Source: Microbacterium dextranolyticum (GTDB lineage Bacteria > Actinomycetota > Actinomycetes > Actinomycetales > Microbacteriaceae). From it: 64,000 nt of DNA. Within the stretch, counting starts at the first letter, position 1. Each line of letters begins with the position of its first letter. The notes below the pieces were generated by a model. It was not told where the DNA came from and searched no databases. It was given only the letters and a program-made list of their open reading frames with translations. The stretch covers positions 1,984,001 to 2,048,000 of the forward strand of contig NZ_JAFBBR010000001.1 in the NCBI RefSeq assembly GCF_016907295.1, written 5' to 3'. Position numbers and translations under genes: made by a program. Below, in pieces: positions 1 through 64,000 of the stretch.

Positions 1-2
1 TG

Positions 3-806
3 CTGATCGGGCTCGCCGTGGCCGTGGGCGGCGCACTCGCCGCGCCCGACGCCGAGGGCCGGCTCACCGGCATCCCGTATGGCGGTGACCTCTACGGCGT
101 GCTGCAGTCGGCGGGCCTGCTGTTCTTCGCCTTCGCCGGGTATGCGCGGATCGCGACACTCGGCGAAGAGGTGCGAGATCCGCAGCGCACGATCCCCCGC
201 GCCATCATCGTGACCTTCGCGGTCGCCATCGTCGTCTACGTCGCCGTCGGGGTGGGAGTGCTGCACGCACTCGGCCCCGACGGCGCGGCTTCGTCGGCCG
301 ATCCGGTGGCCACCGCCGCCACGACGGGCTGGCCCTGGGCGGGACCGATCGTCCGCGTCGTCGCGGCGGCCGCATCGTTGGGGGCGCTTCTGGCGCTCAT
401 CGCCGGGATCGGTCGCACATCGTTCGCGATGGCGCGCGAAGGCGATCTGCCGCGGGCTCTGGCCGTCGTGCATCCGACCCGTCATGTGCCCCACCGCGCG
501 GAGCTCGCCCTCGCCGTCGTCGTCGTGGCGCTCGTCGCGACGATCGACCTGCGCGGCGCGATCGGCTTCTCCTCCTTCGGCGTTCTGCTCTACTACGTCG
601 TCGCGAACGTCGCCGCCTGGCGACAACACGGCGAAGCGCGACGGTACCCGCGCGCGCTCCAGGTGATCGGCGCGGCGGGATGCCTCGTCCTCGCGTGCAC
701 TCTGCCGTGGCCGAGCGTCGCGATCGGAGCGGCGACGGTCGCCATCGGCATCGTCTACCGGATCGTGCGCCTACGCATCGGCGACCACCGGAACTGTCCC
801 CGCTAA
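3..806 (+). CDS. APC-family amino acid permease, C-terminal part (5' end outside window)
   Basis: The reading frame is open from the first bases of the window, so about 267 C-terminal residues of a multi-pass membrane transporter are present. It carries the APC-superfamily signature FFAFAGYARIATLGEEVRDP, the loop after a transmembrane helix that ends in E-x-x-x-P in amino acid permeases, followed by five or six further hydrophobic segments. Members import amino acids or related amines with protons or in exchange. The substrate cannot be read from this half of the protein. The stop is 15 bp from the end of the convergent MFS gene, leaving no room for a separate terminator. The family call is firm; the missing N-terminus prevents a subfamily call. 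Confidence 0.85.
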   Translation: MIGLAVAVGGALAAPDAEGRLTGIPYGGDLYGVLQSAGLLFFAFAGYARIATLGEEVRDPQRTIPRAIIVTFAVAIVVYVAVGVGVLHALGPDGAASSADPVATAATTGWPWAGPIVRVVAAAASLGALLALIAGIGRTSFAMAREGDLPRALAVVHPTRHVPHRAELALAVVVVALVATIDLRGAIGFSSFGVLLYYVVANVAAWRQHGEARRYPRALQVIGAAGCLVLACTLPWPSVAIGAATVAIGIVYRIVRLRIGDHRNCPR

Positions 807-821
807 GGCGCGGTTGGTCGC

Positions 822-2261
822 TCAGCGCTTCGCTTCGCCGGACCGCGGGCCGACGAGAACAGCGGCGAGGGCCAGAACGACGAGCGCGAGGATGCCGTCG
901 AACACGACGCCGGCGAGCAGTTCGGTGCGTCCGGTCCACGAGGATGCCGTCGCCATCGTCCCCATCGCGATGACGCCGAGCGAGAGGCCGAGCTGCTGCA
1001 CCGTGCTGAACATGCCGCCCGAGAGTCCCGCAGCCTCGACCGGAACCTCACGAACCACGATCTGGGTGAGAGGAGAGAAGATGAGCGCCTGACCGATGCC
1101 GAGGAGCACGAGCGCCGGCTGCAGCCACCAGATGAGCGCGTCGCCCCACGCGATCGCCGTCGTGACGCCGAATCCGAGAAGCGCCACGAGCTGGAGGGCC
1201 ACGCCCCACACCAGCGTCCTGTCGCCGAGTCGGCGCTGGACGCGGGTGACCGAGAGCGAGACGACGGCGAACACGGCCGCGAACGGCAGAAGCAGCAATC
1301 CGGCATCCAACGGGCCGTAGCCGAGCCCGGCCTCGACGGCGCGCGGGATGACGTAGAGCACGGCGGCGTAACCGGCGAAGAACAGGCCCGCCGTGAGCAG
1401 CCCGAGCCGCAGCGGACGCAGCCTCAGGACGCTCGGCGGCAGCAGCGGCACCCGCCCGCTGCGCTCGATGCGGTTCTGATGCGCCCACATGACGACGAGC
1501 ATCGCAGCCCCGCCGGCGAGCGCGGCGAAGGCGGGCCACGTCCAGCCGAGGGCGGGACCGAAGGTCAGCGCCGAGGCGATGAGCAGGATGCCTGCGCCCA
1601 GCTCGACGGTGCCGGCGAGGTCCATGGCCACCGCTTCGTGTGCGCGCGAGCGGGGAGCGAGCCGGGCGAGCACGATCGCGGCGACGGCTGCCGCAGCAAC
1701 GACGACGTAGACCAGACGCCACCCCGAGACCGGCCCGACGGCGACGCCGGCGAGCGCGCCGCCGATGACCTGTCCCGCTGCCGCACCGATGCCACCGCTG
1801 GCACCGAACGCCGCGATCGCGCGGGCTCGAGCCGGCCCGGTCGAGGTCGCCTGGATCGTGGCGAGCACCTGCGGCGTGCACAGCGATGCACCGATGCCCT
1901 GCACGATGCGTGAGACCACGAGCATCTCGATGGTCGGGCTGAGCGCGCATCCGAGCGCGGAGACGAGGAACAGCCCCATGCCGGCGACGAACATCGCGTG
2001 CCGGCCGAATCGGTCGCCCAGACGCCCGCCGAGGATCAGCAGAACAGCGAACGGGATCCCGTACCCGGCGACGACGAGCTCGAGCTGCACCTCCGACGCG
2101 GCGAAGGCGGCGTGCACCTGGGGCATGGTGACGGTCACCGCGTTGAAGGCGAACGTTCCCACGCCCGGACCGATGAGCAGTCCGAGGTAGCGCCAGGTCG
2201 GCACGGCTCCGGGGAGGGTACGGATCGACGCGGTGGGAGCGTCGGCGAGTGCAGTGGTCAT
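822..2261 (-). CDS. MFS drug-efflux-type transporter, 14-TM DHA2 family
   Basis: This 479-residue protein is an inner-membrane proton-driven exporter of the DHA2 type. Motif A (GGRLGDRFGRH, residues 78-88) lies between helices 2 and 3, and the antiporter motif C (GASGGIGAAAGQVIGG, about 155-170) is in helix 5. The length fits 14 helices. It is divergent from an XRE/MmyB regulator, with a 147-bp shared region containing a symmetric operator-like element, so control of the exporter by that regulator is the simple inference. The ATG at 2261 has GATGCT six bases upstream, a weak -10 for a leaderless message, and no clear Shine-Dalgarno. The substrate is unknown. Confidence 0.9.
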   Translation of the reverse strand: MTTALADAPTASIRTLPGAVPTWRYLGLLIGPGVGTFAFNAVTVTMPQVHAAFAASEVQLELVVAGYGIPFAVLLILGGRLGDRFGRHAMFVAGMGLFLVSALGCALSPTIEMLVVSRIVQGIGASLCTPQVLATIQATSTGPARARAIAAFGASGGIGAAAGQVIGGALAGVAVGPVSGWRLVYVVVAAAAVAAIVLARLAPRSRAHEAVAMDLAGTVELGAGILLIASALTFGPALGWTWPAFAALAGGAAMLVVMWAHQNRIERSGRVPLLPPSVLRLRPLRLGLLTAGLFFAGYAAVLYVIPRAVEAGLGYGPLDAGLLLLPFAAVFAVVSLSVTRVQRRLGDRTLVWGVALQLVALLGFGVTTAIAWGDALIWWLQPALVLLGIGQALIFSPLTQIVVREVPVEAAGLSGGMFSTVQQLGLSLGVIAMGTMATASSWTGRTELLAGVVFDGILALVVLALAAVLVGPRSGEAKR

Positions 2262-2281
2262 GCGCCCAGCATCGGGCGCAG

Positions 2282-2317
2282 TTCATGCTGGTACCAGGAG
2301 TGTGTTCATCCTGGTAC
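2282..2317. promoter_or_regulatory. Operator-like direct and inverted repeats between the MFS gene and its regulator
   Basis: Two 13-mers that differ at one base (TTCATGCTGGTAC at 2282 and TTCATCCTGGTAC at 2305) are spaced 23 bp apart. Within them GTACCAGGA (2291-2299) and TCCTGGTAC (2309-2317) form a perfect 9-bp inverted repeat around a 9-bp spacer. The element is the only strong symmetry in the divergent region and is a good candidate binding site for the adjacent XRE-type regulator. Confidence 0.55.
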
Positions 2318-2408
2318 TGGCAGCACTCCTCCCACGGCGCGCGGGAGCGCGCGGGAGGTCTACCCTGGCGGGAGAAGGCCGCACCGATCCGGCCCGAGGA
2401 GAACGGCG

Positions 2409-3317
2409 ATGAGTGGACAGAGCGAACGTCGCGAGGAGTTCGCGGCGTTCCTGCGCACCCGCCGGGAGCGCCTGCAGCCCGCCGACGTCGGGCTGCAGGC
2501 CGGGAGCCGTCGCCGTGTCGCGGGGCTCCGACGCGAAGAGGTCGCGCAACTGGCCGGCGTCGGGCTCACCTGGTACACGTGGCTCGAGCAGGGGCGCCCG
2601 ATCGCGGCATCCGATCAGGTGCTGAACGCGATCGCCCGCGCGCTGCGGATGTCGGAGGACGAGCGCGACCACCTGTTCGCTTTGGCGGGTGTTGCCCCGC
2701 CCGGGCGCGACGAGCGCGCCTGTGTCGAGCCGGCGCACCTCGACCTGCTCGCGAAGCTCATGCCCTACCCGGCCGCGGTGCAGACGGCGCGCTTCGACAT
2801 CCGCGCCTACAACCGCTCGTACCGGTTCCTCTTCGACGACTTCGACGCGTACCCGGCCGACGAGCGCAACTGCGCCGTGCGCATCTTCACCGACCCGGTC
2901 TGGCAGCGCGCTCACCTGGACCTCGACCATGCCCAGCACCGCATCGCGTCGCGACTGCGCGCGGCGTACGGCCGCCATCACGACGAGCCCGGGTGGCAGC
3001 AGTTCGTCGGCCGGCTCGAGCGCGACTCCCCCGTCTTCGCCGACCTGTGGCGACGGGGTGACGTCGGCGGCGAGCAGAGCACGCGGAAGAACCTCCTGCA
3101 CCCCGAGTTCGGCCCCCTCCACCTCGAGATGACCAGCCTGTGGATCGGTGAGAGCGGAGCGTCTCGTGTCGTCTGGTTCTCGCCGGTCGACGAGGCCACC
3201 GAACGTGCGGTCGAAAGGCTCTCCCGGGTCGCGCCCGGCGATCCCGTCGTCTCGACGCCGTCCTCGGCGATTCCCGAACCGGCCGACGGCCGTCGCGCGC
3301 TCGGCGCGACCGCCTGA
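2409..3317 (+). CDS. XRE/MmyB-type helix-turn-helix transcriptional regulator
   Basis: This 302-residue protein has an N-terminal XRE helix-turn-helix (about residues 10-85: REEVAQLAGVGLTWYTWLEQ) followed by an MmyB-like ligand-binding domain of about 170 residues. In the family this second domain binds a small hydrophobic ligand such as a fatty acid. Such genes usually regulate a divergent dehydrogenase or exporter, and here the neighbour is an MFS exporter. The ATG at 2409 is chosen because the conserved domain begins soon after it; in-frame codons further upstream run through the presumed promoter. Its stop abuts the convergent hisS stop (3317/3318). Confidence 0.88.
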   Translation: MSGQSERREEFAAFLRTRRERLQPADVGLQAGSRRRVAGLRREEVAQLAGVGLTWYTWLEQGRPIAASDQVLNAIARALRMSEDERDHLFALAGVAPPGRDERACVEPAHLDLLAKLMPYPAAVQTARFDIRAYNRSYRFLFDDFDAYPADERNCAVRIFTDPVWQRAHLDLDHAQHRIASRLRAAYGRHHDEPGWQQFVGRLERDSPVFADLWRRGDVGGEQSTRKNLLHPEFGPLHLEMTSLWIGESGASRVVWFSPVDEATERAVERLSRVAPGDPVVSTPSSAIPEPADGRRALGATA

Positions 3318-4616
3318 TCAGGCGAGCGGCTTCACCTCGAGGTCGTGGCGTTCCTGCCCAGCGGCGACCGTGGCGAACGCGGTGTAGCCGTCGGACGCGG
3401 CCCGCTCGAGCAAAGCCTTCAGGTTCTTCGTGCGCTGCTCGAGGCGCACGCGCGATCCCTCCCCGATGAATGCGGCCTTCAGCGCCACGAGGTCGCCGAC
3501 GGGCACGTCGCGCTCGTGCACCAGAACGACGGCGGCGACACCGGCATCCGTCTCGGATTCCAGCAGCTCCACGAGCCGCTCGAACCCGAACGAGAAGCCC
3601 ACGGCGGGAACGTCGGTGCCGAGGAATCGGCCGATCATGCCGTCGTAGCGCCCGCCGCCTCCCAGGGAGTAGTCGACGCTCGGGTGCGCGAGCTCGAAGA
3701 TCGTGCCCGTGTAATAGCCCATGCCCCGCACGAGGAACGGGTCGAACGCGAGCGGCACCTCGGCGACGGCACCGGCGTCGACCGGGCGTGCCGCGGCGAC
3801 GGCGGTTCCGATCGCGACGAGGTCCTGGACGATCTCGTCCGGCGCCCCGTCGGGAAGCGCCTGTCGGATCTGGCTCTCCCCGAAGGGCCGGTGCTCGAAC
3901 GTCTGCGGGCGCCCGAGGAAACGCGCGAAAGCGTCGACCGCGGATGCATCCGCGCCGCGTCCGTGCAACTCGGCGACGACACCGTCCGGACCGATCTTGT
4001 CGAGCTTGTCGATCGTGATCAGGACACCCGGTCGCTCCCCCTCGGCGAAGCCGAAGTGTCCGAGCATCCAATTCAGGGCTCGGCGATCGTTGATGCGGAA
4101 CGTGCCGCCCTCGAGCCCGAGGGCATCCAGCGCGTCGAGGCTCGCGACGAGCAGTTCGGCCTCGGCACGTGCGGTGCCGTCGCCGATGATGTCGATGTCG
4201 CACTGCACGAACTGGCGGTAGCGCCCCTTCTGCGGCCGCTCCGCGCGCCAGACCGGCGCCATCTGGATCGACCGGAAGACGCTCGGCAGCTCTGCTCGGT
4301 GCGTCGCGTAGAACCGCGCGAGCGGCACCGTCAGGTCGTAGCGCAGGCCCAGGTCCGACAGCGCGGCCGGGTCGCCTCCGGCTGCGCGGACCGCCTCGGC
4401 GTCGAGGCCGCGCTTCAGGATGTTGAAGGCGAGCTTCTCGTTGTCGCCGCCGATTCCCGCGTGCAGGCGGCCGTACTCCTCGAGGACGGGCGTCTCGATC
4501 TCATCGAAGCCGTGCGCACGGTAGCGCCCCCGGATCACGGCGAGGATGCGCTCGCGTCGGGCCTTGTCGACGGGGAGGAAGTCGCGCATGCCGCGCGGCG
4601 GGTTCACGGATGCCAC
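3318..4616 (-). CDS. hisS: Histidine--tRNA ligase
   Basis: This 432-residue cytoplasmic class II aminoacyl-tRNA synthetase charges tRNA-His. Class II motif 2 is visible as FRSIQMAPVWRAERPQKGRY (114-133), and the histidine-specific signature LVRGMGYYTGTIFEL lies near residue 285. The anticodon-binding domain makes up the last 100 residues. Length is normal for bacterial HisS. The start is GTG at 4616; AAGAAT six bases upstream may be a weak -10 for a leaderless message. The in-frame ATG ten codons later (MRDFLP) would remove conserved residues. It lies 84 bp downstream of mazG on the same strand. Confidence 0.97.
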   Translation of the reverse strand: MASVNPPRGMRDFLPVDKARRERILAVIRGRYRAHGFDEIETPVLEEYGRLHAGIGGDNEKLAFNILKRGLDAEAVRAAGGDPAALSDLGLRYDLTVPLARFYATHRAELPSVFRSIQMAPVWRAERPQKGRYRQFVQCDIDIIGDGTARAEAELLVASLDALDALGLEGGTFRINDRRALNWMLGHFGFAEGERPGVLITIDKLDKIGPDGVVAELHGRGADASAVDAFARFLGRPQTFEHRPFGESQIRQALPDGAPDEIVQDLVAIGTAVAAARPVDAGAVAEVPLAFDPFLVRGMGYYTGTIFELAHPSVDYSLGGGGRYDGMIGRFLGTDVPAVGFSFGFERLVELLESETDAGVAAVVLVHERDVPVGDLVALKAAFIGEGSRVRLEQRTKNLKALLERAASDGYTAFATVAAGQERHDLEVKPLA

Positions 4617-4700
4617 GCGCCCATTCTTCCAGGTCCATCGCGGCGCAGCCGCGCAGCGCGGCGCGCCACGACACGGAGTGACTCGCGCAGCGCGGGAGCG

Positions 4701-5423
4701 CTACCCGGTCTGCTCCGCGGTGCGGATATCGCTCTCGAGTCGCCGGATCGCGCTGCGGAGCGCGCGCTCGGCATCCCAGCCGTTCGCCCGGGCGCTGCCG
4801 ACGAGGGCGAGCAGCCGCTCCCCCAGCTCGTCCTCGGAGCCGGCCTGGAGGTCGCCGGCGGCCCCGTCGGCCGGTGACGTGATCGCGACGCGAGCGGGAA
4901 GCGCTGCGGCGCGACCGAGGAGTTTCTGCGCCAGCGCGAGTGAGGGCATGTGCGCCGAGACCCCGTCGAGCACCGATCGGCGATCGCTCTTCTCGGCGGC
5001 TTTGGCCGCGTTCCAGTGCACGAGCACGTCCTCGGGCGTCGTGGCGACCGCGTCGCCGAAGACGTGCGGATGCCGTCGCACCATCTTCTCCACCAGGACG
5101 GCGGCCACGTCGTCGATGTCGAACGGGTCGTCGGCGTCGTCCGCCGCGACCGCCGCATGGAAGAGCACCTGCCAGAGGAGGTCGCCGAGCTCCTCGCGCA
5201 GGTCGGCGCGCGTTCCGGTCTCGACCGCATCGATGAGTTCGGCCGACTCCTCGACGAGATACGGCACCAGATCGTCGTGGGTGATCCGCTGCGACCAGAC
5301 GCACCGCTCGCGAATCGCGCGCATCGTCTCCACCGCCGCACGCAGAGCGTCGCCGGCCGCCTCGCTCGACGGGGGAAGGACGCCCGACGACGCCTCGTCG
5401 CCCGCGACGCCGGCGAGGCTCAT
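4701..5423 (-). CDS. mazG: MazG family nucleoside triphosphate pyrophosphohydrolase
   Basis: This 240-residue cytoplasmic enzyme hydrolyses (d)NTPs to the monophosphate and pyrophosphate, clearing damaged nucleotides. The MazG metal-binding helices show EESAE (58-62) and EELGD (77-81), followed by the family LLFHA-like segment. A second, less conserved half carries a linker rich in Ala and Gly. The ATG at 5423 overlaps the nhaA stop (ATGA), so translation is coupled to nhaA. Actinobacterial mazG is normally close to mfd; here hisS, nhaA, ppc and gdhA lie between. Family confidence is high and the exact nucleotide preference is unknown. Confidence 0.93.
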   Translation of the reverse strand: MSLAGVAGDEASSGVLPPSSEAAGDALRAAVETMRAIRERCVWSQRITHDDLVPYLVEESAELIDAVETGTRADLREELGDLLWQVLFHAAVAADDADDPFDIDDVAAVLVEKMVRRHPHVFGDAVATTPEDVLVHWNAAKAAEKSDRRSVLDGVSAHMPSLALAQKLLGRAAALPARVAITSPADGAAGDLQAGSEDELGERLLALVGSARANGWDAERALRSAIRRLESDIRTAEQTG

Positions 5424-6610
5424 GGGATGTCCGGAATCGTCGCCGGAACGGGACGCGCGCGTCGATGATGCCATGACCGCCACGATACGAGCATCGCCGC
5501 GACGACGAGCGCGATCGACGATCCCGCCAGCACACCGAGCGTCGCCTGATCGCGCGTGTCCGGCTGCCCGGCGAAGGCGAGATCGCCCAGCAGCAACGAG
5601 ACCGTGAAGCCGATGCCGCCGAGCGCGGCGACCGCGAGCAGGTCGCCGAACGCCAGCCGCTCCGGATGCGGAACGCGCAGCACCACGGAGCCCAGGGCCG
5701 TCGCCACGGCGATGCCGAGGAGTTTTCCGAGCGGAAGCGCGACGACGACACCCCAGAACGCGGGTGACAGCTCCGTCACCGATGCCGCGGGTAAGGGCAC
5801 GAGCGCGGCGGTCAGCGCGAACAGCGGCAACACGACCACGGCGACCCACGGCTCGAGCGCGTGTCGGGCGCGAGCGGCGCCGCGGGGCGTCATCGCGAGC
5901 CCGAGTGCCACGCCCGCGATCGTCGCGTGCACCCCCGATGCGTGCACGGCGCCCCAGACGGCGACGGCCAGCGCGATCAGGACGACGCGCCAGGCCACGC
6001 GCACCGTGACACTCTCGCTCGCGCGCATCGAGACGTGCCGCACGCTGAGCCATCCGAAGACGACGACCAGGATCGCGGCGATGCCGAGTGGCACGACCTC
6101 GAGGTGCGCGGTGAACAGGACGGCGATCAGCACGATCCCGACGACGTCGTCGAGAATCGCCAGCGCGAGAAGGAACACGCGAACGCCCGCCGGGAGGCCC
6201 GGCCCGAACACGGCCAGCACGCCGAGCGCGAACGCGACGTCGGTCGCCGTCGGGATCGGCCAGCCGCGCGCGGTATCCGATCCGCCCGCGATCACGAGGT
6301 AGACGAGGACCGGCACGACGACCCCGCCGGCGGCGGCAACCGCCGGGAGCAGCGCGCGACGAACGGATGCCAGCCGTCCGCGCGTCAGCTCGTGCCGCAG
6401 CTCGACGGCGGCCGCGAAGAAGAACAGCGCGAGGAGGCCGTCCGAGACGACGTGTCTGCCCGAGAGCTCGATCAGCCCGGGCACGCCGACACGGGCATCC
6501 GCGATCTCGAAGACGGAGTCGCGCATCGGCGAATTGGCGAGCAGCAGCCCGGTCGCTGCGGCCAGCAGGAGCAGAACGGCGGGGAAACGGGGCGAGCGCG
6601 TCAACGGCAT
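5420..6610 (-). CDS. nhaA: Na+/H+ antiporter NhaA
   Basis: This 396-residue integral membrane antiporter exchanges cytoplasmic Na+ for external protons and supports pH and salt homeostasis. The discontinuous-helix region has TATDVAFALG (121-130), and the ion-binding aspartate pair is in AILDDVVGI (D154, D155). About twelve hydrophobic segments fit the family. The ATG at 6610 is preferred because GGAGG lies five bases upstream. An in-frame GTG at 6661 would add 17 polar residues and has no ribosome site. The gene is first in a coupled nhaA-mazG pair and is divergent from ppc. Confidence 0.95.
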   Translation of the reverse strand: MPLTRSPRFPAVLLLLAAATGLLLANSPMRDSVFEIADARVGVPGLIELSGRHVVSDGLLALFFFAAAVELRHELTRGRLASVRRALLPAVAAAGGVVVPVLVYLVIAGGSDTARGWPIPTATDVAFALGVLAVFGPGLPAGVRVFLLALAILDDVVGIVLIAVLFTAHLEVVPLGIAAILVVVFGWLSVRHVSMRASESVTVRVAWRVVLIALAVAVWGAVHASGVHATIAGVALGLAMTPRGAARARHALEPWVAVVVLPLFALTAALVPLPAASVTELSPAFWGVVVALPLGKLLGIAVATALGSVVLRVPHPERLAFGDLLAVAALGGIGFTVSLLLGDLAFAGQPDTRDQATLGVLAGSSIALVVAAMLVSWRSWHHRRARPVPATIPDIP

Positions 6611-6707
6611 CGGCACCTCCGGGGTCGACGGACGAGAACCGCCGACCAGACTTCCCGGCACACCAGGACGAATCCTACCGTGTGACGCGCGGGAAACATC
6701 CCGGGAC

Positions 6708-6713
6708 TACCGT
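6708..6713 (+). promoter_or_regulatory. -10 box of leaderless ppc promoter
   Basis: TACCGT ends six bases before the ppc ATG, which places the expected transcription start on or next to the start codon. The GGAG between them is too close to ATG (two bases) to act as a normal Shine-Dalgarno. Confidence 0.55.
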
Positions 6714-6719
6714 GGAGTA

Positions 6720-9407
6720 ATGCGCGAACTCACCCGCACGGAAGCCATCGATCTCGTCGGCCGCGACGAGGCCGAGCAGGAACTGCCCGAACGCATGCGC
6801 GCCGACGTGCGGCTGCTGGGCTCGCTCCTCGGCCGCGTGCTCCGCGAAAGCGGCTCGCCCGGACTCTACGAAGACGTCGAACGCCTGCGCCGCGCCACCA
6901 TCGCCGCGTATACCGACGAGTCGCCGGAGGCGTTCGAACGCGCCGCCGCGATCGCCGAGTCGTTCTCGATCGAGCGCGCCGAAGAAGTGGCGCGCGCCTT
7001 CACGGTGTACTTCCACCTCGTCAACCTCGCCGAGGAGCATCAGCGCGTGCGCGTGCTGCGCGAGCGCGACGGCCGCCCCGACAAGGAGGAGGCCGCCGAC
7101 TCCGTCGCCGCTGCCTTCGTCCGCCTGTCGGCCGAGGTCGGCGACGACACCGCGCTGCAGCGCCTCCGCGACCTGCGCTTCCACCCCGTGTTCACGGCGC
7201 ACCCCACGGAGGCACGTCGCCGCGCGGTGTCCTCCAGCATCCGCCGGCTCGTGCGCCTGCTCGGGGAGCGGGACTTCCTGCTGAGCGGTGGCGCCGACGA
7301 GCGCCGCGCCGAGCGCCGGATGCTCGAAGAGGTCGACACCCTGTGGCGCACCGCGCCGCTGCGTGCCGAGAAGCCGACCCCGGTCGACGAGGTGCGCGCG
7401 ATCATGGCGGTCTTCGACGAGACCCTCTACACGGCGGTGCCGCACGTGTACCGTCGCGTCGACGACGCCCTGCAGGGCCCCGCCGCGGGAAGCAGAGCCC
7501 CGATCGTGCGCCCCTTCGTGCGCCTCGGCACCTGGGTCGGCGGCGACCGCGACGGCAACCCGTTCGTCACCGCGTCGATCACCCGCAAGGCGGCGGGGAT
7601 CGCCTCCGAGCACATCCTGCTCGGCTTGGAGAAGTCGTCGCAGCGCATCGCGAAGACCCTCACTGCTGCCGCCGAGACGACCCCGGCCAGCACGGAGCTC
7701 GAGGCTCTGCTGCAGCGCCTCACCGCCGCCGACGAAGACGGGGCATCCGACTCCGCCAAGCGCGCCGCCACCGAGCCGCACAAGCGGGCGATGCTGCTGA
7801 TCACCCGCCGCATCGGCGCCACGCGGCGTCGCGACGCCGACCTCGCGTACCGCGAGCCCGCGCAGCTGCTGGCCGACCTGCGCGTCGTGCAGGAGTCGCT
7901 CGCCGCCGCCGGCGCGCCCCGGCAGGCCTACGGCCATCTGCAGCAGCTCGTGTGGCAGGTCGAGACGTTCGGCTTCCACCTGGCCGAGCTCGAGGTGCGG
8001 CAGCACTCGGCCGTGCACAGGAAGGTGCTCGCGGAGTGCGAAGCGCTCGCCGCGGGCGAGGGCGGTGCGCTCAGCACGCAGGCCGAAGAGGTGCTCGAGG
8101 TCTTCCGCACGATCGCGCAGATCCAGCGCCGCTACGGGCCCGACGCCGCCGGTCGCTACATCGTCTCGTTCACGCAGTCGGCCGCCGACCTCGCGAACGT
8201 GCGCACGCTCGCACGGTTCGCCGTCGGTGCCGGCGGCACTCCCCCGGTGCTCGACGTGATCCCGCTGTTCGAGACGTTCGCCGACCTGCAGGCCGCACCC
8301 GAGATCATGGCGGAGATCATCACCGACGCCGAGTTCGCCGCACGCTTGGATGCCACCGGCCGCCGCCTCGAAGTCATGCTCGGCTATTCGGACTCGTCGA
8401 AGGACGTCGGCCCGGTCGCCGCGAACCTCGCGCTGTACGAGGCGCAGGCGAAGATCGCCGCGTGGGCGCAGGACGAAGGCATCCGCCTCACCCTCTTCCA
8501 CGGTCGCGGCGGCGCGCTCGGCCGCGGCGGCGGCCCCGCCAACTCCGCGATCCTGGCTCAGCCTCCGCATTCGGTCGACGGGCGTTTCAAGCTCACCGAG
8601 CAGGGCGAGGTCATCTTCGCGCGCTACGGCGACCCGAACATCGCGATGCGCCACATCGACCAGGTCGCCGCGGCGGTGCTGCTGGCATCCGCGCCGTCGA
8701 TCGAAGAGCGCAACAGCGCGGCGGCAGAGCGCTACGCCGAGGTCGCGGCGACGATGGATACCGCGTCGCGCGAGCGGTTCTTCTCGCTGGTGAAGGCGGA
8801 CGGCTTCGCCCCGTGGTTCGCGACCGTGACGCCGATGGAGGAGATCGGTCTTCTCGCCCTCGGCTCGCGGCCCGCCCGTCGCGGGCTGTCGGTCGAGTCG
8901 CTCGAAGACCTGCGCGCGATCCCGTGGGTGTTCGCCTGGTCGCAGGCCCGCATCAACCTCGCCGGCTGGTTCGGCCTCGGCACCGCCCTCGAGGCCGTCG
9001 GCGACGTCGAGCTGCTGCGCCGGGCCTACGACGAGTGGCCGCTGCTGCGCACCGTGATCGACAACGTGGGCATGAGCCTCGCCAAGGCGGACGAGCGCAT
9101 CGCGCAGCGCTACCTCGGCCTCGGCGACCGACCCGACCTCGCGGAGCTCGTAGCCGACGAGATGGCCCTCACCACGCGCTGGGTGGTCGCGATCGCCGGC
9201 GGCGACGAGCTGCTCGCGAACAAGCCGGTGCTGCAGCGCGCCGTGAAGATGCGCAGCCCGTACGTCGACGCGCTGTCGCTGCTGCAGCTGCGGGCCCTGC
9301 GGACACTCCGGACCGCCGAGGTCTCCGAATCGAATCTGCCGCGCTGGCAGCGGCTTCTGCTGCTGTCCGTCTCCGGCGTCTCGGCCGGACTCCAGAACAC
9401 GGGGTGA
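6720..9407 (+). CDS. ppc: Phosphoenolpyruvate carboxylase
   Basis: This 895-residue cytoplasmic enzyme carboxylates phosphoenolpyruvate with bicarbonate to oxaloacetate, refilling the TCA cycle. Hallmarks are the catalytic histidine in TAHPTEARRR (H161), the segment GYSDSSKDVG, and the glycine-rich loop FHGRGGALGRGGGPA with its PEP-binding arginines. The length is usual for the family. The ATG at 6720 is selected by family alignment and by the -10 box six bases upstream; the frame continues open upstream but into the nhaA leader. A large two-tier hairpin follows the stop. Confidence 0.97.
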   Translation: MRELTRTEAIDLVGRDEAEQELPERMRADVRLLGSLLGRVLRESGSPGLYEDVERLRRATIAAYTDESPEAFERAAAIAESFSIERAEEVARAFTVYFHLVNLAEEHQRVRVLRERDGRPDKEEAADSVAAAFVRLSAEVGDDTALQRLRDLRFHPVFTAHPTEARRRAVSSSIRRLVRLLGERDFLLSGGADERRAERRMLEEVDTLWRTAPLRAEKPTPVDEVRAIMAVFDETLYTAVPHVYRRVDDALQGPAAGSRAPIVRPFVRLGTWVGGDRDGNPFVTASITRKAAGIASEHILLGLEKSSQRIAKTLTAAAETTPASTELEALLQRLTAADEDGASDSAKRAATEPHKRAMLLITRRIGATRRRDADLAYREPAQLLADLRVVQESLAAAGAPRQAYGHLQQLVWQVETFGFHLAELEVRQHSAVHRKVLAECEALAAGEGGALSTQAEEVLEVFRTIAQIQRRYGPDAAGRYIVSFTQSAADLANVRTLARFAVGAGGTPPVLDVIPLFETFADLQAAPEIMAEIITDAEFAARLDATGRRLEVMLGYSDSSKDVGPVAANLALYEAQAKIAAWAQDEGIRLTLFHGRGGALGRGGGPANSAILAQPPHSVDGRFKLTEQGEVIFARYGDPNIAMRHIDQVAAAVLLASAPSIEERNSAAAERYAEVAATMDTASRERFFSLVKADGFAPWFATVTPMEEIGLLALGSRPARRGLSVESLEDLRAIPWVFAWSQARINLAGWFGLGTALEAVGDVELLRRAYDEWPLLRTVIDNVGMSLAKADERIAQRYLGLGDRPDLAELVADEMALTTRWVVAIAGGDELLANKPVLQRAVKMRSPYVDALSLLQLRALRTLRTAEVSESNLPRWQRLLLLSVSGVSAGLQNTG

Positions 9408-9425
9408 CACTCGGCGACGCCCGAT

Positions 9426-9486
9426 CACGACGGCCTCTCGACACCCCGGTTCCCGCGCGGAATCGGCGCGGCGAGGGGCCGTCGTG
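9426..9486 (+). terminator. Two-tier hairpin downstream of ppc
   Basis: The arms CACGACGGCC (9426-9435) and GGCCGTCGTG (9477-9486) pair perfectly, and the next five bases pair with one mismatch. The loop holds a second stem, CCGCGC with GCGCGG. There is no T-run, which is common for terminators in high-GC actinobacteria. It lies 18 bp after the ppc stop and also downstream of the convergent gene. Confidence 0.5.
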
Positions 9487-9575
9487 CGTGAACCCGCCGG
9501 TGTGCGAGGCCGCTGCTCGCGAAGAGGACACCGGCGAGACGCCGGCACAGCCCTCGAAGCCTCGGAGAGGCGGGA

Positions 9576-11673
<2,098 letters not shown>

Positions 11674-11740
11674 CGCGCTCTCGGGCGTTCCCGGCCGTTC
11701 AGGGCGCAGTCCTGCAGCCGCACATCTGGGCGTCGCGTAT

Positions 11741-13039
11741 CTAGAACGGCGCGGGATCGGCCGAAACGGGGATGGTCGGCGTGAAGTGGACGGGTGGGGC
11801 GGGGGCATCCTCGCGGTAGATGCGCCCCGTGGGCGAGGTCCATTCGAGGACTCCGCCGCCGAGTTGGCGCGCCCGCCACCGGGTGAACTGCTTCATACTG
11901 TGATGCCGTTGACACAGGTGCGCGAGATTCCACAGTGCGGTCGGTCCGCCGAGGGCCGCATCGACGGTGTGGTCGATCTCGCAGCGGATCGCAGCCCTCC
12001 GGCATCCCGGGAATCGGCAGTGCTGGTCGCGCGCCCGCAGGAAGCGCCGTTGCGGCCACGGCGTGCGGTACCGATCGACGGCGAGAACCGTGCCCTCGAC
12101 CGGCTCGGTCAGCACCCGCGCCCAGCACGAGGCGTTCGCCGCCAGCGCTCGCGCGGTCTCGGCGTCGATCGGTGACCGTCCCACCAGGTCGGCGGGACCG
12201 TCGTCGGCACCCAGCAGCGTCAGCGCCGGAACGATCACCTGCACCTGCGCGCGGATCGCGCCGAGGCTACCCGGGCCGTCGCCGCCCGCGGTCGGGTCGA
12301 GGGATGGCGCGCCCGCGAGGAGCAGATCGGCGAACACATCAGCACGCACCTGGTCGATGCGGCGATCATCCTCGTCATCCGACTCTCGCGCATCGACCAC
12401 GGCCCGCGCCTGCTGGGTGAGTCGATCGAGGATGCCGTCGGCGATGATCGTGGGAAGATCGGCCACGAGCTCGGACATCCCGTCCCGCCCCGGCACGACC
12501 CGCACGCGCCGATCGCTCGCGGCGATGCGATGCCTCTCGCCGAAAGAGACCTCTGCCACCCGCTGCGCGAGGATCTCGATCTCCGCACGCACGCGGTTCG
12601 GCGTGTCGCGCGCGCACCGGTCGATCGCCTCGCGCTCGAAATCTGCACGCCGCTCTGACGGGACGACGTTTCCCGCCTCCACGATCACCCGCACGTGCCC
12701 ACGGGTGATCCGGCCCGACTCCCACGCCGCCAGCGCAGCCGGGTACCGCTCGACGATCTCGCGCGCCTCATCGATCCGCACCTGCACGGTGCGGTCGGTG
12801 ACGCGCAGCACGCCGCCGAGCTCCGCCGCCACCGACCGCAGCGCCATATCGTGCACGCGCATGTTCTCGGGCGACCCGGCCGCCTGTCGCGCGGCGAGCT
12901 GCCCGGCACGGGCCAGCAGGCGCATCTGCGCGACCTGCGCCGCCGTCAGCTGCGCATCGACGGACGCGACGCCGGCGACGATCTCGGCCAGCACGGCGAT
13001 GTCGCCGTCGCTGCCCGAGATCGTCGCAAGCTTCTCCAT
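11741..13039 (-). CDS. DUF222 domain-containing HNH nuclease-like protein
   Basis: The protein is 432 residues. The N-terminal two thirds match the DUF222 (13E12-repeat) architecture of actinobacteria, and the C-terminus has an HNH/zinc-finger module: HCRFPGC, then CEIDH, then NLAHLCQRHH. The Cys pairs and the D-H plus H-H residues suggest a metal-dependent nuclease fold. These proteins are abundant, often multicopy and of unknown biological role. The ATG at 13039 is preferred over a GTG 38 codons upstream, because the upstream residues are Arg/Cys-rich and overlap a palindrome. It is the last gene before an imperfect 22-bp inverted repeat behind mfd. Confidence 0.8.
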   Translation of the reverse strand: MEKLATISGSDGDIAVLAEIVAGVASVDAQLTAAQVAQMRLLARAGQLAARQAAGSPENMRVHDMALRSVAAELGGVLRVTDRTVQVRIDEAREIVERYPAALAAWESGRITRGHVRVIVEAGNVVPSERRADFEREAIDRCARDTPNRVRAEIEILAQRVAEVSFGERHRIAASDRRVRVVPGRDGMSELVADLPTIIADGILDRLTQQARAVVDARESDDEDDRRIDQVRADVFADLLLAGAPSLDPTAGGDGPGSLGAIRAQVQVIVPALTLLGADDGPADLVGRSPIDAETARALAANASCWARVLTEPVEGTVLAVDRYRTPWPQRRFLRARDQHCRFPGCRRAAIRCEIDHTVDAALGGPTALWNLAHLCQRHHSMKQFTRWRARQLGGGVLEWTSPTGRIYREDAPAPPVHFTPTIPVSADPAPF

Positions 13040-13144
13040 AACCCCATTCTGACCGGGGGTTCCGACATCGCATGGTCGCTGCATCACCCGCACCCCGCAC
13101 CGCCCCGCACGCAACCTGACACCGCACCCGAGCGCCCACACTGT

Positions 13145-13211
13145 CCCCGCCAAACCTCGCGTATGTCACGCAAAACGCCCCGAAACCGTACATACGGGAG
13201 GTTTCGCGGGG
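13145..13211. repeat. 22-bp imperfect inverted repeat between mfd and the DUF222 gene
   Basis: Positions 13145-13166 and 13190-13211 are inverted copies with two mismatches in 22, separated by a 23-nt loop. The right part can also pair with GCCCCGAAACC inside the loop, so two hairpins compete. It lies about 100 bp beyond the mfd stop and could end mfd transcription. It is also a candidate dispersed palindromic element. Confidence 0.6.
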
Positions 13212-13307
13212 CATCCAGCTCCGGAACACCGGCGCCATTGAGGCCGGTCCCCGACCACGAGGAACGACCGCGACAGCGAGGGGCACCCGGGCAGCGCGCG
13301 GCGAGCG

Positions 13308-16300
13308 TCAGGCGGCGTCGGCAGGTTCAGGCAAGGGGTAGAGCTGATCGAGCAGTTGCTCGACCCATGCGATGAGGTCCGCGCCGGGCACGGGCTCCCC
13401 GCCGGCGTTCGGCAGCGGCACGACCATCGCCTCTCCCCCGGCCAGCACCTTCGACTTGGGGTAGAGCCGCTGCAAGCGCACGCGCAGCGAATCGGATGCC
13501 GGGGCCGGCACGACCCGCAGGTTTGGGCCCATCGCGACGACGTCGCTCAGCTGCGACTGCGCAGCCCGCCGCCGCAGACGCGCGATCCGGAACAGTCCGT
13601 CGACCTCCGCCGGCGCCTGTCCGTAACGGTCCTCGAGCTCCTCGCGGACGAGGTCGATCGGGTCACCGGCATCCGCCCCCTGCGGCCGCGTCGGCGACGC
13701 CGCGGCGGACAGCTTCTGATACGCCTCGAGGCGCAGGCGCTCGCTGTCGATGTAGCTCTCGGGGATCCGCGCATCGACGGGGAGCTCCAGGCGCAGTTCG
13801 GCGGGCCCCTCGACCTCGTCGCCGCGGAAGGTGGCGACCGCTTCGCCGATCATGCGCAGGTACAGGTCGAATCCGACCCCGGCGATGTGCCCCGCCTGCT
13901 CGGCACCGAGGAGGTTGCCCGCGCCGCGGATCTCGAGGTCTTTCAGCGCGACCTGCATGCCCGAGCCGAGGTCGTTGTTGACCGCGATCGTCTCGAGGCG
14001 GTCGGCGGCCGTCTCGGACAGCGGCTTCACGTCGTCGTAGAGGAAGTAGGCGTACGCGCGCTCGCGCCCGCGACCCACACGGCCGCGCAGCTGGTGCAGC
14101 TGGCTGAGGCCGTACTTGTCGGCGCGGTCGATGATGATCGTGTTGGCGTTCGAGATGTCGAGCCCGGTCTCGATGATCGTCGTCGAGACGAGCACGTCGT
14201 ACTTGCGCTCCCAGAACCCGTCGACCACCTCTTCCAGCGCGTGCTCGCCCATCTGGCCGTGCGCGACCGCGATCCGCGCCTCGGGCACGAGTTCGGCCAA
14301 CTGCGCGGCCACCCGCTGGATCGACTGCACCCGGTTGTGCACGTAGAAGACCTGACCTTCGCGCAGCAGCTCGCGCCGGATCGCGGCAGCGATCTGCTTG
14401 TCGCTGCGTGCACCGACGTACGAGAGGATCGGATGCCGGTCCTCCGGCGGGGTCGCGAGCGTCGACATCTCGCGGATGCCCGTCACCGCCATTTCCAGCG
14501 TGCGCGGGATCGGCGTCGCGCTCATGGCGAGGATGTCGACGTTCGTCTTGAGCTTCTTCAGCGCGTCCTTGTGTTCGACGCCGAACCGCTGCTCCTCGTC
14601 GATGATCATGAGCCCGAGATCCTTGAAGATCACCTTCTCGGTGAGGATGCGGTGCGTGCCGATGACCATGTCGACCGTGCCGTCGGTGAGCCCCGCGAGG
14701 GTCTCGCGCGCCTCTTTGTCGGTCTGGAAGCGCGAGAGCGGGCGGACTTTCACCGGGAATCCGGCGAAGCGCTCCTGGAACGTCTCGAGGTGCTGCTTGA
14801 CGAGCAGTGTCGTGGGCACGAGCATCGCCACCTGCTTGCCGTCCTGGATCGCTTTGAAGGCGGCGCGCACGGCGACCTCTGTCTTGCCGAAGCCGACGTC
14901 GCCCGACAGCAGCCGGTCCATTGGGATCGACCGTTCCATGTCGGCCTTGATCTCGTCGATCGTCTGCAGCTGGTCGGGCGTCTCGGCGAACGGGAAGGCT
15001 TCCTCGAGCTCACGCTGCCACGGGGTGTCGGGACCGAAGGCGTAGCCCTTCGCGGCCATCCGGGCGGAGTAGAGCTTCACGAGCTCGACGGCGATGTCGC
15101 GGACCGCCTTTCGGGCCTTGCCCTTCGCCGCCGCCCAGTCGCTGCCGCCCATCTTCGACAGCGTCGGCGCCTCGCCGCCGACGTAGCGGCTCAGCAGATC
15201 GAGCTGGTCGGTCGGCACGAACAGCTTGTCGCCCGGATGACCCCGCTTGGAGGGCGCGTACTCGAGCACGAGGTACTCGCGCGTGGTCTTCACGGCGTTG
15301 CGTCCACCGCTGGACACCTCGCGCTGCACGAGCTCGACGAACCGGCCGATGCCGTGCGTGGAATGCACGACGATGTCACCGGTCTTCAGCTGCAGCGGAT
15401 CGACGACGTTCCGCCGCCGCGAGGCGAGCTTCTTGACGACCCTCCCGTCGGCGCCGATCGTGCGGCCGTAGAACTCCGCCTCGGTGAGCACGGCGAGCTT
15501 CGCCTCGACGAGCTCGAATCCGCTCTCGAGCACGGCGAGCACGGTCGTGACGACCCCGGGCTGGGGGGCATCGTCGAGCGACTCGGCGGTACGCGCGGCG
15601 ATGCCGCGCTCGGCGAGGACATCGCGCGCACGGTCGACGAGGCCCGCGCCCGATGCGGCCACCACGACGCTCCAGCCGTCGGCGACGAGCTCTCCGACGT
15701 GCGCCGTCGCACCGTCGACGTTGCCCTGGAAAGAGGGCACCGCGCGTGCCGGAACACGCACCACGTCGCTCTGGCCGAGCCCTTCATCGGCGGCATCCGC
15801 CTCACCGGAGTCGAATCCGCTGAACGACCACCACACGCCGCCGCGCTCACGTGTCGCCGCCGCGAGATCGGGCAGCGCCAGGAAGTCTCCCGACGCCAGA
15901 TCCACGGGGGTGTCGGCGCCGGCGACCGCCGCGCTCCACGCCGCTTCGAGGAACTCGCGGTTCGTGTCGCCGAGGGTCATCGCGCGCCGTACCGAACGTT
16001 CGGGATCGACGAGCGCGACAGCGGTGCCTCGCGGCAGGTAATCGACGAGCGGGACGACGGCATCCGCGACGGCAGGAAGCAGCGATTCCATGCCCTCGAC
16101 GGGGATGCCCTCGCTCATCTTCTCGATCATCGCCTGCAGGCCGGGGAACCGGTCGCGCAGCGCTGCGGCGCGCTCGCGGACATCGGGCGTCAGCAGCAGC
16201 TCGCGCGCCGGCAGCAGCGTCACACTGCGGATCTCGCCCGGCAGGGAGCGCTGATCGGCGACGGAGAACGCCCGGATCTGATCGACCTCGTCGCCGAAGA

Positions 16301-16907
16301 ATTCGACGCGATACGGGTGGTCGGCGACGGTCGGGAACACGTCGAGGATGCCACCGCGCACGGCGAACTCGCCGCGCCGCGACACCATGTCGACGCGCAG
16401 ATACGCGAGGTCGACGAGGCGGCGGGCGACCGCCTGCAGGTCGTGCCCCCGCCCGGACACCGCGAGGTCGAGCACGCCTGCGTCGGTGAGTCCGGCCGCG
16501 AGCGGCTGCAACGCTCCGCGCACCGACGCGGTGACGATGAGAGGCGCGCGCCCGTCCCAGGCGGCGGCCTCCCGCAGCACGGCCAGGCGACGCCCGACCG
16601 TCTCGGTCGAGGGGCTGAGACGTTCGTGCGGCAGAGTCTCCCACGCAGGGAAGTGGTGCACGGAGGCATCCGGCACCAGGCTCTGCAGCGCCGGACCGAT
16701 GCTCTCCGCACGCCGCCCGGTGGGCGTGATCACGAGGAGAGCCGGAGGCAGAACGCCTGAGCCCCTCCTCGCGTCGAGGAGCGCCGCCAGAAGAGGAGCG
16801 TCGAGTCCGCCGAGCATCGAGAAGTCGGTGTCGACGCGGGCCGCTTCGAGGGCTCGGCCGACGGATGGAGCCTGCGTCAGGGCGCGCGCGATCCCGGAAA
16901 CTGTCAC
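13308..16907 (-). CDS. mfd: Transcription-repair coupling factor Mfd
   Basis: This 1199-residue ATP-dependent translocase removes RNA polymerase stalled at DNA damage and recruits UvrA. The N-terminus is the UvrB-like damage-recognition module. The middle carries the RNA polymerase interaction domain (about residues 490-570). The helicase core has Walker A GDVGFGKTEVAVRAAF (about 667), DEEQRFG (about 768), SATPIPRTLEMA, and the RecG-like translocation segment QLHQLRGRVGRG. Length is typical. The GTG at 16907 is preceded by TAGACT with a six-base gap, indicating a leaderless message. The promoter region is shared with the divergent gene at 16966. Confidence 0.98.
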   Translation of the reverse strand: MTVSGIARALTQAPSVGRALEAARVDTDFSMLGGLDAPLLAALLDARRGSGVLPPALLVITPTGRRAESIGPALQSLVPDASVHHFPAWETLPHERLSPSTETVGRRLAVLREAAAWDGRAPLIVTASVRGALQPLAAGLTDAGVLDLAVSGRGHDLQAVARRLVDLAYLRVDMVSRRGEFAVRGGILDVFPTVADHPYRVEFFGDEVDQIRAFSVADQRSLPGEIRSVTLLPARELLLTPDVRERAAALRDRFPGLQAMIEKMSEGIPVEGMESLLPAVADAVVPLVDYLPRGTAVALVDPERSVRRAMTLGDTNREFLEAAWSAAVAGADTPVDLASGDFLALPDLAAATRERGGVWWSFSGFDSGEADAADEGLGQSDVVRVPARAVPSFQGNVDGATAHVGELVADGWSVVVAASGAGLVDRARDVLAERGIAARTAESLDDAPQPGVVTTVLAVLESGFELVEAKLAVLTEAEFYGRTIGADGRVVKKLASRRRNVVDPLQLKTGDIVVHSTHGIGRFVELVQREVSSGGRNAVKTTREYLVLEYAPSKRGHPGDKLFVPTDQLDLLSRYVGGEAPTLSKMGGSDWAAAKGKARKAVRDIAVELVKLYSARMAAKGYAFGPDTPWQRELEEAFPFAETPDQLQTIDEIKADMERSIPMDRLLSGDVGFGKTEVAVRAAFKAIQDGKQVAMLVPTTLLVKQHLETFQERFAGFPVKVRPLSRFQTDKEARETLAGLTDGTVDMVIGTHRILTEKVIFKDLGLMIIDEEQRFGVEHKDALKKLKTNVDILAMSATPIPRTLEMAVTGIREMSTLATPPEDRHPILSYVGARSDKQIAAAIRRELLREGQVFYVHNRVQSIQRVAAQLAELVPEARIAVAHGQMGEHALEEVVDGFWERKYDVLVSTTIIETGLDISNANTIIIDRADKYGLSQLHQLRGRVGRGRERAYAYFLYDDVKPLSETAADRLETIAVNNDLGSGMQVALKDLEIRGAGNLLGAEQAGHIAGVGFDLYLRMIGEAVATFRGDEVEGPAELRLELPVDARIPESYIDSERLRLEAYQKLSAAASPTRPQGADAGDPIDLVREELEDRYGQAPAEVDGLFRIARLRRRAAQSQLSDVVAMGPNLRVVPAPASDSLRVRLQRLYPKSKVLAGGEAMVVPLPNAGGEPVPGADLIAWVEQLLDQLYPLPEPADAA

Positions 16908-16913
16908 CGGACG

Positions 16914-16919
16914 AGTCTA
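16914..16919 (-). promoter_or_regulatory. -10 box of leaderless mfd promoter
   Basis: On the minus strand TAGACT is followed by CGTCCG and then the mfd GTG. It lies 34 bp from the -10 box of the divergent gene, so the two promoters overlap in their upstream parts. Confidence 0.6.
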
Positions 16920-16953
16920 GGGCGCCCCACGGACACCGGATCTGACCCCCGCC

Positions 16954-16959
16954 TAGGAT
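16954..16959 (+). promoter_or_regulatory. -10 box of leaderless promoter for the 16966 gene
   Basis: TAGGAT, six bases (GAGCGT), then GTG. The ATG at 16959 overlaps the -10 and is in another frame, which supports the GTG at 16966 as the real start. Confidence 0.6.
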
Positions 16960-16965
16960 GAGCGT

Positions 16966-17622
16966 GTGAGCCAGGACCCGCAGTCACCCGCACCGGGTGC
17001 GTCCCCGCAGCCGCCCGCGCCGGCCCCTGCGGTGCTGTTCGTCCAGCCGTCGCCGGGAGCACCGCCCGTTCCAGTCGCACCGGGTGGCCCGGCGGCACCG
17101 GCGCCGGTGTCCTCCGGCGCACCGTGGCCGGCTCCGGCCGGACAGACGACGCCGTACCCGGGCGGGACGACCGCCTCGCACGGCGAGCTCTTCTCCGCCC
17201 CTCGTGCCTCGCCGGCCGCGCCGACGCGTTCGACATCGCTCGGGCTCATCGCCCTGGTCGTCGCGCTCGTGGGCGTGGTGGTGTCGATCGTGCTCAGCGC
17301 AGCGACAGGCCTCGCCGCGGCGGAGGGCGCCGTCCGACACGCGTCCAGGCTCGGCTCGGACGAGCTGCAGTACATGTCGGAGCAGGAGCTTCTGCGACTG
17401 CTGACCCCTGTCCGCGCTCTCGTGCTGTGGGCCGAGATCGGGTACTGGATCGGCACCGCGCTGGGGCTTGCGGCGCTCGGACTCGGCATCGCCGCCATCG
17501 CGACGCGACGCGGACGAGGGCAGGGCATCGCGGCGGTCGTGGTCGCCGCCGCGGGCCCGTTCGTCTACGCCGTGATCGTCGGGCTGTGCATCCTCACTGG
17601 GATCGGCGCCGGAGCGTCCTGA
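16966..17622 (+). CDS. Proline-rich membrane protein of unknown function
   Basis: This 218-residue protein begins with about 85 residues rich in Pro and Ala, disordered and probably cytoplasmic. Three hydrophobic segments follow: LGLIALVVALVGVVVSIVL, then one around GYWIGTALGLAALGLGIAAI, then AAVVVAAAGPFVYAVIVGLC. Between the first two is a polar stretch of about 50 residues. The layout resembles actinobacterial DUF4190-type proteins, but no motif identifies a function. It is divergent from mfd and convergent with pth (48 bp between stops). The GTG start rests on the -10 spacing described separately. Confidence 0.7.
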   Translation: MSQDPQSPAPGASPQPPAPAPAVLFVQPSPGAPPVPVAPGGPAAPAPVSSGAPWPAPAGQTTPYPGGTTASHGELFSAPRASPAAPTRSTSLGLIALVVALVGVVVSIVLSAATGLAAAEGAVRHASRLGSDELQYMSEQELLRLLTPVRALVLWAEIGYWIGTALGLAALGLGIAAIATRRGRGQGIAAVVVAAAGPFVYAVIVGLCILTGIGAGAS

Positions 17623-17670
17623 CCCCAACGGGCCCGGGCGTCGCCGTGCGGCGAGCCGCCGCGGGCGATC

Positions 17671-18255
17671 TCACGCGCGCGGCGCGTGGTGTTTCTGCTG
17701 CGCAGCGAGCAGGCCCTCGCCGATGAGCTGCTCCACGGCATCCGCCGCATCGCCGATCACCAGCGGAAGCTGCGTGCGTTCCGCGGACGAGAACGGGTCG
17801 AGCACCCAGTCGGCCGGATCCTGACGCCCCGGCGGACGCCCGATCCCGACGCGGACGCGGGGGAACTCGGCCGTGCCGAGCGCCTTCGCGACATCGCGGA
17901 TGCCGTTGTGTCCGCCGTGCCCACCGCCGGTCTTGAGCTTGATCGTGTCGAAGGGGATGTCGAGCTCGTCGTGCACGAGCACGACCCGCTCCGCGGGGAT
18001 GTCGTAGAACCGGGCCAGCTGCGAGACCGGACCGCCGGAGGTGTTCATGAACGAGTTCGGGGCCGCCAGCACGATCTTCGCGGCGCCGGGGCGCAGCCAG
18101 GTCTCTGCGACACGCGCGTTCGCCTTGTGGGCGCGCAGCGTCTCGGAGCGTCGAGCTGCGAGTTCCGCGATCACCATCTGACCGACGTTGTGACGCGTGC
18201 TCTCGTATCGCGGCCCGGGGTTCCCGAGCCCGACGACGAGCCAGGTCTCAGCCAT
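17671..18255 (-). CDS. pth: Peptidyl-tRNA hydrolase
   Basis: This 194-residue cytoplasmic enzyme releases peptides from tRNAs dropped by stalled ribosomes. Conserved sites are N12 in GLGNPGPRY, the catalytic histidine H22 in STRHNVGQ, FMNTSGGPV, and the loop KTGGGHGGHNGIRD. Length is normal. The ATG at 18255 has AGGGAG three to eight bases upstream; a longer frame reaching 18300 would run into the terminator of rplY. The rplY-pth order is conserved widely in actinobacteria. Here a strong hairpin separates the two genes, so pth may rely on read-through or its own weak promoter. Confidence 0.96.
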   Translation of the reverse strand: MAETWLVVGLGNPGPRYESTRHNVGQMVIAELAARRSETLRAHKANARVAETWLRPGAAKIVLAAPNSFMNTSGGPVSQLARFYDIPAERVVLVHDELDIPFDTIKLKTGGGHGGHNGIRDVAKALGTAEFPRVRVGIGRPPGRQDPADWVLDPFSSAERTQLPLVIGDAADAVEQLIGEGLLAAQQKHHAPRA

Positions 18256-18284
18256 GCTCTCCCTCTCTGCGATCCCCGTTCGCG

Positions 18285-18325
18285 GCGAAGCCCGCCCCAC
18301 CAGTATCGGTGGCGGCGGGCTTCGC
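18285..18325 (-). terminator. Hairpin between rplY and pth
   Basis: GCGAAGCCCGCC (18285-18296) pairs perfectly with GGCGGGCTTCGC (18314-18325). Inside, CCAC pairs with GTGG around a 9-nt loop. It lies 30 bp after the rplY stop and 30 bp before the pth start codon. Confidence 0.6.
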
Positions 18326-18354
18326 GCGATGCGAGGGGATGCCTCGTGCCGTGA

Positions 18355-18978
18355 TTACTCGGCGGCCTCTTCGGACTGCTCCTCGGCGACGGCCTCGTCG
18401 GCCGCCGCGATCTCATCGGCCTCGGCCAGCGTCGCGGCGGGAACCGAGATCGCCACGACGAGCGTCTCGGGCTCGGTCACGAGCGACGCGCCCTTCGGGA
18501 GCGTCAGGTCGGCGGCCGTGATGTGGGTGCCGTCCTCGAGACCCTCGACGTCGACCTCGACGTTCTCGGGGATGTGCGTGGCCTCGACCTCGAGCGACAC
18601 GGTCGCGTTGTCGAGGTTCGCGATCGTGCCCGAGAAGGGCTCGCCCACGATGACGACCGGAACGTCGACCTGGATCTTCTCGCCCTTTTTCACGACGAGC
18701 AGGTCGATGTGCTCGATGATCTGGGTCACCGGGTCCTTCTGCACGTCCTTGACGAGCGCGAGCTGCTCCGCACCGGCGATGTCGAGCTCGAGCACCGCGT
18801 TCGCACGACGGATCAGCAGCGCGACCTGGTGGCCCGGCAGCGAGACGTGGACGGGGTCGGTGCCGTGACCGTAGATGACGGCGGGGATGCGGCCGGCGGC
18901 ACGCAGGCGGCGGGCGTAGCCCTTGCCGAAGTTCTCGCGGGTCTCGGCGACGACCTTGGCGTCGTTCTCTGCAGACAT
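18355..18978 (-). CDS. rplY: 50S ribosomal protein L25/general stress protein Ctc
   Basis: The 207-residue protein has the 5S rRNA-binding L25 domain (residues 1-90, beginning VVAETRENFGKGYARRLRAA) followed by the TL5/CTC beta domain (VDVPVVIVGEPFSGT...) and an acidic Ala/Glu tail of about 25 residues. It joins the large ribosomal subunit at the 5S rRNA. The ATG at 18978 has AAGGAG six bases upstream. The leader is long, with a small hairpin just before the ribosome site. Unlike most neighbours this gene is therefore clearly not leaderless, which suggests post-transcriptional control. Confidence 0.96.
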   Translation of the reverse strand: MSAENDAKVVAETRENFGKGYARRLRAAGRIPAVIYGHGTDPVHVSLPGHQVALLIRRANAVLELDIAGAEQLALVKDVQKDPVTQIIEHIDLLVVKKGEKIQVDVPVVIVGEPFSGTIANLDNATVSLEVEATHIPENVEVDVEGLEDGTHITAADLTLPKGASLVTEPETLVVAISVPAATLAEADEIAAADEAVAEEQSEEAAE

Positions 18979-19173
18979 GGTGTTCTCCTTGGGTGGGATC
19001 CGCGCGGTGCGGATCCGATCGTGGTCTGGGTCTCGACTCGAACGCTCGCACGTGAGGAGATCCCGCCCCGGACATCCGGAGAACAGGTGCTTCATCACCG
19101 CGTCGATCACGGATGTCCGTCGCCGAGAGCTCCCGGCGCCCGGCATCCCTCGCCGAAGTACGCCACGAGTCTA
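18979..19173 (-). promoter_or_regulatory. rplY promoter and structured 5' leader
   Basis: A -10 candidate TAGACT (19168-19173) implies a leader of about 180 nt. GGATCCGC (18996-19003) and GCGGATCC (19009-19016) form a perfect 8-bp hairpin with a 5-nt loop immediately upstream of the AAGGAG ribosome site. No open frame is convincing inside the leader. Confidence 0.45.
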
Positions 19174-19224
19174 TCAGCGGCCCCGCTACGATGGTGACGA
19201 CCCGTTCCGAACCGAGGAGGACCC

Positions 19225-19347
19225 ATGGACTACGGCTGGATGTCGCACGCGCTGATGTGGCTCGTCGGTCTGATGTCGTTGGGAGCGACCGTGGGTGCGA
19301 TCGGCGCAATGTTCGCGCTGGGACGCTCGAACTACCGCAAGGACTGA
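19225..19347 (+). CDS. 40-residue single-pass membrane protein
   Basis: This small gene has a strong ribosome site (GAGGAGG, four bases before ATG) and a -10 box TACGAT at 19187-19192. The product starts MDYGWMSHALMWLVGLMSLG, continues with a hydrophobic stretch, and ends in the charged tail GRSNYRKD, consistent with one membrane helix and a cytoplasmic basic C-terminus. The function is not known. Its last 16 bp overlap the 3' end of the convergent kinase-like gene. Its promoter lies back to back with that of rplY. Good initiation signals make a real gene likely despite its size. Confidence 0.68.
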   Translation: MDYGWMSHALMWLVGLMSLGATVGAIGAMFALGRSNYRKD

Positions 19348-19781
19348 GACTCCAGGGCGGCCACGATCCGCGCGACGACCTGATCCAGACCCGCATCGTC
19401 GGCGATCCGCACTCCGCGTTCGTCCGACAGCAGGGCGTCGATCGGCGACTCGTCCGGCTCGATCCGCTGACACCGGCGGCGACGACGCGGAGCTGGCTGT
19501 TCTCCCGGCATCGGGACGAGTTGCACGAAGACGATCGACGGCACCGCGGAGCGGAGCCAGTCGCGCTCCGGTCGTGAGACGCGCTCGATGCCCACCACCG
19601 CGTCCGGCGCGCCGAGTGCGGAGATCACGCCGCGCAGGCGCATCTCGCGCATCGAGATTCCGGGAACGACGGCGGGCCGGATGGCATCGCCGTCCGTGAA
19701 GACGGCCCTCGCACGCGCCGCCAGCGCGGCCCCGACCAGTGCGTGCCCCATCGCGCCGAACACGACGATGCGGGCGCTCAT
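19332..19781 (-). CDS. Gluconokinase-like protein lacking a P-loop lysine
   Basis: The 149-residue protein lines up by eye with the gluconokinase encoded at 22046. IVVFGAMGHALVGAALAAR stands where the kinase has the P-loop (GVSGTGKST), VFTDGDAIRP matches the kinase FQEGDDLHP, and the C-terminal helix is comparable. The G-x-G-K-S/T motif is missing, so ATP binding of the usual type is unlikely. The ATG overlaps the stop of the FCD regulator (ATGA), so the two are co-translated. It may be a degenerate kinase kept as a sensor or partner of the regulator, or a decaying copy. Residues 100-115 are Arg/Pro-rich. Confidence 0.6.
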   Translation of the reverse strand: MSARIVVFGAMGHALVGAALAARARAVFTDGDAIRPAVVPGISMREMRLRGVISALGAPDAVVGIERVSRPERDWLRSAVPSIVFVQLVPMPGEQPAPRRRRRCQRIEPDESPIDALLSDERGVRIADDAGLDQVVARIVAALESQSLR

Positions 19782-20497
19782 CGGGCGCTCTCCGCCGCGA
19801 CGGCCTGCATCGCCTGGTCGGCCTCGGCGACGATGCGCGTCATCGCCGCGGCCGCCTCGTCGCCCCGGCCGCTGACGACCGCGAAGGCCACGTCGTGGTG
19901 CCACCGGACGGCGTCCGGATTGGCGTCGTGGGGCATGAGCGCGTGCGCCGTCCGTCCGACCAGCACGGCTTCGACGACGTCCGCCAGCGCGGCGAGCATC
20001 GAGTTGCCCGAGCCGACGAGCAGGCTCCGATGGAACAGGATGTCCGCCCGCAGGTAGTCGTCCTCGTGCGCGGCGTGCTCGGCTCTCGCCATCTCGACCA
20101 CGGCTGCCATGAGGTCGTGGCGTTGCTGCTCGGTGGCCTCGCTCGCGGCCAAGCGCGCCGCGAGCGGTTCGACCGCTCCACGCAGCTGACTGAGCTCCGA
20201 GAGCTGACGGTCGCGCCCGGGTCCGTCGAGCCGCCACGCGATGATCTCCGGCGCATAGACGTTCCATCGGTCCACCGGCAGGACGGCGATGCCCGCTTTG
20301 CGGCGCACCTCGACCATGCCGAGCGACTCGAGCACCCGCACCGCCTCACGGGCGGCGGACCGGGACGATCCGGATTCGTCGGCGAGCTCGCCCGTCACCA
20401 GCCGCGTTCCCGCCGGGTACTCGCCGTGCACGATGGCGGCGCCGAGGCGGTCCACCAGGGCGTCGTGCACGGGGCTTCCGTGGCTCGCGTCGCTCAT
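19778..20497 (-). CDS. GntR-family (FCD/FadR-type) regulator of the gluconate genes
   Basis: This 239-residue protein has an N-terminal winged helix (ELADESGSSRSAAREAVRVL, about residues 38-57) and an all-helical FCD ligand-binding domain. Its metal ligands are probably the Asp/His residues around DILFHRSLL and RWHHDV. It is divergent from gntP-gntK across a region with a symmetric element, so it most likely represses gluconate uptake and is released by gluconate or a phosphorylated derivative. The ATG at 20497 follows GATAAT by six bases; longer frames upstream would cover the promoter. Confidence 0.85.
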   Translation of the reverse strand: MSDASHGSPVHDALVDRLGAAIVHGEYPAGTRLVTGELADESGSSRSAAREAVRVLESLGMVEVRRKAGIAVLPVDRWNVYAPEIIAWRLDGPGRDRQLSELSQLRGAVEPLAARLAASEATEQQRHDLMAAVVEMARAEHAAHEDDYLRADILFHRSLLVGSGNSMLAALADVVEAVLVGRTAHALMPHDANPDAVRWHHDVAFAVVSGRGDEAAAAMTRIVAEADQAMQAVAAESAR

Positions 20498-20503
20498 GTG
20501 TCG

Positions 20504-20509
20504 ATTATC
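20504..20509 (-). promoter_or_regulatory. -10 box of leaderless promoter for the FCD regulator
   Basis: On the minus strand GATAAT is followed by CGACAC and the ATG at 20497. Confidence 0.55.
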
Positions 20510-20551
20510 CGCTGTGAAGCCACCGCGAGCACGATCCGCCACGGGACGATA

Positions 20552-20593
20552 TTGGTCGTGCAAAAAAGTGGCGTATGTGGTTTTATGTACGAC
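20552..20593. promoter_or_regulatory. gnt operator and promoter region
   Basis: GTCGTGCAAAAAA (20555-20567) and TTTTATGTACGAC (20581-20593) are inverted copies matching at 11 of 13 positions, in the only A/T-rich patch of the region. TTGGTC (20552-20557) and TATGTG (20574-20579) with a 16-bp spacer could be the gntP promoter, so the arms would cover it. This fits an FCD-type repressor site. Confidence 0.5.
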
Positions 20594-20637
20594 AAATAGC
20601 GACGCTGTCGTCCACTATCGCCGGATCGAGGAAGTTC

Positions 20638-22035
20638 ATGGCCCTTTCGCCCACCCTGCCGCTCGCGCTCGCAGCGGCCGCATCGGATGCCCCCACCGCC
20701 CCCGCCGGGCAACTGATCGCCGCGGCGCTGATCGGCATCGCGATCATCGTCGTGCTCATCACCTGGGCGAAGCTGCATCCGTTCCTCGCCCTCACGATCG
20801 GTGCACTGCTCACCGGGGCGATCGCCGGCATGGGCATCGCCCCGTCCGTCACGAGCTTCACCGGCGGATTCGGCAGCACGATGGCCGGAGTCGGCATCCT
20901 CGTCGCCTTGGGCGCGATCTACGGCAAGCTCCTCGCCGACTCCGGTGGCGCCGACCGCATCGTCGACACCCTCGTCGCCCGCGCGGGAGCGCGCTCGCTC
21001 CCCTGGATGATGGGGCTCATCGGCGCCATCATCGGCCTGCCGATGTTCTTCGAGGTGGGCCTCGTGCTGCTCGTCCCGGTCATCATCCTGGTCGCCCGCC
21101 GGTCCGGCCAGCCGCTGATGAAGATCGCCATCCCGACCCTCGCCGGCCTGTCGGCGATGCACGCGCTCGTCCCGCCGCACCCCGGCCCGCTCGCCGCGAT
21201 CTCCACCCTCGGCGCCAACCTGGGGCTCACGCTGGCCTTCGGCGTCATCGTCGCGATCCCGGCGATCATCGTGTCGGGGCCGCTGTTCGGACGCCTCGCC
21301 GCACGCTGGGTCGACGTCCCCGTACCCGACCTGTTCATCGCCGACGAGACGGACGGCGAGATGCGACGCCCCTCGTTCGGAGCCACCCTCGCCAGCATCC
21401 TGCTGCCGGTCGTCCTCATGCTCGCCAAGGCGATCGCCGACATCGCAGCACCCGGCTCGGACGCCCTGTGGAAGACCGTCGTCGACTTCCTGGGGATGCC
21501 CGTGATCGCGCTGCTGATCACCGTCATCGTCGGGTTCTTCGTCCTCGGTCGGGGCGCCGGCTTCGACCGCACCCGCATCACCGGCATCGTCGGCGAATCC
21601 CTCGGCCCGATCGCCGGCATCCTGCTCATCGTCGGAGCGGGCGGCGGGTTCAAGCAGGTGCTGGTCGACACGGGCATCGGCAAGGTCATCGCCGATCTGG
21701 TCGCAGGGTCGTCGGTGTCCGTGCTGATCCTCGCCTGGCTCGTCGCCGTAGTCATCCGCGTCGCCACCGGTTCTGCGACCGTCGCCACGATCACCGCAGC
21801 CGGCATCCTGCAGCCACTCACCGAGACGCTCGACTCTCCGATGGTCGCGCTGCTCGTGCTCGCGATCGGCTCCGGATCGGTGTTCCTGTCGCACGTCAAC
21901 GACGCCGGCTTCTGGCTGATCAAGGAGTACTTCCGCCTCAGCATTCCGCAGACGCTCAAGACGTGGAGCGTGCTCGAGTGCCTCATCTCCGTCACCGGCC
22001 TCGCCGGGGTCCTCCTGCTGAGCATCTTCGTCTAA
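20638..22035 (+). CDS. gntP: Gluconate:H+ symporter, GntP family
   Basis: This 465-residue inner-membrane permease has at least twelve hydrophobic segments. GntP-family features include AIYGKLLADSGGADRI, the loop FFEVGLVLLVPVI, HPGPLAAISTLGANLG and FLSHVNDAGFWLIKEYF. It brings gluconate into the cell with protons. The ATG at 20638 has GAGGAA four bases upstream, while 21 extra codons of open frame upstream overlap the operator. gntK follows after 10 bp, so the two form an operon for uptake and phosphorylation. Confidence 0.93.
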   Translation: MALSPTLPLALAAAASDAPTAPAGQLIAAALIGIAIIVVLITWAKLHPFLALTIGALLTGAIAGMGIAPSVTSFTGGFGSTMAGVGILVALGAIYGKLLADSGGADRIVDTLVARAGARSLPWMMGLIGAIIGLPMFFEVGLVLLVPVIILVARRSGQPLMKIAIPTLAGLSAMHALVPPHPGPLAAISTLGANLGLTLAFGVIVAIPAIIVSGPLFGRLAARWVDVPVPDLFIADETDGEMRRPSFGATLASILLPVVLMLAKAIADIAAPGSDALWKTVVDFLGMPVIALLITVIVGFFVLGRGAGFDRTRITGIVGESLGPIAGILLIVGAGGGFKQVLVDTGIGKVIADLVAGSSVSVLILAWLVAVVIRVATGSATVATITAAGILQPLTETLDSPMVALLVLAIGSGSVFLSHVNDAGFWLIKEYFRLSIPQTLKTWSVLECLISVTGLAGVLLLSIFV

Positions 22036-22045
22036 GGAGCCTTCG

Positions 22046-22561
22046 ATGCACATCGCCTCACCCATCCTCGTCTTCATGGGCGTCTCCGGCACGGGCAAGT
22101 CGACCGTCGCCGGCATGCTCGCGGGGCGCCTCGGCTGGCCCTTCCAAGAGGGCGACGACCTGCATCCGGCGGCGAACGTCGCCAAGATGGCCGCAGGGCA
22201 CGCCCTCACCGACGAAGACCGCCAGCCGTGGCTCGAGACCGTCGCAGCCTGGATCGACGAGCGCCGCGCGGCCGGCGAGTCAGCGATCGTCACGTGTTCC
22301 GCGCTGAAGCGCCGCTACCGGGACGTGCTCCGCCGCGACAACGTCGTCTTCGTCAACTTCACCGGCGACCGCGATCTCGTCCTGCAGCGAATTCTGCGTC
22401 GGCAGGGGCACTTCATGCCGCCGGCGCTCCTCGATTCGCAGTTCGCGACGCTGGAGGAGCCCGGCCCCGACGAGCAGGCGATCCGGATCGATCTCGCGCT
22501 CTCCCCCGACGAGCAGGTCGCCGAGGTCGCCGCGCAGCTGCGCGCGATCATGGGCGACTGA
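22046..22561 (+). CDS. gntK: Gluconokinase
   Basis: This 171-residue cytoplasmic kinase converts gluconate and ATP to 6-phosphogluconate. The P-loop is GVSGTGKST (residues 12-20). The substrate segment EGDDLHPAANVAKMAAG and the CSALKRRYRDVLR helix are typical of the GntK family. AAGGAG stands six bases before ATG. It is the second gene of gntPK; its product feeds 6-phosphogluconate dehydrogenase, encoded 1.2 kb downstream. Confidence 0.96.
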   Translation: MHIASPILVFMGVSGTGKSTVAGMLAGRLGWPFQEGDDLHPAANVAKMAAGHALTDEDRQPWLETVAAWIDERRAAGESAIVTCSALKRRYRDVLRRDNVVFVNFTGDRDLVLQRILRRQGHFMPPALLDSQFATLEEPGPDEQAIRIDLALSPDEQVAEVAAQLRAIMGD

Positions 22562-22588
22562 GGGCCCACCGTGGCCGCGTCGCCGCCG

Positions 22589-23650
22589 TCAGAAGAACTC
22601 GACCGTGTCGACGACGGCGAGGGGCGCCTCGCCGTCGATCACGCGCGTCGCATCGGCGGCGAACCGACGGGCGATGCGCTCCTCCTCGCGGCTGCTCAGT
22701 GCCGCGGTGTGGGGCGAGACGAGCACGCGAGGGTGTGCCCACAGCGGCGAGTCGACGGGGAGCGGCTCAGTCTCGAAGACGTCCAGCGCGGCGAAAGCCA
22801 CGATGCCGTCGTCGAGGGCGTTCCGAAGCGCGCCTTCGTCGATGACGATTCCGCGGCCGACGTTCACGACGATCGCTCCGGGTCGGAGCGCTCCGAAGAC
22901 CGCCGCATCGATCAGGTGATGGGTCTGATCCGTGCCGGGAAGGGTGACCACGACGGCATCGACCTCGGCCGCCGCCTCGCGCAAGCGGTCGAGCGGGACG
23001 AGCCGGTCCACGCCCTCGACGGTGGCGCCGCTGCGCGTCGTGCCCCAGACGGTCGCCCCGAGTGCGTGGAATCGGCGGGCGCACGCCGATCCGATCCCGC
23101 CGAGGCCCACGACCAGCACCGTCATCTCATCGAGCTGGCGCATCTCCCAGCGCTCCGGCCAGAGCGCGGCATCCTGATCCACGCGCAGGCGCGGCAGGTC
23201 TTTCGCGCCGGCGAGCACGCCGAACACGGCGAACTCCGCCAGCGGGCCGCCGTGGACTCCAGCAGAGGTGGAGAAGACGATCCGACCGAGTGCGGCGTCG
23301 TCGAGGCCCGCGGCCTTCACCTGCGCTCCCCCTCCCGCCGCCGTCGTCATCACCCAGCGCAGGTGCGGGTTCGCCGCGACCGTGCGCGCGAGCGCCGAGG
23401 GATCGACATCGGGAATGCCGAACAGCGCCTCGGCGCCGTCGAGCATCCGCTCGTAGGCCCGCTGCTGCGCCGCGGTGCGATGGAAGGCCGGGTCGCCCGA
23501 CCAGTCGGCCGGTCCGCGCATCGGGGGTGTCAGCGCGTGGTCGCGCTCGAGTCGCACGCGCGGCTCGAGCTGCTCGATCAGGCGGCACAGGTCTTCGCGC
23601 AGTGGCACGGCGACCGCCGCGCGCAGTCGGATCGGTGCGGTCTCGGACAT
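22589..23650 (-). CDS. D-2-hydroxyacid dehydrogenase, NAD(P)-dependent
   Basis: This 353-residue protein has the family's Rossmann domain (VVGLGGIGSACARR) inserted between the two halves of a substrate domain. The catalytic triad is present: Arg in NVGRGIVIDE, Glu in DVFETEPLP and His in VSPHTAAL. It interconverts 2-oxoacids and D-2-hydroxyacids. Its position between gntK and gnd suggests a sugar acid such as 2-ketogluconate or glyoxylate/hydroxypyruvate, but that is inference. GGAGG lies seven bases before the ATG at 23650. It is convergent with gntK and divergent from gnd. Confidence 0.85.
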   Translation of the reverse strand: MSETAPIRLRAAVAVPLREDLCRLIEQLEPRVRLERDHALTPPMRGPADWSGDPAFHRTAAQQRAYERMLDGAEALFGIPDVDPSALARTVAANPHLRWVMTTAAGGGAQVKAAGLDDAALGRIVFSTSAGVHGGPLAEFAVFGVLAGAKDLPRLRVDQDAALWPERWEMRQLDEMTVLVVGLGGIGSACARRFHALGATVWGTTRSGATVEGVDRLVPLDRLREAAAEVDAVVVTLPGTDQTHHLIDAAVFGALRPGAIVVNVGRGIVIDEGALRNALDDGIVAFAALDVFETEPLPVDSPLWAHPRVLVSPHTAALSSREEERIARRFAADATRVIDGEAPLAVVDTVEFF

Positions 23651-23782
23651 CTCATTCCCTCCGTCGCGGATGTCCAGTCTCTCAACACGTCCGGGCGGCA
23701 GCGCGCCCGGTGCCGCCGCGCACTCCGCGACGGCGGACTACGCTGATCCAAGAATCCCCGCTCGACACCTGAGGAGTTCGAC

Positions 23783-25261
23783 GTGCCCGAACAGACCCCT
23801 GCAGAACCCACGACCTCCCCGGCCGCCAACATCGGCGTCGTCGGCCTGGCGGTCATGGGCTCCAACCTCGCCCGCAACCTCGCCAGCCGCGAAGGCAACA
23901 CGGTCGCGGTGTACAACCGGTCGCGATCCAAGACCGACGAGCTCGTCGCCGAACACCCCGAGGCGGAGTTCGTGCCGGCGTTCTCGTATGAGGAATTCGC
24001 CGCGTCGCTGCAGAAGCCGCGCACCGCGATCATCATGGTGAAGGCCGGCGGCCCCACCGACGCCGTCATCGACTCGCTCATGGACGTGTTCGAGCCCGGC
24101 GACATCATCATCGACGGCGGCAACTCGCTGTTCACCGACACCATCCGCCGCGAGAAGGCCGTGCGGGAGCGCGGCTTCAACTTCGTCGGCATGGGCGTGT
24201 CCGGCGGCGAAGAGGGCGCCCTCCTCGGCCCCTCGCTCATGCCCGGCGGCCCGGACGAAGCGTGGGTGACTCTCGGCCCGATCCTGCGTTCGATCGCCGC
24301 CGTCGCCGAGGGCGAGCCGTGCGTGACACACGTCGGCCACGACGGCGCCGGCCACTTCGTCAAGATGGTGCACAACGGCATCGAGTACGCCGACATGCAG
24401 CTCATCGCCGAGGCGTACGACCTCATCCGGCGCGGCACGGGCAAGTCTCCCGCCGAGATCGCCGACGTGTTCGCCGAGTGGAACCGTGGCGAGCTCGAGT
24501 CCTACCTGATCGAGATCACCGCAGAGGTCCTGCGTCAGACCGATGCCGCGACCGGCCAGCCGCTCGTCGACGTCGTCGTCGATGAGGCGGGCGCCAAGGG
24601 CACGGGCGCCTGGACCGTGCAGACCGCCCTCGACCTGGGCGTTCCGGTGTCGGGCATCGCCGAGGCGACCTTCGCGCGTTCGCTCTCGAGCCACCGCGAG
24701 CAGCGCGACGTGTCGGGCGGCCTCCCCGGGCCCGCCGAGGACGCCTTCACCGTCGCGGACGCCGACGCGTTCATCGAGCAGGTGCGTCTCGCGCTCTACG
24801 CGTCGAAGATCGTCGCCTACTCGCAGGGCTTCGACGAGATCCGTGCCGGTGCCGCGCAGTACGGCTGGACCATCGACCTCGGCGCTATCAGCCGCATCTG
24901 GCGCGGCGGCTGCATCATCCGCGCGCAGTTCCTGAACCGCATCGCCGACGCGTACGCCGCCGAGCCGGAGCTGCCGGTCCTCCTCACGGCCCCGTACTTC
25001 GTTGAGGCCCTCGGGCGGGCGCAGGACGCGTGGCGCGACATCGTCGCGACGGCGGCGGCCGCCGGCATCCCGTCGCCGGCCTTCTCGTCGTCGCTGGCCT
25101 ACTACGACGGCCTGCGCGCGCGTCGCCTCCCCGCCGCCCTCATCCAGGGGCAGCGCGACTTCTTCGGCGCGCACACCTACAAGCGCATCGACAAGCCGGG
25201 CACGTTCCACACGCTGTGGTCGGCGGACCGCACCGAGGTCGAGGCCGAAGACACCCACTGA
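23783..25261 (+). CDS. gnd: 6-phosphogluconate dehydrogenase, decarboxylating
   Basis: This 492-residue cytoplasmic enzyme oxidises 6-phosphogluconate to ribulose 5-phosphate, CO2 and NADPH. The NADP fold starts VVGLAVMGSNLARNLA. The catalytic lysine is in FVKMVHNGIEY. The substrate loop GAKGTGAWT and C-terminal ligands near FSSSLAYYD are present. Length suits the long homodimeric class. The GTG start has GAGGAG five bases upstream, and a -10 candidate TACGCT is at 23739. It completes a route gluconate (GntP) to 6-phosphogluconate (GntK) to the pentose phosphate pathway. Confidence 0.97.
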   Translation: MPEQTPAEPTTSPAANIGVVGLAVMGSNLARNLASREGNTVAVYNRSRSKTDELVAEHPEAEFVPAFSYEEFAASLQKPRTAIIMVKAGGPTDAVIDSLMDVFEPGDIIIDGGNSLFTDTIRREKAVRERGFNFVGMGVSGGEEGALLGPSLMPGGPDEAWVTLGPILRSIAAVAEGEPCVTHVGHDGAGHFVKMVHNGIEYADMQLIAEAYDLIRRGTGKSPAEIADVFAEWNRGELESYLIEITAEVLRQTDAATGQPLVDVVVDEAGAKGTGAWTVQTALDLGVPVSGIAEATFARSLSSHREQRDVSGGLPGPAEDAFTVADADAFIEQVRLALYASKIVAYSQGFDEIRAGAAQYGWTIDLGAISRIWRGGCIIRAQFLNRIADAYAAEPELPVLLTAPYFVEALGRAQDAWRDIVATAAAAGIPSPAFSSSLAYYDGLRARRLPAALIQGQRDFFGAHTYKRIDKPGTFHTLWSADRTEVEAEDTH

Positions 25262-25280
25262 CACCGCACGCGGTGACCGC

Positions 25281-25326
25281 GAAGAGGTCGGATGCCGGGG
25301 GACGTGCCCCGGTATCCGACCTCTTC
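25281..25326. terminator. Bidirectional terminator between gnd and corA
   Basis: A 20-bp stem (25281-25300 with 25307-25326) has a single G-T wobble and a 6-nt loop. It sits 20 bp after the gnd stop and 37 bp from the end of the convergent corA gene. It is the strongest intrinsic-type hairpin in the window. Confidence 0.8.
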
Positions 25327-25362
25327 CACGTCACGAGGCGCGAGAGCCGTCCTTCGCGACGA

Positions 25363-26376
25363 TCACAGCCAATCGCGCTTCTTGAAGACGATGTACAACC
25401 CGACGCTCACCGCGGCCATGAGGGCGATCGCGAACGGGTACCCCCACATCCAGGACAGTTCGGGCATGTGCTGGAAGTTCATCCCGTAGATCCCGGCGAC
25501 GAGCGTCGGCGCGAAGCCGATGGCCGCCCACGACGAGATCTTCTTCACTTGATCGTTCTGCTCGATGCTCGTCTCGGTCATCCGTTGCATCGCCTCGTTG
25601 CGACGCTGGTCGACGAGCGTCGCATGGATCGTGAGGGCGTTGTCGAGCGTGCCGCGAAATCCCGACACTCGCGCATTCACGAAGCGCGCTCGCTCCGCCA
25701 GCTCGCGGAACCCGGGCGCGTCGGCGGTGTGCGCACGGCGCTCCGAGACGCGTTCCAGGCGTTGCAGGATGTCATCGAGTGGGGCGGTCGCGTGCCAGAG
25801 GTCGATCACTTCGCGCTGCAGCGCGAAAATGCGGCGCGACACCCCCTCGTCGTCGCCGAACAGCTGCTCCTCGATCTCGTCGATGTCGTGCTCGACGCCG
25901 TCGAGGACATCACGGTACCCGCGCGTCACGTACTCGAACATCCCCCAGAGCACGCCGTACGGGCCGCGATCGAGGATCGGGGAATGCTCCTCGAGCAGCG
26001 CGCGCATCCTCTCGAGGTCGACGACGGGATCGGCGGCGAGGGCGATGAAGAAGTCGTCGCCGACGATCACGTCGACCGCGTGACACTCGACCGTCTCGGC
26101 GGCGTCGTCGTACTGCGCGGGCTGCGCGACGACGAAGAGGTGCTCACCGACCCGAGTGAGCTTGGAGCGCTGCTGACCGCGCAGGATCGACGCGACCCCG
26201 AGCGGCTCGAGAGCGAACGTCGCCGCCAGCTCCCGGATCTGCTCCGGCGTCGGCTGACTGATCGAGAGCCAGAGCATGCCGCCGATGCTGCGTGCCTGCG
26301 CCAGAGCGGCGGCGGGATCCGAGTCCGTGGTGACCGGTGTGTGACCCGAATAGACGACGAGGTGCGGCTGGCCCAT
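25363..26376 (-). CDS. corA: CorA-family Mg2+/Co2+ transport protein
   Basis: This 337-residue pentameric channel protein has a large cytoplasmic alpha/beta N-terminal domain, a long helix, and two C-terminal membrane helices. The selectivity motif YGMNFQHMPEL follows the first membrane helix (ISSWAAIGFAPTLVAGIYGM), and the basic tail ends FKKRDWL. It takes up magnesium. The ATG at 26376 is supported by TATGGT six bases upstream; the 16 codons upstream in frame are Arg-rich and overlap the promoter. It is divergent from the two-component pair. Confidence 0.93.
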   Translation of the reverse strand: MGQPHLVVYSGHTPVTTDSDPAAALAQARSIGGMLWLSISQPTPEQIRELAATFALEPLGVASILRGQQRSKLTRVGEHLFVVAQPAQYDDAAETVECHAVDVIVGDDFFIALAADPVVDLERMRALLEEHSPILDRGPYGVLWGMFEYVTRGYRDVLDGVEHDIDEIEEQLFGDDEGVSRRIFALQREVIDLWHATAPLDDILQRLERVSERRAHTADAPGFRELAERARFVNARVSGFRGTLDNALTIHATLVDQRRNEAMQRMTETSIEQNDQVKKISSWAAIGFAPTLVAGIYGMNFQHMPELSWMWGYPFAIALMAAVSVGLYIVFKKRDWL

Positions 26377-26382
26377 GCAGTC

Positions 26383-26388
26383 ACCATA
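26383..26388 (-). promoter_or_regulatory. -10 box of leaderless corA promoter
   Basis: On the minus strand TATGGT, GACTGC, then ATG. This fixes the corA start codon at 26376. Confidence 0.6.
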
Positions 26389-26530
26389 GATGCCCGCGGT
26401 CCCGCCGGAGCGCCGCCGCGGCATCCTCGACGACGCAGATCCCGCCCCCTCGTGACGACTCGTGGCCGAGGATGGGCGAATTCATAGCGTCCGCACAACC
26501 TTCACCATAGGTCCCACACAGGCGGCGCAA

Positions 26531-26536
26531 GACAAT
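26531..26536 (+). promoter_or_regulatory. -10-like box before the response regulator gene
   Basis: GACAAT, GGACTC, then ATG at 26543. The first base departs from TANNNT, so the call is weaker than for the other leaderless promoters. Confidence 0.4.
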
Positions 26537-26542
26537 GGACTC

Positions 26543-27277
26543 ATGACCACTCCCGTCGCCAGCCCCGCACTCCGCCGTCCCGACGGCTCTCCGCTGCGCC
26601 TTCTCGTCGTCGACGATGAGCAGATGCTCACCGACCTGCTCTCGATGGCGCTGCGCATGGAGGGGTGGGAGGTACGCACGGCCGGATCCGGGTTCGAGGC
26701 GTTGAACATCGCCCGCGAGTTCGATCCGGATGCGCTGGTGCTCGATGTCATGATGCCCGACCTGGACGGCATGGCGGTGCTGCAGCGGCTGCGCCATGCG
26801 GGCAACGACGTGCCGGTGCTGTTCCTCACCGCGAAGGACTCGGTGTCGGACCGTGTCGCAGGACTCACGGCCGGCGGCGACGACTACGTGACCAAGCCGT
26901 TCAGCCTCGAGGAGGTCGTCGCACGTCTGCGCGGTCTGATGCGTCGGGCCGGAACCGCGATGGCAGGCGGGGCCGACCCTATTCTCCGGGTGGGCGAGCT
27001 CACCCTCAACGAGGATTCGCACGAGGTGGAGCGCGCCGGCGCCGACATCGAGTTGACCGCGACCGAGTTCGAGCTCCTGCGCTTCCTCATGCGCAATCAG
27101 CGCCGAGTGGTGTCGAAGGCCCAGATCCTCGACCGAGTCTGGAACTACGACTTCGGCGGGCGGTCTTCGGTCGTCGAGCTCTACATCTCCTACCTGCGCA
27201 AGAAGATCGACGCCGGCCGCGAACCCCTCATCCATACGGTGCGTGGCGTTGGCTACATGATCAAAGCCCCGCAGTGA
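26543..27277 (+). CDS. OmpR/PhoB-family response regulator
   Basis: This 244-residue cytoplasmic regulator has a receiver domain (acidic pair in LLVVDDEQML, phospho-acceptor D68 in LVLDVMMPD, lysine in YVTKPFS) and a winged-helix DNA-binding domain ending SVVELYISYLRKKI and IHTVRGVGYMI. The sensor kinase follows with a GTGA overlap, so the two form one coupled operon. The stimulus is unknown. The ATG at 26543 is preferred because longer forms would start inside the intergenic region shared with corA. Confidence 0.95.
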   Translation: MTTPVASPALRRPDGSPLRLLVVDDEQMLTDLLSMALRMEGWEVRTAGSGFEALNIAREFDPDALVLDVMMPDLDGMAVLQRLRHAGNDVPVLFLTAKDSVSDRVAGLTAGGDDYVTKPFSLEEVVARLRGLMRRAGTAMAGGADPILRVGELTLNEDSHEVERAGADIELTATEFELLRFLMRNQRRVVSKAQILDRVWNYDFGGRSSVVELYISYLRKKIDAGREPLIHTVRGVGYMIKAPQ

Positions 27278-28782
27278 GCACCGCCGCGCGCGCCGCCAGA
27301 CCCGCGCGCCGCCGCTGGAGCCTGCAGACCAGGCTCATCGTCACGGTCGTCTCGTTCGTCGCGCTCATCCTGACCGCGATCGGCTTCGCGACGGGGGCGG
27401 CGCTGCGGACGATCATCTCGGAAGGCCTCGACTCGAAGATCAACGCCGCCGCCTCCAGCGTGCGGCTCGTGACGGGCATGACGGCCACCGACGTCCTGCA
27501 GAACCCTCCGCAGCAGCCGCAGGGCACCGTGCTGATCGTGCAGACCTACGAAGGCCTCAGCGGCGCGTACATCGCAGGCGACGGCGACGTCGTCTCGCTC
27601 ACGAGCGAAGAGATCGGGCAGATCGTCTCGGCCGTTCAGCAGACCGGATATGCCACTCTGCCGGTTCTCGACCTCGGCGAGTACCGCGTCATGGCGAAGA
27701 CGCTCGGCAACAGCGGGTTCGTGATCCTCGGTCTGCCGGCCGCGGAGCAGCTCGAGCAGATCGCGAAGATCCTCACGACGGTGGCCCTCCTCACCTCCGG
27801 CGGCCTGATCCTTCTCGCCGCGATCATCGCCTACGTCATCCGCCGCTCGCTGCGCCCGCTGCGCTCGGTCGCCGAGACGGCGACGCGCGTCGCCGCCCAG
27901 CCGCTGGCATCCGGCGACGTCACGATCACCGAACGGGTGCCCGCTGCCGAGGCCGACAGCTCGGACGAGATCGGTGCCGTCGGCGCCGCGCTGAACACGC
28001 TCCTCGATCACGTCGACCAGTCCCTCGCCGCTCGTCAGCACAACGAGGAGCGCATGCGCGCCTTCGTCGCCGACGCGAGCCACGAGCTGCGCACGCCGCT
28101 CGCCGCGATCCGCGGGTACTCCGAGCTCTCGCTGCGCTCGCTGCGTCAGACGCAGGATGCCGCGGGACCCGGCGCCGTCGCACGCACGAGCGCCAGCGTC
28201 GAGCAGTCTCAGCAAGCCCTCGAGCGCATCCAGGCGGCGTCGCTGCGGATGACGACCCTGGTCGAAGATCTGCTGCTGCTCGCCCGCCTGGACGAGGGCA
28301 AGGAGCTCGTCTACGGTGCGGTCGACCTCACCCGGGTCGTCGTCGACGCGGTCGCCGACGCGCAGGTCGCCGGCGCGGACCACGAGTGGGTCATCGACGT
28401 TCCCTCCGACCCGGTGGTCGTCGCGGGCGACGCGGTGCGCCTGCACCAGGTGATCGCCAATCTGCTGACCAACGCTCGCGTGCACACACCCGCCGGCGTG
28501 CAGGTGACGGCATCCGTCGGGGTCGAGGACGGCGAGGCGGTCGTGCGCATCGCCGATGACGGGCCGGGCATCGATCCGGCCGTCGCCGACGAACTGTTCG
28601 AGCGTTTCGCCCGCGCGGACTCGTCGCGGGCGCGTCAGACCGGCGGCACCGGACTCGGGCTCTCGATCGCCAAGGCGATCATCACGGGGCACCGCGGCTC
28701 GATCCGCGTCGACAGCCGCCCGGGTGCGACCGTCTTCGAGGTGCGCATCCCCGCCCGCCCCGCCGACCCGAGCACGGACTGA
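27274..28782 (+). CDS. Two-component sensor histidine kinase
   Basis: This 502-residue membrane kinase partners the upstream regulator. Its order is: short basic N-terminus, helix 1 (about residues 18-42), extracytoplasmic sensor of about 120 residues, helix 2 (about 160-182), HAMP linker, dimerisation/phospho-acceptor helix (DASHELRTPLAAIRGYSE), and an ATPase domain with N box (IANLLTNARVHTP), DDGPGID and the GTGLGLSIAKAI G2 box. The GTG at 27274 overlaps the regulator stop. The layout resembles actinobacterial MprB/TcrY-like kinases, but the ligand cannot be deduced. Confidence 0.94.
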   Translation: MSTAARAARPARRRWSLQTRLIVTVVSFVALILTAIGFATGAALRTIISEGLDSKINAAASSVRLVTGMTATDVLQNPPQQPQGTVLIVQTYEGLSGAYIAGDGDVVSLTSEEIGQIVSAVQQTGYATLPVLDLGEYRVMAKTLGNSGFVILGLPAAEQLEQIAKILTTVALLTSGGLILLAAIIAYVIRRSLRPLRSVAETATRVAAQPLASGDVTITERVPAAEADSSDEIGAVGAALNTLLDHVDQSLAARQHNEERMRAFVADASHELRTPLAAIRGYSELSLRSLRQTQDAAGPGAVARTSASVEQSQQALERIQAASLRMTTLVEDLLLLARLDEGKELVYGAVDLTRVVVDAVADAQVAGADHEWVIDVPSDPVVVAGDAVRLHQVIANLLTNARVHTPAGVQVTASVGVEDGEAVVRIADDGPGIDPAVADELFERFARADSSRARQTGGTGLGLSIAKAIITGHRGSIRVDSRPGATVFEVRIPARPADPSTD

Positions 28783-28807
28783 CCACACGTCCCGCGGGAT
28801 CGCCGGA

Positions 28808-28843
28808 CGCTCCCCGATGCCACGGACACCCCATCAGGGAGCG
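28808..28843. terminator. Hairpin between the sensor kinase and the flavin operon
   Basis: CGCTCCC (28808-28814) pairs with GGGAGCG (28837-28843); after one mismatch GATG and CATC add four more pairs. It stands between two convergent genes and could serve both. Confidence 0.5.
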
Positions 28844-28881
28844 CGGACGCCGAGGCGCACGCTCCCCGAAAGCGGTGTCGC

Positions 28882-30432
28882 TCAGTACCCCGAGAACGCG
28901 TCGGTCGTGATCGACCGCGCTTTCTCGAGCGCGGGAGCGAGATCGGCGATCAGCCGCGGCGGGCCGGACACGTACGCGTGGCGGGCCGAGAGGTCGGGAA
29001 CGACCTGTTCGAGCCCGGCGGCGTCGAGCCGCACCCCCTGAGCCCAGCGCCAGTGCGGCGGCAACGCCGTCGGTTCGGTGCGGGTGAAGACGATGACGGG
29101 GATGCCCGCGGCCTCCAGATCCTCCCGGAAGGCGAGCTCCTCGGCATCCGAGGCGACGTACACGAACACGACGTCGCGGCTCTCACCGGACAGCCGCAGA
29201 TGCCGCAGCTGCGACACGAACGGCGTCACGCCGATTCCCGCCGCGACCATGAGCACGGGCGCCGCGGCGCGCGCGGGCAGGACGAAGTCGCCCCAGACCC
29301 CGGTCACCGGGAGGCTCTGCCCCGGTTCGACGAGGGCGAGCGCCTTCTTGTAGCTCGACGGCGATCCCTCGCGCAGCGCGATGCGCACCTCGGGCAGCTC
29401 CTCGGGCGCCGACACGATCGAGAACTCGCGCCGGGTGCCCCGGGCATCGGGCCGCGCGTGCGGCACTTCGAGTTCGAGGTACTGCCCGGCCGAGAACCGG
29501 AACCGACCGGTCGCACGGAACACGAGCTCGCGCACCGTCGGGGTGAGCACGATCCGCTCGACGAAGCGGAGGCGCACGGCCGTGCGCACCGTGAAGGCGA
29601 ATGCGAGGAGGTTGCCGATCAGGAGGGCCCGGTCCTGGCCGAGGGTGATCTCGCCCAGGTCGATCGGCCACCCGGCGAGCACCCCGACGAGGACGGCGAC
29701 GCAGTACTGCTGCCACCGCCGCGGAGGCAGGGTCAGCGGCTCCGAGAGCATGAACGCGCCCAGGAAGAGGAACGGCGACGAGAAGAGTGCCGTGAGGAGG
29801 ACCTTCCCCGGGTCGACCGCGAGCCCGGCCTGCTGCAGCTGCAGCACGGTCCGCGCGAACGCGACGGCGGCCGCGATGACGACGAATGCCGCGACGACCC
29901 GGACCTTCTCGGTGCGCGCCAGCACGACGAGGCCCAGCACGATCACGGGGGCGGCGAGGACGGACGACCCCACCCACCACGCGGCCGAACCGAGATCGGG
30001 CAACCACACGCCGAGCACCGTCAGGAACGCTGCTCCGAAGGCCGCGGGGTTGAGAATGTGCCGACCCTGCCAGGCGATGACGTACTTGGATGCCGATGCC
30101 GCCACTCCCGCCAGAGCGAGCCCCACGAGCCCGAGGGGCTCGAGGGTGGGTCGCAGGACGAACAGCAGGATCAGCACCGTGATGAGCGAGGACTCCCAGC
30201 GCCATGCCTTCGACAGCACGCGGGATGCCACGGCGTCCGCACCGGCGCAGGCGAGCGCAAGGACGGCCCACGAGACGAGCAGTTCGATCGGCGACGGTGT
30301 GACGAGGCCGAAGAGCGACAGCAGGAACGCGATCGCGGCGAGGGAGGCAAGGGAGACGACGACCAGACGGTACATCGAGACGCGCCCGACGACGGCGAAT
30401 GCACGGTTCCACGCGGCGGTGAGCGAGGCCAT
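28882..30432 (-). CDS. RnfD/NqrB-like membrane domain fused to a ferredoxin-NADP reductase-type flavoprotein
   Basis: This 516-residue protein has about 270 residues of membrane helices with two RnfD/NqrB landmarks, GRHILNPAAFGAAFL and FMLSEPLTLPPRRW (compare the family M-x-T-D-P-x-T-x-P). The C-terminal FNR module has FAD motif RREFSIVSAP, nucleotide motif MVAAGIGVTPFVSQLRHL and terminal FSGY. It probably takes electrons from NAD(P)H in the cytoplasm and passes them across the membrane. It is last in an operon with apbE and an FMN-binding lipoprotein, the likely electron acceptor. The ATG at 30432 overlaps the apbE stop (TGATG). No Fe-S domain is present, unlike NqrF. Confidence 0.85.
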   Translation of the reverse strand: MASLTAAWNRAFAVVGRVSMYRLVVVSLASLAAIAFLLSLFGLVTPSPIELLVSWAVLALACAGADAVASRVLSKAWRWESSLITVLILLFVLRPTLEPLGLVGLALAGVAASASKYVIAWQGRHILNPAAFGAAFLTVLGVWLPDLGSAAWWVGSSVLAAPVIVLGLVVLARTEKVRVVAAFVVIAAAVAFARTVLQLQQAGLAVDPGKVLLTALFSSPFLFLGAFMLSEPLTLPPRRWQQYCVAVLVGVLAGWPIDLGEITLGQDRALLIGNLLAFAFTVRTAVRLRFVERIVLTPTVRELVFRATGRFRFSAGQYLELEVPHARPDARGTRREFSIVSAPEELPEVRIALREGSPSSYKKALALVEPGQSLPVTGVWGDFVLPARAAAPVLMVAAGIGVTPFVSQLRHLRLSGESRDVVFVYVASDAEELAFREDLEAAGIPVIVFTRTEPTALPPHWRWAQGVRLDAAGLEQVVPDLSARHAYVSGPPRLIADLAPALEKARSITTDAFSGY

Positions 30433-31334
30433 CACGCGAACACCTCCGCCGGCGCGCCGGGAGACCATTCGACGCGGCCGTCGGTGAGCATCCGCACCCA
30501 CGCGACCCCGAGGCGGGCAGCCAGACGCGTGCCACCGTCGAAGAAGAGCGCCGAGGCGATGCCGTCGGCGACCATCGCCTCGGGCGCGGCCGCCCACGTC
30601 GCCGCGACGGTGCGCACCGGCTCGCCTGTGCGGGCGTCGAGCACGTGGTGCAGTCCCGAACCGTCCAGGCCCGTCCACGCGCGCCGTCCGGTCGCGGACG
30701 CGCACAGCGCGCCGTCGCCGACCTCCCACACCCCGATCGCGCGACCGGGTCGGAAGGGGTGCTCGAGCGCGACCCGTTCGGGAGCGTCAGAGGGCGCGCT
30801 GCCGACCCGCAGGTCACCGCTCGCGTCGACGACGAACCTCTCCACGGATGCCGCGGACAGTTCGCCCGCCACGAGGTCGACCAGTCGGCCTTTGCCGACC
30901 GCCCCGACATCGAGGAGGGCGGGCTCGCGGAGCGTCAGTTCCTCGCCCGACCACGACAGGATGGCCTGCCAGCCGGCGGGCGCGGGCTGCGCGCCGCGAT
31001 CGGCGAGCGAATAGGCGGCATCGTACCCGCGTCGGGCCAGCACATCGCCGATCAGCGGATTGATCGCGCCCTGGGTGGCATCGTCCAGGTCGACGTACAG
31101 ATCGAGCATCGCCCGCGTATCGGCGGGCGCTGTGCGCGAGCCGCCGTGGCGGGAGAGGTCGGTGACGAGGGAGTCCTCGCGAAACCGCGACCACGCGCGG
31201 TCGAAGCGCTCGATCAGCGTCTCGATGCGACGTGCGACCTCGGCCTTCAGCGGCGTGGCGGTGTCGATGCGCCACCGCGTGCCGATCGCCGAGAACTCCC
31301 ACGTGCTGCGCAGGGCGACAGCCGTGGCATCCAT
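30432..31334 (-). CDS. apbE: FAD:protein FMN transferase (ApbE family)
   Basis: This 300-residue enzyme attaches FMN covalently to Thr/Ser of target proteins. Family segments are GAINPLIGDVLARRGYD, LLDVGAVGKGRLVDLVA, VDASGDLRVG (usually G-G-D, here S-G-D), HHVLDARTGEP and a metal-site region PEAMVADGIASALFFDG. The likely substrate is the FMN lipoprotein encoded just upstream. Both ends overlap neighbours by one base (TGATG), giving tight coupling. It has no signal peptide or lipobox, whereas many ApbE proteins are exported, so it may act in the cytoplasm. Confidence 0.88.
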   Translation of the reverse strand: MDATAVALRSTWEFSAIGTRWRIDTATPLKAEVARRIETLIERFDRAWSRFREDSLVTDLSRHGGSRTAPADTRAMLDLYVDLDDATQGAINPLIGDVLARRGYDAAYSLADRGAQPAPAGWQAILSWSGEELTLREPALLDVGAVGKGRLVDLVAGELSAASVERFVVDASGDLRVGSAPSDAPERVALEHPFRPGRAIGVWEVGDGALCASATGRRAWTGLDGSGLHHVLDARTGEPVRTVAATWAAAPEAMVADGIASALFFDGGTRLAARLGVAWVRMLTDGRVEWSPGAPAEVFA

Positions 31335-31843
31335 CACGCGGCCGCTTCGGCCTTGATCTTCTCGACGGCCTGGTTGAAGCCTTCGCTGGTCAGCGACGAT
31401 CCGGCGACGCGCGAGACCGAGATCGCGTCGATGTCTTTGCCGACCACGACGTCCGTGATGCCGCCGATGAACTCGCCCTGGTACCGGCGCGACTCGGCCT
31501 TCTGCGGGTCGCCGGTGACCTCGACGGCGGTGATCACGTCTCCGGCGAGGGTGACCTTCACGTTCACCTTCTCGACGGACTCGGGCGTCTGGTACGAACC
31601 GTCGGCGCTGTAGGTGCCGTCCTTGTAGGTCGTGCCGGCGGCCGCGCCGCCGGTCGCAGCGGCGGTCGGCTTCGCGGGGGCGGCCGACGTGGAGGGGGCA
31701 GCGGCATCGGTTGCGGGCGACTCGGCGGTCGCGGCGCCGGAGCAGCCTGCGAGGGCGACGATGCCGAGCACGGATGCCGCGGCGAAGCCCGTGCGGACGG
31801 GGGCCGCGATGCGCGGACGAGCAACGGCGGTGGTGCGGATCAT
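31334..31843 (-). CDS. FMN-binding domain lipoprotein (RnfG/NqrC/PplA-like)
   Basis: The 169-residue precursor has a signal peptide ending in the lipobox LAGC, a Ala/Pro/Thr-rich linker of about 40 residues, and one FMN_bind domain. The domain runs from YKDGTYSADGSYQTPE to the flavinylation-like segment VAGSSLTSEGF near residue 150, where Ser stands at the usual Thr attachment position (S-G-A-T). It would sit on the outer face of the membrane carrying covalent FMN. The ATG at 31843 has AGGAGG seven bases upstream. It is the first gene of the flavin operon; a -10 candidate TAGCGT is at 31894-31899. Confidence 0.85.
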   Translation of the reverse strand: MIRTTAVARPRIAAPVRTGFAAASVLGIVALAGCSGAATAESPATDAAAPSTSAAPAKPTAAATGGAAAGTTYKDGTYSADGSYQTPESVEKVNVKVTLAGDVITAVEVTGDPQKAESRRYQGEFIGGITDVVVGKDIDAISVSRVAGSSLTSEGFNQAVEKIKAEAAA

Positions 31844-31893
31844 GATGGTCCTCCTTCTGTCGTGCCGTCCGCAGGGTGCGGTGGCGTCCGTCC

Positions 31894-31947
31894 ACGCTAA
31901 CCCGGCGCTCGTCCTCGACGCCCGAGAATACCTATGCATTGGCATAG
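31894..31947 (-). promoter_or_regulatory. Promoter and 6-4-6 inverted repeat of the flavin operon
   Basis: CTATGC (31932-31937) and GCATAG (31942-31947) are perfect inverted copies around ATTG, in an A/T-rich island upstream of TAGCGT (31894-31899). It could be an operator for the flavin operon. The P-type ATPase gene ends at 31976, so a terminator role for that gene is the alternative. Confidence 0.4.
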
Positions 31948-31975
31948 AACCGTGCCCCTCGGACCCGGCGACGAT

Positions 31976-34675
31976 TCAGCGCCGCGCGCGGGAGCGCACC
32001 GCTTTCAGCATCTCGACGGCGAGGAAGATGGCGACCGAGAATCCGATCGGCAGCGCCCAGCCGACGAGGGTCAGCGGCTCGGAGCCGAACAGCGCGTGCA
32101 TGAACGGCGCGTACGTGTAGACCAGCTGCAGCGCGACGAGCGCACCCGCCGACCACCAGGTCACCGGATTGCCGCGCAGGATGTCGAGGGTGAGACTCGT
32201 CCTGCCCAGGAACCGGCAGTTCAGCAGGTAGGCCAGCTGCCCGAACGCGAGCATCGCGACCGCCTCGGTGCGCGCGACGTCGATATCGGTACCGAGCGAC
32301 AGCGAGATGCCGAAGACGCCGAGCGTCGCCCCACCGATCAGCACGGAGACGACGCCGACGAACCCGAGCTCACGGCCGGCGATGAGCGATCCACCGGGCC
32401 CTCGCGGCGGACGCGCCATGATGCCACGCTCGGCGGGTTCGTAGGCGAGCGCGAGCGACAGCGTGACCGCCGTGACCATGTTCACCCACAGCACCTGCAC
32501 GGGGCTCAGGGGCAGCGTGAACCCGAACAGCACAGCGGCGAGGATCACGAGCGACTGCGCACCGTTGGTCGGGAGCAGGAACACGACCGACTTGCGGAGG
32601 TTGTCGTAGATGCGCCGCCCCTCCGCGATCGCGCTGCGGATCGTGGCGAAGTTGTCGTCGGCGAGGACGATCTCGGCGGCCTCCTTGGTGGCCTCGGTGC
32701 CCTTGATCCCCATCGCGATGCCGACGTCGGCACGCGTCAGCGCGGGCGCGTCGTTCACGCCGTCGCCGGTCATCGCGACCACTTCGCGGTGCGATTGCAG
32801 CGCGCGGACTATGCGGATCTTGTGCTCCGGACTCGTCCGCGCGTACACGTCGACGCTCTGCACGACCTTCGCGAGCTCGTCCTGGCTCATGCGCTCGAGC
32901 TCGGCGCCCGTGAGGACCGGCGCGTCGTCGCCTGTCACGAGCCCCATCTCGCGGCTGATCGCGACAGCGGTGCCGGCGTGGTCGCCCGTGATCATCTTCA
33001 CGCGTATGCCCGCGGCATGGCAGTCGGCGATCGCATCGATCGCCTCGGGGCGCGGCGGGTCGAGGATGCCCCACAAACCCAGAAACTCCAGGTCGACGAG
33101 ATCGTCGGCGGATAGATCGTCCGCGCGCGTGGGCTTGCGTGCGCCGGCGAGCACGCGCAGGCCCTCGGCGCTGAGCGCGTCGACGGCCGCCTCCCAGAAC
33201 GGGATGTCGAGCGGTTCCGAGCCGTGCGCGCCGCGCTGTGTGAGCGAACGCTCGAGGATGCGATCGGGAGCGCCCTTCACGAGGATCGCGCGCGAACCCG
33301 AGCCGGCTTCGTCCAGGGTCGCCATGAACTTGTGCGCCGAGTCGAACGGCACGACGGCCAGGCGCCGCGTTCCGCCGCCCTCGACGCCGCCCTTCATGGC
33401 GACGACCTTGAGCGCGCCTTCGGTCGGCTCGCCGATGAGGCTCCACCCGACGGTGCGAGCGCCCTCCGGCTGCGCACCGGCGAAGACCCGTTCGAGGTGC
33501 GCGTCGTTGCAGAGGTCCGCGACGGCGAGCAGTGCGGAGAGGTCTCCCCCGCCACCGGGCGCGATCGCCCCGTCGGGGTCGTAGCCGAGCCCCGACACCT
33601 CATACCGGCGCACCGGTGTGATCATCGTCCGGACGGTCATCTCGTTGCGGGTGAGCGTTCCCGTCTTGTCGGAGCAGACCGTGGTGACCGAGCCGAGCGC
33701 TTCGACGGCGGGGAGCTTGCGCGTGATCGCGTTGCGACGCGCCATCTGCTGCACACCGAGGGCGAGCGTGATCGTGACGAGCGCCGGCAGTCCCTCGGGG
33801 ATCGCCGCCACGGCGAAGCCGATCGTCGCCGAGATGAGCTCGGGAAAAGGCATCTGGTGCAGATAGCGGCCGATCAGCATCATGACGGCCGCCATCCCGA
33901 GGATGACCAGCGTGAGCACCTTGCCGAACGCGTCGAGCTGCTTCGTCAGCGGTGTCGCGAGGCTCCCCGCGTCGCCGACGAGCTGTTGGATGCGTCCGAT
34001 CTCCGTCGCCGACCCCGTGGCGGTGACGATGGCCACCCCCTGGCCCGCCGAGACGATCGTGCCGGAGTACGCCATCGACGATCTGTCGCCGATCCCTGCA
34101 TCCGACGCCACGGCATCCGTCTGCTTGGACGACGGCACCGACTCCCCCGTGAGCGCCGCCTCGTCGATGCGCAGCTGTGCCACCTGGATCAGCCGGGCAT
34201 CCGCCGGCACCTTGTCTCCCGGAGCGAGGCGCACCACGTCGCCCGGCACGAGATCGCGCGCGGCCACCGTCGTCCACGAGCCGTCGCGGCGCGCCGTCGC
34301 ATCGGCCGACAGCATGCCGCGGATGCCGGCCAGTGCCTTCTCGGCGCGCCCTTCCTGCACGTAGCCGATGACCGCGTTGATGACGGCGACGGTCATGATG
34401 ACCCAGAAATCCAGCCAGTCGCCCATCACGGCCTTGATCGCGGCGGCACCCAGCAGGATGTAGATCAGCGTGTCGTTGAAGTGGCCGAGGAAGCGCCGCC
34501 ATGCGGGGGTCCGGGCAGGCTCGGGCAACTCGTTCGCACCGACCTGGTCACGGCGCGCGCGGGCATCGCTCGATGACAGACCGCCTTGCGTCGTGCGCAG
34601 CGCACGTTCGACGGCAGCTGCGTCCTGGGCGTACGGTCGATCGATCACGAGGCCTGGGGCGGAGAGGGCGGACAT
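31976..34675 (-). CDS. P2-type cation-transporting ATPase (Ca2+ or Na+ type)
   Basis: This 899-residue membrane ATPase has the N-terminal cation ATPase domain, TGES actuator loop, ion-site helix with AAIPEGLPALVT, phosphorylation site CSDKTGTLT, KGAPD nucleotide-binding loop, TGDGVNDAPAL hinge and ten hydrophobic segments. The P-E-G-L-P motif and overall size place it with SERCA/PMR1-like P2 pumps, not heavy-metal P1B pumps (no CxxC or CPC). Ca2+, Mn2+ or Na+ export is most likely. The ATG at 34675 is fixed by TAGGAT six bases upstream. It lies 56 bp downstream of prs on the same strand. Confidence 0.93.
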   Translation of the reverse strand: MSALSAPGLVIDRPYAQDAAAVERALRTTQGGLSSSDARARRDQVGANELPEPARTPAWRRFLGHFNDTLIYILLGAAAIKAVMGDWLDFWVIMTVAVINAVIGYVQEGRAEKALAGIRGMLSADATARRDGSWTTVAARDLVPGDVVRLAPGDKVPADARLIQVAQLRIDEAALTGESVPSSKQTDAVASDAGIGDRSSMAYSGTIVSAGQGVAIVTATGSATEIGRIQQLVGDAGSLATPLTKQLDAFGKVLTLVILGMAAVMMLIGRYLHQMPFPELISATIGFAVAAIPEGLPALVTITLALGVQQMARRNAITRKLPAVEALGSVTTVCSDKTGTLTRNEMTVRTMITPVRRYEVSGLGYDPDGAIAPGGGGDLSALLAVADLCNDAHLERVFAGAQPEGARTVGWSLIGEPTEGALKVVAMKGGVEGGGTRRLAVVPFDSAHKFMATLDEAGSGSRAILVKGAPDRILERSLTQRGAHGSEPLDIPFWEAAVDALSAEGLRVLAGARKPTRADDLSADDLVDLEFLGLWGILDPPRPEAIDAIADCHAAGIRVKMITGDHAGTAVAISREMGLVTGDDAPVLTGAELERMSQDELAKVVQSVDVYARTSPEHKIRIVRALQSHREVVAMTGDGVNDAPALTRADVGIAMGIKGTEATKEAAEIVLADDNFATIRSAIAEGRRIYDNLRKSVVFLLPTNGAQSLVILAAVLFGFTLPLSPVQVLWVNMVTAVTLSLALAYEPAERGIMARPPRGPGGSLIAGRELGFVGVVSVLIGGATLGVFGISLSLGTDIDVARTEAVAMLAFGQLAYLLNCRFLGRTSLTLDILRGNPVTWWSAGALVALQLVYTYAPFMHALFGSEPLTLVGWALPIGFSVAIFLAVEMLKAVRSRARR

Positions 34676-34681
34676 GGCGCG

Positions 34682-34687
34682 ATCCTA
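34682..34687 (-). promoter_or_regulatory. -10 box of leaderless ATPase promoter
   Basis: On the minus strand TAGGAT, CGCGCC, then ATG. The ATPase therefore seems to be transcribed independently of prs. Confidence 0.6.
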
Positions 34688-34731
34688 CGCCGCGCCGACG
34701 CCCGTCCCCCGTCGCCGCGGCCGGAGCTTTC

Positions 34732-35766
34732 TCAGGCCGCGCCGTCGAACATGCTCGTGACGGAGCCGTCTTCGAAGACCTCTTTGATCGCTCGTGCCAG
34801 CAGAGGCGCGATGGGCAGGATCGTCAGCGCGTCGAACCGCTTCTCGGGCGGCAGCGGGATCGTGTCGGTCACGACGACCTCGTCGATCGAGGCATCCTGC
34901 AGACGCTCGGTGGCGGGCGCGCTGAAGATCGCGTGGGTCGCGGCGACGATGACGCGCTCGGCGCCGTTCGCCTTGAGGGCCTGAGCGGCCTTGACGATCG
35001 TGCCGCCCGTGTCGATCATGTCGTCCACCAGCAGGCAGACTCGGCCCGACACGTGACCGACGATCTCGTTGACCGTGACCTGGTTGGCGACGTTCGGGTC
35101 GCGACGCTTGTGGATGATCGCGAGCGGCGCGCCCAGTGAGTCCGACCACTGGTCGGCCACACGCACACGGCCGGTGTCGGGAGAGACCACCGTCAGCTTG
35201 GCGCGATCTTCAGCGGACAGGCTGTTCTCGAAGTACTCCAGCAGCACCGGCTTGGCGAACAGGTGGTCGACGGGGCCGTCGAAGAAGCCCTGGATCTGCG
35301 CCGCGTGCAGATCCACGCTCATGACGCGGTCGGCCCCCGCCGTCTTCAGAAGGTCGGCCACGAGACGCGCCGAGATCGGCTCGCGCCCACGGCCCTTCTT
35401 GTCCTGACGCGAGTACGGGTAGTACGGCGCGACCACCGTGATGCGCTTGGCGGATGCCCGCTTGGCGGCATCCAGCATGATGAGCGTCTCCATGAGCCAC
35501 TCGTTGACCGGCGGCCCGAAGGACTGGATGATGAACGCATCGCAGCCGCGGATCGAGACCTCGAAACGCGTCAGGATCTCGCCGGATGCGAACGTGCGGT
35601 GCTCGGTCGGGACCAATTCGGTGCCGAGGGCGCCCGCCACCTGCTCCGACAGGGCGGGGTGCGAGCTGCCGCTCGCGACGACCAGACGCTTCTTGGTCTT
35701 GGCGACCAGCCCGGGAGCGATCCCGCGCTCGACGTCCAGATCAACCGTGTGCTTCTTGCGCGCCAT
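34732..35766 (-). CDS. prs: Ribose-phosphate pyrophosphokinase
   Basis: This 344-residue cytoplasmic enzyme makes PRPP from ribose 5-phosphate and ATP for nucleotide, His and Trp synthesis. Hallmarks are the catalytic flexible loop around KKGRGREPISARLVA, the metal/substrate site DLHAAQIQGFF, and the PRPP-binding loop LVDDMIDTGGTIV. Length is about 20 residues above the common size because of an N-terminal basic extension. The start overlaps the end of glmU by 26 bp with GGAAG six bases upstream, so glmU-prs is one transcription unit, as in other actinobacteria. Confidence 0.96.
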   Translation of the reverse strand: MARKKHTVDLDVERGIAPGLVAKTKKRLVVASGSSHPALSEQVAGALGTELVPTEHRTFASGEILTRFEVSIRGCDAFIIQSFGPPVNEWLMETLIMLDAAKRASAKRITVVAPYYPYSRQDKKGRGREPISARLVADLLKTAGADRVMSVDLHAAQIQGFFDGPVDHLFAKPVLLEYFENSLSAEDRAKLTVVSPDTGRVRVADQWSDSLGAPLAIIHKRRDPNVANQVTVNEIVGHVSGRVCLLVDDMIDTGGTIVKAAQALKANGAERVIVAATHAIFSAPATERLQDASIDEVVVTDTIPLPPEKRFDALTILPIAPLLARAIKEVFEDGSVTSMFDGAA

Positions 35767-37213
35767 CGTCCGCTTCCTGTGCGGACCGGGCCTGCGCCGC
35801 GGCGTGCGCGGCGGCGGTTCCCGGTCGGTGTTGTTCGACCCATCCCTCGAGGTTGCGCTGGGGGGCCACGCTCATGGCCAGCGCACCGGCGGGGACGTCC
35901 TTGCGGATCACCGCGCCGGCGCCGGTCTTGGCGCCGTCTCCGATCCTAACGGGCGCGACGAACACGTTGTGCGACCCGGAGTGCACCTCGTCACCGATCT
36001 CGGTGCGGTGCTTCGTGATGTCGTCGTAGTTGGCCGTGATCGCGCCCGCGCCGAGGTTCACGCCACGACCGATCGTCGTGTCGCCGATGTAGGAGAGATG
36101 CGGGACCTTGCTCCCCTCCCCGATCGTGGAGTTCTTCGTCTCGACGAACGTGCCGATCTTGCCCTTCGCCGCGAGGATCGTGCCGGGTCGCAGATAGGCG
36201 AACGGGCCGACCGTGGCGCCGGCGCCGACGACGGCCAGCGTCGCATCGGAGCGCCGCACGGTCGCTCCTTCGCCGATCTCGCAGTCCTCGAGGGTGGTGT
36301 CGGGCCCGATCGTCGCGCCCGCGGCGACGGTCGTCGCGCGCAGCACGTGGGTGTTCGGCAGCACGGTGACATCGGGGGCGAGTGTGGCCGTCACATCGAT
36401 CCACGTGGTCGCCGGATCCTGGATCGTCGCGCCCTCCAGCTGCCAGCGGCGCACCGTGCGCGCGTTCAGCAGCCGGCCCGCCTCGGCCAGCTGGGCGCGG
36501 TCGTTGACACCGAGGGTGAGCGTGACATCCGAGACGACGGATGCCGTGACCGCGAGCCCGTCGGCGCGCGCCAGCCCGACGACATCCGTCAGATACTTCT
36601 CGTGCTGCGCGTTGTCGGTGCCGACGCGGGCGAGCTGCGTCCGCAGCGAGGCCGCGCGGAAGACATAGACGCCGGCGTTGATCTCGGTGACGGCCGCCTC
36701 CGCCGCAGTGGCATCCTTCTGCTCGACGATCCGCTCGACCGCGCCGTCGGTGGCGCGGATGATCCGGCCGTACCCGGTCGCATCGGGAAGGATCGCCGAC
36801 AGCAGCGTCACGGCGGCGCGAGAGGCGCGATGGTCGCGCACGAGCGCGGCGAGGGTGTCGGCGTCGAGGAGCGGGACGTCGCCGGAGAGGACGAGCACGT
36901 CGCCCGCGAAGTCGGGCACGGCAGCGAGCGCGACCTCGACGGCGCGGCCCGTCCCGGGGATCTCGTCCTGATCGACGACGGTGACCTCGGCGGCGATGCC
37001 GGTCACGGCCTCGGCGACCTGGTCGCGCTCGTGACGCACGACGACGAGCACATGGGCCGGGCCGAGGTCGCGCGCCGTGTCGAGCACGTGGCCGACGAGC
37101 GGGCGCCCGCCGATCCGATGCAGCACCTTCGGCAACGCGGAGCGCATGCGCGTCCCCTGCCCTGCGGCGAGGATGATGACGGCGAGGGACTCGTCGAGCG
37201 TGTTGTACGTCAT
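35741..37213 (-). CDS. glmU: Bifunctional UDP-N-acetylglucosamine pyrophosphorylase/glucosamine-1-phosphate acetyltransferase
   Basis: This 490-residue enzyme makes UDP-GlcNAc for peptidoglycan. The N-terminal uridylyltransferase begins VIILAAGQGTRMRS and contains VLVLSGDVPLLD. The C-terminal half is a hexapeptide beta-helix with RPGTILAAKGKIGTFVETKN and the catalytic-region LSYIGDTTIG, ending in an Ala-rich tail. The only reasonable start is the ATG at 37213, which lies one nucleotide after the discriminator base of tRNA-Gln. There is no leader and no Shine-Dalgarno; the longer open frame upstream is the tRNA itself. Transcription must pass through the tRNA or begin inside it. Confidence 0.96.
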   Translation of the reverse strand: MTYNTLDESLAVIILAAGQGTRMRSALPKVLHRIGGRPLVGHVLDTARDLGPAHVLVVVRHERDQVAEAVTGIAAEVTVVDQDEIPGTGRAVEVALAAVPDFAGDVLVLSGDVPLLDADTLAALVRDHRASRAAVTLLSAILPDATGYGRIIRATDGAVERIVEQKDATAAEAAVTEINAGVYVFRAASLRTQLARVGTDNAQHEKYLTDVVGLARADGLAVTASVVSDVTLTLGVNDRAQLAEAGRLLNARTVRRWQLEGATIQDPATTWIDVTATLAPDVTVLPNTHVLRATTVAAGATIGPDTTLEDCEIGEGATVRRSDATLAVVGAGATVGPFAYLRPGTILAAKGKIGTFVETKNSTIGEGSKVPHLSYIGDTTIGRGVNLGAGAITANYDDITKHRTEIGDEVHSGSHNVFVAPVRIGDGAKTGAGAVIRKDVPAGALAMSVAPQRNLEGWVEQHRPGTAAAHAAAQARSAQEADDGAQEAHG

Positions 37214-37214
37214 G

Positions 37215-37286
37215 CTCCGCCGCCAGGATTCGAACCTAGTCCTCACAGCTCCAAAGGCTGTCGTGCTGCCGTTACACCACGGCGGA
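37215..37286 (-). tRNA. tRNA-Gln (anticodon UUG)
   Basis: The 72-nt gene folds as a cloverleaf. Acceptor TCCGCCG pairs with CGGCGGA. The anticodon stem ACAGC/GCTGT carries loop CTTTGGA with anticodon TTG. The T stem CTAGG/CCTGG carries loop TTCGAAT. The discriminator is G at 37215. CCA is not encoded: the bases after the discriminator are CATG, in which ATG is the glmU start codon. A hairpin 13 bp upstream separates it from the cstR operon. Confidence 0.95.
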
Positions 37287-37298
37287 CCACCGGCCCGC

Positions 37299-37344
37299 GA
37301 GTCGGCGGAGCGGCAGGTACCAGTCTGCCAGGCTCCGCCGACTC
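37299..37344 (-). terminator. Terminator hairpin downstream of the cstR operon
   Basis: GAGTCGGCGGAGC (37299-37311) and GCTCCGCCGACTC (37332-37344) pair perfectly over 13 bp. The loop contains a further GGCAG/CTGCC stem with an 8-nt loop. It lies 59 bp after the repressor stop and just before the tRNA gene. Confidence 0.65.
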
Positions 37345-37403
37345 CGCGAGACGCCGGGCGCACGCGGGCGCGCATCGCCGCCCCGCGGCGCCCGCGGAGG
37401 TGC

Positions 37404-37925
<522 letters not shown>

Positions 37926-39611
37926 TCAGACCGTCACGGAGCCCGTGACGAGAGTCGCATCGGCACGGTCGCCGAGTGCGGCGCGGAGGGTCAGCATGCC
38001 GCCCGAGAGCGATGCCGAGTCGAAGCCCGCCTGCGCGAGCACCCGGTGCGCGATGGCCGAGCGGACGCCGGACTGGCACATCACGCGTACCGGGCGCCCG
38101 GCGGCGGCCTGGCGGACCTCTCCGAGACGCGCGCGCAATTCGGTGTGCGGGATCGCGAGGATGCCCGGGAGGTGGCCCGTCGCCCGTTCGGCCGACGTGC
38201 GGACATCGAGCACCAGCGCATGCTCGATGACGTCGGCCAGATCCTGCGCGTACCAGAGCCGAAGCGTGCCGGTGCGGACGTTCTCGCCCACCATGCCCGC
38301 GAGGTTGACCGGGTCTTTCGCCGAGCCGTAGGGCGGCGCGTACGCGAGGTCGAGGTCGATCAGGTCGTCGATGCGCCACCCCGCGCGGATGGCGGTCGCC
38401 AGCACGTCGATGCGCTTGTCCACGCCGTCGGGGCCGACGGCCTGAGCGCCGACGATCCGAGCATCGTCGCGACGCACGTGCACGACGAGGTGGATCTGGG
38501 CGGCGCCCGGAAAGTACCCGGCGTGCTGCCCCGGGTGCAGGTGCAGTGTGTCGACCGCGATACCCGCCTCGGCCAGCGCCGCGCGGTTCGCACCCGTCAG
38601 TGCCACGGTCTGACGCCCGACGCGGACGATCGCCGTGCCGATCGGCTGCGGAATGGGGCGTGCGGTGTCGGGACGCAGGATCGCGTCGGCGACGAGCCGA
38701 CCGGCACGGTTCGCGGGGCCGGCCAGCGCGACGGGGCGCACGGCTCCCGTGACGGCGTCGACGGAGGCGGTGGCGTCGCCGACCGCGTAGACGTCGGGCA
38801 GCGAGGTGCGCCCGTGGTCGTCGACGAGCATGGCTCCGCGTGCGCAGACCACACCTGCCGCCTCGAAGACGGCCGTGTCGGGGCGGACACCGACCGAGAG
38901 CACGACGAGGTCGGCATCGAGCCGCGCTCCGTCGTCGAGGACCACGGTGTCGTGTTCGGTGCCGGACTCGATCGCGGTCGCCGCCGTTCCGGCGCGGACG
39001 TCGATGCCGAGGGCGCGCAGCTCCGCGGTCACGAGCGCGGCCAGCTCGTCCTCGACCGGAGGCAGCACGTGCGGCGCGAACTCCACCAGGGTCGTGTGCA
39101 GCCCCCGCTGAGCCAGCGCCTCGGCCGCTTCGACACCGATGAACCCTGCACCGAGCACCACGGCACGCCGGGCGCCGTGGTCGACCCGGTCGCGGAGAGC
39201 CACGGCGTCGTCCACCGTCCGCAGCGTGCGGACGCGGGGTGAATCGAGACCGATGATCGGCGGACGCGACGCGACGGCGCCCGGGGCGAGCACGAGCGCG
39301 TCGTAGGCGAGGGTGTCGACGCCCTCCGCGGTCGTCACGGTGATGGTTCTCGCCGCGGCATCCAGCGCCGTGACGTCGTGCCCGGTGCGCACGTCGAGGT
39401 CGAGCGCGGCCTTCAGGGACGCGGGCGTCTGGACGAGAAGGGACGACGGGTCGGCGATCTCGCCGCCCACGAGGTAGGGCAGTCCGCAGTTCGCGAACGA
39501 GACGTGATCGCCGCGCTCCAGAACGATGATCTCCGCACTCTCATCGAGTCTGCGGGCGCGCGCCGCGCAGCTCATCCCCCCGGCGACGCCTCCGACGATC
39601 ACGATCCGCAT
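37926..39611 (-). CDS. CoA-disulfide/persulfide reductase with C-terminal rhodanese domain
   Basis: This 561-residue flavoprotein begins with the FAD fold VIVGGVAGGMSCAARAR. The active-site cysteine is C42 in SFANCGLPY. An NAD(P) fold follows (VVLGAGFIGVEAAE), then the dimerisation domain and a rhodanese domain with active loop CQSGVRS (Cys about 512). Such CoADR-RHD proteins reduce CoA or glutathione per/polysulfides and handle sulfane sulfur. The ATG at 39611 has GGGAG seven bases upstream; the open frame continues through the operator but is not coding. It leads the operon with the 53-residue gene and the CstR-like repressor. Confidence 0.92.
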   Translation of the reverse strand: MRIVIVGGVAGGMSCAARARRLDESAEIIVLERGDHVSFANCGLPYLVGGEIADPSSLLVQTPASLKAALDLDVRTGHDVTALDAAARTITVTTAEGVDTLAYDALVLAPGAVASRPPIIGLDSPRVRTLRTVDDAVALRDRVDHGARRAVVLGAGFIGVEAAEALAQRGLHTTLVEFAPHVLPPVEDELAALVTAELRALGIDVRAGTAATAIESGTEHDTVVLDDGARLDADLVVLSVGVRPDTAVFEAAGVVCARGAMLVDDHGRTSLPDVYAVGDATASVDAVTGAVRPVALAGPANRAGRLVADAILRPDTARPIPQPIGTAIVRVGRQTVALTGANRAALAEAGIAVDTLHLHPGQHAGYFPGAAQIHLVVHVRRDDARIVGAQAVGPDGVDKRIDVLATAIRAGWRIDDLIDLDLAYAPPYGSAKDPVNLAGMVGENVRTGTLRLWYAQDLADVIEHALVLDVRTSAERATGHLPGILAIPHTELRARLGEVRQAAAGRPVRVMCQSGVRSAIAHRVLAQAGFDSASLSGGMLTLRAALGDRADATLVTGSVTV

Positions 39612-39638
39612 CAGTTTCTCCCTGTCTGTTGGAACCAC

Positions 39639-39667
39639 CTTATACCCCCGGGGGTATTTTTTACCAA
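39639..39667 (-). promoter_or_regulatory. CstR-type operator overlapping the rhodanese operon promoter
   Basis: ATACCCCCGGGGGTAT (39642-39657) is a perfect 16-bp palindrome of the G/C-tract type bound by CsoR/CstR repressors. It overlaps the -10 and spacer of TTGGTA (39662-39667), 17 bp, TATAAG (39639-39644) on the minus strand. Bound repressor would block transcription of its own operon. Confidence 0.8.
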
Positions 39668-39688
39668 CGGATGGAGCGATGCCCCCGC

Positions 39689-39694
39689 GATAAT
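39689..39694 (+). promoter_or_regulatory. -10 box of leaderless marR promoter
   Basis: GATAAT, GGAGCC, then ATG at 39701. The box is 32 bp from the CstR-type palindrome, so the repressor might also affect this gene. Confidence 0.5.
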
Positions 39695-39700
39695 GGAGCC

Positions 39701-40198
39701 ATGACCGCCGAGCACGACGAAGTCGACCGGATCGTCGACGCGTGGGGCTCACAGCGTCCCGACCTGGATTTCTCGCCCCTCGAGGTACTGTCCCGCGTCG
39801 ACCGCCTTTCCCGTCACCTCGATCGGGCGCGCCGCGAGGCCTTCCGCCGCAGCGACCTCGAGCCCTGGGAGTGGGACGTCCTGTCGGCGCTGCGCCGCGC
39901 GGGCGAGCCGTATCAACTCAGCCCCAAGCAGCTGCTGCAGCAGACTCTCGTCTCGAGCGGCACCATGACCAACCGCATCGACCGCCTCGTCGGGCGCCGA
40001 CTCGTACGCCGTGAGGCCGACCCCGCCGACGGGCGCAGCGTGCTCGTCACGATCACCGATGACGGCAAGATCCGCGTGGATGCCGCGATCACCCGCCTCG
40101 TCGACGCCGAAGCGGAGCTCCTCGCCGGCCTGTCGCGCTCGGACCGGGAGCGCCTCGCCTCGCTCCTGCGAAAGCTCTCGCTCGGCTTCGATGCCTGA
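39701..40198 (+). CDS. MarR-family transcriptional regulator
   Basis: This 165-residue regulator has helical dimerisation ends and a central winged helix: LSPKQLLQQTLVSSGTMTNR for the recognition helix, then RREADPADGRSVLVTITDDG for the wing. It contains no Cys, so redox sensing through thiols is excluded and a small-molecule ligand is more likely. It is divergent from the rhodanese operon and upstream of a separate ArsR gene. The start at 39701 rests on the GATAAT spacing; longer forms would begin inside the operator region. Its target genes are not evident. Confidence 0.88.
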   Translation: MTAEHDEVDRIVDAWGSQRPDLDFSPLEVLSRVDRLSRHLDRARREAFRRSDLEPWEWDVLSALRRAGEPYQLSPKQLLQQTLVSSGTMTNRIDRLVGRRLVRREADPADGRSVLVTITDDGKIRVDAAITRLVDAEAELLAGLSRSDRERLASLLRKLSLGFDA

Positions 40199-40230
40199 GC
40201 GGCGCGCGTGAGAATCATCATCGATTAGCT

Positions 40231-40266
40231 AGACATATTGCAATTCGTTTATACGTCTGCTGGTAT
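40231..40266 (+). promoter_or_regulatory. Promoter and operator of the arsR-type/His-rich operon
   Basis: TTGCAA (40238-40243), 17 bp, TGGTAT (40261-40266), then six bases and ATG, indicating leaderless transcription. AGACATAT (40231-40238) and ATACGTCT (40251-40258) form an inverted repeat (7 of 8) over the -35 and spacer, the usual place for ArsR/SmtB repressor binding. Confidence 0.6.
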
Positions 40267-40272
40267 CGACGT

Positions 40273-40626
40273 ATGGAGGTCGAGCCGGGGGTCGCTGCCG
40301 CCGCAGAGCTGTTCAAGATCCTCGGCAGCGAACCACGGCTGACCCTCCTGCGGTTCATCCGCACAGCGCCCTCGACCGTCGGAACCATCGCCGACGCGAC
40401 CGGAATGTCGCAGCCGCTCGTCTCGCAGCATCTGCGCACCCTGCGTCAGGCCGGCCTGGTCGCGGCGACCAGGTCGGGCAAGGAAATGACCTACCGACTC
40501 TCGGACGACCACGTCGCGCACGTGATCGACGATGCGATCGCGCACACGCAAGAGCCGCGCACCGCCGCGTCGGCGCATCCGCCCCAGACCACCACAGAGC
40601 ACCACCGAACGAAGGACACGCCATGA
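40273..40626 (+). CDS. ArsR/SmtB-family metal-responsive repressor
   Basis: The 117-residue protein has the ArsR winged helix (STVGTIADATGMSQPLVSQH, recognition helix; then the wing ATRSGKEMTYRL). The alpha-5 metal site is written as DDHVAHVIDDAIAHTQE, that is D-x-H, ten residues, H-x-x-E, the zinc/nickel-type pattern of SmtB and its relatives. There are no cysteines, so the alpha-3N site is absent. The C-terminus is an unstructured Thr/His tail. It overlaps the His-rich protein gene by four bases (ATGA). Zinc is the likeliest effector, nickel or cobalt the alternatives. Confidence 0.88.
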   Translation: MEVEPGVAAAAELFKILGSEPRLTLLRFIRTAPSTVGTIADATGMSQPLVSQHLRTLRQAGLVAATRSGKEMTYRLSDDHVAHVIDDAIAHTQEPRTAASAHPPQTTTEHHRTKDTP

Positions 40627-40919
40627 CCACCGAAGAGATCCACGCCGAGCACACGACGGCCGAGCACACGCACGGCGACGACTGCGGCCACGAAGCGGTT
40701 CCCCACGAGGACCACCTGGACTACGTCCACGGAACCCATCACCACGCGCTGCACGGCGATCACTACGACGAGCACGAGTCGGTCGCGGAGCACACCGTCT
40801 CGGAGCACGCCCACGGCGAGGACTGCGGCCACGAGGCCGTCGCGCACGAGGACCACGTCGACTACGTGCACGACGGGCACAAGCACGCCGCGCACGGCGA
40901 CCACTACGACGAGCACTGA
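40623..40919 (+). CDS. Histidine-rich metal-binding protein with two 37-residue repeats
   Basis: The 98-residue protein has 26 histidines and two cysteines. Residues 15-51 and 62-98 are tandem copies of one unit: H-x-H-G-D/E-D-C-G-H-E-A-V, then H-E-D-H-x-D-Y-V-H, then H-G-D-H-Y-D-E-H. There is no signal peptide or membrane segment, so it is a cytoplasmic metal buffer or chaperone. Co-translation with a zinc-type ArsR repressor suggests that it stores or delivers the sensed metal. No transporter gene is next to it, which is unusual. A strong hairpin ends the operon. Confidence 0.82.
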   Translation: MTTEEIHAEHTTAEHTHGDDCGHEAVPHEDHLDYVHGTHHHALHGDHYDEHESVAEHTVSEHAHGEDCGHEAVAHEDHVDYVHDGHKHAAHGDHYDEH

Positions 40920-40935
40920 GGGCGTCGAGAACCAG

Positions 40936-40969
40936 AACGCGGCGGCGAGGACATCCTCGCCGCCGCGTT
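40936..40969. terminator. Bidirectional terminator between the His-rich gene and the ABC-F gene
   Basis: Sixteen-base perfect arms (40936-40951 and 40954-40969, starting AACGCGGCGG) are separated by only two bases, so the effective loop is four to six. The two flanking genes converge on it. Confidence 0.75.
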
Positions 40970-40990
40970 CGCACGTTCACCCGGGCACGA

Positions 40991-42808
40991 TCAGCCGATC
41001 AGCTCCGTGAGCTCGAACCATCGCTCCTCGAGCGCCGCGATCTCGGTCTCCAGCTCGCCGATCTCGCGCATCCTCTCGCCGAGACCGACGTAGTCCGCCT
41101 GATCGTGGTCGGCGAGGGCCGTGCGGGCGGCGCCGGCTTGGGCGGTCAACTTCTGGATGCGACGCTCGGCCGCAGCGAGCTCCTTCTGCGCGGCGCGCAG
41201 GTCGGAGCCCGCGAGCGCCGGCGCCGGCGGTGCGGAAGACCCGGCCGCGGTGACGCCCGCTGGTGTCGATGCCGCGGCATCCCCCGCGCGACGTTCGATG
41301 TCGCGCAGCCTCAGGTACTCGTCGATGCCGCCGGGCAGGTGACGCAGCCGCCCACCGAGCACGGCGTACTGCTGATCGGTCACCCGCTCGAGGAAGTAGC
41401 GGTCGTGCGAGACCACGAGGAGGGTGCCGGCCCACGAGTCCAGCAGATCTTCGATCGCGGCCAGCATGTCGGTGTCGAGGTCGTTGGTCGGCTCATCGAG
41501 GATCAACACGTTCGGCTGGTCGAGGAGGATGAGCAGCAGTTGCAGCCGGCGCTGCTGACCGCCCGAGAGATCCTTCACCGGCGTCGAGAGCTGCGCCGAC
41601 GAGAACCCCATGCGCTCGAGCAGCTGACCCGGCGTGAGATCCGCCGCCTTGGAGCCGGTGCCGATCGTGTAGCTCGTGCGAAGACCCGAGATCACGACGC
41701 GCACGGGGTCGTCGAGGTACTGATCGAGCTCATCCATGCGCTGGGTGAGGGTCGCGACCTTCACCGTCTTGCCGCGCTTGACACGACCGCTCGTCGGTTC
41801 GACGGACCCCGAGACGAGGCCGAGGAGCGTCGACTTGCCGGCGCCGTTGACGCCGAGGATGCCGGTGCGCTCCCCCGGCGCGATCCGCCACTCGACATCT
41901 CGCAGCACCTCGCGCTCGCCGTAGCGCACGCCCGCGTCGAGCAGGTCGACGACGTCCTTGCCGAGCCGTGAGACGGCGAGCGACTGCAGCTGCACGGGGT
42001 CGCGGATCTCGGGGACGTCGGCGATGAGGATGTTGGCCGCATCGATGCGGAACTTCGGTTTGGCGGTGCGGGCGGGCGCGCCGCGCCGCAGCCAGGCGAG
42101 CTCCTTGCGCGCGAGGTTCTGCCGGCGCTGCTCGACCACCGCAGCCTGCCGGTCGCGCTCGACGCGTTGCAGCACGTAGGCGGCGTAGCCGCCTTCGAAC
42201 GGCTCGACGATCCGGTCGTGCACCTCCCACGTCGTCGTGCATACCTCGTCGAGGAACCATCGGTCGTGAGTGACGACCAGCAACGCCCCGGAGTTCTTCG
42301 ACCAGCGCGTCTTGAGGTGACCGGCGAGCCAGGCGATCGCCTCGACGTCGAGGTGGTTCGACGGCTCGTCGAGGGCGAGCACGTCCCAGTCGCCGACCAG
42401 CAGCCGGGCGAGGGCGACGCGCCGGCGCTGCCCTCCGGACAGTGTGCCGAGTGCCGCATCCCACGGCAGGTCGGAGACGAGGCCCGCGATCACGTCCCGG
42501 GTGAGCGCCGAGCCCGCCCACTCGTGTTCGGGCGCGTCGCCGACCACTGCGTGACCAACGGTGTCGTCGTCATCGAGCACATCGGCCTGATCGAGTACGC
42601 CGACGCGCACCCCGCTGCGGACGGTCACGCGTCCGCTGTCAGGGGCGAGGCGCCCGGAGAGCATCGCGAGGAGGGACGACTTGCCGTCGCCGTTGCGGCC
42701 GACGATGCCGATGCGATCGCCCTCATCGACGCCGAGGGACACGGAGTCGAAGACGACCCTCGTCGGGAATTCGAGGTGGAGTGCTTCGCCTCCGAGCAGG
42801 TGCGCCAT
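40991..42808 (-). CDS. ABC-F family ATPase (ribosome-associated, Uup/EttA-like)
   Basis: This 605-residue soluble protein has two ABC domains: Walker A GRNGDGKSS and GVNGAGKST, two LSGGQ signatures, Walker B LALDEPSNHLD and LILDEPTNDLD. They are joined by a basic linker. There are no membrane helices. A C-terminal coiled coil (about residues 520-605, DLRAAQKELAAAERRIQKLT...) resembles Uup. ABC-F proteins act on ribosomes, easing stalled states or giving antibiotic tolerance. In actinobacteria such a gene commonly follows ispE. The ATG at 42808 is chosen because TAGCGT lies seven bases upstream; the GTG three codons earlier overlaps that box. Confidence 0.92.
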   Translation of the reverse strand: MAHLLGGEALHLEFPTRVVFDSVSLGVDEGDRIGIVGRNGDGKSSLLAMLSGRLAPDSGRVTVRSGVRVGVLDQADVLDDDDTVGHAVVGDAPEHEWAGSALTRDVIAGLVSDLPWDAALGTLSGGQRRRVALARLLVGDWDVLALDEPSNHLDVEAIAWLAGHLKTRWSKNSGALLVVTHDRWFLDEVCTTTWEVHDRIVEPFEGGYAAYVLQRVERDRQAAVVEQRRQNLARKELAWLRRGAPARTAKPKFRIDAANILIADVPEIRDPVQLQSLAVSRLGKDVVDLLDAGVRYGEREVLRDVEWRIAPGERTGILGVNGAGKSTLLGLVSGSVEPTSGRVKRGKTVKVATLTQRMDELDQYLDDPVRVVISGLRTSYTIGTGSKAADLTPGQLLERMGFSSAQLSTPVKDLSGGQQRRLQLLLILLDQPNVLILDEPTNDLDTDMLAAIEDLLDSWAGTLLVVSHDRYFLERVTDQQYAVLGGRLRHLPGGIDEYLRLRDIERRAGDAAASTPAGVTAAGSSAPPAPALAGSDLRAAQKELAAAERRIQKLTAQAGAARTALADHDQADYVGLGERMREIGELETEIAALEERWFELTELIG

Positions 42809-42815
42809 CCGCTCC

Positions 42816-42821
42816 ACGCTA
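42816..42821 (-). promoter_or_regulatory. -10 box of the ABC-F gene
   Basis: On the minus strand TAGCGT, seven bases, then ATG at 42808. GGAG between them could act as a close ribosome site. Confidence 0.5.
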
Positions 42822-43023
42822 CGGCATGCGGGCCGCCCTCCCGGGCGCGGATCTGCCGTATCTCACATGCGGAGCATAGGCGTCGCACATTCCCTCCCTA
42901 GAATGGCCGATGGCCTTCGGCCGTCGCGTGTGGGGGCACGCCGCTTCACCGCCGCGAGCGGAGACACGCCGCCCCCGGCGCGCGATGACCGGCGCCCGCC
43001 ACACAGAAACCGGAGAGACAGAC

Positions 43024-43521
43024 ATGAACAAGACCATCGTGACCCGCCTGAGCGGCGCCGCCGCTGTCATCGTGCTCGCGACGACGCTGTCGGCGTGCGC
43101 CGGCGGCCAGAGCGTCGCCGAGGCGTGCAAGATCGCTCAGGACGAGCTCGCCACGGCATCCAGCACGATCTCGAGCGACCTGAGCTCTTCGATGAGCAAG
43201 GCCGCCACCGGTGAGAACGTCGATTTCGGCGCGCTGTTCCAGCCGGTGATGGACGGCCTGACGGCGGCACAGTCCAAGGTCACCAACGCCGACGTCAAGG
43301 CTCCCCTGACTGCGTTCACGGACGAGTTCTCGAGCTTCATCCAGACGCTCGAAGGCTTCGAGATGCCCGACGTGTCGAAGATCGACCCGACCGATGCCGC
43401 GGCGATGGAGAAGCTCCAGGCCGCACAGGAGAAGGCTCAGGAGATCTCCACGAAGAGCCAGGAGGCGAGCACCAAGCTCGGCGAGCAGGCGAAGAAGCTG
43501 CAGTCGGTCTGCGGCGCCTGA
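43024..43521 (+). CDS. Secreted helical lipoprotein of unknown function
   Basis: The 165-residue precursor has a signal peptide MNKTIVTRLSGAAAVIVLAT ending at the lipobox TLSAC. The mature part is polar and helical, rich in Ala, Ser, Lys and Glu, and ends with SVCGA; one more cysteine (in EACKIAQ) lies near the mature N-terminus and could pair with the last one. No family is recognised. GGAG stands eight bases before ATG. A -10 candidate TAGAAT (42899-42904) gives a leader of about 110 nt; an in-frame ATG at 42910 would add 38 Arg-rich residues before the signal peptide and is rejected. Confidence 0.78.
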   Translation: MNKTIVTRLSGAAAVIVLATTLSACAGGQSVAEACKIAQDELATASSTISSDLSSSMSKAATGENVDFGALFQPVMDGLTAAQSKVTNADVKAPLTAFTDEFSSFIQTLEGFEMPDVSKIDPTDAAAMEKLQAAQEKAQEISTKSQEASTKLGEQAKKLQSVCGA

Positions 43522-43541
43522 CGTTCACCCTGCCGGAATGG

Positions 43542-43578
43542 ACGGCCCCGGGATGACGACGCGGATTCCCGGGGCCGT
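43542..43578. terminator. Bidirectional terminator between lipoprotein and acetyltransferase genes
   Basis: ACGGCCCCGGGA (43542-43553) and TCCCGGGGCCGT (43567-43578) are perfect inverted copies around a 13-nt loop, placed between two convergent genes. Confidence 0.7.
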
Positions 43579-43583
43579 GCCAC

Positions 43584-44912
43584 TCAGTACCAGAAGCTGA
43601 GTCGCGGCGCCGCCGGCGTCGCGAACATGCGCGCGAGCAGCGCCGGATCGTCCGTCTGGATGCGCCCGGCACGCGCGAGCGCGACCGGCGAGACGCCGCC
43701 CAGGAGAACAGACGACAGCTCGGCCACCCCGAGCCGGACGAGGGGCACGCCCACGGGCGCATCGTCCACGACGTCGACCGAGGCGGTTCCCCCGGCATCC
43801 GTCGTCAGCACGAACGTTCCGTCTGCGATCTCCAGCGAGTCGGCGACCTCGAGGACGACGGTCTCGGCGACGTCGTAGCGACGGGAGGCCAGCGCCGCCG
43901 GGACGTCGAGGATGCGCAGGTACTGGTGGTCGCGACCGGTGATCCTCGCCGCCCGCTGGTCGGCGATCATCCACCACAACGGCTCGTCGACCGCGAGCTC
44001 GGATGCCCGCAGCGTGCCGATCAGGTCCATCGACAGGAAGAAGTGCCAGAGGCCCGCGTAGGCCTCTTCGGTTACGGCGAGAAGAAGAATCACATCGATC
44101 GCCGACTTCGTGAAGTCGTCCGCGTTCTCGGTCGCCTTATAGACCGCGACGCCCTCGACGTCGCCGGCCACGCCGGCGTCATCGACCGAGCGGTACTGCA
44201 CGACCCGCAGCTGATCGGCTTTGTCGGCATCGGGGCGAGTGCCGAAGATCCGGTCCCAGTGACCCCCCGGCATCGAGAGCTCGCCCGGCGACACCCGACG
44301 GAAACGCTCGTGGAGCGGTTCGACAAGGGCGCGCCCCTGCGCGCGGGAGACGAAGTCGACGCGCCCCGGCGCGTCGGGACCGACCCAGCGGGCCCGTGGC
44401 ACGTCGAGCTCCCAGGTCGCCGCGAGTACCGCCGGCCCGAAGCCGAACCGGCCGTAGATCGTCGACTCACTCACCGTCAGTGCAGCCGCGGGCAACCCGT
44501 GCTCGGCAGCGAGGCGTAGCTCTCCCGCCATCATCGACCGCAGCAGCCCCCGCCGACGATGCGTGGGGGCCACCGTCACCGAGGTGATGGCACGCACCGG
44601 CATCGCGCCGCCGGGCACGGTGAGCTCACCCGTCCAGGACGCGAACGTCGCGACGGGCTCGTCGGGCTGCGGCGCCTGCGCATCGTAGACCCCGAGCTTG
44701 CGCTGGTACCCCATCTGGTCGATGAATCCCCGGCGCCGCGCCTCTGCCGGGGCCGCTTCGAGGAATCCGCGCGTCACCGCATCGAACCACCGGCCGACCT
44801 GCGCGTGATCGGCGCCGTCCACCCGATCGAGCCTGAGCCCGCGGGCGGCGACGCGCTCGGCGGCGTGGGCGTCGACGGGGGCATCATGGAGATCCTGATC
44901 GCGATCGGTCAT
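43584..44912 (-). CDS. GNAT N-acetyltransferase of the Eis type
   Basis: The 442-residue protein has an N-terminal GNAT domain with acetyl-CoA motif VAPTHRRRGLLRSMM (about residues 112-126) and YGRFGFGPA, a second GNAT-like domain, and a C-terminal sterol-carrier-like domain ending in an aromatic tail (SFWY). In Eis proteins the terminal carboxylate helps catalysis. Family members acetylate amines on peptides or aminoglycosides, but the substrate here is unknown. TAGCCT lies six bases before the ATG at 44912. It lies downstream of ispE on the same strand. Confidence 0.87.
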   Translation of the reverse strand: MTDRDQDLHDAPVDAHAAERVAARGLRLDRVDGADHAQVGRWFDAVTRGFLEAAPAEARRRGFIDQMGYQRKLGVYDAQAPQPDEPVATFASWTGELTVPGGAMPVRAITSVTVAPTHRRRGLLRSMMAGELRLAAEHGLPAAALTVSESTIYGRFGFGPAVLAATWELDVPRARWVGPDAPGRVDFVSRAQGRALVEPLHERFRRVSPGELSMPGGHWDRIFGTRPDADKADQLRVVQYRSVDDAGVAGDVEGVAVYKATENADDFTKSAIDVILLLAVTEEAYAGLWHFFLSMDLIGTLRASELAVDEPLWWMIADQRAARITGRDHQYLRILDVPAALASRRYDVAETVVLEVADSLEIADGTFVLTTDAGGTASVDVVDDAPVGVPLVRLGVAELSSVLLGGVSPVALARAGRIQTDDPALLARMFATPAAPRLSFWY

Positions 44913-44918
44913 GTCCCC

Positions 44919-44924
44919 AGGCTA
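44919..44924 (-). promoter_or_regulatory. -10 box of leaderless promoter for the Eis-type gene
   Basis: On the minus strand TAGCCT, GGGGAC, then ATG. It lies 27 bp before the end of ispE, so the acetyltransferase has its own promoter. Confidence 0.55.
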
Positions 44925-44950
44925 CGCGGTGCCTCCGACGCGCCCGGGGA

Positions 44951-45877
44951 TCAGTCGACGATGCGCGCGCCCGGCACCGGGCCGTGCGCGACGAAGGCCT
45001 GCCTGCCGGGGCGTTGCAGCGCCGCGGCGATCCGCTGGGCCTCATCGGGGTCGGCCGCGAGGTAGGCGAGCGTCGGACCCGATCCCGACACGAAGGCGGC
45101 GAGGGCGCCCGCCTGCTCACCGGCGCGCAGGTCGTCTCGGAGATCGGGCAGCATGCTGCACGCGGCGGGCTGCAGGTCGTTGCGGATCGCGCCGGCGAGG
45201 TCGTGCGCACTACCCGACCGCAGCGCGTGCAGAACGGCGGGGTCGGCCGACGGAGTCCCCCGCGGCGGCAGGATGTCGACCGCCGCGCGCAGCCGATCGA
45301 GCTCACCGTAGACCGCGGGCGTCGACAGACCGTCGTCTCGGGTCACCAGCACCCAGTCGAAACGGCCGCGCACGAGCGCGGTCACCAGCTCGTCGCCGCG
45401 ACCCGTGCCGACGGCCGTCCCGCCGAGCACGGCGAACGGCACGTCGGCACCGAGTTGCGCCCCGAGGAGCTGCAGGTCGAGCGGGCCGAGAGAGCCGCCC
45501 AGCAGCTCGTTCATCGCGACGAGGGCCGCCGCGGCATCCGCCGAACCGCCGCCCATACCACCGGCGACGGGCACGCCCTTGTGGATCTCGAGCCGGATGC
45601 CGCCGGCGTACCCCACCCGCGCCGCCACGAGCCGGGCGGCGCGGAGCGCCAGGTTCGAGGCATCCAGCGGCACGCCGCTGACGTCCACGTCGCCCGTGAC
45701 GACGATCTGGTCGTGGTCGGAGAGCGACGCCCACAGGTCCTCGTGGAGCGAGACGGCCTGATAGACGGATGCCACGTCGTGATACCCGTCGGGCTGCACG
45801 TCTCCCACCTCGAAGAAGACGTTGATCTTCCCCGGGGCGCGCACGTGGACGCGTCGGGCGTCCTCCCGCGCGCTCAC
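44951..45877 (-). CDS. ispE: 4-diphosphocytidyl-2-C-methyl-D-erythritol kinase
   Basis: This 308-residue GHMP kinase phosphorylates CDP-ME in the MEP isoprenoid pathway. The N-terminal HVRAPGKINVFFEVG carries the catalytic lysine region, the ATP loop is PVAGGMGGGSADAAAAL, and the third motif is AFVSGSGPTLAYLA. Length is normal. The GTG start overlaps the aldo/keto reductase stop (GTGA), so both are translated together. In many actinobacteria ispE directly follows rsmA; here the two are separated by about 4 kb of efflux and reductase genes. Confidence 0.95.
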   Translation of the reverse strand: MSAREDARRVHVRAPGKINVFFEVGDVQPDGYHDVASVYQAVSLHEDLWASLSDHDQIVVTGDVDVSGVPLDASNLALRAARLVAARVGYAGGIRLEIHKGVPVAGGMGGGSADAAAALVAMNELLGGSLGPLDLQLLGAQLGADVPFAVLGGTAVGTGRGDELVTALVRGRFDWVLVTRDDGLSTPAVYGELDRLRAAVDILPPRGTPSADPAVLHALRSGSAHDLAGAIRNDLQPAACSMLPDLRDDLRAGEQAGALAAFVSGSGPTLAYLAADPDEAQRIAAALQRPGRQAFVAHGPVPGARIVD

Positions 45878-46947
45878 GCGGTCGCCGACCCCGCCCACAG
45901 GTCGACGTCGATGGCATCCGCGACGGCATCGATGCGCTCGAGCTCTTCGGTCGTGAACGCCGGGCCGTTGAGGGCCGCGAGGTTCTCGTCGAGCTGTTCG
46001 GTGCGTGAGGCGCCGATGAGCGCCGAGGCGACCACCGGGTTGCGCAGCACCCACTGGATCGCGAGCTGCGCGAGGGTCTGGCCGCGCTCCTTCGCGACGA
46101 TGTCGAGGCTGCGGAGCGCCGCCAGGGCGTTCTCGCTCAGGCGTCCGCCGGGAAGCGACGAGCGCTGCTGGGAGCGGTCCGCGGTGCCGTCGCCGAGGTA
46201 CTTGTCGGTCAGTAGCCCTTGCGCGAGCGGGGTGAACGCGATCGCGCCCATTTCTTCCTGACCGAGCACGTCGGTCAGGCCGTCCTCGACCCAGCGGTTC
46301 AGGATCGAGTACGACGGCTGGTGGATGACCAGCGGGGTGCCGAGCGATCGAGCGATGGCCTTCGCCTCGGCCGTGCGCTCGGCGCTGTAGGACGAGATGC
46401 CGACGTAGAGCGCCTTACCCTGGCGCACGAGCGTGTCGAGTGCGCCGATCGTCTCCTCGAGCGGTGTCACGGGGTCGTAGCGGTGCGAGTAGAAGATGTC
46501 GACGTAGTCGAGCGACATGCGGGTGAGTGACTGCTCGGCGCTCGCCAGCAGGTACTTGCGTGAGCCGTAGGTACCGTACGGACCCGGCCACATGTCCCAC
46601 CCGGCCTTCGACGAGATGATCAGCTCGTCGCGGTACGGCGCGAGGTCCTCGCGCATCATGCGACCGAAGTTCGTCTCGGCCGACCCGTAAGGCGGGCCGT
46701 AGTTGTTGGCGAGGTCGAAGTGCGTGATGCCGCGATCGAACGCGTGACGCAGCAACGCGCGCTGGCGGTCGAAGGGGATGTTGTCGCCGAAGTTCCACCA
46801 GAGGCCGAGGGAGAGCGGCGGCAGGTAGAGCCCGCTCGTTCCCACCTGCCGGAACGTGGCGCTCTCGTAACGGTCGGCAGCAGCGGTGTAGGTGCGATGG
46901 ATGTCTCCGCCCCGCGTCGGCGGGAAGCGATTCTCGGTGTCGGTCAC
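45874..46947 (-). CDS. Aldo/keto reductase, YghZ (L-glyceraldehyde 3-phosphate reductase)-like
   Basis: This 357-residue TIM-barrel NADPH enzyme begins with the AKR core LPPLSLGLWWNFGD and THFDLANNYGPPYGSAE. The tetrad is visible: Asp and Tyr in DLANNYG, Lys in ISSKAGWDMWPGPYG, His in YSHRYDP. The PYGSAE/MWPGPYG segments are characteristic of the YghZ/AKR14 subgroup, which reduces methylglyoxal and L-glyceraldehyde 3-phosphate. The GTG start has TAGCCT six bases upstream, with GGAGG between. It precedes ispE in a coupled pair; detoxifying triose side products next to a triose-using pathway would make sense, but this is inference. Confidence 0.9.
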   Translation of the reverse strand: MTDTENRFPPTRGGDIHRTYTAAADRYESATFRQVGTSGLYLPPLSLGLWWNFGDNIPFDRQRALLRHAFDRGITHFDLANNYGPPYGSAETNFGRMMREDLAPYRDELIISSKAGWDMWPGPYGTYGSRKYLLASAEQSLTRMSLDYVDIFYSHRYDPVTPLEETIGALDTLVRQGKALYVGISSYSAERTAEAKAIARSLGTPLVIHQPSYSILNRWVEDGLTDVLGQEEMGAIAFTPLAQGLLTDKYLGDGTADRSQQRSSLPGGRLSENALAALRSLDIVAKERGQTLAQLAIQWVLRNPVVASALIGASRTEQLDENLAALNGPAFTTEELERIDAVADAIDVDLWAGSATA

Positions 46948-46953
46948 GCCTCC

Positions 46954-46959
46954 AGGCTA
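46954..46959 (-). promoter_or_regulatory. -10 box of the aldo/keto reductase-ispE operon
   Basis: On the minus strand TAGCCT, GGAGGC, then GTG at 46947. The box is compatible with a leaderless message even though the spacer resembles a Shine-Dalgarno. Confidence 0.5.
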
Positions 46960-47038
46960 TCGGCGCCCGCCGACCCGCGGGCGAGGCGGGTGAGTGCGCG
47001 CGCGGAGCCGCAGCGTGTCGGTGTCGACGGCGATCCGC

Positions 47039-47671
47039 TCACAACGAGGACTCGGCGACACTCTCCCCGCCGCGCACGAGGGGCGCGTGCCGCATCGCGA
47101 TCAGCCGGTCGATGGTCTCGAGCAACCGCACCGCGTCGGGGCGCGTGTCATCGGCCGGGTGATGCATCAGGGTGCGCAACGACGTCAGCGCCAGCACGAT
47201 TGCGGCGTCGGCGACGTCCGGCGAACCGGCACGCTCCTCGACGAGCAGGGCGAACTCCGCCTTCAGCGCGCCCATCCACTGGGTGAAAGTCGCGATCAGC
47301 TGCGGCTGCTCCGCCAGGAGCTTCTTGAGGCGGGACCGCTCGACGCCGGAGCTCATGGCGTCAGCCAGGAGTGCGCAGACCGCCGGGACCAGCTCCCCCT
47401 CGGCAGCACGGAACCGCTGTGCCGCCGAGGGGGAGATGATCTGATCGGGCAGGTTGAGCGCCGCCGCGGTCTTCGACGGGAAGTAGTTGAAGAATGTGCG
47501 AGGCGAGACCCCCACCTCTTCGCAGATCTGCTCCACCGTCGTGCCGTCGAAGCCATGACGTTCGACCAGGCGCAGGGCAGCATCGTGCAGGGCCGCCCGG
47601 CGCTGCGTCTTCTTGCGTTCGCGGAGGCCCGATGCCTCCGGCGTCTCCCCTGCGCACTGGTCATCGGTCAT
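47039..47671 (-). CDS. TetR-family regulator
   Basis: This 210-residue repressor has an N-terminal helix-turn-helix (TVEQICEEVGVSPRTFFNYF, about residues 43-62) and a helical ligand domain. It is encoded one base after the stop of the MFS exporter and is co-transcribed with it, so it probably represses that operon through the symmetric element at 49776-49805 and responds to an exported compound. The ATG at 47671 is the first start after the exporter; the longer frame would overlap the exporter's C-terminus. Confidence 0.9.
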   Translation of the reverse strand: MTDDQCAGETPEASGLRERKKTQRRAALHDAALRLVERHGFDGTTVEQICEEVGVSPRTFFNYFPSKTAAALNLPDQIISPSAAQRFRAAEGELVPAVCALLADAMSSGVERSRLKKLLAEQPQLIATFTQWMGALKAEFALLVEERAGSPDVADAAIVLALTSLRTLMHHPADDTRPDAVRLLETIDRLIAMRHAPLVRGGESVAESSL

Positions 47672-47672
47672 G

Positions 47673-49748
47673 TCAGACCTGCACCCCGATCGTTCCCGTG
47701 TCGCTGACCCCCGCCTTGTCGGCACGCTCCTGGAGAGCCGAGCGGGTGCGCAGCGGCGGCGCGCGGAAGAACCAGCTCAGCACGAACGCGAGCATCAGCA
47801 CGCCGAAGCCCACCCAGTAGATGACATCGACGGCCTGCGTGAAACCGACCATGAACGGTGCCGTGAGGGCGGGGTCCGCCCCGTTGAGGAACGACGTGTC
47901 GCTGACCGAGGTGCTGGCGCCCCCCGAGCCGCCCGACCCCGCGCTGTCGAGCGTGTCGGCGATGCCGGGAACGAGCGTGTCGACCCAGTACGTGCGCTGG
48001 CCGGCATCGCTCCAGTCGACCGACACCGTGCCGCCGACCACCGAGGCGTGAGCCTGGTCGGCGACGGTCTGCAGCGCCTGCGCCTCGGCGCCCGGGAGAG
48101 CCTCGGCGACCTTCTGATCGATCACGGTCTGAGCCGCCGATGCGGGCAGCTGCCCCGCGGCGACCGCCTGATTCACGGCGTCGGTGACCTGTCGGGTGAC
48201 GACATCCGACGCCGCCGTCTTGGCCTTCGCCGCACCCTCGTCCAGCTGCGTCTGCACATTCTGCTGCAGCGGCTCCACGATCGGAGCCCACAACTGCGTC
48301 ATGACGGCCTTGTTGTGCGGGGCCTCCGCCACCGCGGGGTCCAGTGCCGCGTTCAGCCCCGCGGTCAAGGTCGGCTTGTCGGCCATGCTGTGCACGATGT
48401 TGGCCGGCAGCAGCGTGAACAGCACCGACAGCATGATCGCGGTGCCGAGCGTTCCGCCGATCTGTCGGAAGAACGTCGCGGCGCTCGTCGCCACGCCCAT
48501 GTCCGGAGCCTCGACGGCGTTCTGGCTCGCCATGGTGAGCGACTGCATGAGCTGGCCGAGGCCGAGGCCCACCACGAACATCCCGATCATCATGAACCAC
48601 ACCGGACTGTCGGCCGAGACGAAGGTGAGGATCAGGAAGCCCATCGCGGTGGTGAACGTGCCGGTGCGCGGGAAGAATCCGTACTTTCCGGTGCGCGCGG
48701 TGATCTGGCCCGCCGTCATAGACGAGGCCATCAGACCGATCACCATCGGCAGCATGGCGAAGCCCGACTCAGTCGGCGTGAGCCCCGCCACGATCTGCAT
48801 GTAGAGCGGGATCGTCATCATCGCACCGAACATGCCGAAGCCGACCAGAACGCCGATGACGGTCGCCCACGAGAACGCGTTCGAGCGGAAGAGCCGGACC
48901 GGGATGATCGCATCGTTCTTCATCGCGATCTCGATCAGGACGAACCCGATCGCTCCGAGACCGCCGACGACGTAGCAGGCGATGGCGCCCGGCGAGCCCC
49001 AGCCCCACTCGCGGCCCTGCTCGGCCACGAGGAGCAGCGGCACCAGCGCGACGACCACCGCGGTCGCCCCCCACCAGTCGATCCGAGGGGTAGCGTGCGC
49101 ACCGACCTTCGGCAGATGCAGGAACGCGATGACCATGAACAGAGCGATCAGACCGATCGGCAGGTTGATCAGGAACACCCAGCGCCAGCCGGCGATCCAG
49201 AGGATCTCGTTCGCGCCGGCGAACAGTCCGCCCACGAGCGGACCGATCAGCGACGAGATACCGAAGACGGCGAAGAAGTAGCCCTGGTATTTCGCCCGCT
49301 CGCGCGGGGCGAGCATGTCGGCCATGATCGCGAGCGGCAGCGACATGAGCGCTCCCGCCCCGATGCCCTGGAAGGCGCGGAACCCGGCGAGCATCAGCAT
49401 CGAGGTCGAGAACGTCGACAGCACGGATCCCAGAATGAACACCGAGATGCCGAAGATGAACAGCGGGCGACGGCCGAAGATGTCGGAGAGCTTGCCGTAG
49501 ATCGGCACCGAGATCGTCGAGGTGATGAGGTAGGCGGTGGTTACCCACGCCTGCTGGTCGAGCCCCTGCAGATCGTCGCCGATGGTGCGGATCGCGGTTC
49601 CGACGATGGTCTGATCGAGGGACGAGAGGAACATGCCGGCCATGAGGCCGTAGATGACGAGGAGGATCTGCCGATGCGTCATGATCGGCTTCGACGCCTC
49701 GGAGCGCGCGATCGGGACGGCCCCGGTGCGAGTGGTGACAGTGGACAT
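47673..49748 (-). CDS. MFS multidrug exporter, EmrB/QacA (DHA2) type, with a large extracytoplasmic insert
   Basis: This 691-residue 14-helix proton antiporter starts at helix 1 with LSSLDQTIVGTAIRTIGDDL (the D-x-T-I-V motif), has motif A GKLSDIFGRRP and motif C-like GPLVGGLFAG. Between the last two helices lies a hydrophilic insert of about 190 residues (Gln/Ala-rich helices, then a Gly/Ser-rich stretch) that ordinary EmrB proteins lack; those are about 500 residues. The ATG at 49748 has AAAGG five bases upstream. It forms an operon with the downstream TetR gene. Confidence 0.92.
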   Translation of the reverse strand: MSTVTTRTGAVPIARSEASKPIMTHRQILLVIYGLMAGMFLSSLDQTIVGTAIRTIGDDLQGLDQQAWVTTAYLITSTISVPIYGKLSDIFGRRPLFIFGISVFILGSVLSTFSTSMLMLAGFRAFQGIGAGALMSLPLAIMADMLAPRERAKYQGYFFAVFGISSLIGPLVGGLFAGANEILWIAGWRWVFLINLPIGLIALFMVIAFLHLPKVGAHATPRIDWWGATAVVVALVPLLLVAEQGREWGWGSPGAIACYVVGGLGAIGFVLIEIAMKNDAIIPVRLFRSNAFSWATVIGVLVGFGMFGAMMTIPLYMQIVAGLTPTESGFAMLPMVIGLMASSMTAGQITARTGKYGFFPRTGTFTTAMGFLILTFVSADSPVWFMMIGMFVVGLGLGQLMQSLTMASQNAVEAPDMGVATSAATFFRQIGGTLGTAIMLSVLFTLLPANIVHSMADKPTLTAGLNAALDPAVAEAPHNKAVMTQLWAPIVEPLQQNVQTQLDEGAAKAKTAASDVVTRQVTDAVNQAVAAGQLPASAAQTVIDQKVAEALPGAEAQALQTVADQAHASVVGGTVSVDWSDAGQRTYWVDTLVPGIADTLDSAGSGGSGGASTSVSDTSFLNGADPALTAPFMVGFTQAVDVIYWVGFGVLMLAFVLSWFFRAPPLRTRSALQERADKAGVSDTGTIGVQV

Positions 49749-49775
49749 TCCAGCCTTTCCCAGGCTCACAAATTT

Positions 49776-49805
49776 TTGCAGACGCGCAATATTACATGAC
49801 TGCAA
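49776..49805. promoter_or_regulatory. TetR-type operator upstream of the exporter operon
   Basis: TTGCAGAC (49776-49783) and GACTGCAA (49798-49805) are inverted copies (7 of 8) with a 14-bp spacer containing the -10 candidate TAATAT (minus strand, 49789-49794). It is the only A/T-rich patch in the region and lies 28 bp before the exporter start codon. Confidence 0.55.
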
Positions 49806-49969
49806 GTTTTGTGCCAGCCGAGAGGGGCCGGCACGGACGCGCCCCCGGCGCGCCGGGGCGCGGCGATGTGCGGCGCCCGGCACCCGCGCGCGGGATCGCT
49901 GCTCGTCACCTGCCGGCGATCCGTCGGCCAGGCTTCGGCTGTGACGCCCGTGCGTGCGTCACGGACAGA

Positions 49970-50827
49970 TCAGACGGCGCCTCCGGCGTGGATGCGCGCG
50001 ACGGCGACGAAGTCGTCGATCGTCAGCTGCTCGCCCCGCAGCGTCGGGTCGACACCCGCGCGGGTGAGGAGGTCGCTCGCGGATGCCGCGGAACCGCCGA
50101 TCACCGGGGCGAGGGCCTGCCGCAGCATCTTGCGGCGCTGCTGGAAGGCGGCGTCGACGATACCGAACGTCGCGCGCCGCAGGTCGTCGTCGCCGCGCGG
50201 CTCAGGGTCGCGACGAAAGCCGACGAGCACACTGTCGACGTTCGGGACGGGCCAGAACACCTGGCGCGACACGGTGCCGGCGAGCCGCCACGATCCGTAC
50301 CAGGCGGCTTTGACGCTCGGGGCGCCGTACACCTTCGATCCGGGCGGGGCGGCGAGCCGCTCCCCCACCTCGGCCTGCACCATGACGACACCGCGCTCGA
50401 GCGCGGGAAAGGTCTCCATGAAGTGCAGCAGCACGGGCACGCTGACGTTGTACGGCAGATTCGCGATGAGCACGGTGGGGTCGCCGGGCAGCTCCGTGAC
50501 GCGGAGCGCATCGGCATCCACGACCGTCAACGCGCCCGCGGGCACGCCGTGCGCGGCGGCGGTGGCCGGCAGACGCTCGGCGAGACGGTGGTCGATCTCG
50601 ACGGCGGTGACGGAGGCCCCCGTCTCCAGGATCGCCAGGGTCAGCGACCCGAGCCCCGGGCCCACCTCGACGACGCGGTCGGCGGCGGTGACCTCGCCGA
50701 CGTGCACGATCTTGCGGACCGTGTTGGCGTCGACGACGAAGTTCTGCCCCAGCTTCTTGGTGGGTGTGACGTCGAGGTCGGCAGCGAGCGCGCGGATCTC
50801 CGCCGCGCCGAGGAGAGTCACGGGCAT
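49970..50827 (-). CDS. rsmA: 16S rRNA (adenine(1518)-N6/adenine(1519)-N6)-dimethyltransferase
   Basis: This 285-residue methyltransferase dimethylates two adjacent adenines near the 3' end of 16S rRNA; loss gives kasugamycin resistance. The SAM motif is VVEVGPGLGSLTLAILE, the catalytic motif is NLPYNVSVPVL (N-L-P-Y), and TPTKKLGQNFVVD is the usual N-terminal signature. The ATG at 50827 is chosen because TAGGGT ends seven bases before it; the GTG at 50836 lies inside that box. It begins about 150 bp after the heme operon. Confidence 0.95.
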   Translation of the reverse strand: MPVTLLGAAEIRALAADLDVTPTKKLGQNFVVDANTVRKIVHVGEVTAADRVVEVGPGLGSLTLAILETGASVTAVEIDHRLAERLPATAAAHGVPAGALTVVDADALRVTELPGDPTVLIANLPYNVSVPVLLHFMETFPALERGVVMVQAEVGERLAAPPGSKVYGAPSVKAAWYGSWRLAGTVSRQVFWPVPNVDSVLVGFRRDPEPRGDDDLRRATFGIVDAAFQQRRKMLRQALAPVIGGSAASASDLLTRAGVDPTLRGEQLTIDDFVAVARIHAGGAV

Positions 50828-50834
50828 GGCATCC

Positions 50835-50840
50835 ACCCTA
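50835..50840 (-). promoter_or_regulatory. -10 box of rsmA
   Basis: On the minus strand TAGGGT, GGATGCC, then ATG at 50827. The spacer is itself a copy of the over-represented heptamer described in the findings. Confidence 0.5.
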
Positions 50841-50922
50841 TCCGCCGCCCTTCGCGCTGCCCGCTCCCCTGGGCTCGCGGACTCGATCCGCCGCGGATGC
50901 CGGGCGCGCCGCCGTCACGAAG

Positions 50923-50989
50923 TCCGCAGAATGCCGCGTACTCCGCACGATCTGGGCCCATTCGTGCGGAGTACGTGACATCCTGCGGA
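50923..50989. terminator. 67-bp hairpin at the end of the heme operon
   Basis: GTACTCCGCACGA (50938-50950) pairs perfectly with TCGTGCGGAGTAC (50962-50974), and the outer TCCGCAG (50923-50929) pairs with CTGCGGA (50983-50989) after a small internal loop. It stands 45 bp beyond the hemL stop. Its length and symmetry are greater than needed for termination, so it may be a dispersed palindromic element. Confidence 0.6.
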
Positions 50990-51033
50990 GATGGTGCGCC
51001 GGAGCCGCAGCGCCGGAGCGGGTGCAGCGCGGC

Positions 51034-52341
51034 TCAGCCGACGGCCGCGCGCGCCGCAGCGGGCAGCGCGTCGACGATCCGCGCGATCACCTCGTCGTCG
51101 TGCGCCGCCGTGACGAACCAGGCCTCGAAGGCCGACGGCGGCAGCGAGACCCCCTGGTCGAGCAGGGCGTGGAAGAACCGGCCGTAGGCATCCGCGTCCT
51201 GCCGCTGCGCCGTCGCGTAGTCGGGCACGCCTCCGGCGACCTCGACACCGAAGAACACGCTGAACAAGGTGCCCGCCCGCTGGACGACATGCGGCACGCC
51301 GGCCTCATCGAGAGCGTCGTCGACGGCTCGCGAAAGGGTGCCGGATGCCTCGGACAGCCGCGCGTACACGGCGTCGTCCGCGAGTCGCAACGTCGCGAGC
51401 CCCGCGGCGACCGCGACGGGGTTCCCGCTCAGCGTTCCGGCCTGGTAGACGGGGCCCACGGGGGCGAGCAGGTCCATGACGTCGGCGCGTCCGCCGACGG
51501 CGGCGACGGGGAGGCCGCCGCCGATCACCTTGCCGAACGTGACCAGGTCGGGGACGACGTGCTCCCCCGCCTCGGCGAGCACCTGCGCGTAGCCGCCCGC
51601 CGCAGCGCGGAAGCCCGTGAGCACCTCGTCGCTGATGAGCAGCGCGCCGTTGTCCCGGCAGAGGCCCGCGAGGAACGACGTGAATCCGGATACCGGCGCC
51701 ACGACCCCCATGTTCGCGGCGGCCGCCTCGGTGATGACGGCGGCGATCCGGCCGGGGTGCGCCGCGAAGACCGCCTCGAGCGCGGCACGGTCGTTGTAGG
51801 GCACGACGAGGGTCTGCGCGGCGATCGCCGCGGGTACCCCGGCCGACCCGGGCAGCGCGAACGTCGCGAGCCCCGATCCCGCCGCGGCGAGCAGTCCGTC
51901 GGAGTGGCCGTGGTAATGGCCGGCGAACTTCACCAGCAGATCGCGCCCGGTCGCACCGCGCGCGAGGCGGATCGCCGTCATGGTCGCCTCGGTGCCCGTC
52001 GAGACCAGGCGCGCCTTCTCGACGGCGGGCACCCGTCGGACGATCTCCTCGACGAGCTCGGCCTCGGCGGGGGTCGGCGCGCCGAACGAGAGACCGCGGG
52101 CCGCGGCATCCTGCACGGCGGCGACGACCTCAGGGTGGGAATGACCCACCAGCGCGGGCCCCCAGCTGGCGACCAAGTCGATGTAGCGGCGCCCCTCGGC
52201 ATCGGTGATGTACGCGCCCTCGGCGCTCGTGACGAAGCGGGGTGTGCCGCCGACGGAGCCGTAGGCGCGCACGGGCGAGTCGACGCCCCCGGGGATCACC
52301 GCGCGGGCGCGCGCGAAGAGCTCGTCGTTGGTCGTCGTCAT
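51034..52341 (-). CDS. hemL: Glutamate-1-semialdehyde 2,1-aminomutase
   Basis: This 435-residue PLP enzyme turns glutamate-1-semialdehyde into 5-aminolevulinate, the step after HemA. The PLP lysine is in [25 protein letters not shown] binds the pyridine nitrogen, and [16 protein letters not shown] is the entrance loop. Length is normal. The ATG at 52341 overlaps the hemB stop (ATGA), making it the last gene of an eight-gene coupled operon. Its substrate comes from the divergent hemA gene at 59705. Confidence 0.96.
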
Positions 52342-53333
52342 GTCAGGCTCCGCCCCTCGTTCAGCCATCCGGCGACCTCGATCGCCCAGTACGTCAGGAT
52401 CGCTTCGGCACCCGCGCGACGGATGCCGATCAGGCTCTCGCCGATGGCCCGCTCACGGTCGATCACCCCGGCTGCCGCGGCGAGCTCGATCATCGCGTAC
52501 TCCCCCGACACCTGGTACGCCCAGACCGGCACGCTCGAGACGCCGGCGACATCGGCGAGCACGTCGAGGTAGGGGCCCGCGGGCTTGACCATGACGATGT
52601 CGGCACCCTCGTCGATGTCGGCGAGGGCCTCGTTCCGGCCCTCGCGCCCGTTCGCGGCGTCGAGCTGGTACGTGCGCCGGTCGCCCGTCAGGGTGGATTC
52701 GACGGCGTCGCGGAACGGTCCGTAGAACGCCGAGGCGTATTTCGCGGAGTAGGCGAGGATCACGACGTCGCTGCGGCCGGCGGCATCCAGCGCGGCGCGG
52801 CACGCGGCGACCTGGCCGTCCATCATGCCGGAAAGCCCCAGGATGTCGGCACCGGCATCCGCCTGGGCGAGCGCCATGCGCGCGTAGATCTCGAGCGTCG
52901 CATCGTTGTCGACCGAGCCGTCGGCGGCGAGCACACCGCAGTGGCCGTGGTCGGTGAACTCATCGAGGCACAGGTCGGCCTGCACGGTGATCCGCCCCGC
53001 GGCGGCCCGCGCCGCCACCGCGATCGCCCGGTTCAGGATGCCCGCGGGGTCGGTCGCTCCCGATCCGACGGCATCGCGCACCTCGGGCACGCCGAACAGC
53101 ATGATGCCGCCGATGCCCGCCGACACCGCCTGCTCGACGAGGACCGGCACCGCCTCGAGGGGATGCTGGGCGACACCGGGCATGCTCGCGATGGGCTGTG
53201 CGGCGTCGATCCCCTCTTTCACGAAGACGGGGAGCACGAGGCGCCGGGGGGTCAGATCGCTCTCGGCGACGAGACGGCGGAGCACCGGGTTCTGGCGCAG
53301 CCGGCGGAGCCGGCGCACAGGGTAGGCGGTCAT
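52338..53333 (-). CDS. hemB: Delta-aminolevulinic acid dehydratase (porphobilinogen synthase)
   Basis: This 331-residue TIM-barrel enzyme condenses two 5-aminolevulinates into porphobilinogen. Schiff-base lysines are in [15 protein letters not shown] and MVKPAGPY. The active-site metal segment reads [14 protein letters not shown]: the middle cysteine of the three-Cys zinc site is Asp here, an intermediate type. The start at 53333 overlaps the hemD stop (ATGA). Confidence 0.96.
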
Positions 53334-54130
53334 GACGAGCCTTTCGTGTGGGCGAGCGCGGCGCCGTCGAGTTCGGCGAGGAGCGCATCGACGCTCTGGG
53401 TGCGGGCGGTATGCGAGACGGTGAACCCGAGGCGCTCGGCGTCGCGCGTGGTGCCCGGTCCGATCGAGGCTACCCGGACGCCGTCTCGGAGCGGCCCGAC
53501 CTGCCGACGCAGCTCGCGGGCCACGCTGAGCGAGGTGAGCAGCACGACGTCGATGTCTCCGGATGCCAGCTCGCGGGCGACCTCGACCGGAAGGTCGACT
53601 CCGACCGTGCGGTAGGCGATGCAGACGTCGACCGCGAAGCCGCGCAGCTGCAGCTCGTCGCTGACGACGGCGCTGGCGAGGTCGGAGCGGACCACGAGGG
53701 AGCGTCCGGATCGAGCGGGTGTCCGCCCGGCGCACCACTGGGTCGCGAGCGCTGCGGCAGACGACTCTCCGGCGGGGACGAAGGCGGCCTCGACGCCCAG
53801 CGACGCGACGGCTCGCGCAGTGGCGGGGCCGACGGCGGCGATCCGGGTCTCACGCGGCACGTCGACCCCGTGCGAGACGATTTGCTCGATGCTCGCCGCG
53901 CTCGTGACGAACAACCACGAGTAATCGCCCGCCGCCAGTGCGGCGAAGGCGCGATCCCGCTCGGCGGCGTCGCGCGGCGGGGCCGAGGCGATGAGCGGGG
54001 CGATCACCGGCTCGCCGCCCCGCCGCGCGACCTCGCGCGCGACCCGATCTCCCCACGACCCGCCGCGGGGAATGAGCACGCGCGCGCCGCGCAGCGTGCG
54101 CGCGGCGGCAGGGCCTGCGATGCCGCTCAC
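53330..54130 (-). CDS. hemD: Uroporphyrinogen-III synthase
   Basis: This 266-residue enzyme closes hydroxymethylbilane to uroporphyrinogen III. The family is poorly conserved; recognisable parts are the N-terminal RVLIPRGGSWGDRVAREVA, WLFVTSAASIEQI, AVGPATARAVASLGV and VLLTSLSVARELRRQ, giving two alpha/beta lobes. Position between hemC and hemB supports the call. The GTG start overlaps the hemC stop (GTGA), and the open frame further upstream is Arg-rich antisense-like sequence inside hemC. Confidence 0.92.
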   Translation of the reverse strand: MSGIAGPAAARTLRGARVLIPRGGSWGDRVAREVARRGGEPVIAPLIASAPPRDAAERDRAFAALAAGDYSWLFVTSAASIEQIVSHGVDVPRETRIAAVGPATARAVASLGVEAAFVPAGESSAAALATQWCAGRTPARSGRSLVVRSDLASAVVSDELQLRGFAVDVCIAYRTVGVDLPVEVARELASGDIDVVLLTSLSVARELRRQVGPLRDGVRVASIGPGTTRDAERLGFTVSHTARTQSVDALLAELDGAALAHTKGSS

Positions 54131-55131
54131 CGGCTGCTCCCGGGGAGATCGGCGAGGTCGGCGGCACCGCCTGCCAGAAGCTCGTCGACGACGTCGGCCG
54201 CGGCGGCATCCCGCCCCGCATCGTCGCCGATATCCGTGCGGGCGAGCGCGCGCTCGACCCGCACGCTGCGCACGCCGTCGACGGCGTAGACCTCGGCGAG
54301 CAGCACCACGGATCCCGCGGGATCGACGCGCGCCGAGATCCCCACCGGAGCGGCGCATCCGGCTTCGAGGCGGCGGAGCACCGCACGCTCGAGCAGCGCC
54401 GTGGCCTCCGTGTCGGCATCCGTCAGCGCAGCGAGTGCCGGCGCGAACGGATCGTCGCTGCGCACCTCGACGGCCAGCGCCCCCTGACCGGCCGAGGTCG
54501 GCCAGGCATCCGTCTCGAACGCGTCGTCGATCCGGTCGGGGCGGCCGATGCGCGCCAGGCCGGCCTCGGCCAGCACGACGGCGTCGTACTCGCCCTCGTC
54601 GACCTTGCGCAGCCGCGTGTCGACGTTGCCGCGGATGCCGCGGACGACCAGGTCGGGTCGTCGACGCAGCAGCTGGGCGACGCGTCGCGGCGAACCGCTG
54701 CCGACCACGGCGCCCTCGGGGAGGTCGTCGAGCGTCAGCCCGCTACCGGCGCCGTCGCGCTCGAGGCGGGCCGGGCGGGCGGTGCACAGGACGTCGCGCA
54801 TGGATGCCCGCTGCGGCACGGCGCCGATGCACAGGCCGTCGACGGGCCCGGTCGGTAGATCCTTCATGGAGTGCACGACGATGTCGCAGTCTCCGCGCAG
54901 CAGCGCATCGCGCAGCGCCGCGACGAACACTCCCGTTCCGCCGAGCTGCGCCAGCGGCCCGGTGAGCACGTCTCCCGCGGTCGTGATCGGCACGAGCTCC
55001 ACCGTGCGCCCGGTGGCCGCGCGGACCGCCTCGGCGACCGTGCCCGACTGCGTCGTCGCGAGCAGGCTCGCGCGCGTGCCGAGGCGCACCGGCGGGTGGA
55101 TGCCTCGTGCGTCGGCGACGGCACCGGTCAC
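54127..55131 (-). CDS. hemC: Hydroxymethylbilane synthase (porphobilinogen deaminase)
   Basis: This 334-residue enzyme links four porphobilinogens. RLGTRASLLATTQS opens the protein, VVHSMKDLPTG and GSGSPRRVAQL are substrate-binding loops, RGNVDTRLRKVD follows, and the dipyrromethane cofactor cysteine is C259 in LEAGCAAPVG. The GTG at 55131 overlaps the hemH stop (GTGA). Confidence 0.96.
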   Translation of the reverse strand: MTGAVADARGIHPPVRLGTRASLLATTQSGTVAEAVRAATGRTVELVPITTAGDVLTGPLAQLGGTGVFVAALRDALLRGDCDIVVHSMKDLPTGPVDGLCIGAVPQRASMRDVLCTARPARLERDGAGSGLTLDDLPEGAVVGSGSPRRVAQLLRRRPDLVVRGIRGNVDTRLRKVDEGEYDAVVLAEAGLARIGRPDRIDDAFETDAWPTSAGQGALAVEVRSDDPFAPALAALTDADTEATALLERAVLRRLEAGCAAPVGISARVDPAGSVVLLAEVYAVDGVRSVRVERALARTDIGDDAGRDAAAADVVDELLAGGAADLADLPGSSR

Positions 55132-56375
55132 GGAGCCACTCCCGCCAGCGCCGGCTGGAATCCGAGGCGCTTGTTCTCGCAGCATCCCGGGCGGCATACG
55201 TCGTACCAGGGGCCGAGCGCGGTCTCGTGCGGACGGTCGGCAGGATCCGTGCCCTCGATCCGCTCGACGACCAGGTCGACGAGACCGGTCACGTACGCGG
55301 GATGGGTGCCGGGGGTGGGCGTACGGACAGCCGTGAGGCCGAGCTCCTGCGCCGTCTCCATCGCCTCGGTGTCGAGGTCCCACAGCACTTCCATGTGGTC
55401 GCTGACGAACCCGAGCGGCACGATGAGCACGGCGCTCCGACCGCGGGCGGGCAGCTCTGCCATCGCGTCGTTGATGTCGGGCTCGAGCCACGGCACCTGC
55501 GGGGGGCCGGAGCGGCTCTGGTAGACGAGCTGCCAGGCGCAGTCGGTGCCCAGGCGCGCCACGATCGCCTCGGCGACCGCGGTGTGCTGCGCCACGTACG
55601 CGCCTCCGGTTCCGAGCTCACGCTCGGGAGGCCCGGAGCGGTCGGCGTCGCTGTTCGGGATCGAGTGCGTCGAGAAGAGGATCTCGATCTCGTCGTCGGA
55701 GAAGCCGTCGGCGTGCAGCGCGTCGAGCCCTGCTGCAACCCCCTCGGCGAACGGCGTGACGAAGCCCGGGTGGTCGAAGAACTGCCGCACCTTGTCGATC
55801 TCGACGAGACCCGACAGGCCCGTCGCCTCGACGGCGTCGGCCAGGTCTTCGCGGTACTGCCGGCACGAGGAGTACGAGCTGTAGGCGCTCGTCGCGATGG
55901 CGAGCAGGCGCGTGCGCCCGGCGTCGTGCGCGGCCTGCAGAGCATCGGCGACGTAGGGCATCCAGTTGCGGTTGCCCCAGTAGACGGGAAGGTCGATGCC
56001 GCGCGCGGCGAGCTCGACGTCGAGCGCCGCCTTCAGCTCGCGGTTGTGCTCGTTGATCGGCGAGACGCCCCCGAAGTGGCGGTAGTGGTGGGCGACCTCT
56101 TCGAGACGCTCATCGGGGATTCCGCGTCCGGCGGTGACGTTGCGCAGGAACGGGATCACGTCCTCCTGCCCCTCCGGGCCGCCGAAGCCCAGCAGCAGGA
56201 TGCCGTCGTACGGCGTCGGCTGCGAGACGTGCGCGGGCCCCGGCGCTGCGGCCGCGGTCGCAGCGGGCACACGGCATCCGTCGCCGTCGATCGACGTGCA
56301 CGCGGGCGCGGCGCTCGCGCGCGGCGGCTTCGGACGGAACCCGTCGCCGGTGGATGCCAGGCGGTCGGCGGCCAT
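55128..56375 (-). CDS. hemH: Coproporphyrin ferrochelatase
   Basis: This 415-residue enzyme inserts iron into coproporphyrin III in the Gram-positive heme route. It begins, after about 50 extra Ala/Pro-rich residues, with YDGILLLGFGGPEG. FGGVSPINEHN, ATSAYSSYSSCRQYRED and the metal-site loop STHSIPNSDAD follow. The cysteine in SSCRQ plus the C-terminal cluster CRPGCCEN offer four ligands for the [2Fe-2S] cluster known in actinobacterial ferrochelatases. The ATG overlaps the hemQ stop by one base (TGATG). Confidence 0.95.
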   Translation of the reverse strand: MAADRLASTGDGFRPKPPRASAAPACTSIDGDGCRVPAATAAAAPGPAHVSQPTPYDGILLLGFGGPEGQEDVIPFLRNVTAGRGIPDERLEEVAHHYRHFGGVSPINEHNRELKAALDVELAARGIDLPVYWGNRNWMPYVADALQAAHDAGRTRLLAIATSAYSSYSSCRQYREDLADAVEATGLSGLVEIDKVRQFFDHPGFVTPFAEGVAAGLDALHADGFSDDEIEILFSTHSIPNSDADRSGPPERELGTGGAYVAQHTAVAEAIVARLGTDCAWQLVYQSRSGPPQVPWLEPDINDAMAELPARGRSAVLIVPLGFVSDHMEVLWDLDTEAMETAQELGLTAVRTPTPGTHPAYVTGLVDLVVERIEGTDPADRPHETALGPWYDVCRPGCCENKRLGFQPALAGVAP

Positions 56376-57064
56376 CAGTCCAGCACCTCGGCGAGTTCGG
56401 CGATCTCGAGTCGACGCCCCGTGTAGAAAGGCACCTCTTCGCGCACGTGGCGGCGGGCATCCGTCGCGCGGAGATCGCGCATCATGTCGACGAGGTGGAT
56501 GGGGTCGTCGCTCTCCAAGGGCAGCAGCCACTCGTAGTCGCTCAGGCCGAAGGTCGAGACGGTGTTGGCGAGCACCTCGCGGAAAGCCGCGCCCTTGCGC
56601 CCGTGCTCGGAGAGCATCGCGGAGCGCTCCTCGTCGGGCAGCAGGTACCACTCGTAGCTGCGGACGAAAGGGTACAGACACAGCCAGCCGCGGGCGTGCT
56701 CGCCGCGGAGGTATCCGGGGACGTGGCGCTTGTTGAACTCCGCCTCACGGTGCACACCCATGACGCTCCACACGTTGTCGAACTCTGCAAGCGCGTCCGT
56801 GCGGCGGAGGGCGCGCAGCGCGCGCTGGAGCGTGGCGGGGTCTTCGGTCGATCCGGGGAGCGTGTGCAGCCACACCATCAGGTCGGCCTCGGCGCGCATG
56901 CCGGTGACGTCGTAGAGACCGCGGAGGGTGACGCCGTCGGCCTCGAACGAGGCGACGACGCTCTCGAGATCGGCGAGGGCGGCGGCGTCGGGGGCGGTCC
57001 CGCGGGGGCGCGGGCCGGCGAGCACGGCGAACAGGGTGTAGCCGAGAGGGATGGATTCGGTCAT
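56375..57064 (-). CDS. hemQ: Coproheme decarboxylase HemQ (chlorite dismutase family)
   Basis: This 229-residue enzyme oxidatively decarboxylates coproheme to heme b. Family landmarks are YTLFAVLAG at the N-terminus, SYEWYLLPDEER with the catalytic tyrosine region, MLSEHGRKG (candidate axial histidine) and GLSDYEWLLPLESDDP. Presence of HemQ together with the oxidase and chelatase genes shows that the pathway runs through coproporphyrin, not protoporphyrin. The start at 57064 overlaps the cgoX stop (ATGA). Confidence 0.95.
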   Translation of the reverse strand: MTESIPLGYTLFAVLAGPRPRGTAPDAAALADLESVVASFEADGVTLRGLYDVTGMRAEADLMVWLHTLPGSTEDPATLQRALRALRRTDALAEFDNVWSVMGVHREAEFNKRHVPGYLRGEHARGWLCLYPFVRSYEWYLLPDEERSAMLSEHGRKGAAFREVLANTVSTFGLSDYEWLLPLESDDPIHLVDMMRDLRATDARRHVREEVPFYTGRRLEIAELAEVLD

Positions 57065-58503
57065 GCGAGGCTCCTCGTGGGTGCGGCGGACGGGGTGGGT
57101 TCGGGGGCGTCGGACGACGCGAGAAGAGCGGCGGCGAGGGCGCGCGCATGCGGGATGACCGAGGCGAGGCCGGTACCGGCGGCGGTGGCACCGGCCAGAT
57201 GCAGGCCGCGCTCGGCGGCGACGCGGCCGAGGGTCTCGGTGCGACCGGATGCCACGGCATCCGACCATTCCTGGACGACGAGGTCGACGACGTCGCCGCC
57301 GCGGATGTCGAGGCCGGTCAGGAGCGACAGAGCGCGCGCGACGTCGTCGGCCGTATCGAGTCCGGCGGCGGCGCTGTCGCGGGCGGAGAGCCGGACGAGG
57401 TGCCGGCCGGAGGGCGTCGCGGCGTCGGCCCAGTCCCACTTCGCGTTCACGTGCGTGAGCGCTTTGGCGGCGGACGCGAGGGCGGGGTCGACGATCACTC
57501 CGGAGCCGACGGGGAACGCATCCAGGCCGGCGTGGTCGACGGCCGCCGCGACGACGCGCACGGGCGCGGGGCAGGGGTCCGCGCGGCGGGCGGCGTCGCC
57601 GTGGGCTGCGGACCCGATGCCGGTGTCGGCACCGAGCAGCCTCGCGGCGACGGCGGGGCCCGTCGCGACGACGACGTCGGGCGCCGTGAACGATCCGGCC
57701 GACGTGTGCACGACGACGCGCTCCCCCGTGCCCGTCACCGCGTCGACGACCACGCCGGTGCGGATGGCGGCGCCGTGTGCGCGGGCCGCGGAGGCGAGGG
57801 CGGCGGGCAGACGCCACATGCCGCCGGAGATTCCGCCGACGGCGGCGCCGGCGCGGGCGGTCTGGGCGACCTCGGAGGCGGCGGCCGTGAGCGAACCGTG
57901 CGCCTGGACGGCTCGCCACATCGCGGGGTTGAGTGCGGAGAGCCGCAGCTCGGCGGCCGGTCGCGAGTAGACGCTCCGGCAGAGGGTGTCGACGAGACGC
58001 TCCGCGACGCGGGGGCCGCACCGCTCGGCGACGAGATCGAACAGCGACGGCTCGGCGTCCAGCTCCGCGCGCGTCAGCGCGGGAAGATCGATCTCCGTCG
58101 CGGCGCGCGCGGCGGCATCCGTCCCGATCAGGGCGACGACGTCGGGCGCGAGCGGATCGGCGGGGATGCCGAGGACCGTCCGCCGCGGCAGCGGCGCGCG
58201 GACGGCTCCGTCCCCACGCGACGGGGCGGCCAGGGCGAGATGCGCCCCGCCCCCACGGGGCGACACGACGTCGAGGTCGAGCGCGGCATCCGCGATGAGG
58301 GAGGCGACCGCGTCGGTACGGGTCGCGAACGATTCGGCGCCGAGGTCGAGGTCGATCCCGGCGAGACGGCCGCGCCGCAGCAGTCCGCCGGGCTCGTCGG
58401 CCGCCTCGAGCGCCACGACACGGCGTCCGCCCCGCGCGAGGTCGTGCGCGAGGGTCAGGCCGGCGATGCCCGCGCCGACGATGAGGACGTCGGCGTCGGT
58501 CAC
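57061..58503 (-). CDS. cgoX: Coproporphyrinogen III oxidase (HemY/HemG-type FAD oxidase)
   Basis: This 480-residue flavoprotein removes six electrons from coproporphyrinogen III. The FAD-binding fold is VLIVGAGIAGLTLAHDLA, followed by EAADEPGGLLRR and DLGAESFATR. The C-terminal FAD motif is AERGLHLAGATAAGTGLASV. It is the oxygen-dependent FAD enzyme formerly named protoporphyrinogen oxidase HemY. The GTG start overlaps the hemE stop (GTGA). Confidence 0.94.
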   Translation of the reverse strand: MTDADVLIVGAGIAGLTLAHDLARGGRRVVALEAADEPGGLLRRGRLAGIDLDLGAESFATRTDAVASLIADAALDLDVVSPRGGGAHLALAAPSRGDGAVRAPLPRRTVLGIPADPLAPDVVALIGTDAAARAATEIDLPALTRAELDAEPSLFDLVAERCGPRVAERLVDTLCRSVYSRPAAELRLSALNPAMWRAVQAHGSLTAAASEVAQTARAGAAVGGISGGMWRLPAALASAARAHGAAIRTGVVVDAVTGTGERVVVHTSAGSFTAPDVVVATGPAVAARLLGADTGIGSAAHGDAARRADPCPAPVRVVAAAVDHAGLDAFPVGSGVIVDPALASAAKALTHVNAKWDWADAATPSGRHLVRLSARDSAAAGLDTADDVARALSLLTGLDIRGGDVVDLVVQEWSDAVASGRTETLGRVAAERGLHLAGATAAGTGLASVIPHARALAAALLASSDAPEPTPSAAPTRSLA

Positions 58504-59615
58504 GGCCTGCGCCAGTCGTGCACGGTGCGCACGAGGTCGGTGAGGACGGCAGGGTCGGTGTCCTTCGGCACACCGTGGCCGAGGTTGAACACATGGGCGC
58601 GGGCCGCGAGCCCGGCCGTGAGCGTCTCGTGCACGGCGGCGCGCCGGGCCTCTTCGGGCGCGAACAGCAGCGCGGGGTCGAGGTTCCCCTGCAGGGTGAG
58701 GTTCGCGCCGACCCGAGCGGCGGCGACGTCGAGCGGGATGCGGTAGTCGACACCGAGGGCGTCGATGCCGATGGATGCCATGTCGGCGAGGATCTCGCCG
58801 GTTCCCACCCCGAAGTGGATGATCGGCACACCGTCGGGAACGTCGGGCAGAGCCAGCGACCGCACGGGTTCGAGGGCTGCGGCGGAGGCCGGCAGCACGG
58901 CACGGCGATAGTCGGCGGGAGCGAGCGCGCCCGCCCACGAGTCGAACAACTGCGCCGCGCTCGCACCCGCGCGCACCTGAAGGGCGAGGAAGCGGCCGGT
59001 CACCGCGGCGAGCCACTGGGTGAGGTCGTGCCAGGCGGCGGGGTCGGCGTGGATGAGGCCACGGGCTCCGAGGTGGTCCTTCGACGGGCCGCCTTCGACG
59101 ACGTACGCGGCCAGGGTGAACGGCGCGCCCGCGAATCCGATGAGAGGGATCGGCTCACCGCGCTCGTCCGAGACCTCGGCGAGCATCTCGGTCGTACGGA
59201 CGACGGCCTCGGCGATCGCGTCGCCGCGCTCGAGCACGAGATCGGGGTCGATCTCGACGAGCCGCGCGATCTGCGCGGCGGTCTGGACCGGTTCCGCGAA
59301 GACGGGACCGCGTCCTGCCGCGATCTCCACATCGAGGCCGATCAGCTTCAGCGGCACCACGATGTCGCTGAAGAACACCGCGGCATCCACACCGTGCCGG
59401 CGCACCGGCTGGAGGGTGATCTCGCTCGCGAGGGCGGGATCGAGACAGGCCTCGAGCATGGTGCCGCGGCTGCGCAGCGCCCGGTACTCGGGAAGGGAAC
59501 GGCCCGCCTGGCGCATGAACCACACCGGGGTGACATCGGGGCGTTCGCCGCGCAGGGCGCGCACCAGACGAGAGGAGGCGGTGTCATGCAGGGCGAGCGG
59601 GTGCGAAGCGGGCAA
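58500..59615 (-). CDS. hemE: Uroporphyrinogen decarboxylase
   Basis: This enzyme, about 371 residues, converts uroporphyrinogen III to coproporphyrinogen III. Signatures are PVWFMRQAGRSLPEYRA near the N-terminus and the substrate segment IGFAGAPFTLAAYVVEG, with FGVGTG further on. The frame is open to a GTG at 59681. The first codons after that GTG (AGT AGT ATA ACG ATT) are rare here and coincide with an A/T-rich promoter. TTG at 59615, with AAGG seven bases upstream, is therefore preferred, but the start is uncertain. It is the first gene of the eight-gene heme operon. Confidence 0.93.
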   Translation of the reverse strand: MPASHPLALHDTASSRLVRALRGERPDVTPVWFMRQAGRSLPEYRALRSRGTMLEACLDPALASEITLQPVRRHGVDAAVFFSDIVVPLKLIGLDVEIAAGRGPVFAEPVQTAAQIARLVEIDPDLVLERGDAIAEAVVRTTEMLAEVSDERGEPIPLIGFAGAPFTLAAYVVEGGPSKDHLGARGLIHADPAAWHDLTQWLAAVTGRFLALQVRAGASAAQLFDSWAGALAPADYRRAVLPASAAALEPVRSLALPDVPDGVPIIHFGVGTGEILADMASIGIDALGVDYRIPLDVAAARVGANLTLQGNLDPALLFAPEEARRAAVHETLTAGLAARAHVFNLGHGVPKDTDPAVLTDLVRTVHDWRRP

Positions 59616-59661
59616 CGGGAGCCTTCGAGTGGGCGCGACGACGCGCGCGGACGGAGCGGGG

Positions 59662-59681
59662 TTAATCGTTATACTACTCAC
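59662..59681. promoter_or_regulatory. Divergent promoter region of hemE and hemA operons
   Basis: A short A/T-rich island contains TATACT (59670-59675) as a -10 for hemA and, on the other strand, TAGTAT or TATAAC (59668-59676) for hemE. The overlapping -10 boxes imply that the two heme operons compete for or share polymerase binding. No clear operator symmetry is visible. Confidence 0.5.
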
Positions 59682-59704
59682 GATCCGAATCGAGGTTTTC
59701 CGCC

Positions 59705-61009
59705 GTGCTCGTCTGTCTGACCGCGCATCAGCGCACCACGCCGCTCGAGGATCTCGAACAGCTCTCGGTCCTCGGCGACCGCGCCGCCGCCGAACTCGCC
59801 CGCGCCCACGAAGCGATCCGCGGCGCCGTCGTGCTCGCCACGTGCAACCGGTTCGAGGCCTATTTCGACGTCGCCGACGCCCCCGATGCCTCGCCCATCC
59901 CGGCGATGGACGCAGCGATGGAACGGATCTCCGGTCTCACCGCGCTCCCCTTCCGACGCCTGCGCGACACGGTGGACTTCGCGCACGGCAACGGCGTCGC
60001 CCAGCATCTCTTCTCGGTCGCCGCCGGCCTCGACTCGGTCGCCGTCGGCGAGGACGAGATCTCCGGCCAGGTGGGCCGCGCGCTCGAGGCCGCGCGCCGC
60101 GACGGAGCCACGACCGCACCGCTCGAGCACCTGTTCCAGCGCGCGACGGAGACCTCCCGCGCCGTGAAGAACTCCACCCGCCTGGGCGAGTCCGGGCGTT
60201 CGCTCGTGCGTCTCGCCGTCGAGCTGGCCGGATCGCGCGTCGGCGCGTGGGAGGACGCGCGGGTCCTCCTCGTCGGCACGGGGCGGTACGCGGCGGCATC
60301 CCTCGCCGCGCTCCGTGCGGTGGGCGCAACGGATGTCCGTGTGCACTCCCCGTCCGGGCGCAACCGGTTCGCAGAGCGCGAGAACCTCGTCCTGGTCACC
60401 GGCGACCGCTTCGCCCACGAGGCGGCCGAGGCCGACGTGATCGTCACGTGCACGACGACGACGGCCGATGCGTTCGTCCTCACCGCCGAGGGGCACCGTG
60501 CGGCACGCGCCTCAGCCGGCACCGCGCAGCGCGAGCAGCTCGTGATCGATCTCGGAATGCCGCGCAACGTCGACTCGGGGCTGCGCTCCCTCGACGGCGT
60601 CGAGGTGCTCGATCTCGACACGATCCGCGTGCACGCGCCGATCGACGAGTTCGCGACGATCGACGAGGCCCGCCTCATCGTGCAGACCGCCGCCCAGCGG
60701 CACGCGACGGCGCGGCGGGTGCACGAGGTCGCACCCGCGGTCGTCGACATGCGCGCCTACGTGCACGACGTCCTCGGGGCCGAGATCGCCCGCGCCCGCT
60801 CCCGCGGGGCCGGAGAGGACACCGAAGCGGCGCTCCGGCACTTCTCGGGCGCCCTGCTGCACGGGCTCATCGCGCAGGGGCACGCCCTGGCATCCGCCGG
60901 CGACGGCACGGCGTGGCGCGATGCCGTCGCGACCGTCTTCCCCGATGCGACGCGCCAGTCTTCGGCACGGATCGAGCGCCCCCGAGACCCCGGGCGCGAC
61001 CTCGGATGA
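59705..61009 (+). CDS. hemA: Glutamyl-tRNA reductase
   Basis: This 434-residue enzyme reduces Glu-tRNA to glutamate-1-semialdehyde, the committed step of heme synthesis. The nucleophile is C47 in LATCNRFEAY (usually T-C-N-R-x-E). GEDEISGQVGRALEAAR and the NADPH fold VLLVGTGRYAAASLAALR follow, then the dimerisation helices. The GTG start lies about 23 nt after the expected transcription start. The stop overlaps a LacI-type gene (ATGA), so the rate-limiting enzyme is co-translated with a regulator. Confidence 0.95.
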   Translation: MLVCLTAHQRTTPLEDLEQLSVLGDRAAAELARAHEAIRGAVVLATCNRFEAYFDVADAPDASPIPAMDAAMERISGLTALPFRRLRDTVDFAHGNGVAQHLFSVAAGLDSVAVGEDEISGQVGRALEAARRDGATTAPLEHLFQRATETSRAVKNSTRLGESGRSLVRLAVELAGSRVGAWEDARVLLVGTGRYAAASLAALRAVGATDVRVHSPSGRNRFAERENLVLVTGDRFAHEAAEADVIVTCTTTTADAFVLTAEGHRAARASAGTAQREQLVIDLGMPRNVDSGLRSLDGVEVLDLDTIRVHAPIDEFATIDEARLIVQTAAQRHATARRVHEVAPAVVDMRAYVHDVLGAEIARARSRGAGEDTEAALRHFSGALLHGLIAQGHALASAGDGTAWRDAVATVFPDATRQSSARIERPRDPGRDLG

Positions 61010-61962
61010 GCCGGGTCACGCTGCGCGATGTGGCCGAGCGCGCCGGCGTGTCGACGGCGGCGACGAGCCAGGCGCTCAACGATCGCGGCAGCATGCGACC
61101 CGAGACGCGCGAACGCATCAAGGCGATCGCGGCGGAGCTCGGCTACTCCCCCAACAAGCACGCCGCGGCGCTGCGGAGCGGCCGGGCGATGTCGATCGGC
61201 TTCGTCATGGCGGCCACCTCACTGCAGGACGGACGGCGGGCACTCCAGCGCGCGCGGCAGCTGGACGCGCTCGTCGGCGCCGGTGCGGTACGCGGCTTCA
61301 CCGTGACGGTGCTGCCCGATTCGCGACCCGACCTGCTCGCCGGCGCCGAGATCGACGCCCTGTTCTTCCCCGATCCGGCCGATGATCGCGCGATCCTGCG
61401 CGAGGCCGTCGCCGCGGGCATCCCGGTGGCGGCGAACGACCTGAGCGTGCCCGACGGCCTCACGATTCGCACCGGCTACCCCACCGCGGTGCGGCTCGGG
61501 CTCGCGCACCTCGAGCAGACCGGCGCCGAGCGGATCGGCTTTCTCGTGGACGAGAGCGCCGTGCCGCGCGACCAGCTGGGCGAGAGTGCATACCTGGCGT
61601 GGAGCGCCGTGCGGGGGCGCACGCCCATCGTCGCCCGCGTCGACGCGGGCCGCCGACGCCTGATGAGCTCTCTGCACACTCTGCTCGACGCCGGAGTGGA
61701 CGCGGTGTTCGCGTTCTGCGAGGAGGGCCCGGAGATCTACCTGCATCTCGAGGAGATCGGCATACTCATGCCGCGCGACGTGCAGCTGATCGCCCTGTGC
61801 ACGGGCGACTGCTCGCTCGGCGAACGCCTCGGCATCACTCAGGTGTGCCTCTACCCCGATCGCGCCGCCGACGCCCTGTTCGCCGCGATCGACGAGGGCA
61901 CCGTCACCCCGGCATCCGTTGAACTGCCCATCGACCTGATGCGCGGCGCGACCACCCGCTGA
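61006..61962 (+). CDS. LacI-family transcriptional regulator coupled to hemA
   Basis: This 318-residue protein has a LacI helix-turn-helix (VTLRDVAERAGVSTAATSQA, residues 4-23), a hinge (ELGYSPNKHAAALRSGRA) and a periplasmic-binding-protein-like ligand domain. The second HTH helix deviates from the common V-S-x-x-T-V-S-R-V-L pattern. No sugar genes are nearby. Sharing an overlapping start with hemA suggests a role in heme regulation, or simple hitch-hiking on that promoter. After its stop comes 800 bp of repeats. Confidence 0.88.
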   Translation: MSRVTLRDVAERAGVSTAATSQALNDRGSMRPETRERIKAIAAELGYSPNKHAAALRSGRAMSIGFVMAATSLQDGRRALQRARQLDALVGAGAVRGFTVTVLPDSRPDLLAGAEIDALFFPDPADDRAILREAVAAGIPVAANDLSVPDGLTIRTGYPTAVRLGLAHLEQTGAERIGFLVDESAVPRDQLGESAYLAWSAVRGRTPIVARVDAGRRRLMSSLHTLLDAGVDAVFAFCEEGPEIYLHLEEIGILMPRDVQLIALCTGDCSLGERLGITQVCLYPDRAADALFAAIDEGTVTPASVELPIDLMRGATTR

Positions 61963-62001
61963 CCCCGCCGAGCGGCGCTGTGTCGGGGACCATGCGGGGT
62001 C

Positions 62002-62094
62002 TGTCCCAGTTTCGGCAGGGCATGTCCCACTTTCGGCGCGGCATGTCCCACAAACTGTCGCTTCGCCAGGTGCAGAACGACAGATAGTGGGACA
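62002..62094. repeat. Repeat-hairpin module A
   Basis: Two 21-bp units (62002-62022, 62023-62043), each starting TGTCCCA and containing TTTCGGC, lead into a hairpin. Its left arm (62044-62060) reads TGTCCCAC-AAA-CTGTCG. After a 17-nt loop its right arm (62078-62094) reads CGACAG-ATA-GTGGGACA. Fifteen of 17 positions pair. Confidence 0.8.
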
Positions 62095-62214
62095 TGGATG
62101 CCTGGCCGCCCCGATCCAGCGCGGCGGCGGCATCCCACTGACGCAGATTCCGCGCGGGCGACCCGCCTTCGGCCGCCCATGGCGCATATGCCGCTTTCCG
62201 CGACGCACCCGGCA

Positions 62215-62328
62215 TGTTCCGCTTTCGGCAGGGCATGTCCCACTTTCGGCAGGGCATGTCCCACTTTCGGCGGAGCATGTCCCAAAAACTGTCGCTTTGC
62301 CGACCGGAGAACGACAGATAGTGGGACA
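62215..62328. repeat. Repeat-hairpin module B
   Basis: Three 21-bp units (62215-62235, 62236-62256, 62257-62277) precede a hairpin with left arm 62278-62294 and right arm 62312-62328. The right arm is identical to that of module A and the loop is again 17 nt. The hairpin begins 234 bp after that of module A. Confidence 0.8.
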
Positions 62329-62412
62329 CGGATGCTGCGGCGAGATCACCCCGGCCCGCCCTGCCTTTTCGCGCGCTCGGCGAGAAACCACCGCAGGCTC
62401 GGGAAACCACAT

Positions 62413-62492
62413 CAGAGCTGATTTCTCGTGACCAGACTGGTTTCTCACCCGCCAGAGCTGATTTCCCGTGACCAAACTGATTTTTCGCCCCC
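62413..62492. repeat. Tandem duplication of a 40-bp unit
   Basis: 62413-62452 and 62453-62492 are adjacent 40-bp copies starting CAGAGCTGATTTC that differ at six positions (85% identity). They contain no convincing start codon with a ribosome site. Confidence 0.75.
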
Positions 62493-62573
62493 TGGGGAAG
62501 GGTCCACGCTCGCCCGAACAGGTTCGTCACCCACCAGAACATGCCCTCGAGGCCAGCCCGGTCGCCCGCCTCC

Positions 62574-62668
62574 GGCACGGCTCGGCTCAGCTCGGCTCAG
62601 CTCGGCACGGCTCGGCACGGCTCGGCTCAGCTCGGCTCGGCTCAGCTCGGCTCGGCTCGGCTCGGCTC
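62574..62668. repeat. Pentanucleotide tract, 19 units of GGCTC and variants
   Basis: Nineteen consecutive 5-bp units are GGCTC, AGCTC or GGCAC. The period of five gives 15-bp peptide periodicity in every frame of both strands, which explains the repetitive open frames here. The tract ends 83 bp before the -10 box of the SDR gene. Confidence 0.85.
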
Positions 62669-62750
62669 GGCGGAGCGTGCCCTGGGCCGAGCCCGACGAG
62701 CCCGACAAGCCCGATAAGAACGACGAGCCCGAACGGATGCCATGCCTCGC

Positions 62751-62756
62751 TAACCT
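62751..62756 (+). promoter_or_regulatory. -10 box of leaderless SDR promoter
   Basis: TAACCT, GGGACG, then ATG at 62763. The repeat-rich region therefore lies directly upstream of an active promoter position. Confidence 0.6.
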
Positions 62757-62762
62757 GGGACG

Positions 62763-63428
62763 ATGCCCCTCGTTCTCGTGACCGGTGCCGCGCGCGCCGA
62801 CAGCATCGCTGCAGGCGTCGTGCCGCGACTGCGCGACGACGGCTGGGACGTCGTCACCAGCGATCTGGACACGGGCGACTATCCGTGCGATCTCGCCGAT
62901 CCGGATGCGCCGACCGCGCTGATCGAGCGGGTCGTCGACGAACGCGGACCCCTGTCGGGCCTCGTCCTGAGCCACGCGCACTGCGTCGAATCGGGGATCC
63001 TCGACACCAGCGCGGCGAGTTTCGACCGCCATGTCGCCGTGAACGCTCGCGCGACGCTGCTGATGATCGCGGCCTTCGCTCGGCACGCGGATGCCGGCGG
63101 AGGGGCGATCGTCGCCTACACGAGCGATCACACGACCGGCAACCTGCCCTACGGCGCATCCAAGGGTGCCCTCGATCGGATCGTGATCTCCGCCGCGCGC
63201 GAGCTCGGCCCCCGGTCGATCTCCGCGAACGTGGTCAATCCGGGCCCCATCGACACGGGATGGATGGATGCCGCGACACGCGCGGCGCTCACCGCGCAGC
63301 ATCCGCTCGGCCGCGCTGGCACGCCGCGCGATATCGCCGCGATCACCGCATTCCTCCTCTCGCCCGACGGACGATGGATCAGCGGACAGCTGCTGCACGC
63401 CGACGGCGGATTCTCCGCGCGGTTCTGA
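62763..63428 (+). CDS. Short-chain dehydrogenase/reductase
   Basis: The 221-residue protein has a Rossmann start VLVTGAARADSIAAGV (the usual G-x-x-x-G-x-G is changed to G-A-A-R-A-D-S), an NHAVN-like segment HVAVNARATL, the catalytic Ser in AYTSDHTTG and the Y-x-x-x-K pair in YGASKGAL. It ends ISGQLLHADGG, as in FabG-like enzymes. The glycine-poor nucleotide loop resembles that of divergent SDRs. Substrate unknown. The next gene, a phosphotransferase, starts one base after its stop, so both form an operon. Confidence 0.88.
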   Translation: MPLVLVTGAARADSIAAGVVPRLRDDGWDVVTSDLDTGDYPCDLADPDAPTALIERVVDERGPLSGLVLSHAHCVESGILDTSAASFDRHVAVNARATLLMIAAFARHADAGGGAIVAYTSDHTTGNLPYGASKGALDRIVISAARELGPRSISANVVNPGPIDTGWMDAATRAALTAQHPLGRAGTPRDIAAITAFLLSPDGRWISGQLLHADGGFSARF

Positions 63429-63429
63429 G

Positions 63430-64000
63430 ATGCCCGACGAAGAACTCCTGAGCGGAGGCAATGTCGCGCCCGCCGTCGTGAGGATCGGACGGACGGTGCG
63501 AAAGCCCTGGACTGCGTCGACCGCGAGCGTGAGCCACTTCGTGGCGTTCCTCCGCTCCGCCGGCGTCGACGCGCCCGCCGCACACGGACGGGACGAGCAG
63601 GGACGTCACGTCCAGGAGTACGTCCCCGGCAGGCTCGCGATCGACGCGGCACCCCTGACCCACGATCAGTTGCGCCGCGTCGGTGCGATGGTGCGTGGCA
63701 TCCACGATGCGAGTGCTCATTACGTCGCCCCGCCGGATGCCGTGTGGGACAGCGCGATCCCCGCGCCCGGAGCCGAGTTCGTCTGCCACAACGATCTGGC
63801 CCCCTGGAACCTCATCCTCGGCGATCGCTGGGTGTTCATCGATTGGGATGCCGCCGCGCCGAGCACTCGGCTGTGGGATCTCGCCTATGCCGCGCAGACG
63901 TTCACCCTGAACGATCCCGGGCGCGAGCCTGCCGGCGCAGCGGAAGACCTGGCCGCCTTCATCGACGGGTACGGAGCCGAGGACGCTCTGCGCCGCCGCC
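63430..64000 (+). CDS. Aminoglycoside phosphotransferase-family protein, N-terminal part (continues past window)
   Basis: 190 residues are present before the window ends. The protein kinase-like fold is shown by an N-terminal lobe (NVAPAVVRIGRTVRKP, candidate ATP-binding lysine), the catalytic loop VCHNDLAPWNLIL (H-x-D, four residues, N) and the metal site VFIDWDAAAPSTRLWDLAY. Family members phosphorylate small molecules such as sugars, homoserine or antibiotics; without the C-terminus no substrate can be assigned. The ATG at 63430 lies one base after the SDR stop. Confidence 0.85.
   Translation, partial: MPDEELLSGGNVAPAVVRIGRTVRKPWTASTASVSHFVAFLRSAGVDAPAAHGRDEQGRHVQEYVPGRLAIDAAPLTHDQLRRVGAMVRGIHDASAHYVAPPDAVWDSAIPAPGAEFVCHNDLAPWNLILGDRWVFIDWDAAAPSTRLWDLAYAAQTFTLNDPGREPAGAAEDLAAFIDGYGAEDALRRR

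Follow-up and report, generated by a model that had tools for sequence, protein, structure and literature searches.

The window, the 64,000-nucleotide stretch of the Microbacterium dextranolyticum chromosome analysed here, contains two repeat modules, A and B, downstream of hemA and lacI (Table 1). In each module, tandem 21-bp half-units precede a 51-bp palindrome in which the heptamer starts are 44 bp apart. The right arm (CGACAGATAGTGGGACA) is the same in A and B, and the loops are 17 nt long in both. The two-module architecture of units, hairpin, shared heptamer, 17-nt loops and identical right arm, first described in a sequence-only reading of this DNA, is thus borne out. The pairing of the arms is imperfect, with 15 of 17 positions paired in A and 14 of 17 in B. 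Allowing up to three mismatches, TGTCCCACTTTCGGC occurs seven times in the window versus 1.27 times expected, and none of 100 shuffles reaches seven. Compared with each other, the two modules are evidently products of local duplication of a 108-bp stretch.

Table 1. Features of the two modules and of the candidate partner gene. Coordinates are window positions unless a genome and contig are given.
Feature	Position	Strand	Remarks
Module A	62002-62094	+	2 half-units + 51-bp palindrome
Module A, first 21-bp half-unit (TGTCCCAGTTTCGGC...)	62002..62022	+	
Module A, second 21-bp half-unit (TGTCCCACTTTCGGC...)	62023..62043	+	
Module A, 51-bp palindrome	62044..62094	+	arms 62044-62060 / 62078-62094, centre 17 nt
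Module B	62215-62328	+	3 half-units + 51-bp palindrome
Module B, first 21-bp half-unit, TGTTCCG variant	62215..62235	+	
Module B, second 21-bp half-unit	62236..62256	+	
Module B, third 21-bp half-unit	62257..62277	+	
Module B, 51-bp palindrome	62278..62328	+	arms 62278-62294 / 62312-62328
108-bp stretch including second half and palindrome of module A	61994..62101	+	87% identical to 62228-62335
Candidate cognate nuclease gene	G000:C1:2229731-2230697	-	outside the window, ~183 kb from the modules, adjoins pfkA

Directly 3' of module B, at 62382-62486 of the window, lies a second repeat family (GAGAAACCA / GGGAAACCA, then TGATTTCTC / TGGTTTCTC) with steps of about 19 bp. It is also present at several other places in the retrieved sequence of the same genome (L009, L013, L017, L018, and L027) and resembles the repeats that flank the type-B nucleases described below. 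Further on, at 62571-62672, a low-complexity tandem run of CTCGG/CTCAG pentamers precedes an SDR gene.

The module geometry recurs in the 3.18-Mb chromosome of this strain (G000) in at least 23 heptamer clusters, a lower bound because the count covers the retrieved stretches of the chromosome. With up to two mismatches, the right arm is present in 26 and 30 copies on the two strands, and the half-unit in 52 and 47 copies versus 1 and 5 for reversed-pattern controls. Same-strand heptamer steps of up to 60 bp measure 21 bp in 59 of 76 cases, and inverted steps measure 44 bp in 38 of 42. The family unit is a 51-bp palindrome accompanied, on one side only, by zero to five tandem 21-bp half-units. 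Modules are found in many unrelated gene contexts and local duplication of them is frequent; the place in the window is not special among the copies. The sequence-only reading had proposed a genome-wide search for the right arm and the 21-bp unit, and the many dispersed copies that this search returns indicate an element rather than a single RNA locus.

The left and right arms match each other at positions 8-17 no better than shuffled arms do, with p values of 0.675 in this genome (n = 41), 0.9995 in G008 (n = 28), and 0.14 in the LacPavin MAG (n = 23), and no compensatory changes between the arms are seen in these three genomes. Because the arms do not co-vary within genomes, they look like protein-bound DNA half-sites rather than the two strands of an RNA stem. 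The earlier suggestion that the right arm could pair with any of the half-units holds in a formal sense, but the half-units themselves look like extra half-sites.

Across the genus, a first search pattern matches 12 of 149 Microbacterium genomes, one of which (G057) also matches the reversed control. A three-heptamer pattern, which fixes heptamers and spacings only, matches 78 of 366 Microbacterium genomes, with no control matches among the matches listed; the search of related genomes proposed along with the genome-wide one thus finds the pattern recurring. A scan of named genomes yields 34 stretches, all from Microbacterium. Tandem half-units of the type seen here are confined to this genome among 299 genomes of the family, six of which are Microbacterium (this one included). 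The outer heptamer varies very little within a genome, and the inner box is typical of the species. In 108 modules, target-site duplications of 3-8 bp are no more frequent than with shuffled flanks, and of the two bases that precede the first heptamer, position -2 is C in 95 of 108 modules and position -1 is A in 79 of 108. Viral contigs contain no exact match to the repeat and so lend no support to a viral origin, which is rejected.

Occupancy of individual sites differs between species. For at least eight arrays of this genome, the corresponding position in another species is occupied by an array as well. The array between metG and tatD is present in 4 of 30 genomes (G000, G008, G123, and G011) and is absent from the closest relative, G018. 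G000 has an array at a place that is vacant in G018, and the reverse also holds (L019 against L128). At the site of modules A and B, G008 and G018 retain hemA-lacI, and the downstream gene differs.

The candidate partner of the family is a single-copy gene with an array on each side in this genome. Its 322-residue product is a probable REase-fold nuclease (MTES_1575/DUF559-like, Vsr-like), judged from profile similarity. The fold assignment is weak: the C-terminus matches PF18741 (REase_MTES_1575) with an E-value of 9.8e-7 and 29.2 bits, under the cut-off of 38.2, and the protein scores below the cut-offs of both PF18741 and DUF559. Among 34 aligned homologs, PF18741 is matched at E ≤ 0.01 in 29 and DUF559 in 14. 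Six residues (E216, D249, E260, D262, H266, and Q272) reach an identity of 95% or more in an alignment of 67 proteins (3 of 70 left out); E216, D249, E260, and D262 are probably the acidic residues of a PD-(D/E)XK site. The best solved relative is an endonuclease-like protein (3hrl) with an E-value of only 0.3, and an AlphaFold model made from two sequences is too poor to use (mean pLDDT 44.5). The N-terminal half matches the PADLOC AbiEi model with an E-value of 3e-6 (9.1e-5 for the type-B nuclease), and no Pfam DNA-binding domain is matched in it. REase-fold domains of the Vsr type also occur in Vsr-like (EDxHD) homing endonucleases.

A DnaA-box-like motif, TGTGGANAA, lies within 200 bp upstream of the nuclease gene at 12 of 70 loci, downstream at 0 of 70, and in 0 of 287 window tiles. 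TGTGGATAAC likewise precedes the nuclease homolog in three of three Arthrobacter cases; the loci behind these observations are L194-L223, L267-L306, and L307-L309.

Whole palindromes flank the nuclease gene. Pairs of TGTCCC and GGGACA, 43-46 bp apart, are present on both flanks at 26 of the 30 top nuclease loci, on one flank at three, and on neither at one (G610). In 14 further genomes that carry the gene and lack dispersed three-heptamer matches, the pairs are present on both flanks in all 14, so that the closest homologs combined have them on both flanks at 40 of 44 loci. Relaxing the pattern slightly raises this count to 42 of 44. At 34 of the 44 loci the half-units of both flanks point away from the gene, and at 1 of 44 any half-unit points towards it. 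The downstream array adjoins a convergent peptidase gene. Cassettes of this nuclease (type A) located away from pfkA, in G667, G497, and G050 and as second copies in G616 and G619, likewise have TGTCCC pairs on both sides. Sites at pfkA that are empty of nuclease are also seen, and their comparison brings out no single recognition site that the gene interrupts.

Two insertions were noted at nuclease loci. In this genome, an IS3-like copy (L018, about 3673-4994; G000:C1:2228173-2229493) has inserted into a TGTCCCA unit, is bordered by TCC at either end, and splits the array adjoining the nuclease gene. In G571 (L244), an inserted transposase gene splits the nuclease frame, and the upstream array remains.

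The presence of the nuclease is associated with the presence of arrays. Taking a match at E ≤ 1e-90 as nuclease and at least one pattern match as array, 46 of the 366 genomes have both, 15 the nuclease only, 32 arrays only, and 273 neither, an odds ratio of 26 that is uncorrected for shared ancestry; at other cut-offs the odds ratio is at least 22. Like any association across one genus, it is inflated by shared ancestry. The mean number of array matches is 9.2 with the nuclease versus 0.55 without it. Dispersed three-heptamer matches are lacking in 15 of 61 nuclease-bearing genomes. Conversely, 10 of the 44 genomes with at least five array matches have no nuclease at E ≤ 1e-90: G670 and G571 have a split or interrupted nuclease at pfkA; G564, G565, G503, G672, G146, and G115 carry the other nuclease type there; and G016 and G593 are left unclassified. 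Nuclease remnants were also sought at the arrays themselves. Five of 71 array loci give a match at E ≤ 0.01, of which four are at the pfkA locus and one (L077) is at a contig end. With no nuclease remnant at the dispersed arrays, the element therefore seems to spread without the gene.

The nuclease gene evolves faster than pfkA. In all 780 pairs drawn from 40 genomes, which are not independent of each other, the nuclease is less identical than pfkA, with median identities of 0.618 and 0.915, respectively. The palindromes change with the nuclease. When pfkA distance is held fixed, palindrome distance correlates with nuclease distance (partial Mantel r = 0.336, reached in 0 of 5000 permutations, n = 34), versus r = -0.027 for palindrome and pfkA distances with the nuclease held fixed (n = 34). 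The palindromes flanking the gene differ less within a genome (distance 0.182) than between genomes (0.301; 0 of 50000 permutations, 36 genomes).

More distant nucleases are bordered by other repeats. Among 26 more distant type-A homologs, TGTCCC pairs are present on both flanks of 5, on one flank of 2, and on neither flank of 19. The 21 without pairs on both flanks include 18 whose two flanks have a different repeat in common, with a score above 14, for example TGTCTCACTTATTCAG in G495 and GTTGAGTGTCCAAAACACCCGG in G615; in the remaining three (G524, the second copy of G534, and G099), no shared flank repeat exceeds the metG control. Control loci score above 14 in 0 of 30 cases at metG and 1 of 29 at pfkA. 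In 17 of 30 sampled genomes the pfkA site holds a related nuclease, type B, both flanks of which carry repeats of another sequence. For 29 type-B loci (17 at pfkA and 12 elsewhere in G000, G564, and G008), the two flanks of a locus are each other's best match in 21 and rank third or better in 28, with G029 ranked 14th; none of 100000 permutations reaches the observed mean. pfkA and the peptidase gene are masked in this test, and with the peptidase coding sequence included the number of top ranks is 13 of 29. Beyond the genus, all three Arthrobacter plasmid homologs (33-36% identity) have long palindromic repeats common to both flanks.

By species, the gap between pfkA and the S9-peptidase gene (L224-L253) acts as an exchange site that holds nuclease A, nuclease B, or neither. 

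We propose, at slightly better than an even chance, that modules A and B belong to a dispersed, non-coding, REP-like element partnered with the single-copy, palindrome-flanked REase-fold nuclease, which would bind, cut, and spread it. The nuclease may use its AbiEi-like N-terminal half to bind the TGTCCCA half-sites and may do so in oligomeric form, with spacings of 21 bp (two helical turns) and 44 bp keeping the oligomer in register. The palindrome would then be nicked or cut by the REase domain, after which the element would be homogenised, duplicated, and occasionally spread by repair or copying. Two identities offered by the sequence-only reading, a protein-binding array and a miniature non-autonomous element, both fit a dispersed family with fixed 21/44-bp geometry in 78 of 366 Microbacterium genomes. 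A broader proposal, to which we give rather less than an even chance, is that of a widespread actinobacterial class in which each AbiEi-like/REase-fold nuclease would copy and co-evolve with its own palindrome, several orthogonal families coexisting per genome.

The fixed two-turn spacing and the independence of the arms would equally fit an oligomer that regulates. On such a reading the AbiEi-like protein autoregulates, the flanking arrays are its operators or terminators, the dispersed arrays form a regulon or chromosome-organising sites, and the REase domain has another role. The palindromes on both sides of the gene, and the arrays that keep their intergenic place in another species, fit as well. 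However, the arrays lie on both flanks with the downstream one beside a convergent gene, occupancy is patchy down to the closest relative, as between metG and tatD, the active-site residues of the nuclease are kept, and an unsystematic look at the array neighbours brought no common pathway to notice; we consider a regulator unlikely. The exchange of nuclease A, of type B with its own repeats, and of an empty site between pfkA and the peptidase gene, together with type-A cassettes that carry their palindromes elsewhere, would instead fit a selfish, homing-like nuclease. In this case the cassette itself would be mobile, with the palindromes serving as the sites where it is cut or ends and the dispersed ones as footprints of cassettes moved or lost. 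This is quite unlikely in our estimate: the dispersed arrays examined contain no nuclease remnant at E ≤ 0.01, their modules carry arrays of half-units and locally duplicated stretches in place of a split site, and most of the 366 genomes have one type-A match.

Each module is able to fold, and many clusters lie between tandem or convergent genes according to a rough gene caller with overlapping calls, as would suit a transcribed hairpin acting as a small RNA, an attenuator, or a terminator. The palindrome is not followed by a U run, Rfam has no match at the modules (its only match in the window is a tRNA elsewhere), and the arms match no better than shuffled ones in three genomes. An RNA is therefore very improbable, and the small RNA locus and the attenuator after hemA-lacI put forward in the sequence-only reading are both disfavoured, also by the many unrelated gene contexts of the modules. 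The TGT and ACA ends, the tandem 21-bp sites, and the patchy presence recall a MITE or the ends of an IS21-, Tn7-, or IS3-like transposon with repeated transposase sites. This, too, has very little probability, in view of the lack of excess target-site duplications and of such tandem units in the 298 other family genomes (only five of them Microbacterium). Among 10 of the 14 rve-domain loci of the genome, moreover, there is no full element with the same ends, and the sole locus with repeats is the IS3-like copy inserted into an array. The insertion of this copy into a TGTCCCA unit, together with the target-site result, speaks against IS21/IS481/Tn7-type ends, which are rejected. A RAYT partner is rejected as well, since no PF01797 match is found in this genome.

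Few bacterial repeats are as common as REP palindromes. The RAYT transposase is, to our knowledge, the one enzyme tied to them. The closest known system to the nuclease-palindrome pair is that of REP/BIME/REPIN elements with RAYT (TnpA-REP) transposases (PMC2817692, PMC3733652, PMC8266576, PMC3116915). Nunvar and colleagues propose, from four signatures, that RAYTs are the enzymes establishing REPs (PMC2817692). As in that system, the palindromes here are dispersed, extragenic, and locally amplified without target-site duplications, a fast-evolving cognate gene lies between two inverted palindrome copies, the gene co-evolves with the palindrome, and its presence correlates with palindrome abundance. 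Unlike in that system, the enzyme is a probable REase-fold nuclease (PF18741/DUF559) and not a Y1 HUH transposase of the IS200/IS605 type, the palindrome has no GTAG foot and is mostly preceded by C and then A, and the element, at 51 bp plus 21-bp half-units, has a greater length and a strict 21/44 geometry. Since neither the enzyme nor the foot of the palindrome is that of RAYT-REP, we do not class the pair as a member of that system though the four signatures are seen; by analogy, we propose that it works like RAYT-REP with an unrelated enzyme.

Other known systems share single traits with the pair. CGTC-type REPs are likewise palindromic extragenic repeats, for which no dedicated transposase is reported (PMC3733652); they differ in sequence and hosts, and here a candidate partner gene exists. 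MTES_1575 itself is described as a giant protein that fuses HEPN, helicase, and transglutaminase parts and has been proposed to act in defence (PMC3710099). Our candidate probably has in common with it a Vsr-type nuclease domain of REase fold but is a protein of about 300 residues, with an AbiEi-like N-terminus and cognate palindromes on its flanks. AbiEi antitoxins of type IV toxin-antitoxin systems have weak similarity to the N-terminal half, but here the AbiEi-like part is fused to a nuclease domain. We found no published description of this nuclease-palindrome pairing in the open-access PMC literature.

If the proposed partnership is true, REP-type enzyme partnerships, with their flanking palindromes, abundance, co-evolution, and fast change, would have arisen more than once. 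The broader actinobacterial class, if real, would represent an independent, non-transposase route to the RAYT-REP way of life and would assign a role to the DUF559/MTES_1575 proteins, which form a large orphan family. For the small actinobacterial nucleases, a family so far little understood, the pairing is a hypothesis open to direct test. This genome offers about 40 natural candidate substrates, with matched half-sites and spacings, for binding and cutting assays.
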